A stretch of DNA of 64,000 nt, taken from assembly GCF_009689585.1 (NCBI RefSeq), contig NZ_AP018694.1, positions 434,001 through 498,000 of the forward strand, in the 5' to 3' direction. Numbering within the stretch: position 1 is the stretch's first letter; each line of letters begins with the position of its first letter. This DNA is from Aquipluma nitroreducens. Its GTDB lineage: Bacteria > Bacteroidota > Bacteroidia > Bacteroidales > Prolixibacteraceae. A program made the position numbers and the translations under genes. Positions 1-64,000 of this stretch are shown piece after piece. Under the pieces are notes generated by a model. The model worked only from the letters and a program-made list of their open reading frames with translations, did no database searches and was not told the origin of the DNA.

Positions 1-2
1 CA

Positions 3-1496
3 CTCTCATTTTTACTTCTGATCTGGGCAAAACCAGCTTCGCTACGGGTTTATCTTCCGCAATATTTCGAGCCTTTTGTCATATTCCTGTGTATCTGGCT
101 CGTTGCTTCCATACCAACTAAAAAGTATTCGGTTAAAGGAAAGGAATCCTTCAACGATTTCATGGTGCCTGTCGTTTTAAGTGGCTTTATTACCCTGGGC
201 GTTGTCTGTATCTTAATTGTTGGATATAATCGTTTTGCTTATTCGAGGATGATTGTTTTCGGTACACTTGCACTTTCAGGGTTTCTTGAGATTTTACTCT
301 TTTCGTTGTATTATTATTACCGGAAACTAAACAGAAGTTCGGATAATTTCGAATCGGTAATGTTCTACCTGAAGCAGTTGGAAACACAGCCTACCTCAAC
401 AAGTTACGTCTCTTTATTTGAATCTGACCACGAAGAAGATTATCCGGTTCATAACCTTCTTCATTATAGGGAATTTTTGCTGGAGCAAACCAGTGAACCG
501 GTATATCAGTTTATTTGTCGCCATGTTGAGGAGATCAATGACCGTACCCTGGTACTTTCAACTACTTCGCACTTCGTTGTTGAAATGACATCAGGCTTGT
601 CGAAAGTAATCATTAATCTCCAGCCGACCAACGACATTAAGCGTGTCAATAAGTTTTTCGAGATGGTAAACACCAAACTTGATGTTGGTGGTTTGTTTAT
701 TGGATGTGTAATTACCAATGAAATACGGAAAGCGAATATATTCAGGAAATACCCCTGGGCTATCAAGCACATTATTTATTCCATCTATTTTATTTTTAAA
801 CGTATATTCCCGAAACTACCATTACTTAAGAAAATCTATTTCTTCATGACCAATGGTTTCGACAGGCCCATGTCAAAAGCTGAAGCGATAGGCAGGCTCT
901 ACTGTTGTGGTTTTGAGGTATTGGAAAACCAGCAGTTTTCGGATCGTCTGTTTTTTGTGGCGCACAAAACCACCGAACCCACCTTTGATCTGAAGCCGAC
1001 ATACGGGCCTCTGATTAGCCTGAAACGAATAGGAAAAAATGGCAAGATTATACATGTATATAAGCTACGTACCATGCACCCTTACGCCGAATATATTCAG
1101 GAATATGTTTTTGCCAAAAACCAACTTCAGGAAGGCGGAAAGTTTAAAGATGATTTCCGGATTTCGACTTCTGGCCGTATCCTCCGTAAATTGTGGATTG
1201 ACGAACTACCTATGCTGTTCAATATGTTGATGGGCGATCTGAAACTTGTTGGAGTAAGACCATTGAGTCGACATTATTTTAATTTATATTCGAAAGAACT
1301 TCAGGAACGACGCATGAAACACCGGCCAGGCCTGGTGCCTCCTTTTTATGCCGATATGCCTGTCACTTTGGATGAAATCATGGCATCCGAGTTGAAATAT
1401 CTTGCAGCTTACGAAAAACATCCTTTTAGAACGGATTGGATCTATTTTGGGAAGGCGTTCAATAACATTCTGATCAAACGAAAACGGAGTAATTAG
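3..1496 (+). CDS. Exopolysaccharide polyprenyl-phosphate sugar transferase (5' partial)
   Basis: The reading frame is open to the left edge of the window, so the gene begins upstream; the first ATG in frame (position 162) is internal. The N-terminal third holds hydrophobic segments. The middle is a Bacteroidota-type linker, and the last ~170 residues are the bacterial sugar transferase domain, with the signatures RIGKNGKIIHVYKLRTMH and WIDELPMLFNMLMGDLKLVG and a VRP motif. Family members transfer a sugar-1-phosphate to undecaprenyl phosphate at the inner membrane, the first step of a repeat unit for exopolysaccharide or capsule. The YjbH-like genes downstream fit a polysaccharide export locus. 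The sugar cannot be told from sequence. Confidence 0.85.
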   Translation, partial: LSFLLLIWAKPASLRVYLPQYFEPFVIFLCIWLVASIPTKKYSVKGKESFNDFMVPVVLSGFITLGVVCILIVGYNRFAYSRMIVFGTLALSGFLEILLFSLYYYYRKLNRSSDNFESVMFYLKQLETQPTSTSYVSLFESDHEEDYPVHNLLHYREFLLEQTSEPVYQFICRHVEEINDRTLVLSTTSHFVVEMTSGLSKVIINLQPTNDIKRVNKFFEMVNTKLDVGGLFIGCVITNEIRKANIFRKYPWAIKHIIYSIYFIFKRIFPKLPLLKKIYFFMTNGFDRPMSKAEAIGRLYCCGFEVLENQQFSDRLFFVAHKTTEPTFDLKPTYGPLISLKRIGKNGKIIHVYKLRTMHPYAEYIQEYVFAKNQLQEGGKFKDDFRISTSGRILRKLWIDELPMLFNMLMGDLKLVGVRPLSRHYFNLYSKELQERRMKHRPGLVPPFYADMPVTLDEIMASELKYLAAYEKHPFRTDWIYFGKAFNNILIKRKRSN

Positions 1497-1608
1497 CTGT
1501 TGAATACCAAGTTTTACATTTAATATCACTCTCTTTCAGCAGATAATTAGGGTATCTCATATCCAGCCTTATAAAATCATTCGCTTGTCAGCGCCTAATT
1601 AACTTTTT

Positions 1609-2871
1609 GTGAGATACATTGTATTTCTTTCTATCTGGTTTATAAGCTTTATACCATTTGGGGTAAATGCACAAGAAAGCCATAAGGCATTAGACCAAAA
1701 GCTAAACAAAATGGGTTTTGAGAATATTCGCAGCTACTCGCTGGACAACCGGATTTTCATTGCTCTTGAAAATAACATTTACCGTTGGGAGATTGATGCC
1801 ATTGTTACGGCGCTCGATACGATAGTAGCCTACTCCAATCCAGAGTCACAGATTTCGCTTTACGTGCTTAAAAATGACATTCCTCAGTTAGAAATTCGAG
1901 TTCCTGCCAGATTATGGTTGCAGTACCGTTCGGGTAAAATTACAAAGTCCAAATTATTGGATGCTCTGCAGGTCGATTGCAGCATTGACGAAGACTGGAA
2001 ATCTTTGAAAAGAGGGGTTGGTTTAAATTCAAATGTAAACAAAATTGATTTGGTGATTTATCTGCAGTTTGCTATTCAAAACCGGCTACTGACTCAATTG
2101 TACGAAATACAGTTTAATATAGCTCCGGCAGTGGAAGTATCCTTGTGGAAAGGGATGTTATTTACCGGGCAGATCATTTTCCCTCTGAAAAACGATTTGG
2201 AAGTACTGGATATCAAAGAGAATGTGGATTACAAAAGTCGTAATTTTTTATATGCCTCACATGAAGGCGATTATATCCGGCTCGGTTTTATGACTATTTC
2301 TCAGGATATTCGCTTGCCACACCAATGGTTTGCGAACCTGACTCTCGGCAATTTTAATGCCCACCGTTACGGTATGAATGGACAGGTCGATCATTTTTTT
2401 AAGGGAAACCAATGGAGTATCGCCGCTAATGCCGGCTTAACCGGAAGTTCGCACTTTTTGCAGGGACAATGGGTTACCAGCCCAATAAATACCTTTACCT
2501 GGCGGTTAACGTCCGGGTATTTCTACCCCCGATTCAACCTCCAGTTAGATTTAAGCTATGGAAGTTTTCTGAATAATGACAAAGGGTTCCGTGCTGATTG
2601 CGGCCGACACTTTGGTTCTACAACCATTGGTTTTTATGCCATGCATACAGGAAGCGATTTCAATGGCGGATTTAAATTCACCATTCCTTTTCCAACAGCC
2701 AAACGAACCCGGAAACACACCCTCAGGATAACGACACCAAAATATTTCGACTCGGACTACAATGCCGGATACGCGGTGTATTATGGCAAAGATTATGAAA
2801 CACGGCCCAACGAAAATCAAACGGAACACTTTAATAACCCTGTCTTTATAAAAAGTCAGTTAACTAAATAG
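1609..2871 (+). CDS. YjbH-like outer-membrane protein, C-terminal-half type
   Basis: A 420-aa protein starting at GTG, with a signal peptide ending near VNAQ. Residues ~190-400 are rich in alternating aromatic strands (for example RLGFMTISQDIRLPHQWF, then repeated GxF/YxxxF patterns and GGFKFTIPFP), as in the C-terminal beta-barrel of the YjbH/GfcD family. Family knowledge: YjbH/GfcD are outer-membrane barrel proteins of group 4 capsule and exopolysaccharide secretion. The N-terminal-half counterpart is the separate gene at 5076. It lies 112 bp after the sugar transferase, on the same strand. A role in polysaccharide secretion is inferred from family and context. Confidence 0.7.
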   Translation: MRYIVFLSIWFISFIPFGVNAQESHKALDQKLNKMGFENIRSYSLDNRIFIALENNIYRWEIDAIVTALDTIVAYSNPESQISLYVLKNDIPQLEIRVPARLWLQYRSGKITKSKLLDALQVDCSIDEDWKSLKRGVGLNSNVNKIDLVIYLQFAIQNRLLTQLYEIQFNIAPAVEVSLWKGMLFTGQIIFPLKNDLEVLDIKENVDYKSRNFLYASHEGDYIRLGFMTISQDIRLPHQWFANLTLGNFNAHRYGMNGQVDHFFKGNQWSIAANAGLTGSSHFLQGQWVTSPINTFTWRLTSGYFYPRFNLQLDLSYGSFLNNDKGFRADCGRHFGSTTIGFYAMHTGSDFNGGFKFTIPFPTAKRTRKHTLRITTPKYFDSDYNAGYAVYYGKDYETRPNENQTEHFNNPVFIKSQLTK

Positions 2872-2902
2872 TTTCTTAATTCATTCATAAAAATGCATCC
2901 CT

Positions 2903-4234
2903 ATGAAAAAATCAATTTTTAAAACAATTGCAGCAATTATGCTATTTTCCTTTGCATTAAGTGCAGTCTTGCTTAATAGTTGCAAAAAAAACGTAGGCGA
3001 CGTATATGACTACGCTCCGGTGGTACTAAATCCCGACTTTGAATTATTAACGGTTGATTATGCTTTCGACAACGAAGCGCTAAATTCAGAAAGTGGAGTA
3101 TCTTTTAAGGTAGCCTATAAAAACATCGAAATTACGCAAACAGCTTACTCTTCGGTATTAAACTTTTATGTTGATGGTAATATTCAGCAAAGTGCTTTGC
3201 TTAAAGACTTGGCAGGAAACACCAAATATGAAACCGTTTTCGATTGGCAAGCTATTGCCGGACAGCATGATTTTAAGTTTGAGATTAACCTATCGTCAAA
3301 TGGAAGTAAAATTGTTGAAGAAGCGAATACGACGAACAATTCGCAAACGACAAGTCTTAATATTGCGGTAAAAAATTTGGTAGCAGCAAGTGAAGTTGTT
3401 GTGGAACCTTCCGTTGTTAATCAAGCTATTGCCGCCGATCCTGAAGGGGATGTGGCAAATGTACTGGACAGTGAAGGAATCGCTGTGGCCACTTCGGTTG
3501 ACGCTGTTAAAACAACCTATTCTGATAATACAACAGCCATAGTTGCTGCTGTTGAGAAAAATGATGGAACGATTGATGAAACCAAAGTCATTTTATCTGT
3601 TACAAGTAATTCCGGGGTTCACCAAGGTCAAAAACAGGAAGCAAACACTACGCTGGTTATCGAAACCTTAGTCACACAAGAAGAAATCTCGTTTTATAAT
3701 GCAAAGGAAAAGCTGACCTATAAAGACGGAACCCTATCTTACACAAGTCTGAAAAATGCCAAGGTAGGATGTACTGAACCAAGTAATCTACAAGCATTCT
3801 TTGCAAATCAGGTGGCAATAAATGCCTTTACTGATGCGGTTTTGTCAGCTATTAAGCAGTTAGGTGTCGCAAACGGACTGGCTGCCGCGCCCGAGATTCT
3901 CATTTCAGTTTTGGAAGCCTTTAACCTAACCCAGGGTAACATCGATAACCCTCCAACTTATACTGTTGAAATCACAAACTCATCAACAATTTGTTCTGAC
4001 GATTGTATAACTGGACTTGTAGTGAAAACATATTCCTATCCAGGTTTCGTATTACATTTTTCAGATGACAGGGGAACAATACCCTCCATTACAAAAGAGC
4101 CCAATTGCAGTAAGTCAAATAATGGAACATATACATTTGAAGACTGTGGGGGAAATAAAGTTTCGTATATATTTAATTCAACCCGACCTGTAATCGCAAC
4201 AAAGACTCCTTGTGTTGCGAATGTACATAATTAG
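2903..4234 (+). CDS. Putative outer-membrane or surface lipoprotein, CARDB-like N-terminal domain
   Basis: A 443-aa protein with a charged start, a hydrophobic stretch and a lipobox (LLNSC, Cys about residue 27), so it should be lipidated. Residues ~45-160 resemble a CARDB/Ig-like fold: an alternating strand pattern with VDGN turns and a closing NTTNNSQTTSLNI-type edge. Residues ~160-260 are rich in Val, Ala, Asp and Thr. The last 80 residues contain four to six Cys and may be disulphide-bonded. It starts 31 bp after the YjbH-like gene and is probably co-transcribed. I do not recognise a specific function. Confidence 0.65.
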   Translation: MKKSIFKTIAAIMLFSFALSAVLLNSCKKNVGDVYDYAPVVLNPDFELLTVDYAFDNEALNSESGVSFKVAYKNIEITQTAYSSVLNFYVDGNIQQSALLKDLAGNTKYETVFDWQAIAGQHDFKFEINLSSNGSKIVEEANTTNNSQTTSLNIAVKNLVAASEVVVEPSVVNQAIAADPEGDVANVLDSEGIAVATSVDAVKTTYSDNTTAIVAAVEKNDGTIDETKVILSVTSNSGVHQGQKQEANTTLVIETLVTQEEISFYNAKEKLTYKDGTLSYTSLKNAKVGCTEPSNLQAFFANQVAINAFTDAVLSAIKQLGVANGLAAAPEILISVLEAFNLTQGNIDNPPTYTVEITNSSTICSDDCITGLVVKTYSYPGFVLHFSDDRGTIPSITKEPNCSKSNNGTYTFEDCGGNKVSYIFNSTRPVIATKTPCVANVHN

Positions 4235-4324
4235 AGTATATCTGTAAAAGCCGGATGTGCTATTATAACAACAAAATTCAATCGAGCACAAGAGTGCATT
4301 GTTAAACTTTTAAAAGAAATAAAA

Positions 4325-4993
4325 ATGAAAACAAATATAATTTCAATCACCTTTCTGTTTTTACTAATAACAACAGTTGGTCTGGCACAAGACCAGAAAG
4401 TAATATCCGACGAGTCAGTCGAGAATGCGTTTACCATTCACAGTATTAATTTTACAGCAGGTTATTATTCGCCTGAGATGGATTACTGGAACGATACTTA
4501 TCTGCCTTCCAAAGGCATAACCGAAACTTTTGGTGGAAACCTTGCAATAGGGGCGAACATTACCTTTTTGTTGCCCGCTAATTTTCGTACCCGTGTTGGG
4601 GCTTCAATCTGGTCGGGAGAAGTAAAAGGTACATCTGTTTCGTCTGTTGATGGCTTAAAAATTGGATTAACCCGTTTCAATTTAGGGCTTTTATATGCTC
4701 CTAGAAGTATTGCATTAAAAGGTTTTCAACCTTATCTTGGCGTTGAAGGACAGGAAAATCTGATTAAAAATACCTACGATATTAATGGCACCAGTCTAAG
4801 CCAGCAGGGTCATGATATATCGTTTGCTCCCGTACTTGGATTTGACCGTTCCTTTGGTCATTTTAATTGCGGTCTTGAGGCTAAATGCAACTTGGGAAAT
4901 TACACTCAGGAAGAAGCCAATCAAGGAACGGTGGAACACGAAGTTTCTATTATTGGTGCTGAAGTATCGCTATCAATCGGTTATAAATTCTGA
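4325..4993 (+). CDS. Small outer-membrane beta-barrel protein
   Basis: A 222-aa protein with a signal peptide (cleavage near VGLAQ). The remainder is made of 8-10 amphipathic strands: FTAGYYSPEMDYW, GGNLAIGANITFLLP, TRVGASIWSGEV, FNLGLLYAPRS, PYLGVEGQ, and a terminal EVSLSIGYKF strand ending in the aromatic residue typical of outer-membrane barrels. It resembles the OmpW/porin-like small barrels that are common in Bacteroidota. It sits between the two YjbH-like genes and is followed by a strong hairpin. Its function in the locus is unknown. Confidence 0.65.
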   Translation: MKTNIISITFLFLLITTVGLAQDQKVISDESVENAFTIHSINFTAGYYSPEMDYWNDTYLPSKGITETFGGNLAIGANITFLLPANFRTRVGASIWSGEVKGTSVSSVDGLKIGLTRFNLGLLYAPRSIALKGFQPYLGVEGQENLIKNTYDINGTSLSQQGHDISFAPVLGFDRSFGHFNCGLEAKCNLGNYTQEEANQGTVEHEVSIIGAEVSLSIGYKF

Positions 4994-5009
4994 ATGAATT
5001 GATCAATGT

Positions 5010-5050
5010 AAATTGTTCCGGTATCCTCTTCTAGGATACCGGAACAATTT
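5010..5050. terminator. Perfect 18-bp inverted repeat, probable terminator
   Basis: The arms at 5010-5027 and 5033-5050 are exact reverse complements, separated by a 5-nt loop (cttct). The arm ends in AATTT, which can supply a short U-rich end in either direction. It lies 17 bp after the stop of the barrel gene and 25 bp before the next start. It could be a terminator, a partial attenuator, or a processing hairpin inside the operon. Confidence 0.7.
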
Positions 5051-5075
5051 CGAATAGCATCAAAAGATAATAAAA

Positions 5076-5816
5076 GTGGTTTGCATCCTAGAAACAGTTC
5101 TTTTTCTGCGAATATATCGTTCTGCCTTCCTCTTGTTCTTATTATTGCAGTTAAGCATAGCAGTAAAAGCACAACTAGCATTGGGTTCATCTGGTTTGCT
5201 GAATATTCCACAGGGGAGTATCTACCCGGATAAAACACTGATAGTAGGAACAAATTATCTGCCCTATGATAAGTCTACAATTATACGCACATATACTACC
5301 TATAATACAGTTAATTACTACGCAGATCTGACCTTTTTGCCATTTCTGGAAGTAACCTACCGGATGACACTGCGAAAAGATACATACGGGACCAATCGAA
5401 TTGGAGGCCAGGATCGTTCCGTAGGACTGAAATGTCAGCTTTGGAAAGAAAAATCACTTCTTCCTTCTTTACTAATCGGGTTAAATGATGCTTATACGCA
5501 TCTTTCGGAAGGTAATCAATATTTTGCAAGTACTTATTTGGTTTCAGATAAAACGATCCGAACAGGTTCTCATACCTTTAGATTAACGATGGGTTATGGA
5601 TTTAATGTCGGACAAAGCAAGCGCCTAAAAGGTCTGTTCGGTGGAATCAGTTACATTCCTCAAGGTTTTAAGTCACTCACCCTGATGGCCGAACACGACA
5701 CTCGGCATATCAATATGGCTGGTTCAATGCTTCTTTGGAAACACCTTTCTATTTATGCCGGATGGTATGGTATAAATAAACCGGCAGCTGGTCTTTCTTA
5801 TCGACTTCTGCTTTAA
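5076..5816 (+). CDS. YjbH-like outer-membrane protein, N-terminal-half type
   Basis: A 246-aa protein. GTG is the only plausible start, and it gives a ~31-residue signal peptide ending VKAQ. The mature part begins [18 protein letters not shown], close to the start of the YjbH/GfcD barrel, and continues with aromatic-rich strands to a terminal GLSYRLLL. In proteobacterial YjbH/GfcD this segment and the C-terminal part are one chain; here the C-terminal-like part is the gene at 1609. It is 9 bp from the next gene, so the two are probably co-transcribed. A role in exopolysaccharide export is inferred. Confidence 0.7.
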
Positions 5817-5825
5817 ATTAATATT

Positions 5826-6446
5826 ATGATTGGATGGTCACAATTATTAAAAAGAATGTCCTTTTATCCGGATTGTACTTCAAGTGAACCTGTTGATTTA
5901 TTGGGAGGAACAATGTTTCTCCTTCAGGAACTTGTAAAGAAATCCCTATCAAAAGATAAAACTCCTCTTCTTGAAGAAATTCTGTTACCATATGGGATGC
6001 CAATGGGAATTAATAATCAGCAAGTTTTAAAGTTTCTGAGAAACTACAAGATTTTTGCTCAATATGATCTATCTATTGAAATGAATCATCGTTACAAGGT
6101 TTACTTTGTTAAAATGTGGTTTAATCAGTTGTCTCTTGATGTGCAGTTTCACTTGATAGATAATCAGTTGTATCTTTCAAAAACAGAATTTTTAACTCGA
6201 TTGAATAGCAATCAGTATGAATGTTTTTTGAATGGATTTTTAGGCTTAGATTATCATCTTGATAAATATATCGGGATTCTGCCATATTTTGTGAAAGATC
6301 AACAATCCACTTTAATTAGGATACATAATTCTAAAGGATATCCTTCTGTGACCTATTACTCGGGAGATAAAAAAGTACAAACAAAAATCGAATCCATAGT
6401 AAAACAACAAAATCTGCTTAACTTTTCCAAAAAGCAAATTAGTTGA
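5826..6446 (+). CDS. Hypothetical protein (206 aa), unrecognised
   Basis: No signal peptide and no membrane segment, so it is probably cytoplasmic. It begins 9 bp after the YjbH-like gene and is likely in the same transcript. It is rich in Leu, Tyr, Phe and Lys, with mixed alpha/beta character. I recognise no domain or catalytic motif. Without the IS982 insertion, the reverse-transcriptase-like gene would follow about 200 bp downstream on the same strand, so the two could belong together; this is inference only. Confidence 0.5.
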   Translation: MIGWSQLLKRMSFYPDCTSSEPVDLLGGTMFLLQELVKKSLSKDKTPLLEEILLPYGMPMGINNQQVLKFLRNYKIFAQYDLSIEMNHRYKVYFVKMWFNQLSLDVQFHLIDNQLYLSKTEFLTRLNSNQYECFLNGFLGLDYHLDKYIGILPYFVKDQQSTLIRIHNSKGYPSVTYYSGDKKVQTKIESIVKQQNLLNFSKKQIS

Positions 6447-6599
6447 ATTATCCAGCATATTTACAATCTTTTGGTAACGCTTCATTTAGAATTGCTATGT
6501 GTCAACTAATATTTATCATCAATAAAGAATAAAATGTGGATATTCTTTGGCATTCAATCTGGTTTGGTATTGCTAAAAAGCACAAAATGACAACTACTA

Positions 6600-7629
6600 A
6601 CCCGTTGTGCGATTGAAAATAAGCAATAAAATATTGTCAAAATAGTTGTGTATTATATTGATATTCAATGTATTAGTAGAAAACAAACGCCAATTCATTA
6701 TTCTACTTATGCACAACCTGAAGGCAAATTTCGACAAGTTTATTGGTTTAACCAAATCGTTCTTTTCTGATCGTATTAATGAGTTTGACAACTTCCAAAG
6801 CTACCCAAGAAATCCTAAAATGTTAGATTGTCAAATAATTGCATTAGCTCTGACAGCCGAATCTATTGGTATTGACTCGGAAAGTTACTTCTTTGGCAAA
6901 CTTAAATCAGATTATACCAGCGATTTCCCAAACCTCATTGACCGTTCCAATTTTAACCGCAGACATAAGCGACTTTATCCTTGGATTTCTGTCCTTAATC
7001 AAGGCTTATCAAACATTCAAAACCAAGGAGAAGATACTTACATCGTTGATTCCATTCCTGTTCCAGTTTGCCAAATAGCCCGGGAGAAACGAAGCAAGAT
7101 CTGCAGTGAAAACTTTGAAACAGCACCTGATAAAGGTTATTCTGCTGTTAGCAAGGCCTATTATTATGGCTACAAATTGCATCCGGTGACTTCAGTTCGA
7201 GGTGTGTTTGCAAGTATGGATATGAGCAAGGCAAGCGTTCACGATGTTTACTATTTGACAGACATTAAACATTCTCACTTAAGCAATTGCAGGCTCATCG
7301 GAGACAAAGGGTATCTGTCAAAAGAACATCAATTGGACTTGTTTCATCGTGCAATATCCGATTGGAAACACCCAAAAGAAGCAATCAAAAAGACAAAGAA
7401 CCTTTTGCGTACATTTTTAAAAAGTCAAGAAAACGAATCGAAACTCTATTCTCCCAACTATGCGATCAATTTATGCTCAAGCGTAACTATGCAAAATCAA
7501 ACCTGGGCATTTCTGTTCGCATTTTATCTAAAATTACAACAGTGACAGTGCTTCAATATTTTAACTTTTTAAACAACAAACCCTTGAATAAACTTAAGTA
7601 GGCCCTCGCATCTTAATCGCACAACGGGT
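6600..7629 (+). mobile_element. IS982-family insertion sequence, 1030 bp
   Basis: Perfect 15-bp terminal inverted repeats (acccgttgtgcgatt at 6600-6614; its complement at 7615-7629) bound the element. An 8-bp direct repeat, aactacta, flanks it at 6592-6599 and 7630-7637. It carries one transposase gene, which is frameshifted. The intact target duplication and termini point to a recent insertion. It separates the 206-aa gene from the reverse-transcriptase-like gene. Confidence 0.9.
6646..7601 (+). pseudogene. IS982 transposase, frameshifted
   Basis: Residues up to GDKGYLSKEHQLDLF are in one frame (likely start ATG 6709, MHNLKANF). From about 7341 the family sequence continues in the -1 frame (NIRLETPKRSNQKD, then KRIETLFSQLCDQFMLKRNY) to the stop at 7601. 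The DDE transposase motifs IVDSIPVPVC and IGDKGYLS are visible. A single missing base near 7341-7348 would restore the full ~298-aa enzyme. No long slippery run is present there, so a real mutation or a sequencing error is more likely than programmed frameshifting. Confidence 0.85.
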
Positions 7630-7686
7630 AACTACTATTATTTTAAGCAACGGAGAAACAATTTATAATAATTTACTGAAGATAAG

Positions 7687-8946
7687 ATGAGACAATTCAA
7701 AAAGTTCAAAGGCAGCAATGTTTTGCATCATTATATTGGTAGGAATACAATTGAAACACAGAAGATGTATAATTATCTTCAGATTAATTTTATGCCTTTG
7801 ATAAAAGAGTACTTTCCTCTTCATTACTTGCTAGAACGTCGTCCAAAATGTTTTTTTAATTATCTGGACAAGCATAGTAGTACTCATCCATACTTTTTAC
7901 GTTTTAACATCAAGCAATTTTATCCCTCAATAACGAAACTTGACATTGAACCGGTTCTAATAAACAACTACGAAGAACTTACGGGATGTTTTACTCCGGC
8001 AAACATGAGTCAATATCTTCATCTTGGGTTCGATAGTAAATTTACCGGGAACTTCAACTTTTCATCGATATCGGGATTAACAGAAAATATGGGAATTGAT
8101 AGTAGGTTATCGGGGACTCCTTGCCGACATGCCTTATATGAGAACGATAAATTATTGTTTGTGGTAACGGCCGCCTATATGCTGGGCTTTTATCATGCAT
8201 TGTCCCGGTGGCCGTTTCTATGTTTTCATGATGACTTTGTCGTATTGTTCCATTCACAGGCTGAAGTTGCCGAGTGCCTGTTATTGGTGTATCTTTGTCT
8301 TCAAAACTTAGGATTGGAATTAAATTCAAGTAATATCAGTCATGGTCGGGTATATCAGGATGGATTTATATTTAAGGGTTATGAATACACAGGAAATACA
8401 TTCTGCATATCTCCTGTGTCAGAGAAGGCTTTCAGGCATAAAATCATCAGGCTGACAACATTCAGCCGAAAATATAAGAATCAACAGGCATTTATAAAAC
8501 AACTCAACCATCAAATAACGGTCTTTGGTCATTATTACAAATATGCGCAGGTAGCAGCACGTTTTAAAGAGCTTGATAGCTTTATTCGGAAACGAGTCCG
8601 GCAATTTTTATTTCTTGCTAGCGATTTGCAAAATCGAACCTCTAATCTTCCCAATAATTCCAGAGCTTTATACTCTAAATTAGGCTTATATTCATTAGTG
8701 AAGCTGCGTCAGACTAAAGAAACTAAAATGGTGGGCTATTCGCCCGTAATGGGCAATGCAGGATCCGATATGGACGAGTCTCCGGTTTTTAATAAAATCA
8801 TTGTGGAAAAGTTGTTGCAACAAACACTGTTTCGTTATATAGAGCTTCGCAGACAGGAAAAAATAGTGATAGGACTATTGGAACATCTAGCTCCGCTATC
8901 TGATGAAATCAAGGCTCAGCCAGGTAACTCCATTGGAATCCTATGA
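7687..8946 (+). CDS. Reverse-transcriptase-like protein with altered catalytic motif
   Basis: 419 aa. Residues ~73-85 (YFLRFNIKQFYPSI) match RT motif A, but the usual catalytic Asp is Asn. Residues ~178-186 (FHDDFVVLF) match the YxDD motif C with both Asp kept. FIFKGYEY matches the following FLGY motif. A C-terminal helical block (IKQLNHQITVFGHYYKYA, then ELDSFIRKRVRQF) resembles the thumb/maturase region of group II intron, DGR or retron-like RTs. The motif B region (SGTPCRHALY) is also unusual. It may be an inactive or divergent RT. No template or variable repeat pair, and no intron RNA, was found nearby. It is preceded by the IS982 copy. Confidence 0.6.
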   Translation: MRQFKKFKGSNVLHHYIGRNTIETQKMYNYLQINFMPLIKEYFPLHYLLERRPKCFFNYLDKHSSTHPYFLRFNIKQFYPSITKLDIEPVLINNYEELTGCFTPANMSQYLHLGFDSKFTGNFNFSSISGLTENMGIDSRLSGTPCRHALYENDKLLFVVTAAYMLGFYHALSRWPFLCFHDDFVVLFHSQAEVAECLLLVYLCLQNLGLELNSSNISHGRVYQDGFIFKGYEYTGNTFCISPVSEKAFRHKIIRLTTFSRKYKNQQAFIKQLNHQITVFGHYYKYAQVAARFKELDSFIRKRVRQFLFLASDLQNRTSNLPNNSRALYSKLGLYSLVKLRQTKETKMVGYSPVMGNAGSDMDESPVFNKIIVEKLLQQTLFRYIELRRQEKIVIGLLEHLAPLSDEIKAQPGNSIGIL

Positions 8947-9334
8947 TGCAGATAGAGTTGAATATCAATAGTCAGCGATAATTACCTGGAAGATAGAGCC
9001 ATACTAATTGGCAATAAATTGGCTTCTGAGACAGCTGCATAGTCAATATTGCATAAACTATCGAAAGCTATGTAAAACCGAGATAATTCAAATTAACAAT
9101 AATTGAAGCGATATTTCAGTTTGCAATGATAAATCCAGTATTTGTCAATATTAGACCCATTAATACCGACGCCAATTCATAGATATTTCCAATGTGCTTT
9201 TTTAGTTTACTTCCTGTTAGTCGATAAATAAAGGACAATGCTGGATTAAACGTTGATCTTCGCTGATCGTTTATGAGATAAAACATAAAATTTAAATGAG
9301 TCTTCATGAGCAAACCTAATTGTAAATATTTGGA
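8947..9334. other. Intergenic, no recognisable gene
   Basis: About 390 bp of AT-rich DNA between the RT-like gene and the first IS4-type element. Reading frames here are short and show no family resemblance. The frame of the kinase remnant on the far side of the IS meets a stop at 9323, so the kinase N-terminus is not here. Confidence 0.4.
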
Positions 9335-9340
9335 CTGATA

Positions 9341-10722
9341 CAACACTTCGGTTAAAATTTAGTTATTTATCTGATTTACAGTAAAATAACTGATTATTTA
9401 TTAGTATAAAACCGCAGGGATTTGTATCTTTAAAGTATTAATTACCAGTTAATTACTTTAATTATGGCCACCCCTGCGATTTATGATTTGTATTCAAAAG
9501 TTGTTCTTGAAGCTTTATCTGTTTCTAAAATAAAGCTCAATAAATGCAGACGAGATTTTATGATTGAGATTTTCATGCTATACTTAAGTATTCCTTCACG
9601 GATCAACTTCCTTCAGTTAGGCCGATACAGCCTTTTTGGAGAACAACGCTTCCGTGGTCAGTTCGAGCAAGGGTTTGACTTCTTTAGCTTCAACAAAGCC
9701 TTGTCAATGCCTTGGATTGGCAATCGCAATGCTGTTGCTTTCGATCCGAGTTTCATTCCTAAATCGGGCAAACATACCCCTGGAATCGGATACTTTTGGT
9801 CGGGCTGCGCAGGTCGGGCACTTCGTGGTATTGAAATCCTTGGGCTTTCAGTAATCGATGCAGACACAAGATTAAGTTTTCATCTAGATGCCGTACAAAC
9901 GCCTCCGACAAACTGTCTTCAAGATAACGACCTTTCGTTAATCGACTGGTATGCTGGGGTCATCAAAAAACATATTGAACTGATACTGTCCATTACTCGA
10001 TACGTTGTTGCAGATGCGTATTTCTCTAAGAAAAACTTTGTGGATAAGATACTGGGATGCTCCCTCCATTTGGTAAGCAAACTTCGGGAGGACGCCAACT
10101 TATCATACCTTTCGATACAACCCAAAACTGGGAAAAGAGGCAGGCCAGCAAAATATGGAGGAAAAATCGATTTTCGGAAACTAAATCATGAACACTTCAA
10201 TATGGTAGTAAACGATAAAGGTATAATGGCATACTCTGCCATTGTATACTCCAAGTCTCTTGAAAGGAATATCTTGCTGGTTGTAGAACTGTTCCTATTA
10301 AAAGGGAAAACAATTTACAGGCTTTTATTTTCAACAGATACCACACAAACGCCAATCGATGTGATCGATATTTATCATACCCGCTTTCAAATAGAATTTG
10401 GATTCAGGGATGCCAAGCAATTTGCCGGACTTGAAAACTCGCAGGCAAGAAGTGAAAATAAGCTTAATTTCCACTTCAATGCGGCCTTAACAACAGTAAA
10501 TATTGCCAAAGTAATGCAACTTAGAAATCCGCAAACCCGCGAAAACTCATTTTCGATGGCAACTTACAAGATCTTGTTTCATAATACTTTAATGCTATCA
10601 AGATTTTTTCGCCTGTTCGCTATTAACCCGAACTCAATCAAAAATCGTCAACATGTCAATGAACTATTGTATTTCGGCACAATGGCCGCGTAATTACACA
10701 TCACTTTTTGAACGAACTATTG
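9341..10722 (+). mobile_element. IS4-superfamily (YREK) element, copy 1, 1382 bp
   Basis: The ends are imperfect inverted repeats: caacacttcggttaaaa on the left against caatagttcgttcaaaa read inward from the right. The 6-bp direct repeat ctgata flanks it at 9335-9340 and 10723-10728. It carries a single transposase. A second copy of identical length lies at 11450-12831, with only a few base differences. Confidence 0.9.
9464..10693 (+). CDS. DDE transposase, YREK type (copy 1)
   Basis: 409 aa. The Y-x2-R-x3-E-x6-K signature is exact in YHTRFQIEFGFRDAK (residues ~305-319). The other catalytic Asp residues are probably in AFDPSF (~residue 94) and VADAYF (~residue 185). A basic segment, TGKRGRPAKYGG, follows. 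It is a cut-and-paste transposase of the IS4 superfamily; I cannot assign a subgroup. The start ATG lies 123 bp inside the left end. The reading frame is complete, so the element may be active. Confidence 0.9.
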   Translation: MATPAIYDLYSKVVLEALSVSKIKLNKCRRDFMIEIFMLYLSIPSRINFLQLGRYSLFGEQRFRGQFEQGFDFFSFNKALSMPWIGNRNAVAFDPSFIPKSGKHTPGIGYFWSGCAGRALRGIEILGLSVIDADTRLSFHLDAVQTPPTNCLQDNDLSLIDWYAGVIKKHIELILSITRYVVADAYFSKKNFVDKILGCSLHLVSKLREDANLSYLSIQPKTGKRGRPAKYGGKIDFRKLNHEHFNMVVNDKGIMAYSAIVYSKSLERNILLVVELFLLKGKTIYRLLFSTDTTQTPIDVIDIYHTRFQIEFGFRDAKQFAGLENSQARSENKLNFHFNAALTTVNIAKVMQLRNPQTRENSFSMATYKILFHNTLMLSRFFRLFAINPNSIKNRQHVNELLYFGTMAA

Positions 10723-11287
10723 CTGATAAGAAAGATGGAAAATAAAGATACTCCAGATACAGATAGACAGCAAATGGAATTTGAATATGTAAACTGGCAT
10801 TCTGATCAACCTTCCCAATTATATTCTGACAGGGAAAAGATAACCAAAGTTTTTATTCATTTATTTCGGAATGCATTCAAGTTTACTCCCTCAGGTAAAG
10901 TTAAATTTGGTTATACGATTGACTCTAAGGAAATAAAACAGCTCAAATTTTTTGTAAAAGACACTGGTATTGGAATTCCTGAAAATAAAAGATCAGTTAT
11001 TTTCGACCAATTCCAACAAGCTGAAGATTGTTATAAAATAAAGTATGGTGGTACCGGTATTGGTCTGTCTATAGCAAAATATAATGTAGAATTGCTTGGT
11101 GGGCAGATTGGTGTTGATTCGACTCCAGGAAAAGGCTCCATGTTTTATTTCACAATTCCGATTACTGAACCGGAATCTATTTGCAATAAGTTATAAAACA
11201 AAAAGATACAGAAGATGAGCAAATGGCCTTTTAAACTAAACTTTTCTGATAGCAGAAGATGATAATTTAGATTTCAGACTCCTATAG
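10723..11287 (+). pseudogene. Hybrid histidine kinase remnant (ATPase domain plus decayed receiver)
   Basis: Codons to 11196 encode a full HATPase domain: N box FRNAFKFT, G1 box DTGIGIP, F box FDQF, G2 box GGTGIGLSI. The sensor and His-phosphotransfer part is missing, and the frame opens only inside or just after the IS end. About 50 bp beyond the stop, 11246-11284 reads LIAEDDNLDFRLL, the start of a receiver domain, followed by a stop. The gene was therefore a hybrid kinase that decayed. It lies between two IS copies, neither of which cuts the ATPase domain. Confidence 0.75.
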
Positions 11288-11449
11288 CAGATTTTGATCA
11301 ACCGAATCTCCATATCATTTCACCCCAGGTTGGACATCAGACGGTGTTACAAGTATTTGAAAAACTAATTTAATAACCTGAGCGATCTGCCTTGTTTAGA
11401 AGATTTGTTCAATAATATGGCTCAAAAGATTTGAATCAGTATTATCTAA

Positions 11450-12831
11450 CAATACTTCGGTTAAAATTTAGTTATTTATCTGATTTACAGTAAAATAACT
11501 GATTATTTATTAGTATAAAACCGCAGGGATTTGTATCTTTAAAGTATTAATTACCAGTTAATTACTTTAATTATGGCCACCCCTGCGATTTATGATTTGT
11601 ATTCAAAAGTTGTTCTTGAAGCTTTATCTGTTTCTAAAATAAAGCTCAATAAATGCAGACGAGATTTTATGATTGAGATTTTCATGCTATACTTAAGTAT
11701 TCCTTCACGGATCAACTTCCTTCAGTTAGGCCGATACAGCCTTTTTGGAGAACAACGCTTCCGTGGTCAGTTCGAGCAAGGGTTTGACTTCTTTAGCTTC
11801 AACAAAGCCTTGTCAATGCCTTGGATTGGCAATCGCAATGCTGTTGCTTTCGATCCGAGTTTCATTCCTAAATCGGGCAAACATACCCCTGGAATCGGAT
11901 ACTTTTGGTCGGGCTGCGCAGGTCGGGCACTTCGTGGTATTGAAATCCTTGGGCTTTCAGTAATCGATGCAGACACAAGATTAAGTTTTCATCTAGATGC
12001 CGTACAAACGCCTCCGACAAACTGTCTTCAAGATAACGACCTTTCGTTAATCGACTGGTATGCTGGGGTCATCAAAAAACATATTGAACTGATACTGTCC
12101 ATTACTCGATACGTTGTTGCAGATGCGTATTTCTCTAAGAAAAACTTTGTGGATAAGATACTGGGATGCTCCCTCCATTTGGTAAGCAAACTTCGGGAGG
12201 ACGCCAACTTATCATACCTTTCGATACAACCCAAAACTGGGAAAAGAGGCAGGCCAGCAAAATATGGAGGAAAAATCGATTTTCGGAAACTAAATCATGA
12301 ACACTTCAATATGGTAGTAAACGATAAAGGTATAACGGCATACTCTGCCATTGTATACTCCAAGTCTCTTGAAAGGAATATCTTGCTGGTTGTAGAACTG
12401 TTCCTATTAAAAGGGAAAACAATTTACAGGCTTTTATTTTCAACAGATACCACACAAACGCCAATCGATGTGATCGATATTTATCATACCCGCTTTCAAA
12501 TAGAATTTGGATTCAGGGATGCCAAGCAATTTGCCGGACTTGAAAACTCGCAGGCAAGAAGTGAAAATAAGCTTAATTTCCACTTCAATGCGGCCTTAAC
12601 AACTGTAAATATTGCCAAGGTAATGCAACTTAAAAATCCGCAAACCCGGGAAAACTCATTTTCGATGGCAACTTACAAGATCTTGTTTCATAATAAATTA
12701 ATGATATCAAGGTTTTTTCGCCTGTTCGCCATTAACCCGAACTCAATCAAAAATCGTCAACTTGTCAATGAACTATTGTATTTCGGCACAATGGCCGCTT
12801 AATCATATATCACTTTTTGAACGAACTATTG
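11450..12831 (+). mobile_element. IS4-superfamily (YREK) element, copy 2, 1382 bp
   Basis: Same ends and length as the copy at 9341 (left end caatacttcggttaaaa). The 6-bp direct repeat atctaa flanks it at 11444-11449 and 12832-12837. Because each copy has its own different target duplication, the two inserted independently rather than as one composite transposon. Sequence differences are concentrated in the last ~250 bp. Confidence 0.9.
11573..12802 (+). CDS. DDE transposase, YREK type (copy 2)
   Basis: 409 aa, nearly identical to the transposase at 9464. Visible differences are Met to Thr near residue 255 and a few substitutions after residue 350 (for example QLKNPQ, NKLMIS, RQLVNE). The catalytic residues and YREK signature are unchanged, so it is probably functional. 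Confidence 0.9.
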   Translation: MATPAIYDLYSKVVLEALSVSKIKLNKCRRDFMIEIFMLYLSIPSRINFLQLGRYSLFGEQRFRGQFEQGFDFFSFNKALSMPWIGNRNAVAFDPSFIPKSGKHTPGIGYFWSGCAGRALRGIEILGLSVIDADTRLSFHLDAVQTPPTNCLQDNDLSLIDWYAGVIKKHIELILSITRYVVADAYFSKKNFVDKILGCSLHLVSKLREDANLSYLSIQPKTGKRGRPAKYGGKIDFRKLNHEHFNMVVNDKGITAYSAIVYSKSLERNILLVVELFLLKGKTIYRLLFSTDTTQTPIDVIDIYHTRFQIEFGFRDAKQFAGLENSQARSENKLNFHFNAALTTVNIAKVMQLKNPQTRENSFSMATYKILFHNKLMISRFFRLFAINPNSIKNRQLVNELLYFGTMAA

Positions 12832-12894
12832 ATCTAAAAGACACAAAATAAAATGAGTTGCAGGCTGGCAACATAAATATTATTTGAATTGATT

Positions 12895-14292
12895 ATGGGA
12901 AAAATATCGATGATTTTAGCCGGGATGGCACTTGTTCCGAAACTTTATACAAGGCGAATCATTAAAATTCACCCTAACTACTTATTCTCACTTGTTGGAT
13001 TCGGGATTGGAAGTTTTATCAGTCTAACTATAATTTTTGCTGAAGAGTTTAACGGTGATGTTTCTGTTTCTTCCGGCCATTCCCAAATCCACCACCTTAC
13101 CATTCCGGTTCTCTTTGGTTTATTTGGTATGTTTTTCGGATATGTTTACGGTAGAAAAAGTCAAACTAAAGAAGAGGCCTTTCAGGAAATTTTTGACAAC
13201 CACCAAACCCTGAATCTGATTTTAGACCATCTCCCTTTGTTGATTTCCTATCTCGACACTGACCTGCGTTACCGGTACGTTAATAAAACTTACGAAAAAT
13301 GGATGGGACTTTCCTTGAATGACATTTATGGAAGACTTGTGAAAGACATTGTTGTTGAAAACACGTATGAGGCGCTTATCCAAAATATACACAAAGCCAA
13401 ACAGGGGAAAACCGTTACGTTCGACACCTCAAGAGAATTGAACGGGAGCAACCGGTTTTTACACGTTACGTTGATCCCTCATCTGGACGAAAACAGGTCG
13501 GTCAAAGGATTTCTTTCGGTTGTGGCTGATGTTACTCAGCTCCGGAAACGGGAAAACAAAATCAGGATACAAAAAGATAAGCTGGAAGAATTAAATGCTT
13601 CTAAAGACCTGTTTTTTTCTATAATTTCTCACGATCTGAAAAACCCTTTCAATTCGTTGTTGGGATTTTCTGAGCTGCTGCACGATGATTTTGACACCCT
13701 TGACGAAGCTATCAAAAAAGAATGTGCAGGTCACATTTATGAGAGCGCCCGAAACACCTATGAACTGCTGGAAAACCTGTTGGCCTGGAGCCGCGCCCAA
13801 CGCGGAAAGCTAGATTACAATCCCTCACTTGTGAACCTAAAAATCTTGGTTGATGAAAACCTGCGTTTACTGCTCCTATCCTCCTGGCAAAAAAATATCC
13901 GATTGCAGTCTGAATTGGGCGAAGATTTCCGGATCACCACTGACAGGGAACTGGTAAATACAGTCATTCGTAACTTGTTGACCAATGCGCTGAAATTCAC
14001 GTCAAAAGGAGGTCTGGTAAACGTTTCAGCACGTTGGATTTCGAAAAACCGGGCACATGATTTTCTGGAAGTTTCCGTGACCGACAACGGACTGGGCATA
14101 GCTCCCGGAAAACTAAATCAACTCTTTAAAATAGGTAGGTCTGAGTCAACAGAAGGAACAGAAGGAGAATCGGGAACAGGTTTAGGTTTAATGCTTTGCA
14201 AAGAGTTCGTTGAAATATGTGGAGGTGAAATAATAGTTGAAAGCGAACCCGGAAAAGGAAGCATAGTCAAATTTACATTGCCCAATAAGTAA
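12895..14292 (+). CDS. Membrane-bound PAS sensor histidine kinase
   Basis: About 465 aa. ATG 12895 is preferred over the TTG two codons upstream. Two hydrophobic segments (~20-45 and ~65-85) flank a short external loop. A PAS domain follows (~100-215, LPLLISYLDTDLRYRYVN). The dimerisation/phosphotransfer helix has the H box FFSIISHDLKNPFNSLLGF. The C-terminal ATPase has N box RNLLTNALKFT, G1 DNGLGIAP and G2 GTGLGLMLCKEF. It autophosphorylates on His and passes phosphate to a receiver. The nearest response regulator is the sigma-54 activator at 16379; pairing is possible but unproven because IS fragments lie between them. Confidence 0.85.
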   Translation: MGKISMILAGMALVPKLYTRRIIKIHPNYLFSLVGFGIGSFISLTIIFAEEFNGDVSVSSGHSQIHHLTIPVLFGLFGMFFGYVYGRKSQTKEEAFQEIFDNHQTLNLILDHLPLLISYLDTDLRYRYVNKTYEKWMGLSLNDIYGRLVKDIVVENTYEALIQNIHKAKQGKTVTFDTSRELNGSNRFLHVTLIPHLDENRSVKGFLSVVADVTQLRKRENKIRIQKDKLEELNASKDLFFSIISHDLKNPFNSLLGFSELLHDDFDTLDEAIKKECAGHIYESARNTYELLENLLAWSRAQRGKLDYNPSLVNLKILVDENLRLLLLSSWQKNIRLQSELGEDFRITTDRELVNTVIRNLLTNALKFTSKGGLVNVSARWISKNRAHDFLEVSVTDNGLGIAPGKLNQLFKIGRSESTEGTEGESGTGLGLMLCKEFVEICGGEIIVESEPGKGSIVKFTLPNK

Positions 14293-14578
14293 TCATTTGT
14301 TAATGTCGTTCGGCAATTTCAAAAACTTACGATTTGAAACAGTCATCGTTAAAACCCGAAATCACCAGAAGGGGACTTAAAAGCCGCCCCTTTAGGAGAG
14401 GTTTGGAGGGATAATATGAAGGTAAACTTACTATTTGAAAGTTACAATTACTGAATTTTGACTTTTGATATAGTTCCACGGGGTTAGTTGAATTTATTCA
14501 AATTTTACATTTAGATAGATAGACAGATATTAAAAAAAAATAAATTCTGTTTAATTCGTATTTGCAACATTTATTTTC

Positions 14579-15037
14579 ATGTTTGAATCAGGAATATATC
14601 AAAAAACTATTATGAGATTAAAATTTGACAAGATCAGAAGGAATCCAACACATTTCTTCATTCTCACAGGTTTTACAATCCAGGAGTTTAATGAATTGGC
14701 TTTAGAGTTTCGGGGCCAATGGGAGCAACATTCCAGTCATTTTACATTAAAAGGGAAAACGCGGCAAAGAAAAGCATTACGCCGCAAGACAAATGTTTTA
14801 CCTGGATATCAGGACAAATTATTATTTATACTTGTGTATTTGGAATCATTTCCTTCACAGGAACTTCAGGCAACCGCCTTTTCTATGACACAGCCTCAGG
14901 CTAATTCATGGATACATCTTTTGTGTAATATCCTTCACAAAACACTTGAAAAGATAAACAAAATTTCTGACCTCGAAAATAAAAAGGTGGAACAGTTGCT
15001 AATGGATTGTCAGCATGTTTTATCGAAAAAAAAGTAA
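14579..15037 (+). pseudogene. IS5-type transposase N-terminal fragment
   Basis: 152 codons. The segment NPTHFFILTGFTIQEFNEL and the block DKLLFILVYLESFPSQELQ followed by SMTQPQANSWIHLL match the N-terminal helix-turn-helix half of IS5-group transposases with a DDE_4 catalytic domain. The frame ends after CQHVLSKKK, before any catalytic Asp, and the remaining two thirds are absent from the sequence that follows. A better start is ATG 14612 (MRLKFDKI). Confidence 0.75.
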
Positions 15038-15476
15038 GGGATCTCTTTAAAAACACGCGCTAACATTGCAAATGCAGTAACTCCAAGATAAGTTCGTCAT
15101 CCATGACGGATACAGATATGTTCTTGGAAAGATTTTTTGCTAACCTGAATGTTTGGAAACTCATATCCCGGATTAGGAAATACAAAAAAAAACGAATAAC
15201 CTAAAAAAAGTATTCATTATGAAATCATTGTTTGGTGTCGGAAGATTCCTTCATTTTATTAGCATGAGCCAATCTGCTAAACGTTATTTTAAAGAGGGGA
15301 TATCAAGCATGCTTTATTCAGATACTACCACAAGCGGGGAAAGAAAACTTACGAATTCAGATCTTCATGCCCGGGATAGGTACGACGTTGCACTGGAAAT
15401 CAGAAAGAGAACAGCTATAATAAGGTATTTGATAATCGTTCCGGGAAACATTCACAAGCAACAACATTGGAAAGAA

Positions 15477-15827
15477 ATGAAAAATATATGGACGATTTTT
15501 GTGTGTTTAAATCTATTCCTGCTGCTATTTCTCTCTTGCAGAGAACCAGACCATTGGGTTTATATGGGCTCCTACGGTTTTTCTCCAAATGGAGACGGTG
15601 TTAATGAACTGTTTATAATTCCTTTTGACACAACAAAAGTGAATCAAATGACAATAATTGATTCAATGTCTAAAAAAAAAATGTTAGATGTTTACCAATA
15701 TCAGAAGAACTGGTGGAACGGCAGGCAAAACAATACCGGCAAACTTGTTTCAGAAGGTCTTTATAACTTTTATCTGGAGATTGATGGGACATATACATAT
15801 TATGGTTATGTGTACCTGAAGTATTGA
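15477..15827 (+). CDS. Small lipoprotein with FSPNGDG motif
   Basis: I chose ATG 15477 over the longer frame from 15219. It gives a signal peptide ending in a lipobox (LLLFLSC), and a purine-rich ribosome site lies just upstream. The 116-aa product contains GFSPNGDGVNELF, the hallmark of the gliding-motility-associated C-terminal (CHU_C-like) module often found at the end of T9SS-secreted proteins. Here it forms nearly the whole protein. The 86 codons upstream show no resemblance to anything I know. Function unknown. Confidence 0.55.
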   Translation: MKNIWTIFVCLNLFLLLFLSCREPDHWVYMGSYGFSPNGDGVNELFIIPFDTTKVNQMTIIDSMSKKKMLDVYQYQKNWWNGRQNNTGKLVSEGLYNFYLEIDGTYTYYGYVYLKY

Positions 15828-16354
15828 TAATCATAAAACCATATCCGATTTCAGGCGGTACTTCCTGATACGTTTACTCGTAACATGCAAATCCTTTACG
15901 AAAACGCTCGGGGCGGAACTCCCGGAGCGTATAACAATTCAGAACAGGACTTATAATGAATTCAAAATCACTCTTTCACTAAATTCAGCTTGAACAGACC
16001 TCCATTCCAAAATTTCCTTCGCATAAGTCTTACTATAACCCTGAAAATGATACTCTCCATACCAATCCTTAGAAGCCCTTTCCTAGGGCGATTTTTCCTA
16101 TTTTCCGGGATGGAAACCCATTCCGGAAAATTTTCCCTTTTTTATGAATCAAGGAATTACGCATAAGATATAAGGACGTGCTTTTTCATGATTGGAAGTT
16201 CTCTCAACTTCCATTTCTGGAACCCCTTAGCGACAGTTGAACTTAGGGGATTCCTTTTTTGAATACTAAGTCCAAAAGATGATTGATTTTGACCCCGTTG
16301 CATAACCAATTGGGGGATCCTCCTTTTAATATGTTGAGGTAAAAAGGATATGGT
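15828..16354. other. Long intergenic region with repetitive stem-loops
   Basis: A 527-bp gap. It contains a GGAAA-rich imperfect inverted repeat around 16110-16140 (ttccgg/ccggaa arms) and the terminator-like hairpin listed separately at 16219. No open frame with family resemblance was seen. No convincing sigma-54 or housekeeping promoter could be picked for the regulator downstream. Confidence 0.4.
16219..16260 (+). terminator. Stem-loop followed by T-run
   Basis: The left arm ggaaccccttag (16219-16230) pairs, with one bulge, with cttaggggattcc (16242-16254), and six T residues follow. It has the form of an intrinsic terminator. It is ~390 bp downstream of the small lipoprotein and ~120 bp upstream of the response regulator, so it isolates the regulator from upstream transcription. 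Confidence 0.5.
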
Positions 16355-16378
16355 GTGAACTGTTACAATATTAATTCA

Positions 16379-17746
16379 ATGGAACTTATGGAAAAAATTT
16401 TGGTCATCGACGATAATAAGTTAATTCGTAAAACCTTAAGAGAGATACTCAGCAAGGTTGGGTACACAATTATTGAAGCAGGTGATGGCGAGACGGGCTT
16501 ACAGCTTGTTCGTTCAGAACACCCTGAACTTGTAATTACTGATTACCAGATGCCTGGAATTAGTGGGCTTGAAGTCCTCTCCGAAATACGTAAATTAAAA
16601 GTTGTGATTCCTGTATTACTCCTTACCTCTTTTGGGCATGTGGTATTAACGATCAAGGCCATTCAGCTCGGTGCTTTTGACTTTCTTGAAAAACCAGTTG
16701 ATCCTTCTCTTCTCAAATCTACTGTCCAACTGGCCCTAAATTCGGTCAAAGTCAGCAATAGTCTGAATGCGGTCCCCCACGAGGATACCTCCAGCGAGAG
16801 CATGCCTGAAGATAACATAATGGTAAGCAGATCGCCCCGGATGAAGGAAATCTTCAAAAACATTGGTCGCATCTCGATGAATAAGGTGAATGTTTTGATC
16901 GAGGGCGAAACTGGTACCGGAAAGGAACTCATTGCCAGGCTGATTCACTTCTCAGGAACAACGAGCGATAAACCATTGGTAGTAGTAAACTGTAGTGCGC
17001 TTACGGAAACACTGCTCGAGAGTGAACTTTTCGGACATGTTAAAGGCTCCTTTACGGATTCCATACGCGATAAAAAAGGTAAGTTTGAACTTGCTGGAGA
17101 AGGCTCCATTTTCCTCGACGAAATTTCTGAAATATCGCTCAATACCCAGGTAAAACTACTGCGTGTTATTCAGGAACTTGAATTTGAAAGAGTAGGTGGA
17201 GAAGCCACCATACCAATGAAAGCGAGGATAATAGCTGCGACAAACAGGAGCCTGGAAAAACTTATAGAACAGGGAAAATTCAGGGAAGATCTCTATTACC
17301 GGCTCAAGGTATTCACAATCAACTTACCTCCTTTGCGCGAGCGAAAGGAAGACATAAGAGACCTTGTAAACCATTTTATGTATAAACTTGATAAACAGTA
17401 TAATAAAAACGTGATTAAGGTTGGCGACGGTGTTATTGAAATGCTTCAGCAGCATGACTGGCATGGGAATGTACGCGAACTTAAAAACACCATCTTACAG
17501 GCTATCATTATGTCAAAAAATGATGTGCTGGAGAAGGAAAACATCACCATTAATGTCCGCATCCACGACAATCATGCAGATGATTCTGAGATGTCTGAAT
17601 TGCTGTCCCTGGCCGATATGGAGAAAAATCACATCAGACATGTACTTGATGTGGTAAAATGGAATAAACTGGATGCTTCCCGTATCCTGAATATTACCCG
17701 GCCTACTCTAAATGCCAAGATTGAAAAATATAATCTGGTTCAGTAA
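16379..17746 (+). CDS. Sigma-54 dependent response regulator (NtrC family)
   Basis: About 455 aa; ATG 16379 or 16388 is preferred to the upstream GTG 16355. A receiver domain (acidic IDD near the N-terminus, phospho-acceptor Asp in TDYQMPG, Lys in EKPVD) is followed by an AAA+ domain with Walker A GETGTGKE, Walker B GSIFLDEI and arginine-finger region FREDLYYRL. A C-terminal Fis-type helix-turn-helix follows (ASRILNITRPTLNAKI). The sigma-54 contact loop reads GSFTDS rather than GAFTGA; Phe and Thr are kept. It activates sigma-54 RNA polymerase when phosphorylated. Only 38 bp separate it from the convergent fimbrial operon, which carries a sigma-54 promoter, so it is the best candidate activator. 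Confidence 0.9.
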   Translation: MELMEKILVIDDNKLIRKTLREILSKVGYTIIEAGDGETGLQLVRSEHPELVITDYQMPGISGLEVLSEIRKLKVVIPVLLLTSFGHVVLTIKAIQLGAFDFLEKPVDPSLLKSTVQLALNSVKVSNSLNAVPHEDTSSESMPEDNIMVSRSPRMKEIFKNIGRISMNKVNVLIEGETGTGKELIARLIHFSGTTSDKPLVVVNCSALTETLLESELFGHVKGSFTDSIRDKKGKFELAGEGSIFLDEISEISLNTQVKLLRVIQELEFERVGGEATIPMKARIIAATNRSLEKLIEQGKFREDLYYRLKVFTINLPPLRERKEDIRDLVNHFMYKLDKQYNKNVIKVGDGVIEMLQQHDWHGNVRELKNTILQAIIMSKNDVLEKENITINVRIHDNHADDSEMSELLSLADMEKNHIRHVLDVVKWNKLDASRILNITRPTLNAKIEKYNLVQ

Positions 17747-17784
17747 ATATTATTATCAGGTATTCTGGGTTCCAGATTAATGTG

Positions 17785-18591
17785 CTATTTCGTGTTTTTG
17801 AGTTTCGATGCCGGCTCTTCTCTTATATTTCCACGATAGGTGGCAATAAAACAATTCGACCAGCCACTTCTTTTGATCATACTCAGAATTTGCTTTGCCT
17901 CGGTAAAGCCTTTTAAGTCTTTGGTACTGTAATGGTACAATCCGTCTTCTTCCAGACTTTCTTCTATGATTAAACCGGGCGCCCTGACCAGCAGTTGTGC
18001 AAAGTAATCCTTGATTTTTATCGGCTTGCGCAGGGCCAGCAACTGTACTTTATACTGTTTCTTTCCCTTTATATTATTCCCCATTGTTTTTTCTGACGAA
18101 ATCTGCCCGGCAAAATCTGTCTGTGGCTGAGCCTGTGTTTCCCCATAAGTAACAGCAGGTTCAACTTCCTTCTGTTTTTCCGGAATAACCTGGTTTATTT
18201 GTTGTGATATTGTTCCGGCATTCGCCGGGGTCTCATTATGGGGCTCCGGCATTTTATTTTGTTCCGTTCGCAATACAAATTCAAGCCCATCCACCACATC
18301 ACCGTCAATACCTTTAGAAATTGTAAACGGCAACGATGCAGGAGTACTTTTCCAATGCAATTTGCTTAACTGGACGGTATCCACTCTGGCCGTGTAATCG
18401 CCTGGGGCGAGTCCCAGGTAACTGAAATAACCATCAGATTCGCTAAGCGTATGGGCCACGAGGATAGAATCGTTGCGGTAATAATTCACAATAATTCGTC
18501 CCTGTCCCTTCTTTTCACTTCCGGCGTTATAGTAAACAGTTCCCGCCCCTTCACCTACTACTGCTATCGGAACTTCAATCAATCTGAACAT
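17785..18591 (-). CDS. C-terminal part of usher-like protein with SPOR-like domain (separate frame)
   Basis: 268 codons from ATG 18591, in the -1 frame relative to the usher gene. The frame is open upstream of the ATG, and reading it directly from the usher gives VSIDPNMFRLIEVPIAVVGE. This continues the usher's Cna/SdrD-like tail, so it is most likely the 3' part of one gene. Residues 1-110 form a beta-sandwich-like carrier domain (SDGYFSYLGLAPGDYTARV). A Gln/Pro/Glu-rich linker (~115-175) follows, then an ~85-aa SPOR-like segment (KQYKVQLLALRKPI, FTEAKQILSMIKRSGW). SPOR domains bind denuded peptidoglycan, which would anchor the usher to the wall. Translation could also be reinitiated. Confidence 0.7.
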   Translation of the reverse strand: MFRLIEVPIAVVGEGAGTVYYNAGSEKKGQGRIIVNYYRNDSILVAHTLSESDGYFSYLGLAPGDYTARVDTVQLSKLHWKSTPASLPFTISKGIDGDVVDGLEFVLRTEQNKMPEPHNETPANAGTISQQINQVIPEKQKEVEPAVTYGETQAQPQTDFAGQISSEKTMGNNIKGKKQYKVQLLALRKPIKIKDYFAQLLVRAPGLIIEESLEEDGLYHYSTKDLKGFTEAKQILSMIKRSGWSNCFIATYRGNIREEPASKLKNTK

Positions 18592-20855
18592 ATTCGGATC
18601 GATGGAGACCTGGATTGTTTTTTTCGCATTTGCCAGGCAATGTTATCAAAGTTGGTTCCGTCCAGGGTAATCAAATAATTGGTATAAGGTTCCAGATCGA
18701 ACACGCGGATGGTTGTATCTTTATCGCTCACTTCAATGCGGCCTCCGTTGATGTGAACATTGAGACCAAAAGCTTTCGACTCATCAGGTTCGCGCCTGCC
18801 ATTGCAATTCAGATCAAGAAAAGGATATAGCGTAATTCCACCCTTACCCACACTTACGCGGCTGCTAGCTCCGATATAATTTGTTTTGGCATCTGTCATC
18901 AAGCTTCCACTTGCCGATTGCACCAGAGTTGTTGCACCGTTGCTCATCCGAGTTGAAAGGCCTACCTGCGCAAAAGAGAAATCATAACGGAATCCCACTT
19001 CTGTATTGCTAAAATCACTCTTAAAGTTTCGTTCGTATGATAAATTCAGATAGCCATTTTTGAACAGCTGTTTTTCCAATCCGCACTTCATCGATATCAA
19101 TTCTTGGTGATTGTAGTCAAATTGTGTTTGCGGAGTTAAAATAATGGCTCCCGGAAGCCTGAGTGAAAGAGAGAGGTTGCTGTAGGTATAAGGTTTTCCG
19201 AGATCCGAGATTAAGGAATAGGTGGTAAAGTTGGTATTTACCCCTAAGATGGCTCCGGAAAGCAATAATTCGGCGGTTGTATATTTTGTTTGGGGCATAA
19301 CAATCTGATTGAGCGTCAGTCGTGTAAAAGCAGCGAAATTTGAGGTGCGTACCGGAACTGATACAGCGACCTTACGTTCTTCAAGGTAGTTGTAATTAAT
19401 GGCCTTTTGTCCTTTTTCATATTTGGTGTAGTTGAGTTCAAACTGCAAATTCGAAGGCAGACGATAATTCAGAATTCCTTTTGATCTTACCCTATAGGTA
19501 TATTCTCCGGACAGCAAAAGGCTGGAAGCCAGCCGGAGCGAGGAATTTACAAATGGCATGAAGGTACCTGAAGTTACAGATGAAAGATATTCGAGGCCAC
19601 CACCAATCGTCATGCGGAGACTGATCCCGTAATTCAGATCAACGCGCGAAAAGAGACTGCCTCTGCCATCTTCAACAAAGCCGGCGCTGGTCTTATACTG
19701 GAATTCGCCCAGAGGTAGAAAGTTAAACGGGATGCTGATGTTTTGCACTTTGGAATGTTCTTCGCCCCAGAGACCATAATATCGCAGCTTCACATCGGTA
19801 TTTCCGTAAACAAGCGGAACTTCAAAAGAAAAAAAACCGGAAGCATCGGCTTTTACATAGTCAACCAGTACGCTGTTCACATAAAGTTCGACTAACCAGC
19901 CAGGTTCGGTGAAATCGCTTAGCGTGTATGACCCAAACGAGTGCCGGAAGGTGGTGGGCGCGTTGGTAAACTGAACCCCTACTACCGGTGAATATAATGA
20001 TGAAATGGCGCCTGTCGCTATTTTGCCCGCCAGTATCTGGCGTAGCGCCTTGTTGTCGTTATTGACATGACGCCAGAGATAGTATTGTTGCTTTTCGACG
20101 AAAGGCATATGGTTGTTGTAATTGAGTGTTACATTCGTTTCACCTCCGGCCACGACAGAGCCCAGTGAAAGGGTAAGCCGGGTATCAACATTGCCCGGCA
20201 TTTGTTCCGATGAGATGGCCGACCAGTCGGCATTACCGAAATGGAACAATGCGTTTTTTCGTTGAATGGTGATGTCAGCTTTTATTTCCCCTTTGAGTTG
20301 GCTGATATTCTTGCGCATCTGTTCCTGACGCATTTCGCGAATGATAGGAAGTTCAATCTTTGTGTTCAGCGAAACCGACAGGCTTCGGAAATTAAACGTA
20401 CACTGTAACCCGAATACTTGTCCGAAATAGCTCGATTTCAGGTACAGGTTGGTTTCTGTCCGTATAAGGTCGCCGGGTTGTATGTTGAATACCTTTTGCT
20501 GATAGACGATCTGATGGTTTACACGATCGATCAGATATAATGATTTCTCGTTGATAAAAAAGCCCCTTATTGAATCAAATCCTGACGCAGCTGTGTTCTT
20601 GATCTTCAAAAAGTCGAACACATCGGTAACCGACAAATACAGCGTTTCATCGCGGATAACCGCCGGAATCTCGGTTCCGCCAATTCGCGGAACATTAAAC
20701 GAAACCGATATTTCATCGTATTGAGGATCTTCCTGTGCCGAACTCTGTTCAGGAATAAGCGCTGCCACCAAAAGTAAAAAGGCTGCAGAATACCATAAGG
20801 CTGCATCTTGTATACACCTCATAGCGAAAATTGTGCCTGCAATTTTTCGTATCAT
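18579..20855 (-). CDS. Usher-like outer-membrane assembly protein (N-terminal and barrel part)
   Basis: 758 codons with an N-terminal signal peptide (to SSAQ). Residues ~45-190 look like an usher N-terminal domain. From ~200 to 650 there are many amphipathic strands, interrupted by a plug-like segment near residues 320-380 (GWLVELYVNSVLVDYV, ASGFFSFEVPLVYGNTDVKL). That pattern is typical of fimbrial ushers. FLDLNCNGRREPDE (~695) starts a Cna/SdrD-like domain. The frame breaks at an A7 run (18618-18624) after WQMRK and ends 13 codons later; the family-like sequence continues in the -1 frame. It is the last gene of the operon. Predicted role: secreting and ordering DUF4402 subunits delivered by the PapD-like chaperone. 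Confidence 0.7.
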   Translation of the reverse strand: MIRKIAGTIFAMRCIQDAALWYSAAFLLLVAALIPEQSSAQEDPQYDEISVSFNVPRIGGTEIPAVIRDETLYLSVTDVFDFLKIKNTAASGFDSIRGFFINEKSLYLIDRVNHQIVYQQKVFNIQPGDLIRTETNLYLKSSYFGQVFGLQCTFNFRSLSVSLNTKIELPIIREMRQEQMRKNISQLKGEIKADITIQRKNALFHFGNADWSAISSEQMPGNVDTRLTLSLGSVVAGGETNVTLNYNNHMPFVEKQQYYLWRHVNNDNKALRQILAGKIATGAISSLYSPVVGVQFTNAPTTFRHSFGSYTLSDFTEPGWLVELYVNSVLVDYVKADASGFFSFEVPLVYGNTDVKLRYYGLWGEEHSKVQNISIPFNFLPLGEFQYKTSAGFVEDGRGSLFSRVDLNYGISLRMTIGGGLEYLSSVTSGTFMPFVNSSLRLASSLLLSGEYTYRVRSKGILNYRLPSNLQFELNYTKYEKGQKAINYNYLEERKVAVSVPVRTSNFAAFTRLTLNQIVMPQTKYTTAELLLSGAILGVNTNFTTYSLISDLGKPYTYSNLSLSLRLPGAIILTPQTQFDYNHQELISMKCGLEKQLFKNGYLNLSYERNFKSDFSNTEVGFRYDFSFAQVGLSTRMSNGATTLVQSASGSLMTDAKTNYIGASSRVSVGKGGITLYPFLDLNCNGRREPDESKAFGLNVHINGGRIEVSDKDTTIRVFDLEPYTNYLITLDGTNFDNIAWQMRKKQSRSPSIRICSD

Positions 20856-20889
20856 CTTATTGGCAATCTGCTTTTACGTCTTATCAAAA

Positions 20890-21408
20890 TTATTCCTGAA
20901 TAAAAGTCACAGAGAATGTTCCGCCATAAATGCCGGACGGATTAGCCACTGAAGAGCCAACCTGAAGCGTACCTCCTATATTGACTGCGGTATGTGCCCC
21001 CGTTGTTACAAAAGGTGATTGAGGATTAGAATTGCCTATATGCAGTGTCATGGTGCCGCCATTGCTGCCCGTAAGAATGGCATCCGGTCCGTTTACAATG
21101 TTGACAATTGTTCCCGGAATGGCCTCCACATCGTAAAGCGCGGCAGAAAAACTGCTGCCGATCAGAATGATATCACCGGTGGACGATCGTGCACCGAATG
21201 GATCGATCGTTACCGTCGTTCCCGAACCACTGCCATAACAGAAGGTACCAAAATTCAGGTTCTGATACGTTGAGACCATTACCTGGATCGGTTTCGGAGG
21301 TTGCTCTTGCGCGAGAACAGACAGATGCCCAATGACAAGTATTATGGCGCCTAAAATTGCTAGGATAACAGGTTTCTTCCTCCCTGAATTCGTTCTTGAA
21401 AATATCAT
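20890..21408 (-). CDS. DUF4402 fimbrial subunit-like protein
   Basis: 172 aa. The signal segment ends near VLAQE. The DUF4402 pattern is clear: LNFGTFCYGSGSG near the start, TVTIDPFGARSSTGDI, a central beta-rich region, then NIGGTLQVGSSV and GIYGGTFSVTFIQE at the end. Its start ATG overlaps the stop of the adhesin gene by one base (TGATG), indicating translational coupling. Position between adhesin and usher suggests a tip adaptor or minor pilin, which is inference. Confidence 0.75.
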   Translation of the reverse strand: MIFSRTNSGRKKPVILAILGAIILVIGHLSVLAQEQPPKPIQVMVSTYQNLNFGTFCYGSGSGTTVTIDPFGARSSTGDIILIGSSFSAALYDVEAIPGTIVNIVNGPDAILTGSNGGTMTLHIGNSNPQSPFVTTGAHTAVNIGGTLQVGSSVANPSGIYGGTFSVTFIQE

Positions 21409-24400
21409 CAGTTAGTAATTATTATTTTTTTTGAATAAACAGATTGTCCGGAATAAAAACTAACCACATACACTCCATCCCTCATATGCGGGTCAAGTTC
21501 ATGGGTACCTGTTCCGGGAAGTTGTCTGCGAAAAATTTCCTGCCCCATCATGTTGTAAACGACCAGATCGCCCTTCTCTTCCGATGTTCCGGTAAAAGAA
21601 ACCATGAGTTTTCGTCCTGAAGGATAAACCACAAATTCAGCGCTTCCGTTTTGATTGGGAGGCAGTACACGCCAACTGAATATCAGGCTAAACCGGCTCT
21701 CATCCGATCCGGCAGTCATATTTAGCTTGTAGCCGCCCCGTTGCAACAGGTCGGTGTTGATTCCGGTTCTTTTATCCGATAAATAGATTTGCAGGCCTGA
21801 AGGCATATTTTCTATCTGAGCCGCCTGAAAAAAAATCAAACCATCCTGTTCCGTTTTGAGGCCAAGCGGAACTAATGAAATACTGTCGGGATAAGGAATT
21901 GCGTCAATGGAAAGCCGGTTGGCATCTTTCGAGAGCGTATAAAGATTGGGAGACTTTACGTCGGTATTCATCAATTTCAAGGCATCCGACTCTTTGTCGA
22001 AAGAAGGCGTGGCCCCGTCGTCGAAATACACCACAAGCGGGTCGGCAGGATTTGTTTCCTCAGAATATTCCGCGGTAAGCCTTATAACCGGTCTTGTTTC
22101 AAGGCAGGCCGATTTAAACACAGGTGCAAGATTGTTTACTCTTACCCAGTTGTCTAAACCAAATGTTGCGCTGACCGGATAGGCCCCGTCGGAAACATGT
22201 ACAAAAAAACCCTGCATTGCTGCAATCATGTTATTGGCAATTCCATCGCTCGAAACCCCGTTGATGTAAGTGCTGTATGTTCCGGTGTATGGATCGGTGG
22301 AGCCTGTATTGAAATAATAAACTGCATTATCCACGTTCCCCCTGGTCCAGCCGCTTACCGCATCCCAGTCGATAGGCGAAGGATAAGGATTTCCTACCAG
22401 GTTAAACCCTTTGGTGTAGGTCTCATTTGTATTGTACAAGGTAATCGGCGATAAAATATTATCATTGACAACACCACTCAGGCTAACTGTTACCGCCGAA
22501 GCCAGGGTTCCGAAATTTGCGGCATAGCCCAGCATGGGCGTCAGCGGTCCGGTGGGGTTGGTGTAAGTTACCCATCCTGAAGTGGTTTTGCTTTCGTCGT
22601 ATGTGTAAAATGCAGGAAAGGACGCTCCCAGATCGAGATAAGCCGCAAAAGCATTTACCGTTGCCGACTGAAAAGGGGAGCTGAAATATTTATATCCGAA
22701 TGAAGATGGAAGATAACGCTGCACGATAACATTTCCTGTTACAGTGCCGGTGCCCGAACCATCAATCAGGGCCGTTTGCGCGGCTGTTGACACAAGGGTT
22801 AACTGTCCGCCGGAAGAGAGGTTCCCGTTTTGTGGAGCTACAATCCCGGTAACCAAGAGCGGCCCCAGCAAACTGACCCCCGCAGAATTATTAATCGTCA
22901 GGTTCATGATCGTGTTGCCTGCAAAAACATCAGCGCCTATTGATTGGGCGACTGAGCCCTTCATTTCAATGGTTCCGGCAGTTGCAGTAAAGGTTCCGCT
23001 GTTCGAGACCGTTCCGGCAATCTGAATCGTATTGTCAATAACCGTCAGCGACGATCCGTTGTCGATCACTATATTTTTAGCCGCTCCTTCCGCTCCGTTT
23101 TGAAGAATCGGTTTATTGGGCACATTGGGTATCAGCACATCTGTGGTTAAATCGGGGATGACTCCGCAGGACCAGTTTCCGGAAATATTCCAGTCGGTGC
23201 TGACATCACCGATCCAACTCAGGACTTCAATAGTAGCTATAACCTCACTACGCGGGCTTGAGGTGGTTCCGTTGTAAGTGGCATCGACATAATAGGATGT
23301 CGTCGTTGAAATTGAAGCAGTGGTGTACGAATTCCCTGTAGCCAGTAAATTCCCGCCGGTAGCCTGATCATACCACTTAATAACGCTTCCTTCGGGGGAT
23401 GCCGTTGCCTGAAGGGTCACCGTTCCGGAGCCACACCGGGAGCCGGGAGTTGTGCCTGTAATTTCAGGATTAGCCGGACAATTGCCTCCTGCCAGCGTAC
23501 AGTAAAATCCAAACAAAGGATTATCCGCTGAATTTAAGTCAATCGTATTTATTCCGGTGGGAACTAACCCGCCCAGGACGGGCGATTGATCGAATACATA
23601 AACATCGCCCCCATTATTTGCAATGACACTCCAGTTCGGAGGATTTTGAAAATCACCTGCGACAATGATTCTTCCCTGATTATTTATAATCGATCCTGAG
23701 ATCCCGGTATAATTGCCTAAAACAACCAAAACACCATGAGGTCCAATCGTTAAGGTCGGTTTTGTTGCCAGAAAATCACCCGTCACAACCAGTGTATCAC
23801 AAAGATATTGTGTGGAAGTACCCAGAGTTAAATTGCCATCGATAGTGATGTAACCGGATATCCCAATAGTATGGGAATTATTGGGATTATAAGGGGGGGG
23901 GATCACATCGGCCGGATTATTTGTCCCCCATAAAGCAGGATCGGTCCATAATCCGGTATAATTGTCGCGGCTAAAATATTCAAAACCGGCAGGTATGCAA
24001 TCCGAAACCACAACATAAGCAGAATCGGTGATAGAGCATCCTTTGGCATTTACAGCCGTACAGACATAGAAGCCGGACATGGCGCCCGAAGCATTGTTGA
24101 TACTCAAAGAGGTATTGGCTGTGGTCTGTGAGAACCCATTGGGCCCGCTCCAATGGTAGTAGATGGGGTTATATTGCCAACTATTTTGTGCTTGCGCCGT
24201 TAAACTGATTGTCCCGCCCATGCCAACCGAGCCGCCGGAGGAGTGAGGAATTCCCCATGGGTTGCCCCATGAGGGGGTGGTGCTTGACGCACAATTAAAG
24301 GAAGCCAATATCTCCTCGGGAACTTCCGTGATATTATTGGCCAGATCGATGGAGGTACCATAATCGCATGCGTCACCGATTGTTTCCGTGGTACCTGAAT

Positions 24401-24935
24401 AACCGTTCGCTGTGGTGGTAAAATTACTCCACGGAGTATCAACGGTGCCAAAGATATAAATATGCGCCCCGGAAATAGAAATAATGCCCTGGTTGGCAGA
24501 GCCCTGTTTGTAAAAATCGCCCCTGACAATAAAATAACTCGAAAGATCCAGCGAAACTTTATTCCCTAAATTTGCATTTCCATTTACAATAACCTTTGAG
24601 CCCGAAGACAGCACCAGTTCCGACTGATCATTGCCAGAAAAATCCATAGATAAATCGCCATTCACAACCAACGTCCCTACCACAACAAGCTTACCTGTAG
24701 TTTTATCAATAGTCAGGTTATCTAACTCAACTGTCGTGCTGCTGTCTATGATTACAGAGTCGTGAATGATCACATTATCGGCTTTTTCGGGAATTCCGGC
24801 AGGACTCCAGAGCACTGCGGTATTCCAATTCCCTGAAAGGATTGATGTTTTTGTTGCTGCCTGAACAAAAGTTACCGAAAATAACAACATCATCCCTAAG
24901 GAGCATAATTTCAGGGATTGCTGTTTTATTCTCAT
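21408..24935 (-). CDS. Large secreted adhesin with T9SS type A sorting tail
   Basis: 1175 aa with a signal peptide (FVQAA). Residues ~30-150 form beta-helix-like rungs (WNTAVLWSPAGIPEKADNV, GTLVVNGDLSM), and similar ladders recur at ~330-460 and ~590-700. Ig-like segments occur at ~225-310 and ~490-570 (GSRCGSGTVTLQATASPEGS). The end has a typical C-terminal T9SS signal (ending VYVVSFYSGQSVYSKKIIITN in spirit, with GDLVVYNMMGQEIF before it). T9SS cargo crosses the outer membrane by the Por machinery and is often attached to the surface. Here it lies inside a chaperone-usher-like operon, overlapping the next gene by one base and following the chaperone by 25 bp. Confidence 0.8.
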   Translation of the reverse strand: MRIKQQSLKLCSLGMMLLFSVTFVQAATKTSILSGNWNTAVLWSPAGIPEKADNVIIHDSVIIDSSTTVELDNLTIDKTTGKLVVVGTLVVNGDLSMDFSGNDQSELVLSSGSKVIVNGNANLGNKVSLDLSSYFIVRGDFYKQGSANQGIISISGAHIYIFGTVDTPWSNFTTTANGYSGTTETIGDACDYGTSIDLANNITEVPEEILASFNCASSTTPSWGNPWGIPHSSGGSVGMGGTISLTAQAQNSWQYNPIYYHWSGPNGFSQTTANTSLSINNASGAMSGFYVCTAVNAKGCSITDSAYVVVSDCIPAGFEYFSRDNYTGLWTDPALWGTNNPADVIPPPYNPNNSHTIGISGYITIDGNLTLGTSTQYLCDTLVVTGDFLATKPTLTIGPHGVLVVLGNYTGISGSIINNQGRIIVAGDFQNPPNWSVIANNGGDVYVFDQSPVLGGLVPTGINTIDLNSADNPLFGFYCTLAGGNCPANPEITGTTPGSRCGSGTVTLQATASPEGSVIKWYDQATGGNLLATGNSYTTASISTTTSYYVDATYNGTTSSPRSEVIATIEVLSWIGDVSTDWNISGNWSCGVIPDLTTDVLIPNVPNKPILQNGAEGAAKNIVIDNGSSLTVIDNTIQIAGTVSNSGTFTATAGTIEMKGSVAQSIGADVFAGNTIMNLTINNSAGVSLLGPLLVTGIVAPQNGNLSSGGQLTLVSTAAQTALIDGSGTGTVTGNVIVQRYLPSSFGYKYFSSPFQSATVNAFAAYLDLGASFPAFYTYDESKTTSGWVTYTNPTGPLTPMLGYAANFGTLASAVTVSLSGVVNDNILSPITLYNTNETYTKGFNLVGNPYPSPIDWDAVSGWTRGNVDNAVYYFNTGSTDPYTGTYSTYINGVSSDGIANNMIAAMQGFFVHVSDGAYPVSATFGLDNWVRVNNLAPVFKSACLETRPVIRLTAEYSEETNPADPLVVYFDDGATPSFDKESDALKLMNTDVKSPNLYTLSKDANRLSIDAIPYPDSISLVPLGLKTEQDGLIFFQAAQIENMPSGLQIYLSDKRTGINTDLLQRGGYKLNMTAGSDESRFSLIFSWRVLPPNQNGSAEFVVYPSGRKLMVSFTGTSEEKGDLVVYNMMGQEIFRRQLPGTGTHELDPHMRDGVYVVSFYSGQSVYSKKIIITN

Positions 24936-24960
24936 GGCTTATATTTTCATCTGAAGTCAA

Positions 24961-25839
24961 TCACAATTTTAACCCTGCTTCGGCAAATTTTTCGGGTTTA
25001 ATATCCGATTGTGCATAATACGTTACAACTAAGTGGCCGGAGTGATAATCAACAACGGCTTCTTTATCCAAATCCATCCGGTACCGTCTTATGGCATTGG
25101 GGGTATATACGGCAATCCCGTTTACCACACCAACCTGAGTCTCTTTACCGGTTGGCGAAACATGTACTACTTTCAGGTCGCCATACACCGACATGTTTCC
25201 GATACGGTTAAAGGTTACATCGAGCCGGTTGGTTGTGTCGTTTACCATTTCCAGTTTTAAATCCGAAAGGCTGACTTTGGTGGTTGATTCGCCCACCCGG
25301 ATAATTACCGGAATGGTAATCCCGAATATGGGAACCAGTTTAACGCTGACTGCAGTCGAATCCAGTGTTTTATCTTCTTCGCCCAGCGCTACCTGTTTGG
25401 GCACAGCCCTGAAATAAACATGCGAACGGTATTCTCCCGGCGCCAGTTTACTGGTATTGGTTACCTGCATCTTTACCACCTGGGCTTCGTTTGGACCAAG
25501 CGTTACCGTCCGGGGAAAAAAACGAATGTTCTTGTCGGCAAAATTTTGACCCGGATCAGGTTGGGTAATTTCTTCGAACGAACCATCCTCTTTCATACGG
25601 TACTCTACGATTGACACATTGTATTTGGCTGTATCCCGGCCGGTATTAGCCAAATTGAGCTCGTGAACCCGTTTTGTTCCGTCGAATACCACGCGGCGCG
25701 GAGTAATCAGCAGGTTTCCCTGCGCCTTAACTCCGGAAGGGCAAATAACTGATAAGGTAACTAAACAGGATAATACTAATCCAATATACTTTGCTTTGTG
25801 TTGAACCTGCTTTTGCTGTACAATTTCTGATTTACACAT
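24961..25839 (-). CDS. PapD-like periplasmic pilus chaperone
   Basis: 292 aa with a signal peptide ending VKAQ. The first Ig-like domain has the chaperone landmarks LLITPRRVVFDG, ELNLANTGRDTAKYNVS, FFPRTVTLGPNEAQVVKMQV and GEYRSHVYFRAVP. A second domain follows from ~165. Such chaperones complete the folds of incomplete Ig-like pilin subunits in the periplasm and deliver them to an usher. It lies directly upstream of the adhesin gene. A sigma-54-like -24 element lies ~27-43 bp upstream of its ATG. Confidence 0.8.
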   Translation of the reverse strand: MCKSEIVQQKQVQHKAKYIGLVLSCLVTLSVICPSGVKAQGNLLITPRRVVFDGTKRVHELNLANTGRDTAKYNVSIVEYRMKEDGSFEEITQPDPGQNFADKNIRFFPRTVTLGPNEAQVVKMQVTNTSKLAPGEYRSHVYFRAVPKQVALGEEDKTLDSTAVSVKLVPIFGITIPVIIRVGESTTKVSLSDLKLEMVNDTTNRLDVTFNRIGNMSVYGDLKVVHVSPTGKETQVGVVNGIAVYTPNAIRRYRMDLDKEAVVDYHSGHLVVTYYAQSDIKPEKFAEAGLKL

Positions 25840-25865
25840 GACTCAAAATTTAAATTAAAAACACT

Positions 25866-25882
25866 TAATATTTCTGTGCCAA
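25866..25882 (-). promoter_or_regulatory. Possible sigma-54 promoter upstream of chaperone
   Basis: On the minus strand this reads TTGGCACAGAAATATTA. The -24 block TTGGCAC is perfect against YTGGCAC, but the -12 block (TATTA instead of TTGCA) is poor. It is 27 nt from the chaperone ATG. On its own it is weak evidence. It gains weight from the better site upstream of the DUF4402 gene at 27075 in the same cluster. Confidence 0.4.
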
Positions 25883-25919
25883 ACAATTTCACCGCATTTT
25901 AGACAAATTCCCGAGTTTG

Positions 25920-26440
25920 TTAATTGTAGGCAAAAGTTATTGAATAGGTGCCCGTGTATATGCCCACTGGATTATCCTCAGTATTGCCCACGGTGAGGGT
26001 GGCTCCAACATTCACAGCCAGCGAACCGCCATTGAGTTTACCTGTACCAATACCCGCGGGGGGACTGATTCCCAGTCGCTGACCAGCATGGTTTTCGAGC
26101 TGGCCACATTGATCAGAACAGCCGGGGTCGAAGGCAGGGTAATGGAAAACGAGGCTTCGCTCGCCCCGGTAATGTAAAAAGCGGCCGGGGCAAACGCACC
26201 GCCACTTAAGGCCAGGGTGCCTGTGGCATGACGTACACCTTGCGGTGACATGTAAATCTGACCGCCTTGCTCTTCGGGCGAAAACCGGCCGAAGTTAAGC
26301 TGCGAGGTTTCGGTGGCTGTAAGCGCCGCGATTACTTCGGCAAAAGCCCGGGCCGAAATGCTGGCCTGGGCTTGTACCTGTTGGACTGTTATTCCTAAGA
26401 ACAAAGCAACCATAGGAAACAGCCAAACAATCTTCTTCAT
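25920..26440 (-). CDS. DUF4402 subunit, frameshifted in a C6 run
   Basis: The start (MKKIVWLFPMVALFLG) and signal peptide are intact. SQLNFGRFSPEEQGGQIYMS and the following strands match DUF4402. At the C6 run (plus-strand G6, 26058-26063) the frame is lost, and translation would stop at 26012. In the other frame the family-typical end is present: GTGKLNGGSLAVNVGATLTV, then GIYTGTYSITFAYN and TAA at 25920. One extra C would restore a ~173-aa pilin-like protein. This may be an off-phase variant, a true mutation or a homopolymer undercall. Confidence 0.75.
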
Positions 26441-26535
26441 ATTGCTTTATGGTTTAGATGAAGATAAAAACAAATGATGAGTGCCCGCGAAAAATCGCAT
26501 AGAGCAATGTTAATTGTTCTGAGTAAATTTATTTT

Positions 26536-27075
26536 CTAATTGTAATTAACTGTAACCGTAAAAGGAGTGCTAGAGACATATTCCCCTGCAGGCTGTGCCG
26601 CAGCAATATGAAGTGTAGCCCCTACTTTAATAGTCTGTGCTCCACTTGCATTTAAAGTTCCTCCATCTGCCTCAGTTGGGGTACTCGTCCATGTATCAAC
26701 TGTCATCTCATTGGCTCCTGATGTAACTGTAGTTGTAGAAGAAGGAAGTGTAATTGAATAAGTGTAGCTATTGGCACCCGTAACATCAAAACTAGCTGCA
26801 GATACAGCTCCGGGTACAGCAGGAAGAGTGACACCATCTGTAGCGTTACGGGTCCCGGCCGGTGTAAGTTCAACGGTTCCTGCAGTTGAACTTTGTACAG
26901 CGACATTACCGAAATTCATATTACCTCCATTAGTAGCTGTACTGGTTAGTTCGATTGCGATTGGAGTTACAATAGTACCTGTGGCGTTGGCGGTAGCACT
27001 TTCTTGTCCGAACGAGTTTGCCGAGAATCCAAGGATTGCGACGGCGAGAGCGAAGAATTTCATTAAACTTTTCAT
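26536..27075 (-). CDS. DUF4402 pilin-like subunit (candidate major subunit)
   Basis: 179 aa with a signal peptide ending SFGQ. It shows the full DUF4402 pattern (GGNMNFGNVAVQSSTAGTV, TPAGTRNATDGV, IKVGATLHIAAAQPAGEY, ending FTVTVNYN). It is highly enriched in Thr, Ser, Ala and Val, with no Cys, as in abundant surface pilins. A near-consensus sigma-54 promoter lies 62 nt upstream, and the gene stands apart from its neighbours by ~95 and ~490 bp, so it may be expressed most strongly. Its role as major subunit is inferred. Confidence 0.75.
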   Translation of the reverse strand: MKSLMKFFALAVAILGFSANSFGQESATANATGTIVTPIAIELTSTATNGGNMNFGNVAVQSSTAGTVELTPAGTRNATDGVTLPAVPGAVSAASFDVTGANSYTYSITLPSSTTTVTSGANEMTVDTWTSTPTEADGGTLNASGAQTIKVGATLHIAAAQPAGEYVSSTPFTVTVNYN

Positions 27076-27136
27076 TTTTTTTGATTTTTAACCTTAATTG
27101 AATTATTCTAAATATTTTCTAATTTGATAGAGCTTT

Positions 27137-27153
27137 AACATAGATCGTGCCAA
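27137..27153 (-). promoter_or_regulatory. Sigma-54 (-24/-12) promoter
   Basis: The minus strand reads TTGGCACGATCTATGTT. Against YTGGCACGRNNNTTGCW, the -24 block and following G and R match fully; the -12 block is ATGTT rather than TTGCW. Transcription would start ~50 nt before the ATG at 27075. A sigma-54 dependent response regulator is encoded at 16379, at the far end of the same locus. Confidence 0.65.
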
Positions 27154-27569
27154 AGTGATTATTAGGACAATTTTCATTCTAACAAAATGCACATAAATAC
27201 CTTAATAATAACATTTTATATAGAAATATAAATTTTATAACGACATATTATTTTGTTCAGTAAAATTTTTTTTATCCGATTAGTTGAAACAAGAATTTTA
27301 CAATTTGTAAAATATTTTTATCCACCGAATTTGAGTTGTTTTCAGGATACCAGCATATCTTTTTGGTAGCAACTGGAAATTATCAATGAGATTTTGAAAG
27401 GAACAAAGAAGAGACCGAAAATGGAAAATGAGAGCTGAAAAAGAGTAAACGAGACATGAAAAGAATTGCTGAAATCTGGGAAAAATAAAAGAGTGTTGTT
27501 AAAGAGAAAATGATAACTTGAAAGAAATAAAAGAGCTTTCTAAAATGGCATACGTCCGGTTAATAGGGC
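27154..27569. other. AT-rich intergenic region with purine-rich tract
   Basis: Nothing codes convincingly here. From ~27385 to 27545 the plus strand is strikingly purine-rich, with recurring GAAA, GAGA and AAAGAG units and few C residues. It could hold activator sites for the sigma-54 promoter, but no clear dyad was found. Confidence 0.35.
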
Positions 27570-28043
27570 TTAGTTGTATACAATTACCATGGTGTACGAC
27601 CCCTGGTATAATCCGGAGGCTTGTCCCTGCATAAAACAGGCTTTGCCTTTCAACTGGAGTATTTGGTTGCCATCAGTACATTGTGCTTCAGATTGTCCCG
27701 AAACGGTTGCCGAAGGTTCAATAATAAATCCGTTCCCATTGGCATCGGATAGGGTTGCCGATTTTAGTATAACATTACAGGCGATGTCGGAGCTCGAGTT
27801 GATTTTAAATTTGCCCAGGTTCACATTCTCGTAATTCAGATTGCTTTCTCCGGATCGTGCCTCCATAATTCGCGTGTTCCTATTCTTCAGATCAAATCCT
27901 GTAATTGCCTGCGAAGAGGCGCTTACCGATTCCACGATCTCAGCCGAAATATGGCCGATAACTACTGCTTGGGCGCAAACATTTCTTATTGCGTATGTGC
28001 TTATTATAGAATAAGTTAGAATAATTGCAAAGAGGATTTTCAT
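27570..28043 (-). CDS. DUF4402-like fimbrial subunit (divergent)
   Basis: 157 aa with a signal peptide ending VCAQ. Residues ~70-80 (ENVNLGKFKINSSSD) and the closing GLYQGSYTMVIVYN match the DUF4402 pattern. The middle carries three Cys residues, unlike its neighbours. It is the most upstream gene of the fimbrial cluster, separated from the next subunit by ~490 bp, so it probably has its own promoter. Possible adaptor, initiator or minor subunit. Confidence 0.6.
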   Translation of the reverse strand: MKILFAIILTYSIISTYAIRNVCAQAVVIGHISAEIVESVSASSQAITGFDLKNRNTRIMEARSGESNLNYENVNLGKFKINSSSDIACNVILKSATLSDANGNGFIIEPSATVSGQSEAQCTDGNQILQLKGKACFMQGQASGLYQGSYTMVIVYN

Positions 28044-28505
28044 GACGTTTATTTAAGCTGTAATAAACATTACAGACATAAAAAATGCTATATAAATATA
28101 ACACAAAAACGACACATTGTGTTCTGAGTGTAAAATATTTATTTACTTGACGTAAATAAATATTAACACTATAGTTTGTAATATTTTAATATAGGTACTG
28201 TTGCCCATTTATTTTAATTGGTAGCCCTAATGTTTCCAATCAGTTAATATGTACTTCGTTCAGAAGCTTCAATCCTAGCAAATAGCTCAATAGTTCGAGT
28301 TTTATACCATTTGGATCAATTCTACTTTAACAGATTAAAAAAAGGCGATTAGATCATTGATTTCTTTAGTATATATTTGTTTTAGTTATTGATTATTAGT
28401 AGTTTGTAAGTGTAATAGAAGATCAAATTTATTGTTTAGAGCAATGTTTAATCCCAAATTACGCGATAGGTATTTCTAATGCGTAGCATTAGGTATATTT
28501 GAAGT
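28044..28505. other. Intergenic, AT-rich, divergent promoters and IS left flank
   Basis: A 460-bp stretch between the fimbrial subunit and the IS1380-type gene. It contains a dyad near 28140-28165 (tatttatttacttgacgtaaataaata). No gene was recognised, and the exact left end of the IS1380 copy could not be fixed. Confidence 0.4.
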
Positions 28506-29520
28506 ATGGAATTCGATATAAGCTATACCAATCAAGAGATTACGCCATGGGGCGGAATGGTGTTTCTACGCCAGATGTTGGGCAAAATAGGGTTCAAATC
28601 ACAAGTTGAGAACTGTATTGATTTGCCGCAACCGGGATCGAACAGGGGTTACTCGCCAGTTTCGATCATCGAATCATTTTTAGTGAGTATTTGGTGTGGG
28701 GCAAACCGGTTTATGCACACCGAAGTTACCCGCCACGATGAAGCTTTGAAGAAGATATTTGGCTGGAAACAATCTCCGGCACAGGACGTTTACAAGCGAT
28801 ATTTTGCCAGGTTCACACAAGTTACCAATCAACAGGTAAGCGACCATTTTTATTCATGGATATTCAATTCGGTACAGTTTGATAATTACACCCTTGATTG
28901 TGATTCATCGGTTTTGACCCGTTATGGAGAGCAGCAAGGAGCCAAGCGTGGTTACAACCCGCACAAACCGGGCAGGGCATCTCACAATCCCATCATTGCT
29001 TTTGTTTCAGATGTCAAACTGGTAGCAAACCTCTGGCTGAGAAGTGGCAATACCGGATCTGCCGAGGGGTTTATCCCTTTCTTAGAAGATACTTTTACCA
29101 AGTTGCAAAACAAAAACATTAGTCTGTTACGCCTGGACAGTGGATTCTTCGGGAAAGATGTGTTTGATTATCTGGAAGAAAAAGAGAAGCCCATCAATTA
29201 CATTGTTGCCACACGTTTCTATGAACCAATCCAACGTATTATCGCTGGGAATCAGGTCTGGACAACATTGGATGAAGGCATTGAAATCAGTGAATTACAA
29301 TACAAAGGGCAATTGTGGAACAAGCCACGTAGGATGATCGTGGTCAGACAAAAAATTGAAAAACGTCCCAAAGCAGCAGGAAAAATGCTGAAGCTTTTTC
29401 AGGATGAAGATTATTACCGACAGTACCGGTATTCGGCCTATATTACCAACCTCAGCCTGTCTGCTGCCGATGTTTGGCGGCTTTACCATGGACGTGGCGA
29501 TGCAGAAAACCGGATTTGTT
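28506..29520 (+). pseudogene. IS1380-family transposase, 3'-truncated
   Basis: About 338 codons. It starts MEFDISYTNQEITPWGGMVF and shows IS1380 hallmarks: NYTLDCDSSVLTRYG (first catalytic Asp), LLRLDSGFFGKDVFDYLE (second Asp), and WRLYHGRGDAENRI with the catalytic Glu region. Family members continue for ~100 residues after GDAENRI. Here the sequence switches to IS982 DNA in opposite orientation, so the gene lost its C-terminus. Confidence 0.85.
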
Positions 29521-29524
29521 CACT

Positions 29525-29826
29525 GCGGATATGACATACTTTCAAAGGAGTGGAATCAATAAAGGAAACCCGGTGCAAGTTCCCAAACAAAAGGTTTTAA
29601 GAAAAATCGCCATTGGCATAATCGCCTTTTGCTGAAGCTCTACAAATCGATTATAGGAAACAGTTTGAGGAAACTCTTTTTGAAGATGTACCATTACATA
29701 GTTGATATAGAAGTGTTTGATATTTCTGAATTGACCTGCATGAAACAGGATCATGATCGTGATAACCTCGCTGCCGGACAATTTAAATGAACGGTTTCTC
29801 CGCTTTTTACTATTGTCTTTGTCCAA
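29525..29826 (-). pseudogene. IS982-family transposase N-terminal fragment, frameshifted
   Basis: Reading from 29826, the segment KLSGSEVITIMILFHAG and then VSYNRFVELQQKAIMPMAIF through LGTCTG matches the N-terminal half of IS982 transposases. After TGF the frame shifts; in the -1 frame it continues SFIDSTPLKVCHIRSEQIRF up to the IS1380 junction. The rest of the element is missing. It differs from the IS982 copy at 6600, so it is a separate, older element. Confidence 0.75.
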
Positions 29827-30292
29827 GACATGTCCGTCCTAAACTTTATCAAATTCAATGCAAAAATCGTTAACAATGCAGAAAATTTCGGTAATTTTAT
29901 CCATGCAAAACACAGGGGTAAATATTAGTTATATATTTGATTGTTAGATATTTAAATATATAAAATTAGGGTGTTTACTTCTTGCCACTTTGATAAATTT
30001 CTTTTGCCTTGCGAGTCTGAAAATTATTATAGTTTAAGATAATTTATTACTGCTATTTATGAAACACCTATTAATACTGTATTTTAGCCGTTCAGGGTTG
30101 CAATAATATCCTTCATTTGTATCACAGATTTTATTGAAAGCAATTTATTTTTAAGCCTTTCAGTTTAGTGGTAGGAAGTGAATATCCTATAAATAATATT
30201 CTAATTATTTAAATATCAATATATTATTAAGTTATACTTCCTAAAGGCCTTGCCGAATATAAAGAGCCATTAAATAAAAATTTCATTTCCAG
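29827..30292. other. Intergenic, AT-rich, nothing recognised
   Basis: A 466-bp gap between IS wreckage and mobC with very high AT content. No open frame resembling a known protein and no clear repeat were seen. It may include the lost right part of the IS elements or one end of the mobile element. Confidence 0.4.
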
Positions 30293-32284
30293 CTACACCT
30301 TTCTCACAACCAAATGACTCAGCCCCGGGTCATTCAGCAATCGCTCCATTTCGGAATGAATAATATCCTGAACATCCTGTTTAATTTGTAGATAGTCGCA
30401 TTGCACCATGGCATTGTCCAGCTTGCGGATAACCTGAATATCCTTGTAAGCTTCCTGTTCTTTTTTCAGCGCTGCATGGTCGTTCAATATTTCGCAATGG
30501 AAAGTTTTCAGCTCAATTTTACAGTCAGGATCATCGGCTACCATACCAACAAATTCGCCTGAACTTAAGCCTGATATTTTTGATGGAGGAACGGCTGATT
30601 CCAATTGTTTGGAACGGCCGATGGAAGTATCAGAAGCATTTATAGAAAGGCTTTCCCGATCCTGCATTATTTTTCCAAAACGCTCGGACAATTGTTTGGC
30701 AGTGTCACCAGTTACCTGACCACTAACAATGTTGCCGGTAATGTTCATGATCACATCTGCCTGCTCCCGACCATAGTCCTTGCGGAGTTGGCTGAAGTCC
30801 TGAATACCTAAACAGGTGGCCACTTTATTGCTTCTTGCGGTAGCGATCAGGCTATCCATATTATTGAGGTAGATCGTTGGGAACTCATCAAAAATAAGGC
30901 TGCTCTTTTGTTTACCTTTCTTGTTCACCAGCTTCACCAAACGGGTTACATAAAGTGATAGTACTGCCCCGTATATCTGAATCTTCTGCGGATTATTACC
31001 CATGCAGACAATCTTTGGATCATCAGGATTATTGATGTCAAGCGTAAAATCGTTGCCAGACAAAACGTAGTACAATTGCGGAGAAGAAAGCCTGGCCATC
31101 GCCACTTTTGCAGCAGCAATCTGCCCTTCCAATTGTTCCATAACATCATTCAGGTAAGCGTTCACAAAAGGATTGATTAATACCTCAATTTTTTTCTCCG
31201 CCCTGAGCAGTGTAAACAGGTTATCATAGTCCACCTGCATCAATTCAATGACATGTGGCAAAGTGCAAAATTCACCATCATTATACTTTTTTAAATACCA
31301 TATTACAGCCGTCAAAAAGTTGATTGGCGATTCCACAAAGAAGTCGCCCTGGCGTTTGATCCATTCCCTGTTCAATCCCATCAGGATGGTACGTGCCGAT
31401 TCTGCCGCGTCGGTAATGTCGGTCATAGCTGAAGGTTCCAGGGGATTGCAGCGGTGGCTTCGGGTCAGGTCATCGAAATTGATCACATAAAAGACTGGAG
31501 GCGTGGGATACTTATGCTTGTTTTTCAGCCATGTATTGTATGCAATCTTGGAAAGGTCGTCAAACTTAAAGTCGTAAACGAACATGGTAAAGCCTTTACG
31601 GATATGTTGTGTAATGATGTGGCGTATCACGAAGTAAGATTTACCGGAACCGGGTGTCCCCAACACCAATACTCCACGAAAAGGGTTTATGATATTGATC
31701 CAACTATTACGCATCTTATCCTTTAGCTGGTATCGGGCTGGCAGGTTAATGGAATATTCGTTCTCCAGAAGTCGTTCTTCCTGTGGAAACGTCTCGTTTT
31801 CCTTATTGAAAATATCTTTATTATTAAGCTTGTTACTGATAATCCGCGATAACAATGTACCGCCAGATAACACGAGCAAAAAACCAATGGAAGTAATTCC
31901 TATATACATCATCGCCAGTTCCATTGTCTTTATTTTCACCAGCAAGGCCAGATAACTTGTAAAATAAATCAGTAGCCCAGTTATGATATATGCAAAGGCC
32001 GTTTTGTGATTCAGCTTTTCGTTTTTTCTGCCTCTTGCACCCAGCAGGGAGATAAACAGAAAGACCAAAGCGATGAGCTTGGACTTATGAAAGTTCCCGA
32101 ACAATCCCGTTCTGTAAATATTGCCCAGTAAGCGGTCACTCAGTACGCTGCTCAATCCCCATTCCTGAAAGGCAGTATAGCAGTAATAGTAAAAATGGAT
32201 CACCAAAATCAGAATACTGATCAGCCTGGTCATATCCAAAATTTTCCTCATCGCCTGTTCATTCTCCCCGGTCTGCATTGTCAT
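30293..32284 (-). CDS. mobC: Conjugal coupling protein, TraG/VirD4 type (MobC of Bacteroides elements)
   Basis: 663 aa. Four hydrophobic segments lie in the first ~160 residues, then a cytoplasmic ATPase with Walker A GTPGSGKS (~residue 208), FVYDFKFDDLS, Walker B SSLIFDEFPTIYL, and the coupling-protein motif ATARSNKVATCLGIQDFSQL. VirD4-type proteins bring the relaxase-DNA complex to the conjugation channel. It follows the relaxase in the order mobA-mobB-mobC known from Bacteroides mobilizable and conjugative elements. It appears intact even though the relaxase gene is split. Confidence 0.88.
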   Translation of the reverse strand: MTMQTGENEQAMRKILDMTRLISILILVIHFYYYCYTAFQEWGLSSVLSDRLLGNIYRTGLFGNFHKSKLIALVFLFISLLGARGRKNEKLNHKTAFAYIITGLLIYFTSYLALLVKIKTMELAMMYIGITSIGFLLVLSGGTLLSRIISNKLNNKDIFNKENETFPQEERLLENEYSINLPARYQLKDKMRNSWINIINPFRGVLVLGTPGSGKSYFVIRHIITQHIRKGFTMFVYDFKFDDLSKIAYNTWLKNKHKYPTPPVFYVINFDDLTRSHRCNPLEPSAMTDITDAAESARTILMGLNREWIKRQGDFFVESPINFLTAVIWYLKKYNDGEFCTLPHVIELMQVDYDNLFTLLRAEKKIEVLINPFVNAYLNDVMEQLEGQIAAAKVAMARLSSPQLYYVLSGNDFTLDINNPDDPKIVCMGNNPQKIQIYGAVLSLYVTRLVKLVNKKGKQKSSLIFDEFPTIYLNNMDSLIATARSNKVATCLGIQDFSQLRKDYGREQADVIMNITGNIVSGQVTGDTAKQLSERFGKIMQDRESLSINASDTSIGRSKQLESAVPPSKISGLSSGEFVGMVADDPDCKIELKTFHCEILNDHAALKKEQEAYKDIQVIRKLDNAMVQCDYLQIKQDVQDIIHSEMERLLNDPGLSHLVVRKV

Positions 32285-32315
32285 AGCTTTAAGTTTTTTA
32301 AATTATTATTTGTTA

Positions 32316-33420
32316 CTATTGATTGTTATTCAGGTTCTTTCTTCTCCTCTTTTTCCTTTTCATTTTCAACTGATATGGCAGGTAATCCGAGCCATATTCG
32401 GGTTGCATCAGATTATCCAGTAAATTTTCAATTTCTTTGAAAGGTGCAGTAATCAGCAAGGTGTTTGGATGCGCCTTGGTTTCTGCATCAAAGGCGGTAG
32501 CCTGAGGCTGTAACCCAGTTGGTTCCTGAACTGAATGCGGAGGCAACTTCTGCTCAGGAACTGTTTTCTGCTGGCAATGTTGCTGAATGGCTTTTGCACT
32601 GTACTGTTTGCCCAATACACTCCCATTAAATACGCATTTAGTCTGGCGATCCACATAAGTGATGCCGTAAATCAAACCGGTATCATTCTGGCGCAGGGCG
32701 ACATGAATACCCTGCTTCTCCAATGCTTTTATTAAATCCTGAAGTGTTACCCTTTTCCCAGTTAAAAATATATCAATGGCATTCTTAACCCGAGATTTGT
32801 GTGGCATACGTTTCGCCTCATTTTCCTTAAACTTCTCTTCCAAAAATTTGAGAGTTGGTTGGTTGTAAAACGTACTTGCCTTAATAGGTATACCAATTGG
32901 AATTCCGTCAGCATTCAAAATGCGGTACAGCAAACCATTGTGCTGGTAAACCCTCGAATTTTCACCGCCCCGTTCGGCCATTACATTGTATTGTTTAAGC
33001 ACAGCATTTAACTCCGGAAGGCTGGAATATCGGTACTGGTTTAACACCGCTTCTAATACATTTTGAATGGCCATTTTGGTTTGTGATTTACCGTACATCA
33101 CCTTTGGCGCGGATACTGGGGTTAAGCGATATTGTTCCTGCTTTTTCTGTGCTTCAGCACTGACCAGTCCGAACTCCTTTTCGATGGCTTTTCGTGCCTG
33201 TTCCGATTGGTTGCGGCCAATGTTGTTCATGTCAATCCGGCTGCCTTCCGGACGCACTTTTATGGATACCAAATGGATATGCGGATGCCCTGCATCATGG
33301 TGCTGATAAACCAGGTATGGTTGTTTTCCGAAGCCGATTTTTTCCATGTAAGTCCTTGCGATTTCAAGTAATTTTTCTTTAGACAAATGGCTTTCTGAAG
33401 GATGAAAATTCAGGGATATA
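32316..33420 (-). pseudogene. mobB: Relaxase MobB, C-terminal part (split by IS21 element)
   Basis: The family-like frame begins at the IS edge (SLNFHPSESHLSKEKL) and runs to the stop at 32316. It contains the metal-binding His cluster HHDAGHPHIHLV (~residues 28-39 of the open frame from 33386), the core of MobB/MobP relaxases. These nick oriT and stay bound to the 5' end. The catalytic N-terminus, with its likely Tyr-containing segment, is on the other side of the IS (36022-36226). Without excision no full relaxase can be made. Confidence 0.85.
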
Positions 33421-33568
33421 TGTGGAAAAAACGGTGAAATTGACCACCCATTTCCAGTTTAAATTGACCACCGGTTGCCGACGCAAATTGACCACCCTTT
33501 GCCGGAGCAAACTGACCACCTAAAACGGATACTTTTTTTCATGTCGTTACCCATACTTTCGTTCAAAA

Positions 33569-35128
33569 ATGGAACGGATTATGGCAAATAAATTAACGGA
33601 CATGAGTAAGATTAGAAAAGCAATTAAATTTCATTGCGGTGGAAAAAGTAAGCTGTTTATAAGCCAATACTTATCCTTATCGAGGAACACGGTAAAAAAA
33701 TACATTTCCCTTTTTGAAGTACAAGGACTGACCCTTGACCAGATCAATCAAAAGACTGATCTTGAACTTGAAACGCTGTTCTCTCACCAAACCGATGAAC
33801 CCATCAGCGCCCGGGTGCAAAAGCTTTATGACTTTTTCCCGTACATGGAACGGGAACTCAAAAAAGTTGGTGTTACCTCCTATGGGATGTGGGAAGAATA
33901 CATCAAAAAGCATCCTGATGGCTATCAAAACTCTCAGTTCCGGGAGTATTACAAACTGTGGGGAAAGAAGGTAAATCCGGTGATGCATATGAACCACAAG
34001 GCTGGTGACAAGATGTATGTTGATTATGCCGGGAAAAAGCTTTCAATCACGGATAAAGACACCGGAGAGATTACCGAAGTTGAGTTTTTTGTTGCCATTT
34101 TGGGGGCAAGTCAATATACCTATGCCGAAGCAACTCCGAGCCAAAAGAAGGAAGAATTTGTTGTATCGGTTGAGAATGCCATGCGCTTTTTCGAAGGCGT
34201 TCCGGCAGCCATAGTTCCGGACAATCTTAAGTCAGCGGTGATAAAAAGTAGCCGTTTTGAGCCCACCATCAACGAAACACTGGCAGATCTGGCAGAACAT
34301 TACGAAACCACTATTCTACCAGCCAGAGCTTATAAACCACGGGACAAATCTTTAGTTGAAGGTGCTGTTAAAATACTATACCGAAGGATTTATGCTGTAC
34401 TGAAGGACGAAACGTTTTTCTCCCTTGCGGAACTGAACGATCGCATTGGAGACCTGTTGGATGCCCACAACAACAGAAAGCTCACTGGTCGTCCATACAC
34501 ACGTTTTGAACTATACAATGACATCGAGAAGGATAAACTGTCGCCACTGCCCATCCAACGCTTTGAGATCAAGTATCAGGCACAGGCAACGGTCATGCAA
34601 AACGGTCATGTGCAGCTCAGTTGTGACAAACATTTTTATAGCGTGCCGTACCAATACATCCGCAAAAAGGTGAAGGTAATGTACACCAGAACAACGGTCG
34701 AGATTTACTTTAAATACAATCGGTTGGCTACCCATCCCCGGGACTACGCACTTTACAGCTACACAACGGTACCCGAACATTTAGCGAGCACCCATCAATT
34801 TGTAACCGACTGGACTGCCCCCAGGTTTATCAATTGGGCAAACAGTATTGACCCAGTTGCCGGGGAATATATCTTTAAAATCATTGAAAGCCGAAACCAT
34901 CCTGAGCAGGCGTTTAAAAGTTGTATGGGGATACTTTCGTTTGAGAAAAAGGTAGGTAAACAAAGACTTATTAATGCCTGTAAACGCGCTCTTGACTTTG
35001 GAACCTACAGTTTTAAAGCCATACAAAACATCTTGGAAAACAACCTGGATATGATCAAGGATGAGACAACAGAAGATCCGGAACTGCCCGAACACAACAA
35101 CATACGAGGGAAGAACTATTACAAATAA
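33569..35128 (+). CDS. istA: IS21 transposase IstA
   Basis: 519 aa. An N-terminal helix-turn-helix (SKLFISQYLSLSRNTVKKY) is followed by an rve-type integrase core, with Asp in DKMYVDYAGK, Asp in VPDNLKS and Glu in SLVEGAVKILYRRIY. A beta-barrel-like C-terminal domain follows. IstA cuts and joins the IS ends together with the AAA+ helper IstB encoded 18 bp downstream. Start ATG 33569 or 33584. Confidence 0.93.
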   Translation: MERIMANKLTDMSKIRKAIKFHCGGKSKLFISQYLSLSRNTVKKYISLFEVQGLTLDQINQKTDLELETLFSHQTDEPISARVQKLYDFFPYMERELKKVGVTSYGMWEEYIKKHPDGYQNSQFREYYKLWGKKVNPVMHMNHKAGDKMYVDYAGKKLSITDKDTGEITEVEFFVAILGASQYTYAEATPSQKKEEFVVSVENAMRFFEGVPAAIVPDNLKSAVIKSSRFEPTINETLADLAEHYETTILPARAYKPRDKSLVEGAVKILYRRIYAVLKDETFFSLAELNDRIGDLLDAHNNRKLTGRPYTRFELYNDIEKDKLSPLPIQRFEIKYQAQATVMQNGHVQLSCDKHFYSVPYQYIRKKVKVMYTRTTVEIYFKYNRLATHPRDYALYSYTTVPEHLASTHQFVTDWTAPRFINWANSIDPVAGEYIFKIIESRNHPEQAFKSCMGILSFEKKVGKQRLINACKRALDFGTYSFKAIQNILENNLDMIKDETTEDPELPEHNNIRGKNYYK

Positions 35129-35146
35129 ACTTAAAATCAAATTATT

Positions 35147-35884
35147 ATGAATGAATCAACGTTGACAAAAATGAGACAAATGAAACTCTCCGGAATGCAT
35201 GGTGCATTTAAAACTGCTGTTGAAACCGGGAAAACTGATCATTACACCATTGATCAGTTTGTATCCATGATTATTGATGCCGAATGGGACGAGCGCCACA
35301 ACCGAAAAATAGAGAGATTAATTAGAAATGCTAAGTTCCATTACAAATCCAGCATCGAAAGCATAACTTTTGATCAATCACGGAACCTGGAACGCAACCT
35401 CATTTTACGACTTGGAGAGTGTGAGTTCGTAGAGAAGAATGAGAATGTTTTAATCACAGGAAGTACTGGTGTGGGTAAAAGTTACTTGGCAACGGCACTG
35501 GGTTATCAGGCATGTATCCAGGGCTACCGGGTAAATTACTTCAATACATCGAAGTTGTTTTCCAAGTTAAAAATGGCAAAAGCCGATGGCTCATACTTGA
35601 AGGAACTAGCGAAAATCGAAAGGCAGGATGTTATTATACTCGATGATTTTGGACTCCAGGCACTCGATAGTCAGAACCGGATAACACTATTGGAAATCAT
35701 CGAAGACAGGCACAATAAAGGTTCCATCATTGTTACCTCACAAATACCTGTTCAGGGATGGTATGATATTATTGGTGAAAAAACCATTGCTGACGCGGTA
35801 TTAGACCGCCTTATCCATCAGGCTCACCGCATCGAATTACATGGTGAATCAATGAGAAAGAAAAAGAGTATCAACAAAGAATAA
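35147..35884 (+). CDS. istB: IS21 helper ATPase IstB
   Basis: 245 aa. Walker A GSTGVGKSYLA (~residue 105), Walker B VIILDDFG, and a DnaC-like sensor region (IIVTSQIPVQGWYDIIGE). IstB is an AAA+ ATPase that selects target DNA and stimulates IstA. Length is normal for the family, and the frame is intact. Confidence 0.93.
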   Translation: MNESTLTKMRQMKLSGMHGAFKTAVETGKTDHYTIDQFVSMIIDAEWDERHNRKIERLIRNAKFHYKSSIESITFDQSRNLERNLILRLGECEFVEKNENVLITGSTGVGKSYLATALGYQACIQGYRVNYFNTSKLFSKLKMAKADGSYLKELAKIERQDVIILDDFGLQALDSQNRITLLEIIEDRHNKGSIIVTSQIPVQGWYDIIGEKTIADAVLDRLIHQAHRIELHGESMRKKKSINKE

Positions 35885-36021
35885 TTTTTACAATTTTGAA
35901 TATCAATTACGACATTGAAAAAAGGTAGTTTTTAGATGGTACTTTTAGGTGGTCAATTTAAATCGGCAACACATGGTCAATTTAAATCGGCACAGGGTGG
36001 TCAGTTTGACCGAATATTACA

Positions 36022-36226
36022 ATATATGCACGCTGTTGCGCTTTACATTTTCGTTGAGTTCAATCTGTTTCAGGAAACGATTCAGCTTTATCGAAAGGCT
36101 CATTTTATCCGAATCAATGGGATAATTTCCGGCCCCCATGCACTCCGCAACTCCTTCTTTTACCTTATTCTCATTGTAGTTAAAAATACGGTGAATGGAG
36201 TTTCCTGTTTTGATTACTGTAACCAT
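36022..36226 (-). pseudogene. mobB: Relaxase MobB, N-terminal part
   Basis: Starts MVTVIKTGNSIHRIFNYNEN, the usual N-terminus of Bacteroides-type MobB relaxases, and continues to RNSVHI, where the IS21 element begins; a stop occurs two codons inside the IS. The start codon overlaps the 3' end of mobA by 13 nt, so the two were translationally coupled. Together with the downstream part, the intact gene would encode ~435 aa. Confidence 0.85.
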
Positions 36227-36603
36227 AATTCTGCTATTTTTTGAACATGCTTTTTGATTTCGTCCACTTTGTTAAAGAGCGTCTTTTTCTCTACCTCATA
36301 AGCGATCAGCCAGCTTCTGAATTCGGTAATCTGGTTAAGTGTATGCAATCGTTTTACAGCCTGGTTGAAGTTGTTTCCGATGTGGTTCAGTTCATTTCTA
36401 AGCTGCACCATTTCAGCCATAAATTCATACAAAGATTGGTTCCGGTAGTAACTGGTTACAGGTTTTTCAAAAAGGCTATGCCTCACATAATCGCTTAGCT
36501 TTCGGCAGGTGCTCGCCTTCCATTTTCGTTCAATTTTTGTATACTCGGCGGGTGTCTGGCGTAGCCCTATGATGCGTGTCCGGTTTGAATTCTCTCTTCC
36601 CAT
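36214..36603 (-). CDS. mobA: Mobilization accessory protein MobA (relaxosome protein)
   Basis: 129 aa, basic, with a probable N-terminal ribbon-helix-helix DNA-binding part (RTRIIGLRQTPAEYTKIERKW) and the conserved RHSLFEKPVTSYYRNQSL and LRNELNHIGNNFNQAVKRLH segments of the MobC-like relaxosome family (named MobA in Bacteroides elements). It binds near oriT and helps the relaxase. The likely oriT lies immediately upstream. Confidence 0.82.
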   Translation of the reverse strand: MGRENSNRTRIIGLRQTPAEYTKIERKWKASTCRKLSDYVRHSLFEKPVTSYYRNQSLYEFMAEMVQLRNELNHIGNNFNQAVKRLHTLNQITEFRSWLIAYEVEKKTLFNKVDEIKKHVQKIAELWLQ

Positions 36604-36639
36604 CTTCTCTCATTTTATCGTTTTCAAACTCATTTGATC

Positions 36640-36760
36640 ATTTCAGCATTCCCCGCCCACGAGTTCCGAGTGTGGGGCGGCAAGATTCGGTTGTTTAACA
36701 ACCGGACATCTTGCCGTTTGCAGGAACGTGGCAAACTTCCCACAGTTTCCGTTATTGCCC
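36640..36760. other. Candidate oriT with nested inverted repeats
   Basis: Directly upstream of mobA. Arms cggcaagat (36678-36686) and atcttgccg (36708-36716) enclose a second palindrome, cggttg/caaccg (36688-36693, 36699-36704). Next to it, gtttgc (36716-36721) pairs with gcaaac (36731-36736), and a GC-rich imperfect repeat, ccgcccac/gtggggcgg, lies at ~36653-36680. Nested hairpins next to mob genes are typical of transfer origins. The nick site cannot be fixed from this sequence alone. Confidence 0.55.
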
Positions 36761-37049
36761 TACCTATTTTCATTCATCATTTAAACCTCAATGGCACAAA
36801 GTTAAACAGGCAGTTTGGTCTTTACATAACCTCACTATATTTTGATTAGGATGGTTTGAATTGGGGTAACTAACTTTATTGTGTAAATTTTCATTCATTA
36901 ACATGGGTAAAAATGTTGCTGACAAATTAAGCAGCCATCGTTTAATGTTGGCGTGGAAATGAGGGGTTAGAAAAACGTTATCGAGAAGATTGACCAGATA
37001 GCTAAAAACTGGGAACCCGGTTTTTGCAGTCCATAGCAGGAGGTGAGAG

Positions 37050-37211
37050 ATGGGAAACAAGGAGATTGAGAGAATACCACCTGATAAAGCAGTGGAACTT
37101 TTGAAAAAAGACGGTATCGAGGTTACAGAAGAACAGGCAAAGATTATCCTGAATTTTTTATACGAAATGGCCGACATTGTAGTAGATCAATACCTGGCTA
37201 AACCAGCATAA
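37050..37211 (+). CDS. Small protein (53 aa) upstream of serine recombinase
   Basis: Starts ATG 37050 (MGNKEIERIPPDKAVELLKK) with a strong aggaggt ribosome site 5 nt upstream, which is unusual in this phylum, and ends TAA 37211. It is amphipathic and helical (IEVTEEQAKIILNFLYEMAD). I recall similar short proteins placed just before recombinases in Bacteroidota elements. It may be an accessory or regulatory factor for the recombinase 58 bp downstream; this is inference. Confidence 0.65.
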   Translation: MGNKEIERIPPDKAVELLKKDGIEVTEEQAKIILNFLYEMADIVVDQYLAKPA

Positions 37212-37269
37212 TTTTGTAAATTTACGGGGATAAGTTGTTGCATTAGTTCCACCTTTTTATTATCAGATT

Positions 37270-38823
37270 ATGAAAATTGCAGATTTATATATTCGGGTAA
37301 GCACCGACGAACAGGCTGACAGGGGTTACTCCCAACGTGACCAAGATGAAAGACTACATAAATACTGTGAAATAAACTCCATCCAAGTAAGAAAGGTGAT
37401 TTATGAGGACCATTCTGCAAAGACATTCACTCGTCCGGCGTGGATAAAATTATTAGTTGACCTTCGAAAACACAGAGGGCATTCAGACCTTATCCTGTTT
37501 ACCAAGTGGGACAGGTTCAGCCGAAATGCCGGAGATGCCTACCAGATGATAAGTACTTTGCGGCGGCTGGGAGTCGAGCCGCAGGCCGTTGAACAGCCAC
37601 TGGACTTATCCATTCCTGAAAACAAGATGATGCTAGCCTTTTACTTGGCAGCACCCGAAGTGGAAAATGACAGAAGAGCATTGAATACTTTTCACGGAAT
37701 GAGACGTGCCAAAAAGGAAGGGCGTTGGATGGGTACTGCGCCCATAGGATATATCAATAGAATAGCGGAATCAGGAAAGAAATATATAGCACCTAAAGAC
37801 ATACAGGGAGATATAATGCGCTGGGCTTTCAATGAACTTGCCAATGGAAAATTCAATACCGAACAGATATGGAAAATGGCAAAGGAAAGAGGCCTTATAT
37901 GCAGTAAAAACAATTTTTGGGTGGCCATACGAAATCCTGTCTATTGCGGTATAATCTGTATACCAAAATATAAGGATGAAGAAAAATTCATGGTTCAGGG
38001 GCAGCATGAACCTTTAATATCTGAAGCCCTGTTTTATGCGGTGCAGGATGTATTGGACGGACGCAAAAAAGTTAAACGAACCAAGATAATTGCCGATGAT
38101 AACATTCCATTGAGAGGTTTTCTGGTATGCCCCAATTGTGGACGGATGTTAACCGCCAGTGCCTCCAAAGGACGTAATCAATACTACCACTATTATCATT
38201 GTAGTTCCGACTGTGGCATTCGTTATAAAGCTCCGGAAGTTAATGCTAAGATAGTGGATGAAATCCGGAAGTATGTTCAACCATTACCCCGCCTTCAATT
38301 ATTCAAAGAAGTAATTGTTAGCGTTTATAAGGCTAAAACACACGTCCAGCGCAACGAAGTTCAACAACTGAAGATACAGTTGGAAGAAGCCAATAAAAGA
38401 CTGTCAAAAGCAAGAGAACTATTGATCTGTGGGGACATTGAAGCTGATGATTACCGCACAATAAAAGCCGAAAGCGAGGAACGCATAAACAGACTGGAGG
38501 CTAAATTATCAGCGTCGCACTCAGATACAACCAACATTGAACCCTTATGGGATAAAGCAATCAGCAGCATTTCGCAATTGGATGTTTTGTATGAAAATGG
38601 AACTGTAACACAGAAAAGAAAAATCATTGGTTCGATGTTCCCCGAAAAATTGACTTTTGACGGATTTCAATATCGAACCACAAGAATCAACGAAGCACTC
38701 ACACTTATGCTGCTGATAGACAGCAAAATACAAAGCACAAAAAATGGGACAAATCCATTAAATTTGGACTTGTCCCATCAAGTGACCCAGCTGGAGTTTG
38801 AACGCATCCTTATTCCGAGCTGA
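37270..38823 (+). CDS. Large serine recombinase / integrase
   Basis: 517 aa. The resolvase catalytic domain carries LYIRVSTDEQ with the nucleophilic Ser (~residue 10) and the conserved ILFTKWDRFSRN motif. A recombinase DNA-binding domain (~150-250, GTAPIGYINR) and a zinc ribbon (CPNCGRM ... CSSDCG) follow. A coiled coil lies at ~355-420. Such enzymes integrate and excise mobile elements at short att sites without host factors. It is probably the integrase of this mob element. Attachment sites were not identified. Confidence 0.9.
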   Translation: MKIADLYIRVSTDEQADRGYSQRDQDERLHKYCEINSIQVRKVIYEDHSAKTFTRPAWIKLLVDLRKHRGHSDLILFTKWDRFSRNAGDAYQMISTLRRLGVEPQAVEQPLDLSIPENKMMLAFYLAAPEVENDRRALNTFHGMRRAKKEGRWMGTAPIGYINRIAESGKKYIAPKDIQGDIMRWAFNELANGKFNTEQIWKMAKERGLICSKNNFWVAIRNPVYCGIICIPKYKDEEKFMVQGQHEPLISEALFYAVQDVLDGRKKVKRTKIIADDNIPLRGFLVCPNCGRMLTASASKGRNQYYHYYHCSSDCGIRYKAPEVNAKIVDEIRKYVQPLPRLQLFKEVIVSVYKAKTHVQRNEVQQLKIQLEEANKRLSKARELLICGDIEADDYRTIKAESEERINRLEAKLSASHSDTTNIEPLWDKAISSISQLDVLYENGTVTQKRKIIGSMFPEKLTFDGFQYRTTRINEALTLMLLIDSKIQSTKNGTNPLNLDLSHQVTQLEFERILIPS

Positions 38824-39081
38824 TTATCAATGTTTTACTAAGTGCTTATTTCAATAGGTCTCGATATAGTCTCGCCTGATATTCAATTCATTACAATACA
38901 AATATAAACAAATTTTACGAAATTGAAATAAAGCTAAGAATTGAATTTTGTAAATTCGATCTTGTTTTATCAACGTTTAGGTTCATGTCAATATATGTCT
39001 GGGCAGGCAAGTTCTTGGGCTTGTTTAAGCTTTTGCGTCGGATTCGCGTGACTAGGCAATGTGCTTGACTTTGTTTAGGTA

Positions 39082-40854
39082 TTATACTCTAACATATTCC
39101 ATACTTAAATTTTCAATATTTTCAATATCAGCTTCGTTTGCATCAGGTATGCTAATATATAGGTTCTTCATTGCTCTACTACAACCCACATAATATATTC
39201 TACAATCATCTTCCAGAGAATCTATGTGGTTTTGTCCATTTATTATATAATTTCGGAACTCATTTATTGTTTCGAAATGTACCAAAGTATTCTCAAATTC
39301 AGTACCTTTTGCGCTATGAATTGTTCTTACAAACTCATCTGATTTTGTATCAACTTTAATAAACGGGAGAATGTCATTTATGCTATGCGTCTCATAAAAA
39401 CTTTTGGCATTTCCTGCTCGTAATCCACTTCCAATTTCAAAACCATATTCGTCTAATATCTTATCTTTTACCTCTAAGTAAAACTCTGCTATTGATTTAC
39501 TCCTATTTTCATCTACTTTTAATGCGTCAATGATATTAATCGCAATTCTTCTTAAACTAAGCTTTAATATCTGTGAGCCACCTGACCTACGTACAGATTT
39601 GAAAATTTCATTTAAAGCATTCTTCAAATCGCCTTTTTCATGAAGTCTAATACTCATTAGGATGGAATGAATAAATTTAACTCTTTGAGGATTTGAATCA
39701 TTTGAATATAAGTCATTTAACAAGTTCGAATTAGCGACACCTAATTGGTTGTTAATTTCAGAAACAGTTGTATTTTTCCTCGTAAGTATATAGAGTGTAT
39801 TTTCAGGATAATTTTCTTCATACCATGTTTTAGCGGCTTGAATTGTCCCAATGAGTATTTTAACAAAAGAACCATCGGGCTTATTTTGACCATATTCTTG
39901 ATTAATGTCTGGCCTAAGCAAATTAAGAAAATCAACAATTCGATTTGTAGAACGATGATTATGATTAAGCTTGAATTCAGAAGCATCACCGTTTTTGAAA
40001 TTTAAAAAATCCGTCCGTTTAGCACCAGTAAACTTATATATCGATTGAGCCAAATCACCAACTATGCCCACTTTTGAGTTTGACTCAGTAATTTTTTCAA
40101 TAATCCAGGTTTGAATCTCTGTTGTATCCTGGAACTCATCAATGAATAGGTATGGAAATTTTATTCTAATAAATTCTAAAATTCTTGGAGAACGAGAAAT
40201 TATTAGATGAGAGAAATACAGAACATCTTCATGATATAGAAATCCCTTCCTCCAGCATATTTGTTTGTAATCGAACAACTTAGAAGATGGCATGCGAATC
40301 TCACTAGCTGTAGAGTTAGTCCATCGGTTACGAAACTTAACTTGTAATATCCCATTTTCATCAAATGACCAATCGATATCGGACAAACATTTGGATAGTT
40401 TCGGATAGTTTTCTGCTGAAGTTAGATACCAATATTTCGTTTTTCCCTCACTTATTTTTCTTACCCAAGATTCTATCATATCTCTTCGAGGAATATGTTC
40501 ATCATGGCCATCTAGCTTTGACGTATCAAACAAGACCTCGGCATCATCATTTTTTTCAATCAGGTATGAAAACGGCTTAACAATATTGCGAAATAAAAAA
40601 CTGTGAATTGTTGAAATATCAAAACGATTTTTATCGCATTTTAACCTGTTTTGGATTTCATCTGCTGCAACATTCGTATATGTAATACAAGCTATTTTCC
40701 CAGTTTTATTTAATCGATTAGATTCACGTAATACCCTTTCCAAATGAGAAATCAGCCATGTTGTTTTTCCGGCCCCAGGACCAGCGAAAACCTTAAAGTC
40801 GGTTTCAATATTTTCAAGTGTAGAGATATGTGGCAAAGAATTAATATCAGGCAT
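39082..40854 (-). CDS. gajB: UvrD-like helicase, GajB of a Gabija-type system
   Basis: 590 aa. Superfamily 1 helicase motifs: Walker A FAGPGAGKTTWL (~residue 28), motif Ia ACITYTNVAADEIQNR, motif II FIDEFQDT, motif III VGDLAQSIYKFTGA, motif IV region NHRST, and motif VI YVGCSRAMKNLYIS. It lies directly after an OLD-family nuclease on the same strand, with 1 bp between the genes, which is the Gabija arrangement (GajA + GajB). In Gabija, GajB is thought to sense DNA ends or nucleotide depletion and work with the GajA nuclease in phage defence. Confidence 0.85.
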   Translation of the reverse strand: MPDINSLPHISTLENIETDFKVFAGPGAGKTTWLISHLERVLRESNRLNKTGKIACITYTNVAADEIQNRLKCDKNRFDISTIHSFLFRNIVKPFSYLIEKNDDAEVLFDTSKLDGHDEHIPRRDMIESWVRKISEGKTKYWYLTSAENYPKLSKCLSDIDWSFDENGILQVKFRNRWTNSTASEIRMPSSKLFDYKQICWRKGFLYHEDVLYFSHLIISRSPRILEFIRIKFPYLFIDEFQDTTEIQTWIIEKITESNSKVGIVGDLAQSIYKFTGAKRTDFLNFKNGDASEFKLNHNHRSTNRIVDFLNLLRPDINQEYGQNKPDGSFVKILIGTIQAAKTWYEENYPENTLYILTRKNTTVSEINNQLGVANSNLLNDLYSNDSNPQRVKFIHSILMSIRLHEKGDLKNALNEIFKSVRRSGGSQILKLSLRRIAINIIDALKVDENRSKSIAEFYLEVKDKILDEYGFEIGSGLRAGNAKSFYETHSINDILPFIKVDTKSDEFVRTIHSAKGTEFENTLVHFETINEFRNYIINGQNHIDSLEDDCRIYYVGCSRAMKNLYISIPDANEADIENIENLSMEYVRV

Positions 40855-40855
40855 A

Positions 40856-42940
40856 TTATTCGACTATTTTATTAATTGCATTGATAATATATTCTGGCAC
40901 ATTGAAATCAAGTTTTGCATCCCCCTCTTTAAGTATATTTTCTCTAAGGCTTTTTTCAAGATAAAAAGCATGCTCGCCTTTCGCGCTTGATACAATTTTG
41001 TAGTATATCGCTGCTATAAGAGCCTTTTTTTTGTCAACCTCGTTCTCCCATGTACAATTCGAAATACTGGATAAAATTTCATTTTCATTTATATCTTCAA
41101 TTCCTAACTTAATTCTGTATTCATCAATAATGGTATTCAAATCATTTTCAAACTTTGATGTAACATCTTGATAATTTGCAGGAGTATGAGCACTATTCTG
41201 ACTAGGGAATGAGCTGGTTATCAGTAAAGATGACTTGGGATTTTCTTTGCATATCTCATATTCCAAAGTTTTACCAACGCTGATAGGTGGATGATAAACA
41301 AAAATATTTGGGTAATTCGCTTCAAAATTGTCTTTTAACTCTGTAACATGGCTGGAAAGAGGTTTGCTGTTTTCTGTATCATCCAGCTCAAATGGAAAAG
41401 CAGCGACCCATTTATTATTCTTTTTTATTGCTGGATCTGCATCAGTTATACAAACAACTTTTTTATTGATTGCATACGGGCTATCCTTCTCATTATATGC
41501 AAATAGCTTTATAAAATGTTTAAATGTCCTGCTATCAACACTTATTATTCCAACATGATCGTTAACTAAAGAATTCTCAAGGTTCAGATATTGAGCAAAA
41601 CAAGGAATTAAAAGTTGCTCTGCCAAGCCTTCGACAAAAATTAGTTTATTAACGAAGAGCATATTCGATTTTGTAGCATCTAAAAAGCGTTGGACATATA
41701 TTTTAGAATCTTTGTCGTCCTCCGATTCAGAGAATACTTTTCCTGGATAACCGACATCTGTAGTTCCTCCTACATTATCATACAAACAAATTAAACTATC
41801 AAGATCTATTGCAGACGTTATATGCGTTGAATGTGAAGTAATGAATATTTGTCTCGCTTGTTTATTAGAGTTCAGGAATTTTAGGAATTTAGACTGCATC
41901 GAAGGATGAAGATGAGCTTCTGGTTCTTCGATTGCCAAAACAGGGAATACTTTAGCATTATCTCCCATATAGTTTGAAGACTCCATTTGCATTTTCGCAA
42001 GTATCAGAGCTATGAATAGTAAGTTGTTATATCCTAATCCATTATTTTTAATTGGTATTTTAAAACCACTTTTCTCAACAATTAATCTTAACGCAAATAG
42101 CAATTCTTGTTCCGTAATTTCTGCATCAAAATTAGGTTGTCCTCCTTTGTCTGCCCCGGTTTCTCTTGAATATTGAAGTATTTTTTCTCTATCAATTCGA
42201 CCGATTAATATTTCAAGTAGTTCTTTAGATTTTTCATTAAACTCATTCTCACGTTGCTTTAATGCTTCAATATTCTCAGGTGATAAGTTTTCAAATCCTT
42301 GTCCATTTGTCAAGTTATAATCTAAGAAATAATTAAGGACATCCCTTAATAATGTGTTATTCCCGTAAAACATTTGCTTTTCAGCATCTCTTATAGCATC
42401 GAGAAATTGAAAATCAAATCTATCTAAACTTTCTGATTCAGCTTTTTCTTGTTTTGATGGCAATCCGCCGTACATTCTAGCTACATACTTAGATAGAAAT
42501 TTTTTGCTAATTAATCTAATGCATTTATCCTGAACAAAATCACCTCCCTCATTTTTACAACTTTCAATTTGAGTCCTGTAATCATCATGATTTTTCGTTG
42601 GTAGTTCAAAAACATATGTGAGCTGTGCCATATACTCAGGCGAGTCTTTAATCAGCCAGTCATAAACAACATTTTTATCATCTACGTTGTCGTCATATTC
42701 TTTTATAAAAATTGAAATCTCAATTGAAGGTGGCTCGGAATAGTCAAGATTTAACTTACAAAAATCATCTACTGTAGGCTTCTCTTTTAAACCTCTAGCC
42801 AGCACAAGTTGAAGCGCTTTAATTAGGTTGGTCTTTCCCGAATTATTATGCCCAATAATAACATTTAATCCATGATTGAATTCAATGTCTAAGTCTTTGA
42901 AATTTCTATAATTCTTAATTTTTATTCCTGAAATATACAT
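40856..42940 (-). CDS. gajA: OLD-family ATP-dependent endonuclease, GajA of a Gabija-type system
   Basis: About 694 aa from ATG 42940 (MYISGIKIKNYRNFKDL); a longer frame opens at 43018, but the family starts here. ABC-type ATPase: Walker A GHNNSGKTNLIKAL, signature-like region near GYNNLLFIALILAKM, Walker B PVLAIEEPEAHLHP, and ITSHSTHI. A C-terminal TOPRIM nuclease has the Glu motif KLIFVEGLAEQLL and the acidic VVCITDADPA. GajA cuts phage DNA and forms a complex with GajB. It is longer than the ~580-aa prototype. Confidence 0.87.
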   Translation of the reverse strand: MYISGIKIKNYRNFKDLDIEFNHGLNVIIGHNNSGKTNLIKALQLVLARGLKEKPTVDDFCKLNLDYSEPPSIEISIFIKEYDDNVDDKNVVYDWLIKDSPEYMAQLTYVFELPTKNHDDYRTQIESCKNEGGDFVQDKCIRLISKKFLSKYVARMYGGLPSKQEKAESESLDRFDFQFLDAIRDAEKQMFYGNNTLLRDVLNYFLDYNLTNGQGFENLSPENIEALKQRENEFNEKSKELLEILIGRIDREKILQYSRETGADKGGQPNFDAEITEQELLFALRLIVEKSGFKIPIKNNGLGYNNLLFIALILAKMQMESSNYMGDNAKVFPVLAIEEPEAHLHPSMQSKFLKFLNSNKQARQIFITSHSTHITSAIDLDSLICLYDNVGGTTDVGYPGKVFSESEDDKDSKIYVQRFLDATKSNMLFVNKLIFVEGLAEQLLIPCFAQYLNLENSLVNDHVGIISVDSRTFKHFIKLFAYNEKDSPYAINKKVVCITDADPAIKKNNKWVAAFPFELDDTENSKPLSSHVTELKDNFEANYPNIFVYHPPISVGKTLEYEICKENPKSSLLITSSFPSQNSAHTPANYQDVTSKFENDLNTIIDEYRIKLGIEDINENEILSSISNCTWENEVDKKKALIAAIYYKIVSSAKGEHAFYLEKSLRENILKEGDAKLDFNVPEYIINAINKIVE

Positions 42941-43193
42941 AAGTCTATTGTTTAAGGTTAAAGCAAAAAATAACTTGCCTACAAGCTGAATCAATGTTAT
43001 GTGTGCAGAGGCTTTCAAGCATTTTGTTTGTGGTTTGGATTATCACGGAACATAAAATCGAATGTTAGCTTTGTCTTTCAATATTTGTGTTATCATACGA
43101 AACTATAACTTTTCTATCATGCCTTAATGCCATTGTTGTCCTAATTGAAACCACAATGAAATAGCGTTTCTACCAACTTGGCTTTTTTTCAAA

Positions 43194-44636
43194 TTATACC
43201 TTTATTTTTAAGAAAAAATCGTCCAGAGCTTCTTTCAATTTTTTATTTTTCATCGTTTTTGCTCTTTCTCGAATATCATTTGATTGAAAAAATGACACTT
43301 TATATCTTTGGGAACTCGAAGATACCGACTGCAATTTTGTAAATGCCTCATCTGTAAACCCACTGGTTGACCAAAATTCAAATTCAAGAGTTTTCCGCTT
43401 CCAAGTTTCTTGATTTTCCACCCAATTTTTAAATACAGGTATTTTTCTGCCTAACCAATTATCAACAGTCTCAATATCAATTTTGGATTTAACAGCTTTA
43501 CATTCAGCAATTACAATTTTATGCGGGTAATTAGCTACAACATCCATTTCATGACGAAATCCGTTTTCAAAAATTTCTCGACCTAAATCAATACTGCTAT
43601 TACTATCAATTGAATGAATGTGGCCAACAACAAATTCAAAGAAAGTACCTCTCATGTTATTTGCTAATCCCTCATTATATTTATTTAATTCCTTAATTAA
43701 GTCGAGATATTTTTCAGGTGTTTTTTTCAAGCTAGCTCCTGCATTATCCAGAATAGTAATTAATTCTTTTAATGTATCAGCATATTTTTGACCAAACAAT
43801 TCTCCAATAAAACCAACGACGATTCCATTTTGCTTCAAATGTAGAAGTGCTTCTTTATCTAAATCATCAACTATTAAAAAAGGAATCAATTTCCCCGCAT
43901 TATTGAAACTCTGTATATGTTTTATTTTCTCAACAAAAAACAATACATCTTCTTTAAATATTGGTGTTCCAATGATAATGTCGGCTAGCAAAAACCCTGT
44001 ATTTCCATTGTGAACCAATCCTGTAACAGTTGATACTCCTTTAAATGCCCATCGAAATTTACCATATTCAGCAAACGTTTCACCAGAATTATAGGATATT
44101 AATCCAATGTTTTTAGTTAATGATCCAAAGTTGGTCAATAAGGAAGACTTTATTAAGTCAACCGTTGTGTTAGCCAGAGAATTCGGTCTAACTTGTCCAA
44201 GTTTCGGGGATAAATAATAATAATCCCCGCTATAAGCTAAAATTCCCTCACTAATAAACATTTGCATTACCTTTTCAAATGGCAAATGCTTTTTTAATGG
44301 GAGTATTGGATAATTGGTAAAGCACTCTAAATATTTTCTTTCTATAACTCCGCCATGCAATCTAATCGCATTCAAACAATACCAATATTTCCTGCCATTT
44401 TCGAATAGTGAAGTTATAAGAACACTAAATAGACCTCCATCTTTCTCATGAATTGGTAGAAAACAAAGTGATTGATTGCTTTTAAAGAATCCTTTTATTT
44501 TCTCAATTTTTTTATTCCTAGCAACTCGCTGACTTGCAGTATTATTTGGTATTGAATCAATGATTTCAAGTTTCTTAACAAGCTCACTTGACATCATTGG
44601 ACCACCGTCAATTAATATTTTTTCGATTGTTGTCAT
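43194..44636 (-). CDS. PD-(D/E)XK nuclease-like protein, candidate defence gene
   Basis: 480 aa with no signal peptide. The N-terminus (~1-150) has winged-helix-like segments. Near residues 360-385, FRHEMDVVANYPHKIVIAEC followed by Lys fits the D-x(n)-E-x-K core of restriction-like nucleases. The C-terminus is basic. It lies ~250 bp upstream of the Gabija pair, on the same strand. I do not recognise the exact family. It could be a stand-alone restriction or abortive-infection nuclease. Confidence 0.6.
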   Translation of the reverse strand: MTTIEKILIDGGPMMSSELVKKLEIIDSIPNNTASQRVARNKKIEKIKGFFKSNQSLCFLPIHEKDGGLFSVLITSLFENGRKYWYCLNAIRLHGGVIERKYLECFTNYPILPLKKHLPFEKVMQMFISEGILAYSGDYYYLSPKLGQVRPNSLANTTVDLIKSSLLTNFGSLTKNIGLISYNSGETFAEYGKFRWAFKGVSTVTGLVHNGNTGFLLADIIIGTPIFKEDVLFFVEKIKHIQSFNNAGKLIPFLIVDDLDKEALLHLKQNGIVVGFIGELFGQKYADTLKELITILDNAGASLKKTPEKYLDLIKELNKYNEGLANNMRGTFFEFVVGHIHSIDSNSSIDLGREIFENGFRHEMDVVANYPHKIVIAECKAVKSKIDIETVDNWLGRKIPVFKNWVENQETWKRKTLEFEFWSTSGFTDEAFTKLQSVSSSSQRYKVSFFQSNDIRERAKTMKNKKLKEALDDFFLKIKV

Positions 44637-45055
44637 ATGACTCTATATATAAACAACTCTTTAGAGTTGAAAGCAACGTTTTTTTTTCGAGAATTTCCTT
44701 GTAAAATGGGCTTTTCAATCTGAAAAAGGTCACTTTTTCGTGTCATATGAGGCTTTTCCATGTTATACCAACTGTAATTAGTCTTGCTGGTCGTTATAGC
44801 ACTGAACAAACTGAGGAAATACTATTAGATTTGGGTACTTATCCACTTTCATGTGTAGCCATATTTATTGTATCTGTACTTGACAGATTTAATTAATCAA
44901 TTACATTCAATAATCTTTACGATTAAGAAAACCTTCGGTCGAAACTGAAGTTATCAAACTCAAAGATTTTACTTTAATATATCCCAATAAAGTCTGTACA
45001 ATTTAACACATCTTATTTTAAAAGTCAATAAATTTGAGGCAATAAAACAATAAAT
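44637..45055. other. Intergenic region between divergent nuclease genes
   Basis: A 419-bp gap with promoters for both directions expected. Two copies of the word gtcatatga occur (~44633 and ~44742). No further gene was seen. Confidence 0.35.
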
Positions 45056-45796
45056 ATGAAGAAAATAATTCTTTTACTATTTATCATCCTGTCAATATCA
45101 TGCAAAAGTGATTCGGAGATTCACCCTAACGATAATGTAAGCCTCGAACCTAAATTTAGAGGTGAAATAATCAAACATACATATTACACCCTTGCCTATT
45201 CAGAAGAAAATGAACAAGCATATTGGGTCTATTATCAATTAACTCCGGATTTAATCAACGGAAATCAAACTCGGACTGATGACTTTAGAGCCGATCCGGC
45301 TGTTACAACTGGCTCCGCCACACTTGAGGACTATAAGGGTTCAGGATACGACAGAGGACATCTTTGCCCGGCTGCAGATATGACTTTGAACAAAATGTCA
45401 ATGTCAGAAACATTTTACCTTTCAAACATGTCTCCGCAAGTGCCGGGATTCAACCGTGGGAAATGGAGTACGTTGGAAGATCAAGTAAGAACGTGGGCTT
45501 TAGCCTTTGATGGGTTGGATGTTGCAACTGGCCCAATCTTCAAGGACAACATAGGCACAATTGGTGTTGATAAAGTAACAGTTCCGGGTTATTACTATAA
45601 AGTACTTTACTCTGAGTCGAAAAAAATCATGTTAGGACTAATACTGCCAAACGCCTCTTCCTCAAAAAGTCTGGAACAATTTGTAGTCCCGGTAGATCAG
45701 ATTGAACAGCAAACAGGTATTGACTTCTTCCCTCGTCTTGAGGATAAATTGGAAAATCAATTGGAAGGAAATATTTCTTTAATTACCTGGTTTTAA
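45056..45796 (+). CDS. Secreted DNA/RNA non-specific endonuclease (NUC1 type), lipoprotein
   Basis: 246 aa. A signal peptide ends in the lipobox LSISC (Cys ~residue 16). The ββα-metal nuclease core has GYDRGHLCPAADM with the catalytic His of DRGH, and a downstream metal-binding NMSPQVPGFNRGKWSTLE segment. Enzymes of this family degrade DNA and RNA outside the cell or in the periplasm. Membrane anchoring is inferred from the lipobox. It shares a bidirectional terminator with the convergent gene. Confidence 0.88.
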   Translation: MKKIILLLFIILSISCKSDSEIHPNDNVSLEPKFRGEIIKHTYYTLAYSEENEQAYWVYYQLTPDLINGNQTRTDDFRADPAVTTGSATLEDYKGSGYDRGHLCPAADMTLNKMSMSETFYLSNMSPQVPGFNRGKWSTLEDQVRTWALAFDGLDVATGPIFKDNIGTIGVDKVTVPGYYYKVLYSESKKIMLGLILPNASSSKSLEQFVVPVDQIEQQTGIDFFPRLEDKLENQLEGNISLITWF

Positions 45797-45874
45797 TTTC
45801 ATACCTTCTATTTCGTAATAGATCAAAGTTCTCAACTTATTGAATCCTACAAAAATGCCAGAGCTTTAGCGACC

Positions 45875-45904
45875 AAAAAAAGAGGCATTTCGCCTCTTTT
45901 TTTT
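45875..45904. terminator. Bidirectional intrinsic terminator
   Basis: A run of seven A residues, then agaggc, loop atttc, gcctct, and a run of eight T residues. The stem is perfect and has U-tracts in both directions, so it can end both the nuclease transcript and the convergent accessory gene. Confidence 0.85.
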
Positions 45905-46266
45905 CAGAATTTAATCAGATCTTCAACTTCTTTGATCTTTTCATCCAAAGTGGATTTGATCTCATCCATCACGGCTGATACAACCGGGGTATTAGAGGTT
46001 TTAAACTCCTTACCTGAAGCATCCCGAAGGAATACAGTGGCACCCATTCCATCGGCACCCAGCGAGAAGGTCTGAAGATTTCTGCGAGTTTCGGTTAACT
46101 TGCGCCACTTTTCAATGAGCATGCTCAGATCTTCCACTTTCTGGATGCGCTTTTCCAATGAAGGAACTTCAACAACTGCCACTTTTTCATCTTTCTTTAC
46201 TACTTCCAAAGAAGCTTTGGGTTGTTCAGCAACTTCTGAATCAAGTTTTTTAGCTGCATTATTCAT
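45904..46266 (-). CDS. Mobile-element accessory protein (120 aa), unknown function
   Basis: I chose ATG 46266 (MNNAAKKLDSEVAEQP) over the longer frame from 46350, because the longer frame runs through the repeated leader. The product has a helical, charged N-terminus (VEVPSLEKRIQKVEDLSMLI) and a beta-containing middle (LGADGMGATVFLRDASG). Similar small proteins accompany ArdC and methylase genes in Bacteroidota mobile elements. It carries leader copy 1 upstream and a terminator directly downstream. Confidence 0.65.
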   Translation of the reverse strand: MNNAAKKLDSEVAEQPKASLEVVKKDEKVAVVEVPSLEKRIQKVEDLSMLIEKWRKLTETRRNLQTFSLGADGMGATVFLRDASGKEFKTSNTPVVSAVMDEIKSTLDEKIKEVEDLIKF

Positions 46267-46500
46267 AATTATTTGCCGTTGCCCTACGGTCTTTTTATGG
46301 CATCTGGCTCGCCGGTTAAAATTTCGGCGTAACCGACATTGAGCTGTCACGGATTAGGTCAACGGGGTGCATGTCAGTTTCATGCAAAAATGGGCAACCC
46401 ATGAAACTGAACGCATCTGAAAGACGGTTGCTTTTCTGTTTTTTTAAGCAACCGCCCCTTTACCGTTCCGTGAAGCGCAAATAGCTTTGCCCGCAATTTT
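46267..46500 (-). promoter_or_regulatory. Repeated 5' leader, copy 1
   Basis: Related to the leaders at 48226 and 49260. On the minus strand it has a 9-bp hairpin (cggttgctt/aagcaaccg), the conserved cagtttcatg/catgaaactg stem, the word gtgacagctcaat, and a final hairpin ccgt-agggca-acgg that ends 9 nt before the ATG. It is the most divergent of the three copies. Confidence 0.7.
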
Positions 46501-46538
46501 AAATGGAGTGGTTTTACCTTTTAAAAAATTGAACGAAC

Positions 46539-46561
46539 AAAAAAGGGGCATTTCTGCCCCT
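46539..46561 (-). terminator. Intrinsic terminator after methylase-like gene
   Basis: On the minus strand, ggggca-gaaa-tgcccc is followed by a T6 run. It overlaps the stop codon of the methylase-like gene and separates it from leader copy 1. Confidence 0.8.
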
Positions 46562-47255
46562 AGAATTCAAACAACAACTGCTGCGTTGCAGCCTGTTTCT
46601 TGATGATTTCTTCTTTCCTCTCCGGCAACTTTAGCACCATGTAGCTTTCTTCTTTGGTTATTTCACGGATATATGGGACTATCCTCTCCGGATGGAGTTC
46701 TATCCTCCAACCTCCATAAAAGCGGGTCATCAGCGTGTCCATCCAACAGACTTCTCCCAAAAGTCCATTCAGGCATAGATTGATCAAACACATCATTGCA
46801 CAGGTGCGGTCAATATCTGCTCCAAAGAATAACGATTTTCGGCTTACCCTTCCTGCTGCCAGCAACATCCTGCCAGAGCCACAACAACAATCGGCCACCT
46901 TCTCACCAAAACCTGCAGGGTTCAATATTCTGGACATCATATCACATATTGGTTCCGGGGTGAAAAACTGTCCATTCCTGCCATAGCTGAGGTATTCCAT
47001 GTAAAAATCACCAAAACCATCTTTAAGCCCATCACCGTTGCTGTCCATTTCGATAACCAGTGAACCAAAAGCTTCAGCCATCAGGTAGGCATCCGGTTTC
47101 TCGTAATTACGGACAATCTCCAGGTAACGGTCTTCCTTTGCCCCTAAAGACAACGAACAAACAACCATTTCCAAAAAATCATCGAATACGGAATGTAAGC
47201 CGTACTTATGCCCGATCTGAAGAATATAACTTGAAAAACTTTTTAACTGTTCCAT
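46560..47255 (-). CDS. N-6 DNA methylase-like protein lacking a clear catalytic NPPY
   Basis: 231 aa. It resembles the HsdM/N6_Mtase fold: GQFFTPEPICDMMSRIL before the SAM-binding motif VADCCCGSGRMLLAAG, then FFGADIDRTCAMM for the second strand. Where N-6 adenine methylases have (D/N)PPY, the sequence here (MDTLMTRFYGGWRI) has no such motif. It may bind SAM or DNA without methylating, for example as an antirestriction or regulatory protein. It lies between ArdC and the 120-aa gene and has no repeated leader. Confidence 0.7.
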   Translation of the reverse strand: MEQLKSFSSYILQIGHKYGLHSVFDDFLEMVVCSLSLGAKEDRYLEIVRNYEKPDAYLMAEAFGSLVIEMDSNGDGLKDGFGDFYMEYLSYGRNGQFFTPEPICDMMSRILNPAGFGEKVADCCCGSGRMLLAAGRVSRKSLFFGADIDRTCAMMCLINLCLNGLLGEVCWMDTLMTRFYGGWRIELHPERIVPYIREITKEESYMVLKLPERKEEIIKKQAATQQLLFEF

Positions 47256-47303
47256 ATCTTTAATATTTAATTGTTTCTAACTGTGAAATTTTGAGATAAA
47301 AAA

Positions 47304-47325
47304 GCGAAGGCTAAACTGCCTTCGC
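47304..47325 (-). terminator. Intrinsic terminator after ardC-like gene
   Basis: Arms gcgaaggc and gccttcgc with a 6-nt loop, followed on the minus strand by a T6 run (plus 47298-47303). The stem begins inside the last codons of the ardC-like gene. Confidence 0.8.
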
Positions 47326-48225
47326 CATATGATCAACCAAAGCGGCACTTGCCGCCTGGTTGGGATGAACCTGATGTTCCAGTATGTAATCAACAGCCTT
47401 CTGTGCCTGAGAAGAAGCAATCAGCAACATCTTTTTATCTTCCTTGAATTTGCCAATCCAGCTTTTGATATAGGCAGCACTGTTGTCTATCGTGGCATTT
47501 TGAATACCGGTCATGTAGCAAAGGTATGCGGCTCCCAATTCGGCAACCAGTTCTTCCTGGCTGTAATCCTGTGAACCGAATTTGTGATCGGAAAGCTTTT
47601 CATGTCGGCCAGTCCTGTTGATATGCCCTGTAGAATGGACTAGCTCGTGGTAAAGTGTCGAGTAATACTGTTCGTCCTTGAAGAAAGTCCGTGGATTTGG
47701 CATCCCCACGTAATCTCCGGTAGGCGAATAGAACGCATGTGACTGGTCAAGCCTGATTTCTGGACTATCGTACCAAAATTCAATTAACTGCTCGGCATCG
47801 CCAATCGGATCAAATATATGGTCGTGTGCTTCTGTCGCCGGAATCTTGCTTTCATCAATACCTTCGGTTTGTTTCAGGTTGAAAACGGTATAATACCGAA
47901 GGAAAGGGATGTGGTCAATGCTGCCGTCTTTTTCTTCCGAATCCAGTAGCTTCCAGAATACCACAGGGAAACCTTTTTCACCTTTCAAAACATGACCACC
48001 TAATTCTTTGATCTGGTTGAAGGTGAGAAAGAAAGGAGAACCAAACTTATCTGCCACTGTCAACAGCAACCAGAAATTAAAACCACGGTAAGCTTTCTTG
48101 TGAACCATGTTTTGTGGAAATCCTATTTCAGCTTTCCAAGGCATCTGCCAAGGAACAACACCTGCTTCAAGGCGGTCAATAATCAGGTTGGTAACCATTT
48201 CATAAATATCGAATGAAGTATTCAT
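47311..48225 (-). CDS. ardC: ArdC-like antirestriction protein (ssDNA-binding, zinc metallopeptidase fold)
   Basis: 304 aa. The N-terminal domain (VPWQMPWKAEIGFPQNMV, RGFNFWLLLTVADKFGSPFF) matches the ArdC N-terminal ssDNA-binding domain. The C-terminal half has the zincin motif YHELVHSTGH and QEELVAELGAAYLC, the usual third ligand region. ArdC proteins are carried by conjugative elements and protect incoming DNA from restriction. Leader copy 2 abuts its start. Confidence 0.85.
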   Translation of the reverse strand: MNTSFDIYEMVTNLIIDRLEAGVVPWQMPWKAEIGFPQNMVHKKAYRGFNFWLLLTVADKFGSPFFLTFNQIKELGGHVLKGEKGFPVVFWKLLDSEEKDGSIDHIPFLRYYTVFNLKQTEGIDESKIPATEAHDHIFDPIGDAEQLIEFWYDSPEIRLDQSHAFYSPTGDYVGMPNPRTFFKDEQYYSTLYHELVHSTGHINRTGRHEKLSDHKFGSQDYSQEELVAELGAAYLCYMTGIQNATIDNSAAYIKSWIGKFKEDKKMLLIASSQAQKAVDYILEHQVHPNQAASAALVDHMAKAV

Positions 48226-48500
48226 GGGAAATTGCCGCTGCCCTGCGGACTTATTTTGGCTCCCTTCGATTTAACTAAGGAAATATCTGGCACGCCGTTA
48301 AACTTAAATTTTTGGCATACCAATATTGAGCTGTCACGGATCAGGTCAATGGGGTGCATGTCAGTTTCATGCCCGAAATGGGCAATCCATGAAACTGAAC
48401 GCATCCGAAGGAAACGAGCTACGAAAAGCGAGTTCCCCTTTACCATTCCGTGAAGCGATTAATAACTTTGTCGGAAATTTGAGTGTAACATATAACCTTA
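48226..48500 (-). promoter_or_regulatory. Repeated 5' leader, copy 2
   Basis: Nearly identical to copy 3 for about 200 bp. On the minus strand it ends with the hairpin ccgc-agggca-gcgg, 9 nt before the ardC-like ATG. Further upstream are tcagtttcatg/catgaaactga (an 11-bp stem) with a small inner stem, and the conserved block cggaa(t/c)ggtaaagggg. It starts just after the terminator of the zinc-ribbon gene. Confidence 0.75.
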
Positions 48501-48532
48501 TAATAGATTTTTGTTAACTGACTAAGAACGAA

Positions 48533-48554
48533 CAAAAAAGGGGCAAAAAGCCCC
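48533..48554 (-). terminator. Intrinsic terminator after zinc-ribbon gene
   Basis: On the minus strand ggggc-ttttt-gcccc is followed by a T6 run. It lies 8 bp after the stop of the 70-aa gene. Confidence 0.75.
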
Positions 48555-48561
48555 AATCATT

Positions 48562-48774
48562 TTAATATGGATTTCCATTTCCTGCATAAACATCTTCGTC
48601 TGCTGAAGCCGAAAGGAAACTGCGGTATTCCGGCTCTCCGCAACCAGAGCATAACAAGGTTTGTGTTCGTGGCCAATAATAGGCTATGGTTCCTTTGGGC
48701 AATCGAGTTTGACACTTCGCACAGCAACTGGGATATCGAACTACAATCTGTTTTGGATCATCTTTATATCGCAT
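48562..48774 (-). CDS. Small zinc-ribbon-like protein (70 aa)
   Basis: Cys pairs SCCAKCQTRLPKG and LLCSGCGEPEY form a likely zinc ribbon. The C-terminus is acidic (SASADEDVYAG). It follows the DUF6573-like gene by 50 bp, before a terminator, so the two probably form a bicistronic transcript. Function unknown; similar proteins occur in Bacteroidota mobile elements. Confidence 0.65.
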   Translation of the reverse strand: MRYKDDPKQIVVRYPSCCAKCQTRLPKGTIAYYWPRTQTLLCSGCGEPEYRSFLSASADEDVYAGNGNPY

Positions 48775-48824
48775 AATAAATACCTCCTATGATTTTGTTT
48801 TAAAAAATTGTTTGCTTGAATTCA

Positions 48825-49259
48825 CTAATCTTCGTTTGGTTTCATGATAAAAATGGCAGGTGACGGATCGTCGAAATCCTGCGCCTGAATGACGGCTTTG
48901 AGGGTAACCAATCTATTGAATCGATTTTCAGGTGATTCAAGTTTCTCATTGGGTTCCCAGTTACATTCATCAGGCAGATAGCTAATAAAATCGTACTGTA
49001 AAAAATTGGAGGAAACATTCCGGGCATGAAAAGCAAACATGAACAGCACATCCCAAAGGCGGCCTGAAAGGTTTTGTAGTTGCTCCATACCTTTCGGAAC
49101 TTCAACATATTTGTCCCATGCTGCCCGTGTCAGATAAACTGGGTACTTAATACCTGCTTCTTCGGAAGCTTTGCTGTCAACTTTAACAAGGAAGCCGTCT
49201 TCCACAGCTTGCCGGGTTGAATACGTGGAAATAATTTCCCAACCATTTGAATCTTTCAT
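48825..49259 (-). CDS. Mobile-element accessory protein, DUF6573-like
   Basis: 144 aa from ATG 49259 (MKDSNGWEIISTYSTRQAVE); the longer in-frame opening from 49370 lies inside the leader. DGFLVKVD, YPVYLTRAAWDKYVEVPKGM and GRLWDVLFMFAFHAR resemble the DUF6573 pattern found on plasmids and conjugative elements. Leader copy 3 ends 8 nt before the start. Confidence 0.6.
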   Translation of the reverse strand: MKDSNGWEIISTYSTRQAVEDGFLVKVDSKASEEAGIKYPVYLTRAAWDKYVEVPKGMEQLQNLSGRLWDVLFMFAFHARNVSSNFLQYDFISYLPDECNWEPNEKLESPENRFNRLVTLKAVIQAQDFDDPSPAIFIMKPNED

Positions 49260-49525
49260 TGATTTTGCTGCTGCCTTGCAGACTTTTGATGGCACCCTTT
49301 GATTTAACTCAGGGCATATCTGGCACGCCGTTAAACTTAAATTTTTGGCGTACCAACATTGAGCTGTCACGGATCAGGTCAATGGGGTGCATGTCAGTTT
49401 CATGCCAGAAATGGCCAATCCATGAAACTGAACGCATCCAAAGGAAACGAGCCACGAAAAGCGAGTTCCCCTTTACCGTTCCGCGAAGCGATCAATAACT
49501 TTGTCGGAAATTTGAGTGTAATAGA
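49260..49525 (-). promoter_or_regulatory. Repeated 5' leader, copy 3
   Basis: Minus strand: the last hairpin is ctgc-aaggca-gcag, so all three leaders keep a 4-bp stem with compensating changes (CCGC/GCGG, CTGC/GCAG, CCGT/ACGG) around an A(A/G)GGCA loop. The 11-bp stem tcagtttcatg/catgaaactga is also kept. A short frame starting GTGACAGCTCAATGTTGG runs in this copy into the gene itself; in copy 2 it stops early, so it is probably not translated usefully. Confidence 0.75.
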
Positions 49526-49719
49526 AACTTCGGTTAAATATCCATGGTCTAACTTTAAAAATGCTAGTCGCTATAAATGAGACTACCAATCTTGTTATGG
49601 CTATCAATAAAACTAATTTGAGTTGTAAAATAATTGTAAGTTTATAACTTAAATTTAAGTTTATTTTGATAAATTAGGAGTCTTAATAAAAACACTGTCA
49701 ACAACTAATCAATCTACTT

Positions 49720-50736
49720 ATGGAAATAATATTTAATCGCTTGTATAAAATTGATGTTGATACACAGTCCGCAGCACAAGAGCAATTCCAAGAACACGAT
49801 AATCTGGATAACTATATTATGGATTTGTTAGAAAAAGTTACAGAGGAAGAAGGTGATCGGTTGTATAAGTATGAGGAAGGCTCAACAACAATCAAATCTA
49901 TTTTAGATGATATAATTCAGGGAGATAACTACGATAATTATTGTAGCCTTTTAGCAAGTAGATTGCTACAAGAGGAAACTGTGGCTCAAGAAAGATATGG
50001 ACACCTCCATGATATTCAGAAAGGAATGCTTATAGTTTCTTATGTCCAAATGACTGCAACCGAAAATAAGATAATTATCTCAAAAGCTGATTATGATACT
50101 TTTATAGAGGAGATTACTGGGCAAATAAAAAGTGGATTACCCTTAAAAAAGAAAATATTCAAAGCTTTTGTTGCCAATGTAAGCAGAGGCAATGTCTCAA
50201 AAATGGTCACTTATGACATGAATGCGAAAGTATCTAAATATTGGTGGAAGGAATTTTTAGAGTTATCTGTAATTCGCGGAGATATTGAAAATATGGAGAC
50301 TGCATTCAATGCAATTCAAAGTGATATACTGAACCCGCTAAAGAAAAAATATGAATCTGATTATATTCATTTGTGGAATGCTTCCATTGCATATTTCAGA
50401 GCGACTGGCGAATTTAATTTAAATCACTATAGAGATGAAATAATAGGAAATTATGTTCCATTTAACAATGATATCGCAATTGAATCACTTAAAGAAAAAT
50501 GTAATAAATTACCTCAAAAATACGGCTTTGATGTTAGGTTTGAGAAAGTTCCTTCTGTCATCAGTAAGAAAACTGAAAAGACGCTGGTGCTTTCTGAAGA
50601 AATTGAACTAGTTATGAAACATGATGTTGCAAATTTGAGGAAAACATTTAAACCCTATGAAGATGAAGATGGGAAATATATCATGATTCAAAGCGAAAAA
50701 GGATATAATTTTGCACAAAAACTGAGAAATGAATGA
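49720..50736 (+). CDS. NdpA-like (37-kDa nucleoid-associated) protein, divergent
   Basis: 338 aa with no signal or membrane segment. The layout resembles NdpA/YejK-type proteins: an acidic helical N-terminus, a central DIQKGMLIVSYVQMTATENK strand pair with IIISKADYDTFIEEI, GLPLKKKIFKAFVANVS, and a terminal segment DEDGKYIMIQSEKGYNFAQK. Similarity is weak, so this is an inference from pattern. It overlaps the membrane protein gene by 4 bp (ATGA), so the two are translationally coupled and probably act together. Confidence 0.45.
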   Translation: MEIIFNRLYKIDVDTQSAAQEQFQEHDNLDNYIMDLLEKVTEEEGDRLYKYEEGSTTIKSILDDIIQGDNYDNYCSLLASRLLQEETVAQERYGHLHDIQKGMLIVSYVQMTATENKIIISKADYDTFIEEITGQIKSGLPLKKKIFKAFVANVSRGNVSKMVTYDMNAKVSKYWWKEFLELSVIRGDIENMETAFNAIQSDILNPLKKKYESDYIHLWNASIAYFRATGEFNLNHYRDEIIGNYVPFNNDIAIESLKEKCNKLPQKYGFDVRFEKVPSVISKKTEKTLVLSEEIELVMKHDVANLRKTFKPYEDEDGKYIMIQSEKGYNFAQKLRNE

Positions 50737-52196
50737 GTTCAATATTACAAAATATTATAAGTCTATTTTGTTCTTCTAAAGTCGATATACGGAAGATTAA
50801 AGAAGAATATGATCAGGTTGAGATTATTATTACCAGCCAAGATTGTCTATTCCCTAACGCAAGTGATTTTGCAGTAAATCTCAAAAATCTTAACGACAGA
50901 GACATATTACATATTTCGATCCGTCAGGATGACGAAATCCTTGAAAATTTTTCAACCAGTGGGAATAATTCATTTGATGAATTCGTTTCAAAATATTCAA
51001 AAAAATATAATCGGCAAATTCCGATTGAAATCAAACTAACTGTAGTAAAGGAAACTCAAACCCAAATAATCTCGGTTTATTATTTTGATCAATTTATTGA
51101 ATATCTGAAATCCTTGTCTGTTGTTTTTTTTCTTTCTGTAATAAAAAAGAACTTAAAAAATGGAGAGATTTTATTTTTTGAACTACAAGATAAATCGATA
51201 ACAGATGAGTTAATTACTAATAGTATAATCATTTCGGCTCAAAAAGGGTTCAAACAACAAAACTTATCAGCCAAAAGATTAGAGAGGAATAGCCAAATTA
51301 GAACTGTATGTAATTGTAACCTACTACCAAAATATGACTTTATTCCTGAAGATTTTTATCCGATAAAGGAATCAGGAAATTCTAATCTTGATAATTTATT
51401 TAAACTGATATCTACAATCTATTCAGTTATATTTCTCTTTGATATCGTTAATATTGAGACAGATAATATAGATTTTAAATTAAACGGGTATAAAACTATA
51501 TTTAAAAATTTTAAGTTATCTTCTATTGACATCCCTTCTTTTGACTATTATTTCAAAATATACGATTGGGTTTATGAAGGAGGTAGCATCATTGATAAGA
51601 TAGGTTTGGCAAGAAATATAATTTCGCTCAATGTTGATCAAAATGACCTAAAAATTCCAGAAACTACCTTTCATGCAATTCAATCTGGGTTTAAAATCTA
51701 TCAAAAAGAAAATATAAAACAATACATAGAAATAAGAAACAAGATATCTGATCAACTAATAGAAATTCAAAATAAGGCAGATAAAATAGTGGAAGATTTT
51801 ATAAATGATTTTAAAAGAAGTTTGTTCACTTTTGTTTCATTTTTCGCTTCGGTTCTTGTTCTTAAAGTTGTTTCAAAAGGAGATTTAACCGGAGGCTTCT
51901 CAAAAGGGGTGACTTACCTATCTATTGGATTTTTGTTGATATCTTTAATAATAATGTTTTTTCGGTTGGGCGAGATAAAGAAACAAAAAAAACGATATAA
52001 AGATTTTTACCTTAATATGAAAAACCGATATTTGGATTTACTTGATAAAAGTGATATTGAAAGAATTTTAAACAAAGACCATGACTTTAAGGAGAATTTA
52101 AAATATATAAACTGCAGGGTTAAAAACTATGTTTGGATTTGGTCCCTTTCAACATTAGTGCTATTTATAGCTGTTGTTTGTTTATATAATCCATAA
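50733..52196 (+). CDS. Membrane protein with large cytoplasmic domain, partner of NdpA-like protein
   Basis: 487 aa. The first ~360 residues are soluble, with alternating strands and helices. A helical stalk (IEIRNKISDQLIEIQNKADK) leads to three membrane segments: two near residues 365-425 (LFTFVSFFASVLVLKVV, YLSIGFLLISLIIMFF) and one at the end (IWSLSTLVLFIAVVCLY). I recognise no domain. A soluble sensor joined by overlap to a C-terminally anchored membrane protein, next to restriction and Gabija genes, fits a two-gene defence module; this is inference. Confidence 0.5.
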   Translation: MSSILQNIISLFCSSKVDIRKIKEEYDQVEIIITSQDCLFPNASDFAVNLKNLNDRDILHISIRQDDEILENFSTSGNNSFDEFVSKYSKKYNRQIPIEIKLTVVKETQTQIISVYYFDQFIEYLKSLSVVFFLSVIKKNLKNGEILFFELQDKSITDELITNSIIISAQKGFKQQNLSAKRLERNSQIRTVCNCNLLPKYDFIPEDFYPIKESGNSNLDNLFKLISTIYSVIFLFDIVNIETDNIDFKLNGYKTIFKNFKLSSIDIPSFDYYFKIYDWVYEGGSIIDKIGLARNIISLNVDQNDLKIPETTFHAIQSGFKIYQKENIKQYIEIRNKISDQLIEIQNKADKIVEDFINDFKRSLFTFVSFFASVLVLKVVSKGDLTGGFSKGVTYLSIGFLLISLIIMFFRLGEIKKQKKRYKDFYLNMKNRYLDLLDKSDIERILNKDHDFKENLKYINCRVKNYVWIWSLSTLVLFIAVVCLYNP

Positions 52197-52231
52197 TCTT
52201 AACATTACTATTCCTTAATATTGAACAAAAA

Positions 52232-53272
52232 ATGCTTTACACGGAATACATAGCCATAAAATCAATTGCCTTACATCAAGTAGGGAATAAATTGAATGCC
52301 GAAGGCGTAAAGATATCTAATTCTGAGCTATACCTTATTAACGAAGTCAGGTCTCTATTATCATCGTATTTTATTACCCCGTTTAAATCTAATGAATATC
52401 ACAATTTCTTCCACGAAAGTGATCTTGGGCTAAACGAGGTTTTTGTATATGCCAATCAAATATTTGACCATCCTGACTCTTTGTATAACCAATCGGTAAA
52501 TTTGGCCAAACACCTTTATGAACAAAGTTTACATCCTAAGATTAAAGGCGGAGAATTTTACACGGTCTATTTTCAGGATTGCATTTTGGACGGAAAAACG
52601 GTGGACGCAGTTGGGCTGTTTAAATCTGAAAATAAAGATACTTTTTTAAAGGTTTATCCTTCAGAAGGTGGGTTTAATATCGAGAGTGAAATGGGCGTCA
52701 ATATTAATAAACTGGATAAAGGATGTTTAATTTTCAATACAGAGCGCGAAAAAGGCTATGTTGTGGCCGTTATCGATAACACAAATAGGGGAGCTGAGGC
52801 GCGCTATTGGATTGATGATTTTCTGCATGTCAGACCACGGCAGGATGAATACCATGATACGCATAATATCCTTTCACTTTGCAAAAATTTTGTCACAAAA
52901 GAGTTACCACAACAATTCGAATTGTCCAAAGCAGATCAGGCAGATATATTAAACCGTTCCGTCCAATTTTTTAAGGACAATGATAGTTTTAATTTACAGG
53001 ATTTTGCCAACGAAATAATGGAAAAGCCTGATGTAATTGTAAGTTTTAAAAATTACACAGAAGCTTTTCAGAGGGAACGGGAAATCACAATTAATGACAA
53101 TTTTACCATTTCTGACTCAGCCGTAAAAAAACAGACACGGGCCTTCAAGAGTGTAATCAAGTTGGACCAGAATTTTCACATCTATGTGCATGGTAATCGA
53201 GAGCTAATCGAGCAAGGCGTGGATGAAAAAGGGCAGAAATTTTATAAAATCTACTACTTGGAAGAATCATAG
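52232..53272 (+). CDS. Nucleoid-associated protein (NdpA/YejK-like)
   Basis: 346 aa, typical length for the Bacteroidota family. Recognised segments: LNEVFVYANQIFDHPDSLYN, QSVNLAKHLYEQSLHPKIKG, GEFYTVYFQDCILDGKTVDA, GCLIFNTEREKGYVVAVIDN, NRGAEARYWIDDFLHV, and a C-terminal DQNFHIYVHGNRELIEQG. Family members bind DNA and are sometimes carried on mobile or defence islands. It follows the membrane protein by 35 bp on the same strand and might belong to the same operon. Confidence 0.75.
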   Translation: MLYTEYIAIKSIALHQVGNKLNAEGVKISNSELYLINEVRSLLSSYFITPFKSNEYHNFFHESDLGLNEVFVYANQIFDHPDSLYNQSVNLAKHLYEQSLHPKIKGGEFYTVYFQDCILDGKTVDAVGLFKSENKDTFLKVYPSEGGFNIESEMGVNINKLDKGCLIFNTEREKGYVVAVIDNTNRGAEARYWIDDFLHVRPRQDEYHDTHNILSLCKNFVTKELPQQFELSKADQADILNRSVQFFKDNDSFNLQDFANEIMEKPDVIVSFKNYTEAFQREREITINDNFTISDSAVKKQTRAFKSVIKLDQNFHIYVHGNRELIEQGVDEKGQKFYKIYYLEES

Positions 53273-53277
53273 GATTT

Positions 53278-53421
53278 TCAACTATACAACAACCTCTCCA
53301 ATTTCATCTTCCATTTTTCCCAATCAAGCATTTCTTTGGTTTGAAGGTCGATAAGTTTTTGGGTATGGTCGTGGTGAACCAGGTGACACAGTTCGTGGAT
53401 AATCACATATTTAATTCTCAT
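53278..53421 (-). pseudogene. C-terminal fragment of YgjP-like M48 metallopeptidase
   Basis: 47 codons starting at an ATG that overlaps the stop of the upstream gene (GATGAGAATTAA). It contains YVIIHELCHLVHHDH with the zinc-binding HExxH, and the usual C-terminus MLDWEKWKMKLERLL. The N-terminal two thirds of the enzyme are absent. It is not a copy of the intact homologue at 53911, so a second family member was lost here. Confidence 0.7.
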
Positions 53422-53896
53422 CGAATCCATTAAAGGGAACATCATCATCCGGATCGTGATCAAACGGCCCAATGCTCGGAGGATTAAAAAGTCCCCAGCG
53501 ATCAATGATATAATCCCACTTTTCAAATCCGGCGACCCAATCGATAAACAACAACCGATATTCCTCCAGTAAATCCCTGATTATTTGAAAATATTCCACA
53601 TGCTCAAAACCAAACATTTCGAGCGAGTGATTCTGAACCATCAATTCACGGGCAGCCTTTCGGATTATGGCAGCGCACTCCATCCGGATGTCATATAATT
53701 GCCCTCCTTCGGCGCCTGCAACTTTCACAGTGAGCAACATTGCATCTTCGAGCATAATGCCTTTGATATGACAGAGATATTGATCGTCATCATCAATCAG
53801 TTGACAAATCTGGTCAACCACTTCAAAGATTTCCACTCCCTTTTTATAGATAGGGAGTTCTTTGGGGTCTATTTCATCGTTTTCGTCGTCAAACAT
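53411..53896 (-). CDS. Hypothetical acidic protein of type I restriction locus
   Basis: 161 aa, strongly acidic at both ends (MFDDENDEIDP, HDPDDDVPFNGFDEN), with a helical centre (YKKGVEIFEVVDQICQLIDD, LYDIRMECAAIIRKAARELM). It starts 14 bp after the metallopeptidase gene in the same direction, so it is likely co-transcribed with hsdR. I do not recognise a function. Confidence 0.6.
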   Translation of the reverse strand: MFDDENDEIDPKELPIYKKGVEIFEVVDQICQLIDDDDQYLCHIKGIMLEDAMLLTVKVAGAEGGQLYDIRMECAAIIRKAARELMVQNHSLEMFGFEHVEYFQIIRDLLEEYRLLFIDWVAGFEKWDYIIDRWGLFNPPSIGPFDHDPDDDVPFNGFDEN

Positions 53897-53910
53897 GATG
53901 AGTTTTCTTT

Positions 53911-54591
53911 TTAGATTGTCATTCTTACCCCGTTACGTTTTAACCAGGTTTCCTGCTGCTGATAATTCGGGCAAATGGTCGAAACTTTATCCCAAAATGC
54001 ACGTGAATGATTTGGATGCTCCAGATGAACCAGTTCATGAATAATCAGGTAATCCAGAACTACCATTGGAGCCATCACACATTTCCAGTTGAAATAGATA
54101 TTTCCGGCAGGTGTGCAGGAAGCCCAGCGTGTAGGAAGTTCACGAATCTCAACTTTACCAGGCATTTTATTGACTGTATTCTGATATAGTAATAAACGTT
54201 CTTCGATCTTCAGTTTGGCCTGTTTCTTATAGAATTTCACAAATGCCTCTCTTGGAGAAATCGCCTTATCACTTAACAGGAATTTTCCATCTTTGAAAAG
54301 CAAATTTCGCCTTTGCCCTTCTACCAGATGCAAATTGTAATTTTTACCCAAATACATAAACGATTGGCCTGAAACATACTGACGTTCAATCTGTTCTTTG
54401 TTCAACTCTTTCCAGTAAAGCAGCTTCTTATGTATTTCGTATTCTTTTGATTTTAGAATCGACAAAATCCGTTCATCCTCAATATTTTCAGGAACCTGAA
54501 CGCTTACTGTACCATCGCGCTCAATTACAATGTGCATCGATTTCTTTCGCGACGAGCGTATCACGTTTATATCTAATCCGTTCAGATTCAT
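53911..54591 (-). CDS. YgjP-like M48-family metallopeptidase of type I restriction locus
   Basis: 226 aa. YgjP/DUF45 pattern: INVIRSSRKKSMHIVIERDG at the start, RWASCTPAGNIYFNWK before the zinc motif IIHELVHLEHPNHSRAFW, then the final NYQQQETWLK. It is a predicted zinc protease; such genes commonly follow hsdR in type I loci, where their role is unknown. It starts 4 bp after the hsdR stop. Confidence 0.82.
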   Translation of the reverse strand: MNLNGLDINVIRSSRKKSMHIVIERDGTVSVQVPENIEDERILSILKSKEYEIHKKLLYWKELNKEQIERQYVSGQSFMYLGKNYNLHLVEGQRRNLLFKDGKFLLSDKAISPREAFVKFYKKQAKLKIEERLLLYQNTVNKMPGKVEIRELPTRWASCTPAGNIYFNWKCVMAPMVVLDYLIIHELVHLEHPNHSRAFWDKVSTICPNYQQQETWLKRNGVRMTI

Positions 54592-54595
54592 TCGG

Positions 54596-57500
54596 TCAGC
54601 TGTTTAATATTTCCGAATAATTATTTTTTGCCAACATCATCATTTGCATCGCGAGGTCTTTGTTTTTACTTTTCAAACTAGGGATACCACTCAAACGAAT
54701 GCGTTGTTCGATTTGGCCAGCTACTTTCTTCTTTTCATCATTTTTTTCCCAGAAGTTCGCAATCTGAAGTCCATCTTTAATGTATTTGAAAATGAAACCT
54801 GTGAGATCAATTATTTTTTGCTCCATTTCCACTGTCTTTTCTTCTTCAAGCACTTCGGTCATTAAATCCATAAATGGTGCCTGAATTCTGGATATTCGAT
54901 AGTCCTCTTTTCGTCCCATTGAGGCCTCTTTCCTCAGTTGTTCTAGTTCTACTATCATCATATCCCAGTTTCCCTGATAGGTGTTTAGGATATTATCCAA
55001 TCTGTCTTTAAAATGACGATACAATGCAGGATCGTTGTTTTCGAGCTTAACTTTTATTTGTTGACGAATGGCATGTTCCATGGCCGAGGCTTTTGATTTA
55101 CTGCCTCTATAAAGACTGTCTATTTTTAGCGGAAAATCTTCGGAGAGAATTGAAACTTCTTCCACCCTCTCAGTGATGCCAATATGAACCAGGTACTTGT
55201 CAATCAGGTGACGGACTTTAGCACTGGCCCATCGCAAATCAAGTGTGTCATCTTTGTAATGATAGCGAATTCGCCACATCAAATAACCGATTCGTTTTGC
55301 CGGAACCCAATGTTCGCGCTGAACAGTTGGCGCATTAAAGAGCAAGTCCAGCCGGTCGAAGTAATTCTTGATCAGGGTATCAAATTCAGCACGCAGCTTC
55401 AGGTTTCCGGCCATTTCAATAACCTCTTCAACAATCTTAAACTCATCCCATGGATTGGTTATCGTTTGTCGCAGGAAGGCATCCATTTCCGATATCTTAT
55501 TCGCCTCAAAAAATTGTACGATCTTTCTGTATCTTAATTCGAGCTCCGGAATTTCTTTGTTGATGTCTTTAAAGTATTCACCAAATTCCACCAATTCAGC
55601 TTTACATTCTTCTGCATCTGCATCTGTATAAATGCCCAGAGCACGATTCAGATTTTTTGTGATTCCAAAATAATCGACCACCAAACCATGTGTTTTCCCT
55701 TTTTTCGTACGATTTACCCTAGCAATGGCTTGCAGTAAATCATGTTCACGCAAGTTTTTGTCCATGTACAACACCTGGGCGATTGGTGCATCAAATCCAG
55801 TAAGCAAGCGGTCGCAAACACACAGTATACCAATTCCGGTATCCGATTTTCCGTTATCCACTGTATTGAAATCCTTTTTGAACGAATCGGTGATGCCCTT
55901 ACCAAATCCTTCTCTGCGAACTTGGGTAATAATAGCCGGTTCATTGTTTGACTGCATAGACACAACTGCCCTCACTTTTAGTATTTGAAGACGTCTGATC
56001 AGGTCTTCATTCCGTTCTTCATCCGTTTTTGCCTGCTCTGCTGCAAGAAATTCGGGAATCAACCGTTCCAGTTCTACTTTATATCGCACCACCGCAGTTA
56101 TTGAAGATGCAACTACCATTGCCTTAAAACCATTGCTCAGGATTTCTGATACATAATGTACCATGATGTCACGGGCAATGGGTTTCACCCGGTTCATACT
56201 TTCCAGGTATTCAATCATTCCACCATAACGGCGTTGTATTTCCTGTCGTTCTTCTTCGGTTCGGTGCTTAAATATTTCTTCATATTCCAGATCGAACACT
56301 TCCTTATCTGAAATTTCGTCTGAAGTACTTTTGCCAATGTATTTGATGTCAACTGTAGCGCGGTCCGCAACAGCATCGTTCATTTTGTATGTATCGATGT
56401 ATTCCCCGTTTTTTTGATAGAAACGCTCTGCTGTAGTAACTTTGTGACGGGGTGTTATGAGTGGAGTGCCGGTAAATCCGATTCGTGTAGCTCTTGGGAA
56501 AGCCATAAACAGGTTGTTGCTCATGTCTCCGTTTTGCGACCGGTGTGCTTCGTCAACCAGAATAAGAACTTTTTCGCTTTTACTTAATTCGTCGAAGGTT
56601 TCATACCGAGGAACAACGCCTAAGCGAAACAGTGCATCCGCTGACATATCCTGATTGATCCCAAATTTATGAACCATTACAATATTAAGATCGGCAGTAT
56701 CATCGCCCAGTTCTGCCAATACTTTTTCATCGCGGCCATGAGCTGCCCGTCCCGATTTTTTGGAAACAGTCCATACTTTTTCACCAGCCAAATGTGCCGT
56801 TTCTTCCAGTTGACTTTCGAGGTCAATCCGATCAACTACCATCAGTATTTTGTAATCTTTCAATTGGAAAGTATCACGCATTTTCTTGATTAGAAACACC
56901 ATCGTCAGGCTTTTTCCGCTTCCCTGCGTGTGCCAGACCACACCGCTCCGATCCTGAAAAGATTCTCCATTTTGCAGACCTTCAATCATTTTACCTACTG
57001 CCCGGTATTGCTGATACCGACAAATCACTTTCACTTCAAGTCCGGGTTTGGCTTCCATGTAAATGGTGAAATTGTGAAAGATGTCTAACAGTATTTCGTG
57101 GTTAAACATACCCAGGATAATCACTTCCTGATGCTTTCCTCCGTTTTCGGTCTCCACCGTTTTGTATTTTTCGGGAAAGATGTCTATCCAGTTGTTGTAG
57201 TAATCGAATTCGGAACGAATGGCACCGAAACGGGCTTCTGTTCCATGAGTGATTACATTGAAAAGGTTGGTATAAAACAACGATTCTTTCCCTTCGTCAA
57301 TGGCGTAATAATCATCGTCGCGCTGGTTGCTGTATCGACGTATTTGGGTAAAGGCATCGCTCAGCGGTTCCGCAGTGTACAAATCTTTACATTCAATGAC
57401 AATCCATGGCATTCCGTTTACAAAGCATACGATATCGGGGATGATGAACGACTTGGCTGTGGTTGGAGTATCGACCCGGAACTGATTCATTGCAATAAAA

Positions 57501-57877
57501 CTATTGCGGTCGGTATGTCCAATCTCAAAATCTACCAGCATAACGGTAGGATTTTCTTCGCCGGTCAGGATGTTTTTGTCAGGCAGTGTAATACCCTTAC
57601 GGAGCATACGGAATACATCTTTGTTGGCTTCCAGTAGCTTTTTGTTTCCTTGCAGCGAAATACGCTCGTAACAATATTCCAACTGTTTTGGTGTAGCCCA
57701 CAAATTTAACGCACCAACCGAACGCATAAACTCTGCTTTCAAGGCCACTTCGCCAAACGAACTTCGAAGCGATTTTGCCGGATCAACCGGAATGCCTTGT
57801 CCCTGGTCGATAACCTCCCAGTGTGCCTGACGAAGTTTTTCCAGAAACGGTTTTTCAACATTGGTGTATTCTGCCAT
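54596..57877 (-). CDS. hsdR: Type I restriction enzyme R subunit
   Basis: 1093 aa. N-terminal PD-(D/E)XK nuclease (SFIIPDIVCFVNGMPWIVIE followed by CK, ~residue 155), then SF2 motor motifs: Walker A HTQGSGKSLTMV, DEAH box LVDEAHRSQNGD, TAT-like GFTGTPL, and LLTGFDAPIAQVLYMD with ARVNRTKKGK. It moves along DNA and cuts it in the HsdR-M-S complex. The start MAEYTNVEKPFLEKL is duplicated twice upstream (57999-58087, 60926-60967). hsdM is not in the window and probably lies to the right, beyond hsdS. Confidence 0.93.
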   Translation of the reverse strand: MAEYTNVEKPFLEKLRQAHWEVIDQGQGIPVDPAKSLRSSFGEVALKAEFMRSVGALNLWATPKQLEYCYERISLQGNKKLLEANKDVFRMLRKGITLPDKNILTGEENPTVMLVDFEIGHTDRNSFIAMNQFRVDTPTTAKSFIIPDIVCFVNGMPWIVIECKDLYTAEPLSDAFTQIRRYSNQRDDDYYAIDEGKESLFYTNLFNVITHGTEARFGAIRSEFDYYNNWIDIFPEKYKTVETENGGKHQEVIILGMFNHEILLDIFHNFTIYMEAKPGLEVKVICRYQQYRAVGKMIEGLQNGESFQDRSGVVWHTQGSGKSLTMVFLIKKMRDTFQLKDYKILMVVDRIDLESQLEETAHLAGEKVWTVSKKSGRAAHGRDEKVLAELGDDTADLNIVMVHKFGINQDMSADALFRLGVVPRYETFDELSKSEKVLILVDEAHRSQNGDMSNNLFMAFPRATRIGFTGTPLITPRHKVTTAERFYQKNGEYIDTYKMNDAVADRATVDIKYIGKSTSDEISDKEVFDLEYEEIFKHRTEEERQEIQRRYGGMIEYLESMNRVKPIARDIMVHYVSEILSNGFKAMVVASSITAVVRYKVELERLIPEFLAAEQAKTDEERNEDLIRRLQILKVRAVVSMQSNNEPAIITQVRREGFGKGITDSFKKDFNTVDNGKSDTGIGILCVCDRLLTGFDAPIAQVLYMDKNLREHDLLQAIARVNRTKKGKTHGLVVDYFGITKNLNRALGIYTDADAEECKAELVEFGEYFKDINKEIPELELRYRKIVQFFEANKISEMDAFLRQTITNPWDEFKIVEEVIEMAGNLKLRAEFDTLIKNYFDRLDLLFNAPTVQREHWVPAKRIGYLMWRIRYHYKDDTLDLRWASAKVRHLIDKYLVHIGITERVEEVSILSEDFPLKIDSLYRGSKSKASAMEHAIRQQIKVKLENNDPALYRHFKDRLDNILNTYQGNWDMMIVELEQLRKEASMGRKEDYRISRIQAPFMDLMTEVLEEEKTVEMEQKIIDLTGFIFKYIKDGLQIANFWEKNDEKKKVAGQIEQRIRLSGIPSLKSKNKDLAMQMMMLAKNNYSEILNS

Positions 57878-57911
57878 GGTTTAGTTATTTCAAAAGTTCA
57901 ATATATTAAAC

Positions 57912-58087
57912 TTACTGTGATCGTTCAACCTCTTTTAATTTTGCGGACAGTGTCCGCAAAATGTTTGTGTATGCTGTGAGAAAATCCTGACTAAATATTT
58001 CCAGAAACGGTTTTTCAACATTGGTATACCCTACCATGATTAGTTATTTCAAGAGTTCAATATTCTAGATTTTCGGTGATTGTTCAA
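57912..58087 (-). repeat. Duplicated hsdR 5' region, copy 2
   Basis: About 88 bp (57999-58087) repeats the hsdR upstream region and first 13 codons, at 57839-57928 in the real gene. On the minus strand it reads ATG GTA GGG TAT ACC AAT and on to a shortened hsdR-like start (MVGYTNVEKPFLE), then leaves the frame and stops at 57912, giving a 41-codon frame. The sequence just before the ATG (attgaactcttgaaataact) is also duplicated. This is a scar of insertion or recombination at the hsdR start. Confidence 0.8.
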
Positions 58088-58121
58088 TACCTGTTTGTTA
58101 AGGTTCATCACTAATAATCAT

Positions 58122-60053
58122 TCAGTTTTCATTTGTTTTATACGCCTGTTCCGGATGGTTTATCATCTCAGCATGTAAATAAACCAGGTCTTTGCTTTTT
58201 ATCATTTCACTCAGGTACTTTCTCTTTATATAGTCCTCGCCTTTATTTAATATTCCACTTATTTGTCTGGCACTTAGATACCTATCTTTGCAGATTTCCT
58301 TGATAATACCTTTTATTTTATCCGAATCATGTTCTCTTCGATTTAAGATATCTATTTCCTTTTGTAAAGATTCATCAATAAGTATTGATGGAGGTGGTGT
58401 ACTTAAATCATGAGGTGGTGTACTTAAATTAAGAGGTGGTGTACTTAATTCTGTATTGATCTCAATATCAGTAATATCAGATTCATCCTTAAGATCATGA
58501 GGTGGTGCACTTATTTTTGGAGGTTGTGTACTAAGAACAACTGTAGGTTCTGTACTAAGACCATCAGTAGCTTCTGTATTAAGACCAGGTCCGGAAATAT
58601 AATAGGTCGCTTTGCCCTTCCCTTTTGATGCAAATAAGTTATGCGATTTTAACATCCTAAGGTCGGTACTGGCTTTTAATGTATCACAATCAGCCATTTG
58701 CCGATAAGTTTGATTGTCGATTGCCCCGACTTCCCGAACAAAAATCAAAGCTTGTTTTTGCGGATCAGTCAAATTGAGGGGTTCAAATTGTTGCAACCAG
58801 TCCAGGTCTTTTTCATCGAGAAAATGATGTAGCAGTAACCGAGCTGTAAATTCGTTGTGTTCCCGGCTCGATTCAAAGGTAGGCGGTACCAGATGGGCGG
58901 CCTGCATTAACCGGCGCATTGCCCTTATTCCGGAACCTTTGGTTTCTGCCAGATTGGTATCGTGAAATACGGCTGCAATAAATGGATTGCGTGTTTCGCT
59001 ACCCGGCTGGCCTAACTTTTCTTCCGATTTAAGCGAGAACCCTGGATTAATGATGTCGATACGATTGTTATAGCGGATTACCTGTGTTGGCCGGTGCTCC
59101 CGGTACGAACGGTGCATCAACGCATTTACAATAGCTTCGCGAAGCGCCTTTAATGGTAATCCGGATGACTCTGCCTGAAGATCGTTGTCAGGTAACAGAA
59201 ACCCTTTGGGAAGGTCGGCATTGATGGCATCAATCAAGCGGTAAAGAACCAACAATAACGGGCCTCGCATGTCGATGGTTGTAAAACGGTCGTCGGGATC
59301 GGAAACCCATTGATTGCCAGGAACCCGGATGTAATCGACACGCAGCATTGGAAACGTTGAACGTTGTGTGATACTTTTACCAAACAGTAACAACCCGGCA
59401 ACATTCAATTCATTCGGCTTTTCTCGGTTAATGCAGCCCAATGCCTGTAATAATTCGGCATCATCATAGGTCAGTTCTTCTGCTGATGGATTTACTTTTT
59501 CGCGAAGAACACGGTATCTTTTAATCGCATTCTCATCAACATCGGCCATGGTAATGCCTGTTACCGGAGTTTGGTCGTAACTGGTGGTATCCTGATAGAA
59601 AACATGCATGTCGTCATCGGTACAATGCTGGTCGGTTGAGCCAATGCGCCGGAGTGCACCAATTGGCAAACCATCGGCTCTAAAATATGCTGGTTTTTGA
59701 CGGGCAGGAAGCTCGTTGATCCATATCTTGATTACATTCTTTTCATGTATTTTTTCTACTGTAACTTCGGGACGAATAGGCAGATTAAACATTCCGGCAC
59801 ATTGTGTTGCAAAATCACGCTGGAATTTATCCGGGTCATTAACACCCTTGATTTTGTATTGCGGAAACAAGACCGTTGTATCCAACGCAACTCCCATAAG
59901 GATATAGCCACCATCCAAACCCGGTTCGTTGGCAAAGGCACAGACCGTTTCCATTACCGAGTGTGAACTGTCACTTCCTCCTTTAGCTTCAATCCATGGA
60001 CATTCGTCTTGGTCGTTGAGAATTTCAAAAAGTTCCTGCGCTGAATAGTTCAT
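58122..60053 (-). CDS. AlbA/Schlafen-type ATP-binding regulator with repeat linker
   Basis: 643 aa. AlbA_2 (Schlafen-like) N-terminal domain (ECPWIEAKGGSDSSHSVMET, GGYILMGVALD), an HATPase_c_4-like central part (LREAIVNALMHRSYREHRPT, ETKGSGIRAMRRLM), and winged-helix segments (~430-500). A linker (~505-580) holds repeats of LST(P/Q)PP, including three near-perfect 21-bp DNA repeats at ~58390-58455. Such genes are frequent passengers in type I restriction loci, as transcription or DNA-binding regulators. It starts 1 bp after the DUF2971 gene. Confidence 0.8.
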   Translation of the reverse strand: MNYSAQELFEILNDQDECPWIEAKGGSDSSHSVMETVCAFANEPGLDGGYILMGVALDTTVLFPQYKIKGVNDPDKFQRDFATQCAGMFNLPIRPEVTVEKIHEKNVIKIWINELPARQKPAYFRADGLPIGALRRIGSTDQHCTDDDMHVFYQDTTSYDQTPVTGITMADVDENAIKRYRVLREKVNPSAEELTYDDAELLQALGCINREKPNELNVAGLLLFGKSITQRSTFPMLRVDYIRVPGNQWVSDPDDRFTTIDMRGPLLLVLYRLIDAINADLPKGFLLPDNDLQAESSGLPLKALREAIVNALMHRSYREHRPTQVIRYNNRIDIINPGFSLKSEEKLGQPGSETRNPFIAAVFHDTNLAETKGSGIRAMRRLMQAAHLVPPTFESSREHNEFTARLLLHHFLDEKDLDWLQQFEPLNLTDPQKQALIFVREVGAIDNQTYRQMADCDTLKASTDLRMLKSHNLFASKGKGKATYYISGPGLNTEATDGLSTEPTVVLSTQPPKISAPPHDLKDESDITDIEINTELSTPPLNLSTPPHDLSTPPPSILIDESLQKEIDILNRREHDSDKIKGIIKEICKDRYLSARQISGILNKGEDYIKRKYLSEMIKSKDLVYLHAEMINHPEQAYKTNEN

Positions 60054-60054
60054 T

Positions 60055-60834
60055 TTAAAATCGTAGTTTAATTTCAGATTCCGAAAAGCATTTATAAAGG
60101 CTTGCTGATCGTAATATTCTTTTTACATTCGTCTTTTTCCAATCATCCATTCTGGGATGACATACAACTTTCATCTCTAGCTCTTTTAGATCAATAGGCT
60201 TTGAATTTAATCTAATTGTTTGACGATCAAGATTCTTTGATTTAACAACAAATCGGATTTCCTTTTCATGGGAATAGCTTATATCTTTTCTTAATGCAAA
60301 TCTTTTTATTCTGGAAATTGAATCTTCAGGATATGGATCTTTATCAGCAAAATCTTGATAACTGACTTTTCCACAGTAATATTCGACAAGGTTTAGTTTA
60401 TCTATCTCAGGATATAAGAAATTTTTCAAATGGCCAAACGGTATCTTTATTGCCACACCATCTGGATTTGAATACAAATTCCACATCGCCATAGACTCTC
60501 TTTTTTCACTAAACCAGCAAGATACAAAAGTATTGAATTGAATCCGATGAATTTTATCAATGCGTCCGGCTATCCTTTTTCCACCTACCAACTGACTTTC
60601 GTCGAGGATTAATTGACCTAGACTCATGCTCTTATCTCCAATAGTGAAATATCTTTGTAAAATTTCAAATGGTATTCCCTCTAATGGATCTTCGAATTGA
60701 TCCATCCGTGTAAATTTAAAACGCGTTAGATAGATCAAATTTAAAAATTTGTGTATATCAAAATATCGCCAGATGAATTCTTCATCTTCAGGTAATTGTC
60801 TGGTTTTTGTTTCAATTAATTTTAACTTTTCCAT
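60055..60834 (-). CDS. DUF2971 family protein
   Basis: 259 aa, cytoplasmic. Characteristic pattern: FIWRYFDIHKFLNLIYLTRF near the start, FTRMDQFEDPLEGIP, then FVSCWFSEKRESMAMWNLYS followed by DGVAIKIP, and SYSHEKEIRFVV near residue 195. Members are often found in defence and phage neighbourhoods; the biochemical role is unknown. It forms a unit with the AlbA gene, bounded by two copies of the hsdR start. Confidence 0.75.
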   Translation of the reverse strand: MEKLKLIETKTRQLPEDEEFIWRYFDIHKFLNLIYLTRFKFTRMDQFEDPLEGIPFEILQRYFTIGDKSMSLGQLILDESQLVGGKRIAGRIDKIHRIQFNTFVSCWFSEKRESMAMWNLYSNPDGVAIKIPFGHLKNFLYPEIDKLNLVEYYCGKVSYQDFADKDPYPEDSISRIKRFALRKDISYSHEKEIRFVVKSKNLDRQTIRLNSKPIDLKELEMKVVCHPRMDDWKKTNVKRILRSASLYKCFSESEIKLRF

Positions 60835-60925
60835 TTTTTTAAGTTCTTATCCTTTCCAACAAATCACCCTTTATTTTTCAACTTATGACCTAGCGCCTAT
60901 TCAATAACCTGCCAATGTACCGGAG

Positions 60926-60967
60926 TTATTCCAGCAATGGTTTTTCAACATTGGTGTATTCTGCCAT
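60926..60967 (-). repeat. Duplicated hsdR start, copy 3
   Basis: The minus-strand frame MAEYTNVEKPLLE then TAA reproduces the first 13 codons of hsdR with one coding change and a stop. Its ATG is 21 bp after the stop of the S1-repeat gene. Together with copy 2 it brackets the DUF2971-AlbA pair. Confidence 0.8.
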
Positions 60968-60988
60968 TGATATATCTATTTTTAGATA

Positions 60989-63520
60989 TTATTCATTTTC
61001 AGTTAAAAATATAGGATCACCAGATAATTTAGATGGCCGTACAATAACAATATCTCCAGTTTTATATGATCGTGTAGTCTCCAAGATACCTTCAACCCAA
61101 ATGTCTTGTAATAAGACAGCATAATTGTTTTGTGTTTTTCCTAAAACAATTGATTTATAACTATCTGAGTAACTTAGATCATTATGTGTGGCTTTGCTAT
61201 TTAATACAAACTCCTTGAGTGACAACAGTATTTTATTTCGTTCTAAATCAATTTTCTTGATAATAAGGGGAAGATTACTAATACTATTAAATAAATCTTT
61301 ACATGATTCAACATAACAGATATCACTTATCTCACCCCTAAATAAAATTGCTTCATATATTTTACCATTATCTTTTATTTCAAATGCTACCCCTTCGTTG
61401 AATGAACTTTTCCTATTCAAAGTTTTCAGAACTTGTCCTTCTTTATATGATTCGGTGAATGCTTGCAAAGGATAAGCAACTAATGGCTTAAAGCTTCCAA
61501 TAATTGAGTCTAGTCTTTCATTTATTTCTTTTATTGCAACATCAGTCTCAACATTAAATTTAAAGTTGTATTTTGAACCTCCTCTTGATAGTTCTCCGTT
61601 TGGAATAAATAATTTATACTTATTTTCTATTAGACCCAAAACTCCAAATGAGTTTTGCTGAGATAAAGTACATTTTACGGTCTTATTCCTATATTTCCTA
61701 AAAAAATCGATGTATGGATTCTCTTTTGGATTGCACAGGGAAAGATATACAACTCTCTTTTCTTTATTAATTTCCTTAATAAAGCCCTTAATTGTTTGGT
61801 TTAATTTTATTGAAGATTTTATGGTCTTAATCTCAGTCTCAAACCAAGCCAATTCTGAGTATGGCAGAATAGCTTCAATTCCTTCTTTTATTTCCCCAAA
61901 ACATGCTTTTTCGTTCTTTTTGCAAATTGTGAAATCAACAGGTGACCCTTTTGTGCCAATAAATCTACTCCATGGATCACGCAATTCAGTATGTTGAAGA
62001 TGAATTCGATTATCTTCAAAATCAATATTTTTAATGATAAATTCGAATTCTTCATCTACAGGAAATTTTTCGTGTAAAAAGACATATCTGCTAAAAGTCA
62101 AGTCTGATCTGAAAGCAATCCCTTCAATGTTATTATCTAAATCCAGTTTTATAAAATCGTCATCGCTGTACTTTACTTTTGCCTTTAATGTATTTCCTAT
62201 TTTGAAATTTAAGCTTACAATTTTATATGGGTCACTATTGGTTCCTTTTATGCTAAATTCAACTAACCCACCTTTAATTATTTCGAGTGGAATCAATTCT
62301 ACTTGCATGGAGTCTTTAAAATACTTGTCAATTTCGTCAATCTGAGAGATACTCAAATTGTGCTTTCTAACAAATCCTTCAACTCCATCTACATTAACTT
62401 TTAACTCATCGTGCCTTACTTTAACAATAATACCTTTAATCGGATGCTTAGAATCAATAGATTCATTAATAATGTTATAAGCTATTGCCATTGAACTTTC
62501 TTTGTCGATTCTAATGCAATAGCATATTACACTTCTATCATGATTATCAAGAAATTCTAAAGGTTTATTTATCAAAGTGAAGTTCCCTGTAGTTAATAAC
62601 TCCTTTGCTATATCCTCGAGAATTTCAACTCTATCTTCTCTTGCAAGAAGGTAAAATGTTTTAATTCCCCTCGCCAATCCCAATCTTATTCTTCTTAAAT
62701 ATGCTTCTAACCCATGAGTCAAATAAGTTTCCTTTTTGGCAACGAGGAGGACTCCAACTTTAAGTGTTTTATCTACAAATTGTAATTGAGTATTATCATC
62801 AGCTTCTCTTCTTGCAATTTCATATAAATAGCTTAAGAAGGAATCGGCTTCATTAAAATTTTCGATATTTGGAATAGTTCCAGTTAATTTATTGCCATAA
62901 TAATCTAATTCTCTAATCAAAATCCTAGTTAAAAATCCGGCATTGTCGATTTCTTCAATTTGAGTACATTTATCTTTAAATGTTTCAATGTCTTTCGCGT
63001 ATTCGTCAATGAAGTAGCTGATTACGTTTCTTTGATTTTTATTAATGTGAAGTAGAATTTTCCTGGTTATCGAAAAATCAATGGATTTTCTTAATGATTC
63101 ACTGAAATATGGTTTTGCATGTTTTAGAAAGGCATCTCGAACATAGACAGAAGTTGCATTTACAACATTTCTAGTTTGATCATTTGAGAATTTTAGCTTT
63201 ACAATTGCTTTTCCTTCTTTCAACTTTGTATCAAAGTTTTTACCTCGAACCCATTCAATTGACAAATCGGGTATTTCAAAGTCAGGTAATTCTTTTCCTA
63301 TCAGCCTTAATGCTCGGCTGCAAGAACCTTCAAGTCGATTTTTTATTGACGCCTTTTTCAGGCTGTGAAATACATAAGCTCCAGCGTATTGAATCCAACC
63401 AACCCAAATTTTTATCTTATCGGTAAAAAATAGTGCGATTATTATTAAAACAATGCCAACTAATGGTAAACCTAAATTGGCCAAAGCATTCTTTGCATCT
63501 TGGTAAAATTCATTTCCCAT
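60989..63520 (-). CDS. Membrane-anchored multi-S1-like-repeat protein
   Basis: 843 aa from ATG 63520 (MGNEFYQDAKNALANLG), chosen because it overlaps the stop of the upstream gene; a longer frame opens at 63592. One N-terminal membrane segment (LVGIVLIIIALFF) and an uncharacterised ~300-residue domain are followed by five or six S1/OB-like repeats from ~residue 340 (HPIKGIIVKVRHDELKVNV, LKAKVKYSDDDFIKLDL, QTIKGFIKEINKEKRVVYLS, CTLSQQNSFGVLGLI, IVRPSKL near the end). S1 repeats bind RNA. I do not know this architecture; an RNA-sensing membrane-bound defence role is speculation. Confidence 0.65.
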   Translation of the reverse strand: MGNEFYQDAKNALANLGLPLVGIVLIIIALFFTDKIKIWVGWIQYAGAYVFHSLKKASIKNRLEGSCSRALRLIGKELPDFEIPDLSIEWVRGKNFDTKLKEGKAIVKLKFSNDQTRNVVNATSVYVRDAFLKHAKPYFSESLRKSIDFSITRKILLHINKNQRNVISYFIDEYAKDIETFKDKCTQIEEIDNAGFLTRILIRELDYYGNKLTGTIPNIENFNEADSFLSYLYEIARREADDNTQLQFVDKTLKVGVLLVAKKETYLTHGLEAYLRRIRLGLARGIKTFYLLAREDRVEILEDIAKELLTTGNFTLINKPLEFLDNHDRSVICYCIRIDKESSMAIAYNIINESIDSKHPIKGIIVKVRHDELKVNVDGVEGFVRKHNLSISQIDEIDKYFKDSMQVELIPLEIIKGGLVEFSIKGTNSDPYKIVSLNFKIGNTLKAKVKYSDDDFIKLDLDNNIEGIAFRSDLTFSRYVFLHEKFPVDEEFEFIIKNIDFEDNRIHLQHTELRDPWSRFIGTKGSPVDFTICKKNEKACFGEIKEGIEAILPYSELAWFETEIKTIKSSIKLNQTIKGFIKEINKEKRVVYLSLCNPKENPYIDFFRKYRNKTVKCTLSQQNSFGVLGLIENKYKLFIPNGELSRGGSKYNFKFNVETDVAIKEINERLDSIIGSFKPLVAYPLQAFTESYKEGQVLKTLNRKSSFNEGVAFEIKDNGKIYEAILFRGEISDICYVESCKDLFNSISNLPLIIKKIDLERNKILLSLKEFVLNSKATHNDLSYSDSYKSIVLGKTQNNYAVLLQDIWVEGILETTRSYKTGDIVIVRPSKLSGDPIFLTENE

Positions 63521-63767
63521 TTTCACAATTGTATTTTTGGAGACATAAAGCACTTTCGCAGAAGAATTCCAAATAAATCTTTTCACCAGCATTTACAGGA
63601 ATAATTATACCAATATTTTCAATTGAGATAATTGTGCCGCAACATTTGCAGATCAATTTTTCATTTATTAAATCTTCATATTGACCTGTTTGCTTAAGAA
63701 GGACTTCAATGTCAGTATCTAATATGGCATTGATCATTTGTTTCTTTTTTCCAAACATATTATTCAA
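63510..63767 (-). CDS. Small cysteine-rich protein coupled to the S1-repeat gene
   Basis: 85 aa. The Cys pattern LICKCCGTII ... FFCESALC suggests a zinc-binding knuckle. It overlaps the next gene by 11 bp (AATGGGAAATGA), so the two are translationally coupled. It follows the hsdS stop by 14 bp. Function unknown. Confidence 0.6.
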   Translation of the reverse strand: MNNMFGKKKQMINAILDTDIEVLLKQTGQYEDLINEKLICKCCGTIISIENIGIIIPVNAGEKIYLEFFCESALCLQKYNCENGK

Positions 63768-63781
63768 ATTTAGTTTGATAT

Positions 63782-64000
63782 TTATTGCCTTATATTACAG
63801 ACTTCTTTCTTCCCTCCCAACAAATCACCCATCAATCCCCGTTTGATCGATTGGTATTTTTGTAATAGGGTTTCTTCTGATTCAAGTTTGTGATTCAATG
63901 ATTCCAGTCTATCAAATATTCTGCGTTGTTCATTTATATCTGGCATTTTAAATAATGGTTTTTCAAAATCCGATTTTCCAATATTTCCTTGTGCTCCAGC
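63782..64000 (-). CDS. hsdS: Type I restriction specificity subunit, C-terminal end (partial)
   Basis: 72 codons visible before the stop, entering from the right edge. LFKMPDINEQRRIFDRLESL, followed by a coiled coil with KYQSIKRGLMGDLLGG, is the standard end of a HsdS target-recognition plus coiled-coil domain. HsdS chooses the recognition sequence for the HsdR-HsdM-HsdS complex. Confidence 0.88.
   Translation of the reverse strand, partial: AGAQGNIGKSDFEKPLFKMPDINEQRRIFDRLESLNHKLESEETLLQKYQSIKRGLMGDLLGGKKEVCNIRQ

Follow-up and report, generated by a model that had tools for sequence, protein, structure and literature searches.

Leaders at the start codons of three genes

We analysed a 64,000-nucleotide stretch of the Aquipluma nitroreducens genome (the window), in which three minus-strand genes, for a DUF6573 protein, an ArdC-type anti-restriction protein and a 120-aa accessory protein, are each preceded by a related leader that reaches the ATG (copies A, B and C; Table 1). 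This arrangement had been noticed in a preliminary description of the region and was confirmed by sequence comparison and a check of the coordinates. The genes for a 70-aa protein and an N6-methylase-like protein, which have no element, lie among them; the 70-aa product appears zinc-ribbon-like from its cysteine pairs, and a Pfam scan of an orthologue gave no match. Copies A and B are 92% identical across 257 nt, and copy C matches them piecewise at 75–86% identity. We infer that all three belong to one mobile element.

The three leaders terminate in one common core of 42–66 nt. The stems of the last hairpin (CTGC/GCAG, CCGC/GCGG and CCGT/ACGG) and its loop, A(A/G)GGCA, are as previously reported, and an additional G-C pair is present across a bulged base (T, T and A in the three copies). 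An 11-bp stem, tcagtttcatg/catgaaactga, which had also been described as conserved, is kept in the window copies; it belongs, however, to the apical end of an arm whose fold is different in other long copies. Covariation cannot be proved from three copies alone; the enlarged sets described below prove it.

Table 1. Genes and leader features in the window
Feature	Coordinates	Strand	Evidence or remark
DUF6573 gene, 144 aa, led by copy A	48825..49259	(-)	ORF; PF20213 matched with an orthologue from stretch L059
Zinc-ribbon-like gene, 70 aa, no element	48562..48774	(-)	AGGAGG at 48783-48788 instead
ArdC-type anti-restriction gene, 304 aa, led by copy B	47311..48225	(-)	Window protein: PF08401 E 4.9e-33, PF18818 E 8.1e-34
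N6-methylase-like gene, 231 aa, no element, between ardC and copy C	46560..47255	(-)	PF02384 matched with a homologue from stretch L225; cluster 17
Accessory gene, 120 aa, led by copy C	45904..46266	(-)	ORF; Pfam query was an orthologue from stretch L073
Leader copy A	49265-49521	(-)	Ends at ATG 49259 of DUF6573 gene
Leader copy B	48232-48488	(-)	Ends at ATG 48225 of ArdC gene
Leader copy C	about 46274-46504	(-)	Ends at ATG 46266 of 120-aa gene
Core, copy A (P1, insert hairpin, A-rich linker, P2 with kissing loop)	49264..49329	(-)	cmsearch R1, 51.0 bits, E 7e-12
Core, copy B, 5' of ardC	48231..48296	(-)	cmsearch R1, 59.5 bits
Core, copy C, without insert hairpin, 5' of 120-aa gene	46272..46313	(-)	cmsearch R1, 60.8 bits
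P2 hairpin, copy A	49267..49283	(-)	Loop AAGGCA; 7 nt to ATG; sequence, structure from A3/A4 covariation
P2 hairpin, copy B	48234..48250	(-)	Loop AGGGCA; 8 nt to ATG; sequence
P2 hairpin, copy C	46275..46291	(-)	Loop AGGGCA; 8 nt to ATG; sequence
Long-leader 5' part, copy A (conserved 5' segment, basal stem and variable arm, anti-P1 strand)	49330..49521	(-)	nhmmer match, 192 nt upstream of core; basal stem covariation
Long-leader 5' part, copy B	48297..48488	(-)	nhmmer
Long-leader 5' part, copy C	46314..46504	(-)	nhmmer

Core fold and covariation

The covariance-model search proposed in the preliminary description yielded 176 core matches in 79 genome stretches (cmsearch, model R1), and 166 were found in 80 viral-database stretches (80 of 82 viral loci were covered); many matches were directly 5' of genes and showed covariation. 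In the predicted core, a 3-bp hairpin (P1) is connected by an A-rich linker to a bulged 5-bp hairpin (P2), and GCC of the P1 loop pairs with GGC of the P2 loop. P1, the loop-loop pairing, a short form of the element and its wide occurrence are additions to the earlier picture.

Pairing was compared with shuffled controls in a genome set (A3, 123 distinct rows) and a viral-contig set (A4, 123 distinct rows, from the best 150 of the 166 matches), which have only 6 of 240 distinct rows in common. In A3, 97.9% of cells were paired versus 84.3% in shuffles, and there were 183 double-sided changes versus 50.1 (0 of 500 shuffles). The corresponding values in A4 were 99.0% and 192 versus 53.5; two of the five measures used for A4, namely pairs having a double change (33/500) and further pair types (115/500), did not rise clearly above the shuffled controls. 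The kissing pairs held in 368/369 cells of A4, although the model used for that set did not contain this helix, and the pairing is possible in 719/720 cells of both sets together. Five rows of A3 have a compensatory kissing pair, ACC/GGT being among the combinations seen. A second GCC, just 5' of the linker, was considered as the partner of the P2 loop and dropped, having zero compensatory changes versus five for the P1-loop GCC.

Core mismatches over the 240 distinct rows were G·U in 50 cases, A·C in 6 and other in 32, an excess of G·U over A·C that points to the core acting as sense-strand RNA. The proposal of an RNA element, based originally on base-pair compensation, is thus supported by strong covariation in two sets and by this bias; what precedes the coding genes is a covarying sense-strand structure, as in structured cis-acting mRNA leaders.

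Long and short forms

The element occurs in a short form, mostly inside operons, and in a long form, as in the window, which additionally has a covarying arm and a strand potentially pairing with P1. The median gap to the upstream gene was 283 nt for long and 31.5 nt for short forms; that short forms are internal is a tendency, since the gap exceeds 150 nt in 22/78 of them and stays within 120 nt in 11/80 long forms. Of 87 long leaders, 83 were kept after manual removal of 4, and 76 of these could be parsed (7 could not); all 76 were complementary at one position of the basal stem (shuffled mean 32.6), with three pair types. In most long copies the anti-P1 strand is complementary to the P1 5' strand and the kissing strand. 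Such a partner was present in 60/77 long forms versus 37.6 in permuted data, compared with 13/85 versus 17.3 for short forms; the signal was weaker in less redundant long rows (38/53; permuted mean 27.6, maximum 37). No Bacteroides-type promoter was seen upstream of the long leader in a base-frequency table inspected by eye.

Position relative to the start codon

An ATG was located 7–9 nt downstream of P2, in sense orientation, in 161/176 genome-set matches and at the same distance in 118/130 distinct copies of the viral set. The spacer between P2 and the ATG is poor in G (2–5% at positions -6 to -1, 11% at -7). The P2 3' strand, which occupies the Shine-Dalgarno site, is variable, with GGAG in 10/147 distinct cores (20 of the 176 matches, which were length-shifted, truncated or insertion-disrupted, and 9 repeats were excluded from this alignment); the element has no linear purine-rich Shine-Dalgarno signal, complementary to the 16S rRNA 3' end, 7–9 nt before the start. 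This is the usual Shine-Dalgarno distance, and Bacteroidia ribosomes are described as not recognising Shine-Dalgarno sequences (PMC6847099, PMC9976891). In Flavobacterium johnsoniae, the surroundings of start codons are reported to be mostly weakly structured (PMC6847099), so the core fold could be inhibitory.

The earlier suggestion that the element probably controls translation fits the fixed spacing and, like the spacing itself, is drawn from sequence. The accompanying idea, that it does so by exposing or masking the purine-rich loop, finds no support in this wording: GGC of this loop can pair with the P1 loop in nearly all cells, the loop GG lies farther from the ATG (14–15 nt in the window copies) than is usual for a Shine-Dalgarno sequence, and the ribosomes are blind to such sequences.

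Distribution and downstream genes

Of 344 genomes sampled from the order, 25 carried the element, two of them on the strength of weak matches (one at E 2.7e-4, to a copy with an interruption beyond the start of the P2 loop, and one at E 4.6e-4); samples of class and phylum genomes contained no carrier besides the genome analysed here. This genome has 20 copies in 5 loci, with mobile-type genes near each, and up to 35 copies per genome were found in the genus. Searches with whole leaders found little outside the genus: blastn with the copy B leader against plasmids and phages and a long-leader pattern search of viral contigs both gave nothing.

The 298 downstream proteins formed 60 clusters; many unrelated genes are represented, anti-restriction and recombination genes among them. 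By pattern, 50/249 homologues were element-free, at least five of the 50 having diverged or insertion-disrupted copies (members without an assignable start are omitted from homologue counts, here and below). One gene family had 15 members with the element, 6 with a Shine-Dalgarno-like sequence and 8 that, again by pattern, had neither, one of these 8 having a diverged copy. The existence of element-free homologous genes, also in cultured Crassvirales, indicates that the element is dispensable for expression. Whole records of DAC15 and 'frurule' and parts of DAC17, cr126_1 and cr106_1 gave zero matches at E up to 1, and we therefore make no claim of carriage by cultured phages. One stretch (L226) is putatively crAss-like, judging by its 93-aa gene. 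Homologues of relaxase, coupling protein, MobC or primase were present in only 6/77 stretches, so the assignment of loci to mobile elements rests partly on other genes and is supported for a part of them. In stretch L153, two divergent copies lie 5' of small secreted-type proteins, adjoining a 411-aa integrase-like ORF.

Comparison with known elements

No Rfam 15 family matched the window at the gathering score, nor positions 46000-49800 at E up to 1, nor the element in stretches L060, L168, L146 and L145 at E up to 1, in agreement with the initial impression that no described family corresponds to it. Stretch L146 gave a tRNA and two weak miRNA matches away from the element. Ribosomal-protein and phage translational operators are structured or pseudoknotted RNAs at the start codon, each serving one or a few genes; the element resembles them in position and structure and differs in preceding 60 protein clusters. 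The Frpo/ssi single-stranded promoters of F and ColIb are long structured repeats before leading-region anti-restriction genes and act as DNA, whereas the core G·U bias and the copies between genes point to RNA here.

The conjugative Bacillus plasmid pLS20, from a Gram-positive host, carries EGeRS1, repeated sequences of predicted structure that directly precede ardC and further establishment operons; they are 420–750 bp long, located upstream of a ribosome binding site and described as preventing read-through (PMC8708921). Like EGeRS1, the present element occurs in several similar copies, three in the window, one of them before ardC; no counterpart of its short kissing-loop core at individual cistrons is described there for EGeRS1. 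The rpsU gene of Flavobacteriales has an extended, linear Shine-Dalgarno sequence that pairs with 16S rRNA (PMC9976891). The present element, too, would be a special initiation signal, placed about as far from the AUG, in Bacteroidia whose ribosomes are blind to Shine-Dalgarno sequences, but the reported rpsU signal contrasts with the intramolecular helix and G-poor spacer found here. No description of the motif was recognised in titles and the beginnings of abstracts, and a term search of the main text of a study of thousands of candidate RNAs (PMC8040213) gave no occurrence; an earlier unnamed listing is possible.

Possible function

Judging from the sequence features above, the element is probably a cis-acting structured RNA that controls the translation start of genes of conjugative elements, prophages and certain phages in one order, which we infer to be Bacteroidales. 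The compact kissing fold would sit at or against the mRNA exit site of the 30S subunit, with P2 ending 7–9 nt before the AUG, in the position of a Shine-Dalgarno helix, and would determine how fast each cistron is initiated, whether by docking a ribosome that is blind to Shine-Dalgarno sequences or via a trans-acting factor. Long copies may be two-state switches between the kissing fold and a form sequestered by the anti-P1 strand, in which case the first gene would be regulated and internal copies would follow. We raise only tentatively the more specific idea of a portable start module, whose P2 helix would replace the Shine-Dalgarno helix and dock Bacteroidales ribosomes, allowing mobile elements and phages to begin translating their establishment genes in whichever host of the order they enter.

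An operator for a trans-acting RNA-binding repressor or activator, which would coordinate an establishment regulon with a protein rather than the ribosome as partner, is possible though doubtful; it would still act on translation, in the manner of phage coat-protein and ribosomal-protein operators. It would agree with the many conserved unpaired bases of the core (invariant columns), with one element preceding unrelated genes, and with the 120-aa gene, 48/48 counted homologues of which have the element 5' of them. The model of the 120-aa protein (mean pLDDT 74, residues 1-31 below 50) had no relative among PDB structures at E 0.001 (best E 0.36), and a sequence-profile search of PDB gave at best E 0.46. 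No trans-acting factor was found, and no protein family is near all copies (the most frequent is in 57/159 stretches), a weak objection, as many of the stretches are short and a host-encoded factor would escape.

A metabolite- or ion-sensing riboswitch common to mobile elements might have the compact fold, conserved loops and, in the long form, the possible alternative pairing, and is nevertheless improbable, given 60 downstream clusters with no common pathway seen, the absence from Rfam and the mobile-type genes at all 5 loci of this genome. We likewise regard as improbable a DNA-level element, that is, an Frpo-like single-stranded promoter or transcription control upon entry of single-stranded DNA into a recipient. 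Long forms do precede anti-restriction genes, as EGeRS1 does (PMC8708921), but the G·U bias of the core, the short forms often directly following the previous gene and the constant ATG distance argue against it. Very improbable is a processing site or self-cleaving ribozyme separating cistrons: two hairpins with a conserved linker between genes would suit it, but processing does not need tight ATG spacing, and Rfam, ribozyme families included, gave no match. The copy numbers in the genus might suggest a spreading repeat with random differences between its copies; this reading is contradicted by the covariation in A3 and A4, the slide controls and the sense orientation before the ATG, and can practically be set aside.

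With control of translation start as the preferred reading, a strongly conserved fold matched by no catalogued RNA family (Rfam 15) is placed where Bacteroidia starts are usually weakly structured, as profiled in one species (PMC6847099). If the element represses translation, it would define a new regulon. Should it instead promote translation or set its timing, it would show how mobile elements and phages use a non-standard translation system, and would provide a marker for establishment genes and perhaps a compact expression part.

Fold and covariation of the core

Three related minus-strand leaders, each running to an ATG, were present in the window (copies A, B and C). Copies A and B were 92% identical across 257 nt, and copy C was more distant from both (75-86% in pieces). 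The last hairpin varied among the three copies as stated in the preliminary description, which had reported compensating changes. Since three sequences are insufficient for covariation, further copies were sought. A blastn search of 61 relatives with copy B gave matches in 17 genomes, of which 14 belong to the same genus, and the ~70 nt before the ATG were also found alone, serially before consecutive small genes. R1, a covariance model of the core (hairpin P1, A-rich linker, hairpin P2) built from 80 sequences, gave 176 matches at E <= 0.01 within 79 fetched stretches.

P1 and the pairing between the P1 and P2 loops became apparent from distant copies (GGC/GCC, GGT/ACC, GGG/CCC and TGC/GCA in P1; GCC/GGC, ACC/GGT and GCT/GGC between the loops). 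Among 123 distinct rows of the genome set, 94.3% of cells were paired in P1, 100% in the kissing helix and 98.9% in P2; 183 cells were changed on both sides, compared to 50.1 in shuffles (0/500), and slid controls paired 38.6% at most. The viral-contig set, also with 123 distinct rows, only 6 of which recur in the genome set, was paired at 97.0% in P1, 99.7% in the kissing helix and 99.8% in P2, with 192 double-sided cells against 53.5 in shuffles; two of five measures were not clearly above shuffles (33/500 and 115/500). Row alignment in this set relied on P1 and P2, with the kissing helix outside the model used, and most kissing letters were fixed by the search pattern. P1 position 3, left variable by the pattern (Y with R), had 88 C-G, 24 U-A and 6 U-G pairs and 5 unpaired rows. 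Non-Watson-Crick cells in the 240 distinct rows of both sets comprised 50 G·U, 6 A·C and 32 others (27 in P1); G·U outnumbering A·C in this way is expected of a sense-strand RNA, not of DNA. The P1 loop carried an additional, variable hairpin in 33 of 80 rows of alignment A1, 20 of 128 in A3 (genome set) and 2 of 150 in A4 (viral-contig set), and in both copies A and B.

Features in the window and in individual fetched stretches (L handles)
Feature	Location	Strand	Observation
Copy A		minus	leader of DUF6573 gene
Copy B		minus	leader of ArdC gene
Copy C		minus	leader of 120-aa protein gene
Long leader	window 49330-49521		example with CTCAA
Zinc-ribbon-like gene	window 48562-48774	minus	
AGGAGG	window 48783-48788		full Shine-Dalgarno-like sequence where relatives carry the RNA element
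Relaxase remnant to MobC	window 32316-36603		
IS21-like genes (presumed family)	window 33569-35884		between relaxase remnant and MobC
Two 409-aa ORFs	window 9464-10693, 11573-12802		nearly identical, transposase-like
Element cluster, own genome	L060:8378-10217		two copies each of the long and the short form
102-aa protein gene	L060:7464-7772		DDLPF end
Transposon	L045:7832-9460		inside P2 loop of one element copy
Similar left or right junctions	L154:114-169; L049 near 62		same P2 loop
Two divergent copies	L153:9654-11788		ACC/GGT kissing pairs; before small secreted-type proteins; integrase-like ORF adjoins
93-aa gene	L226:2175-2503	minus	104-kb contig; preceded by one element copy

Long and short forms

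Half of the copies (87/174) had the long form, in which an upstream arm precedes the core. The gap to the previous same-strand gene had a median of 283 nt for long forms (80 of 82 had such a gene) and 31.5 nt for short forms (78 of 80), and 22 of these 78 short forms lay >150 nt away. The long form tends to be first in an operon and the short form internal. The basal stem of the long arm covaries: all 76 parsed leaders were complementary at one position, which showed three pair types (mean 32.6 and maximum 45 in shuffles), 57 of the 76 at a second (mean 32.5, maximum 43) and 71 at a third (mean 66.6, maximum 70). Long leaders repeat the pentamer CTCAA: it stands at their 5' end and again behind the basal stem, and some also have it immediately ahead of the core.

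A strand upstream of the core was complementary to the P1/kissing strand. Duplex energy over the last 30 nt averaged -9.9 in long forms versus -5.1 when shuffled, and -4.4 versus -4.2 in short forms. For a variable base, N, 60 of the 77 long forms offered a Watson-Crick partner (37.6 on average and 49 at most when permuted), compared with 13 of 85 short forms (permuted 17.3). These counts carry no correction for shared ancestry; in a subset of 53 rows with less redundancy, the values were 38 versus 27.6 (maximum 37). This complementarity suggests, but does not prove, that the long form may be a switch.

Distribution

The genus was positive in 18 of 23 genomes, with up to 35 copies per genome; the organism itself had 20 copies across five loci. 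In the order sample, 25 of 344 genomes matched, spanning 17 families by table count. An even draw of the phylum and a class sample searched with the improved model R2 each matched 1 of 395, the own genome only, under the stricter filters of large searches. A long-pattern search found nine named stretches, seven from Prolixibacteraceae MAGs and the rest named 'Bacteroidetes' and 'Bacteroidia', names that point to Bacteroidales as the carrying order. Viral contigs yielded 82 stretches with a degenerate core pattern, and R2 gave 166 matches in the 80 of these that it was run on.

Downstream genes

The 298 downstream proteins formed 60 clusters, a few being fragments, and 6 of 10 representatives had Pfam matches above cut-off (RadC, ArdC, DUF6573, DnaJ, RecT and N6-methylase). 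In the own genome, a relaxase and coupling protein were near the element in the window and in L060, and other loci contained TraG (L061), integrase (L062) and DUF3945/DUF4099 (L139). The relaxase and MobC genes overlap in the relative L060, whereas IS21-like genes separate them in the window. Stretch L121 contained a DUF6712 protein, which we take to be a phage head gene. The 93-aa gene of L226 is common to cultured Crassvirales, where it lacks the element, so the element was acquired or lost separately from the gene; a second copy of the gene on L226 also lacks it.

In 12 gene families, a simple pattern found the element before 193 of 249 genes, a Shine-Dalgarno-like sequence instead in 6 and neither in 50, at least 5 of which had diverged or insertion-disrupted element copies. 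Within the zinc-ribbon-like family, 6 of 29 members had a Shine-Dalgarno-like sequence, which is odd for a Bacteroidia-type genome. The transposon of L045, with a presumably IS110-like transposase, and similar junctions in two further stretches lie in the P2 loop; the element thus seems to be a target of an insertion sequence. The 102-aa protein, whose DDLPF end is presumably an SSB-like tail, was present in 41 of 159 stretches; the element was not seen in any of 30 upstream regions inspected, many of which share TTCCTCCTTGA(C/G)TGCCCCTCC.

Position at the start codon and possible function

P2 ended 7-9 nt before the ATG in most copies: 161 of the 176 matches in the genome set and, among viral contigs, 118 of 130 distinct copies. 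Its 3' strand thus falls at about -13 to -8; G accounted for 2-5% at -6 to -1 of 238 distinct spacers. Shine-Dalgarno sequences lie 7-9 nt upstream according to PMC6847099, which for F. johnsoniae reports reduced pairing over positions -20 to +20; according to PMC9976891, such sequences are not recognized by Bacteroidia ribosomes. A conserved helix at this site is therefore unusual.

No family in Rfam 15 matched the element, and full-text searches of open papers brought up no recognizable description of it. The nearest arrangement, EGeRS1 of pLS20 as described in PMC8708921, shares only its placement with the long form. We rate the element as a new class of structured mRNA leaders, a known kind. 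Judged by sequence comparison, it is a conserved sense-strand RNA fold that precedes the start codons of many mobile genes by a fixed distance and comes in short and long forms; it probably acts on translation initiation. The main rival is that a protein partner binds it; no candidate was found. An inhibitory role would fit the usual lack of structure near starts. A ribosome-linked, possibly positive role would fit the fixed spacing at the Shine-Dalgarno site, a family in which Shine-Dalgarno-like sequences can take the place of the element, and the use of this RNA by unrelated elements.
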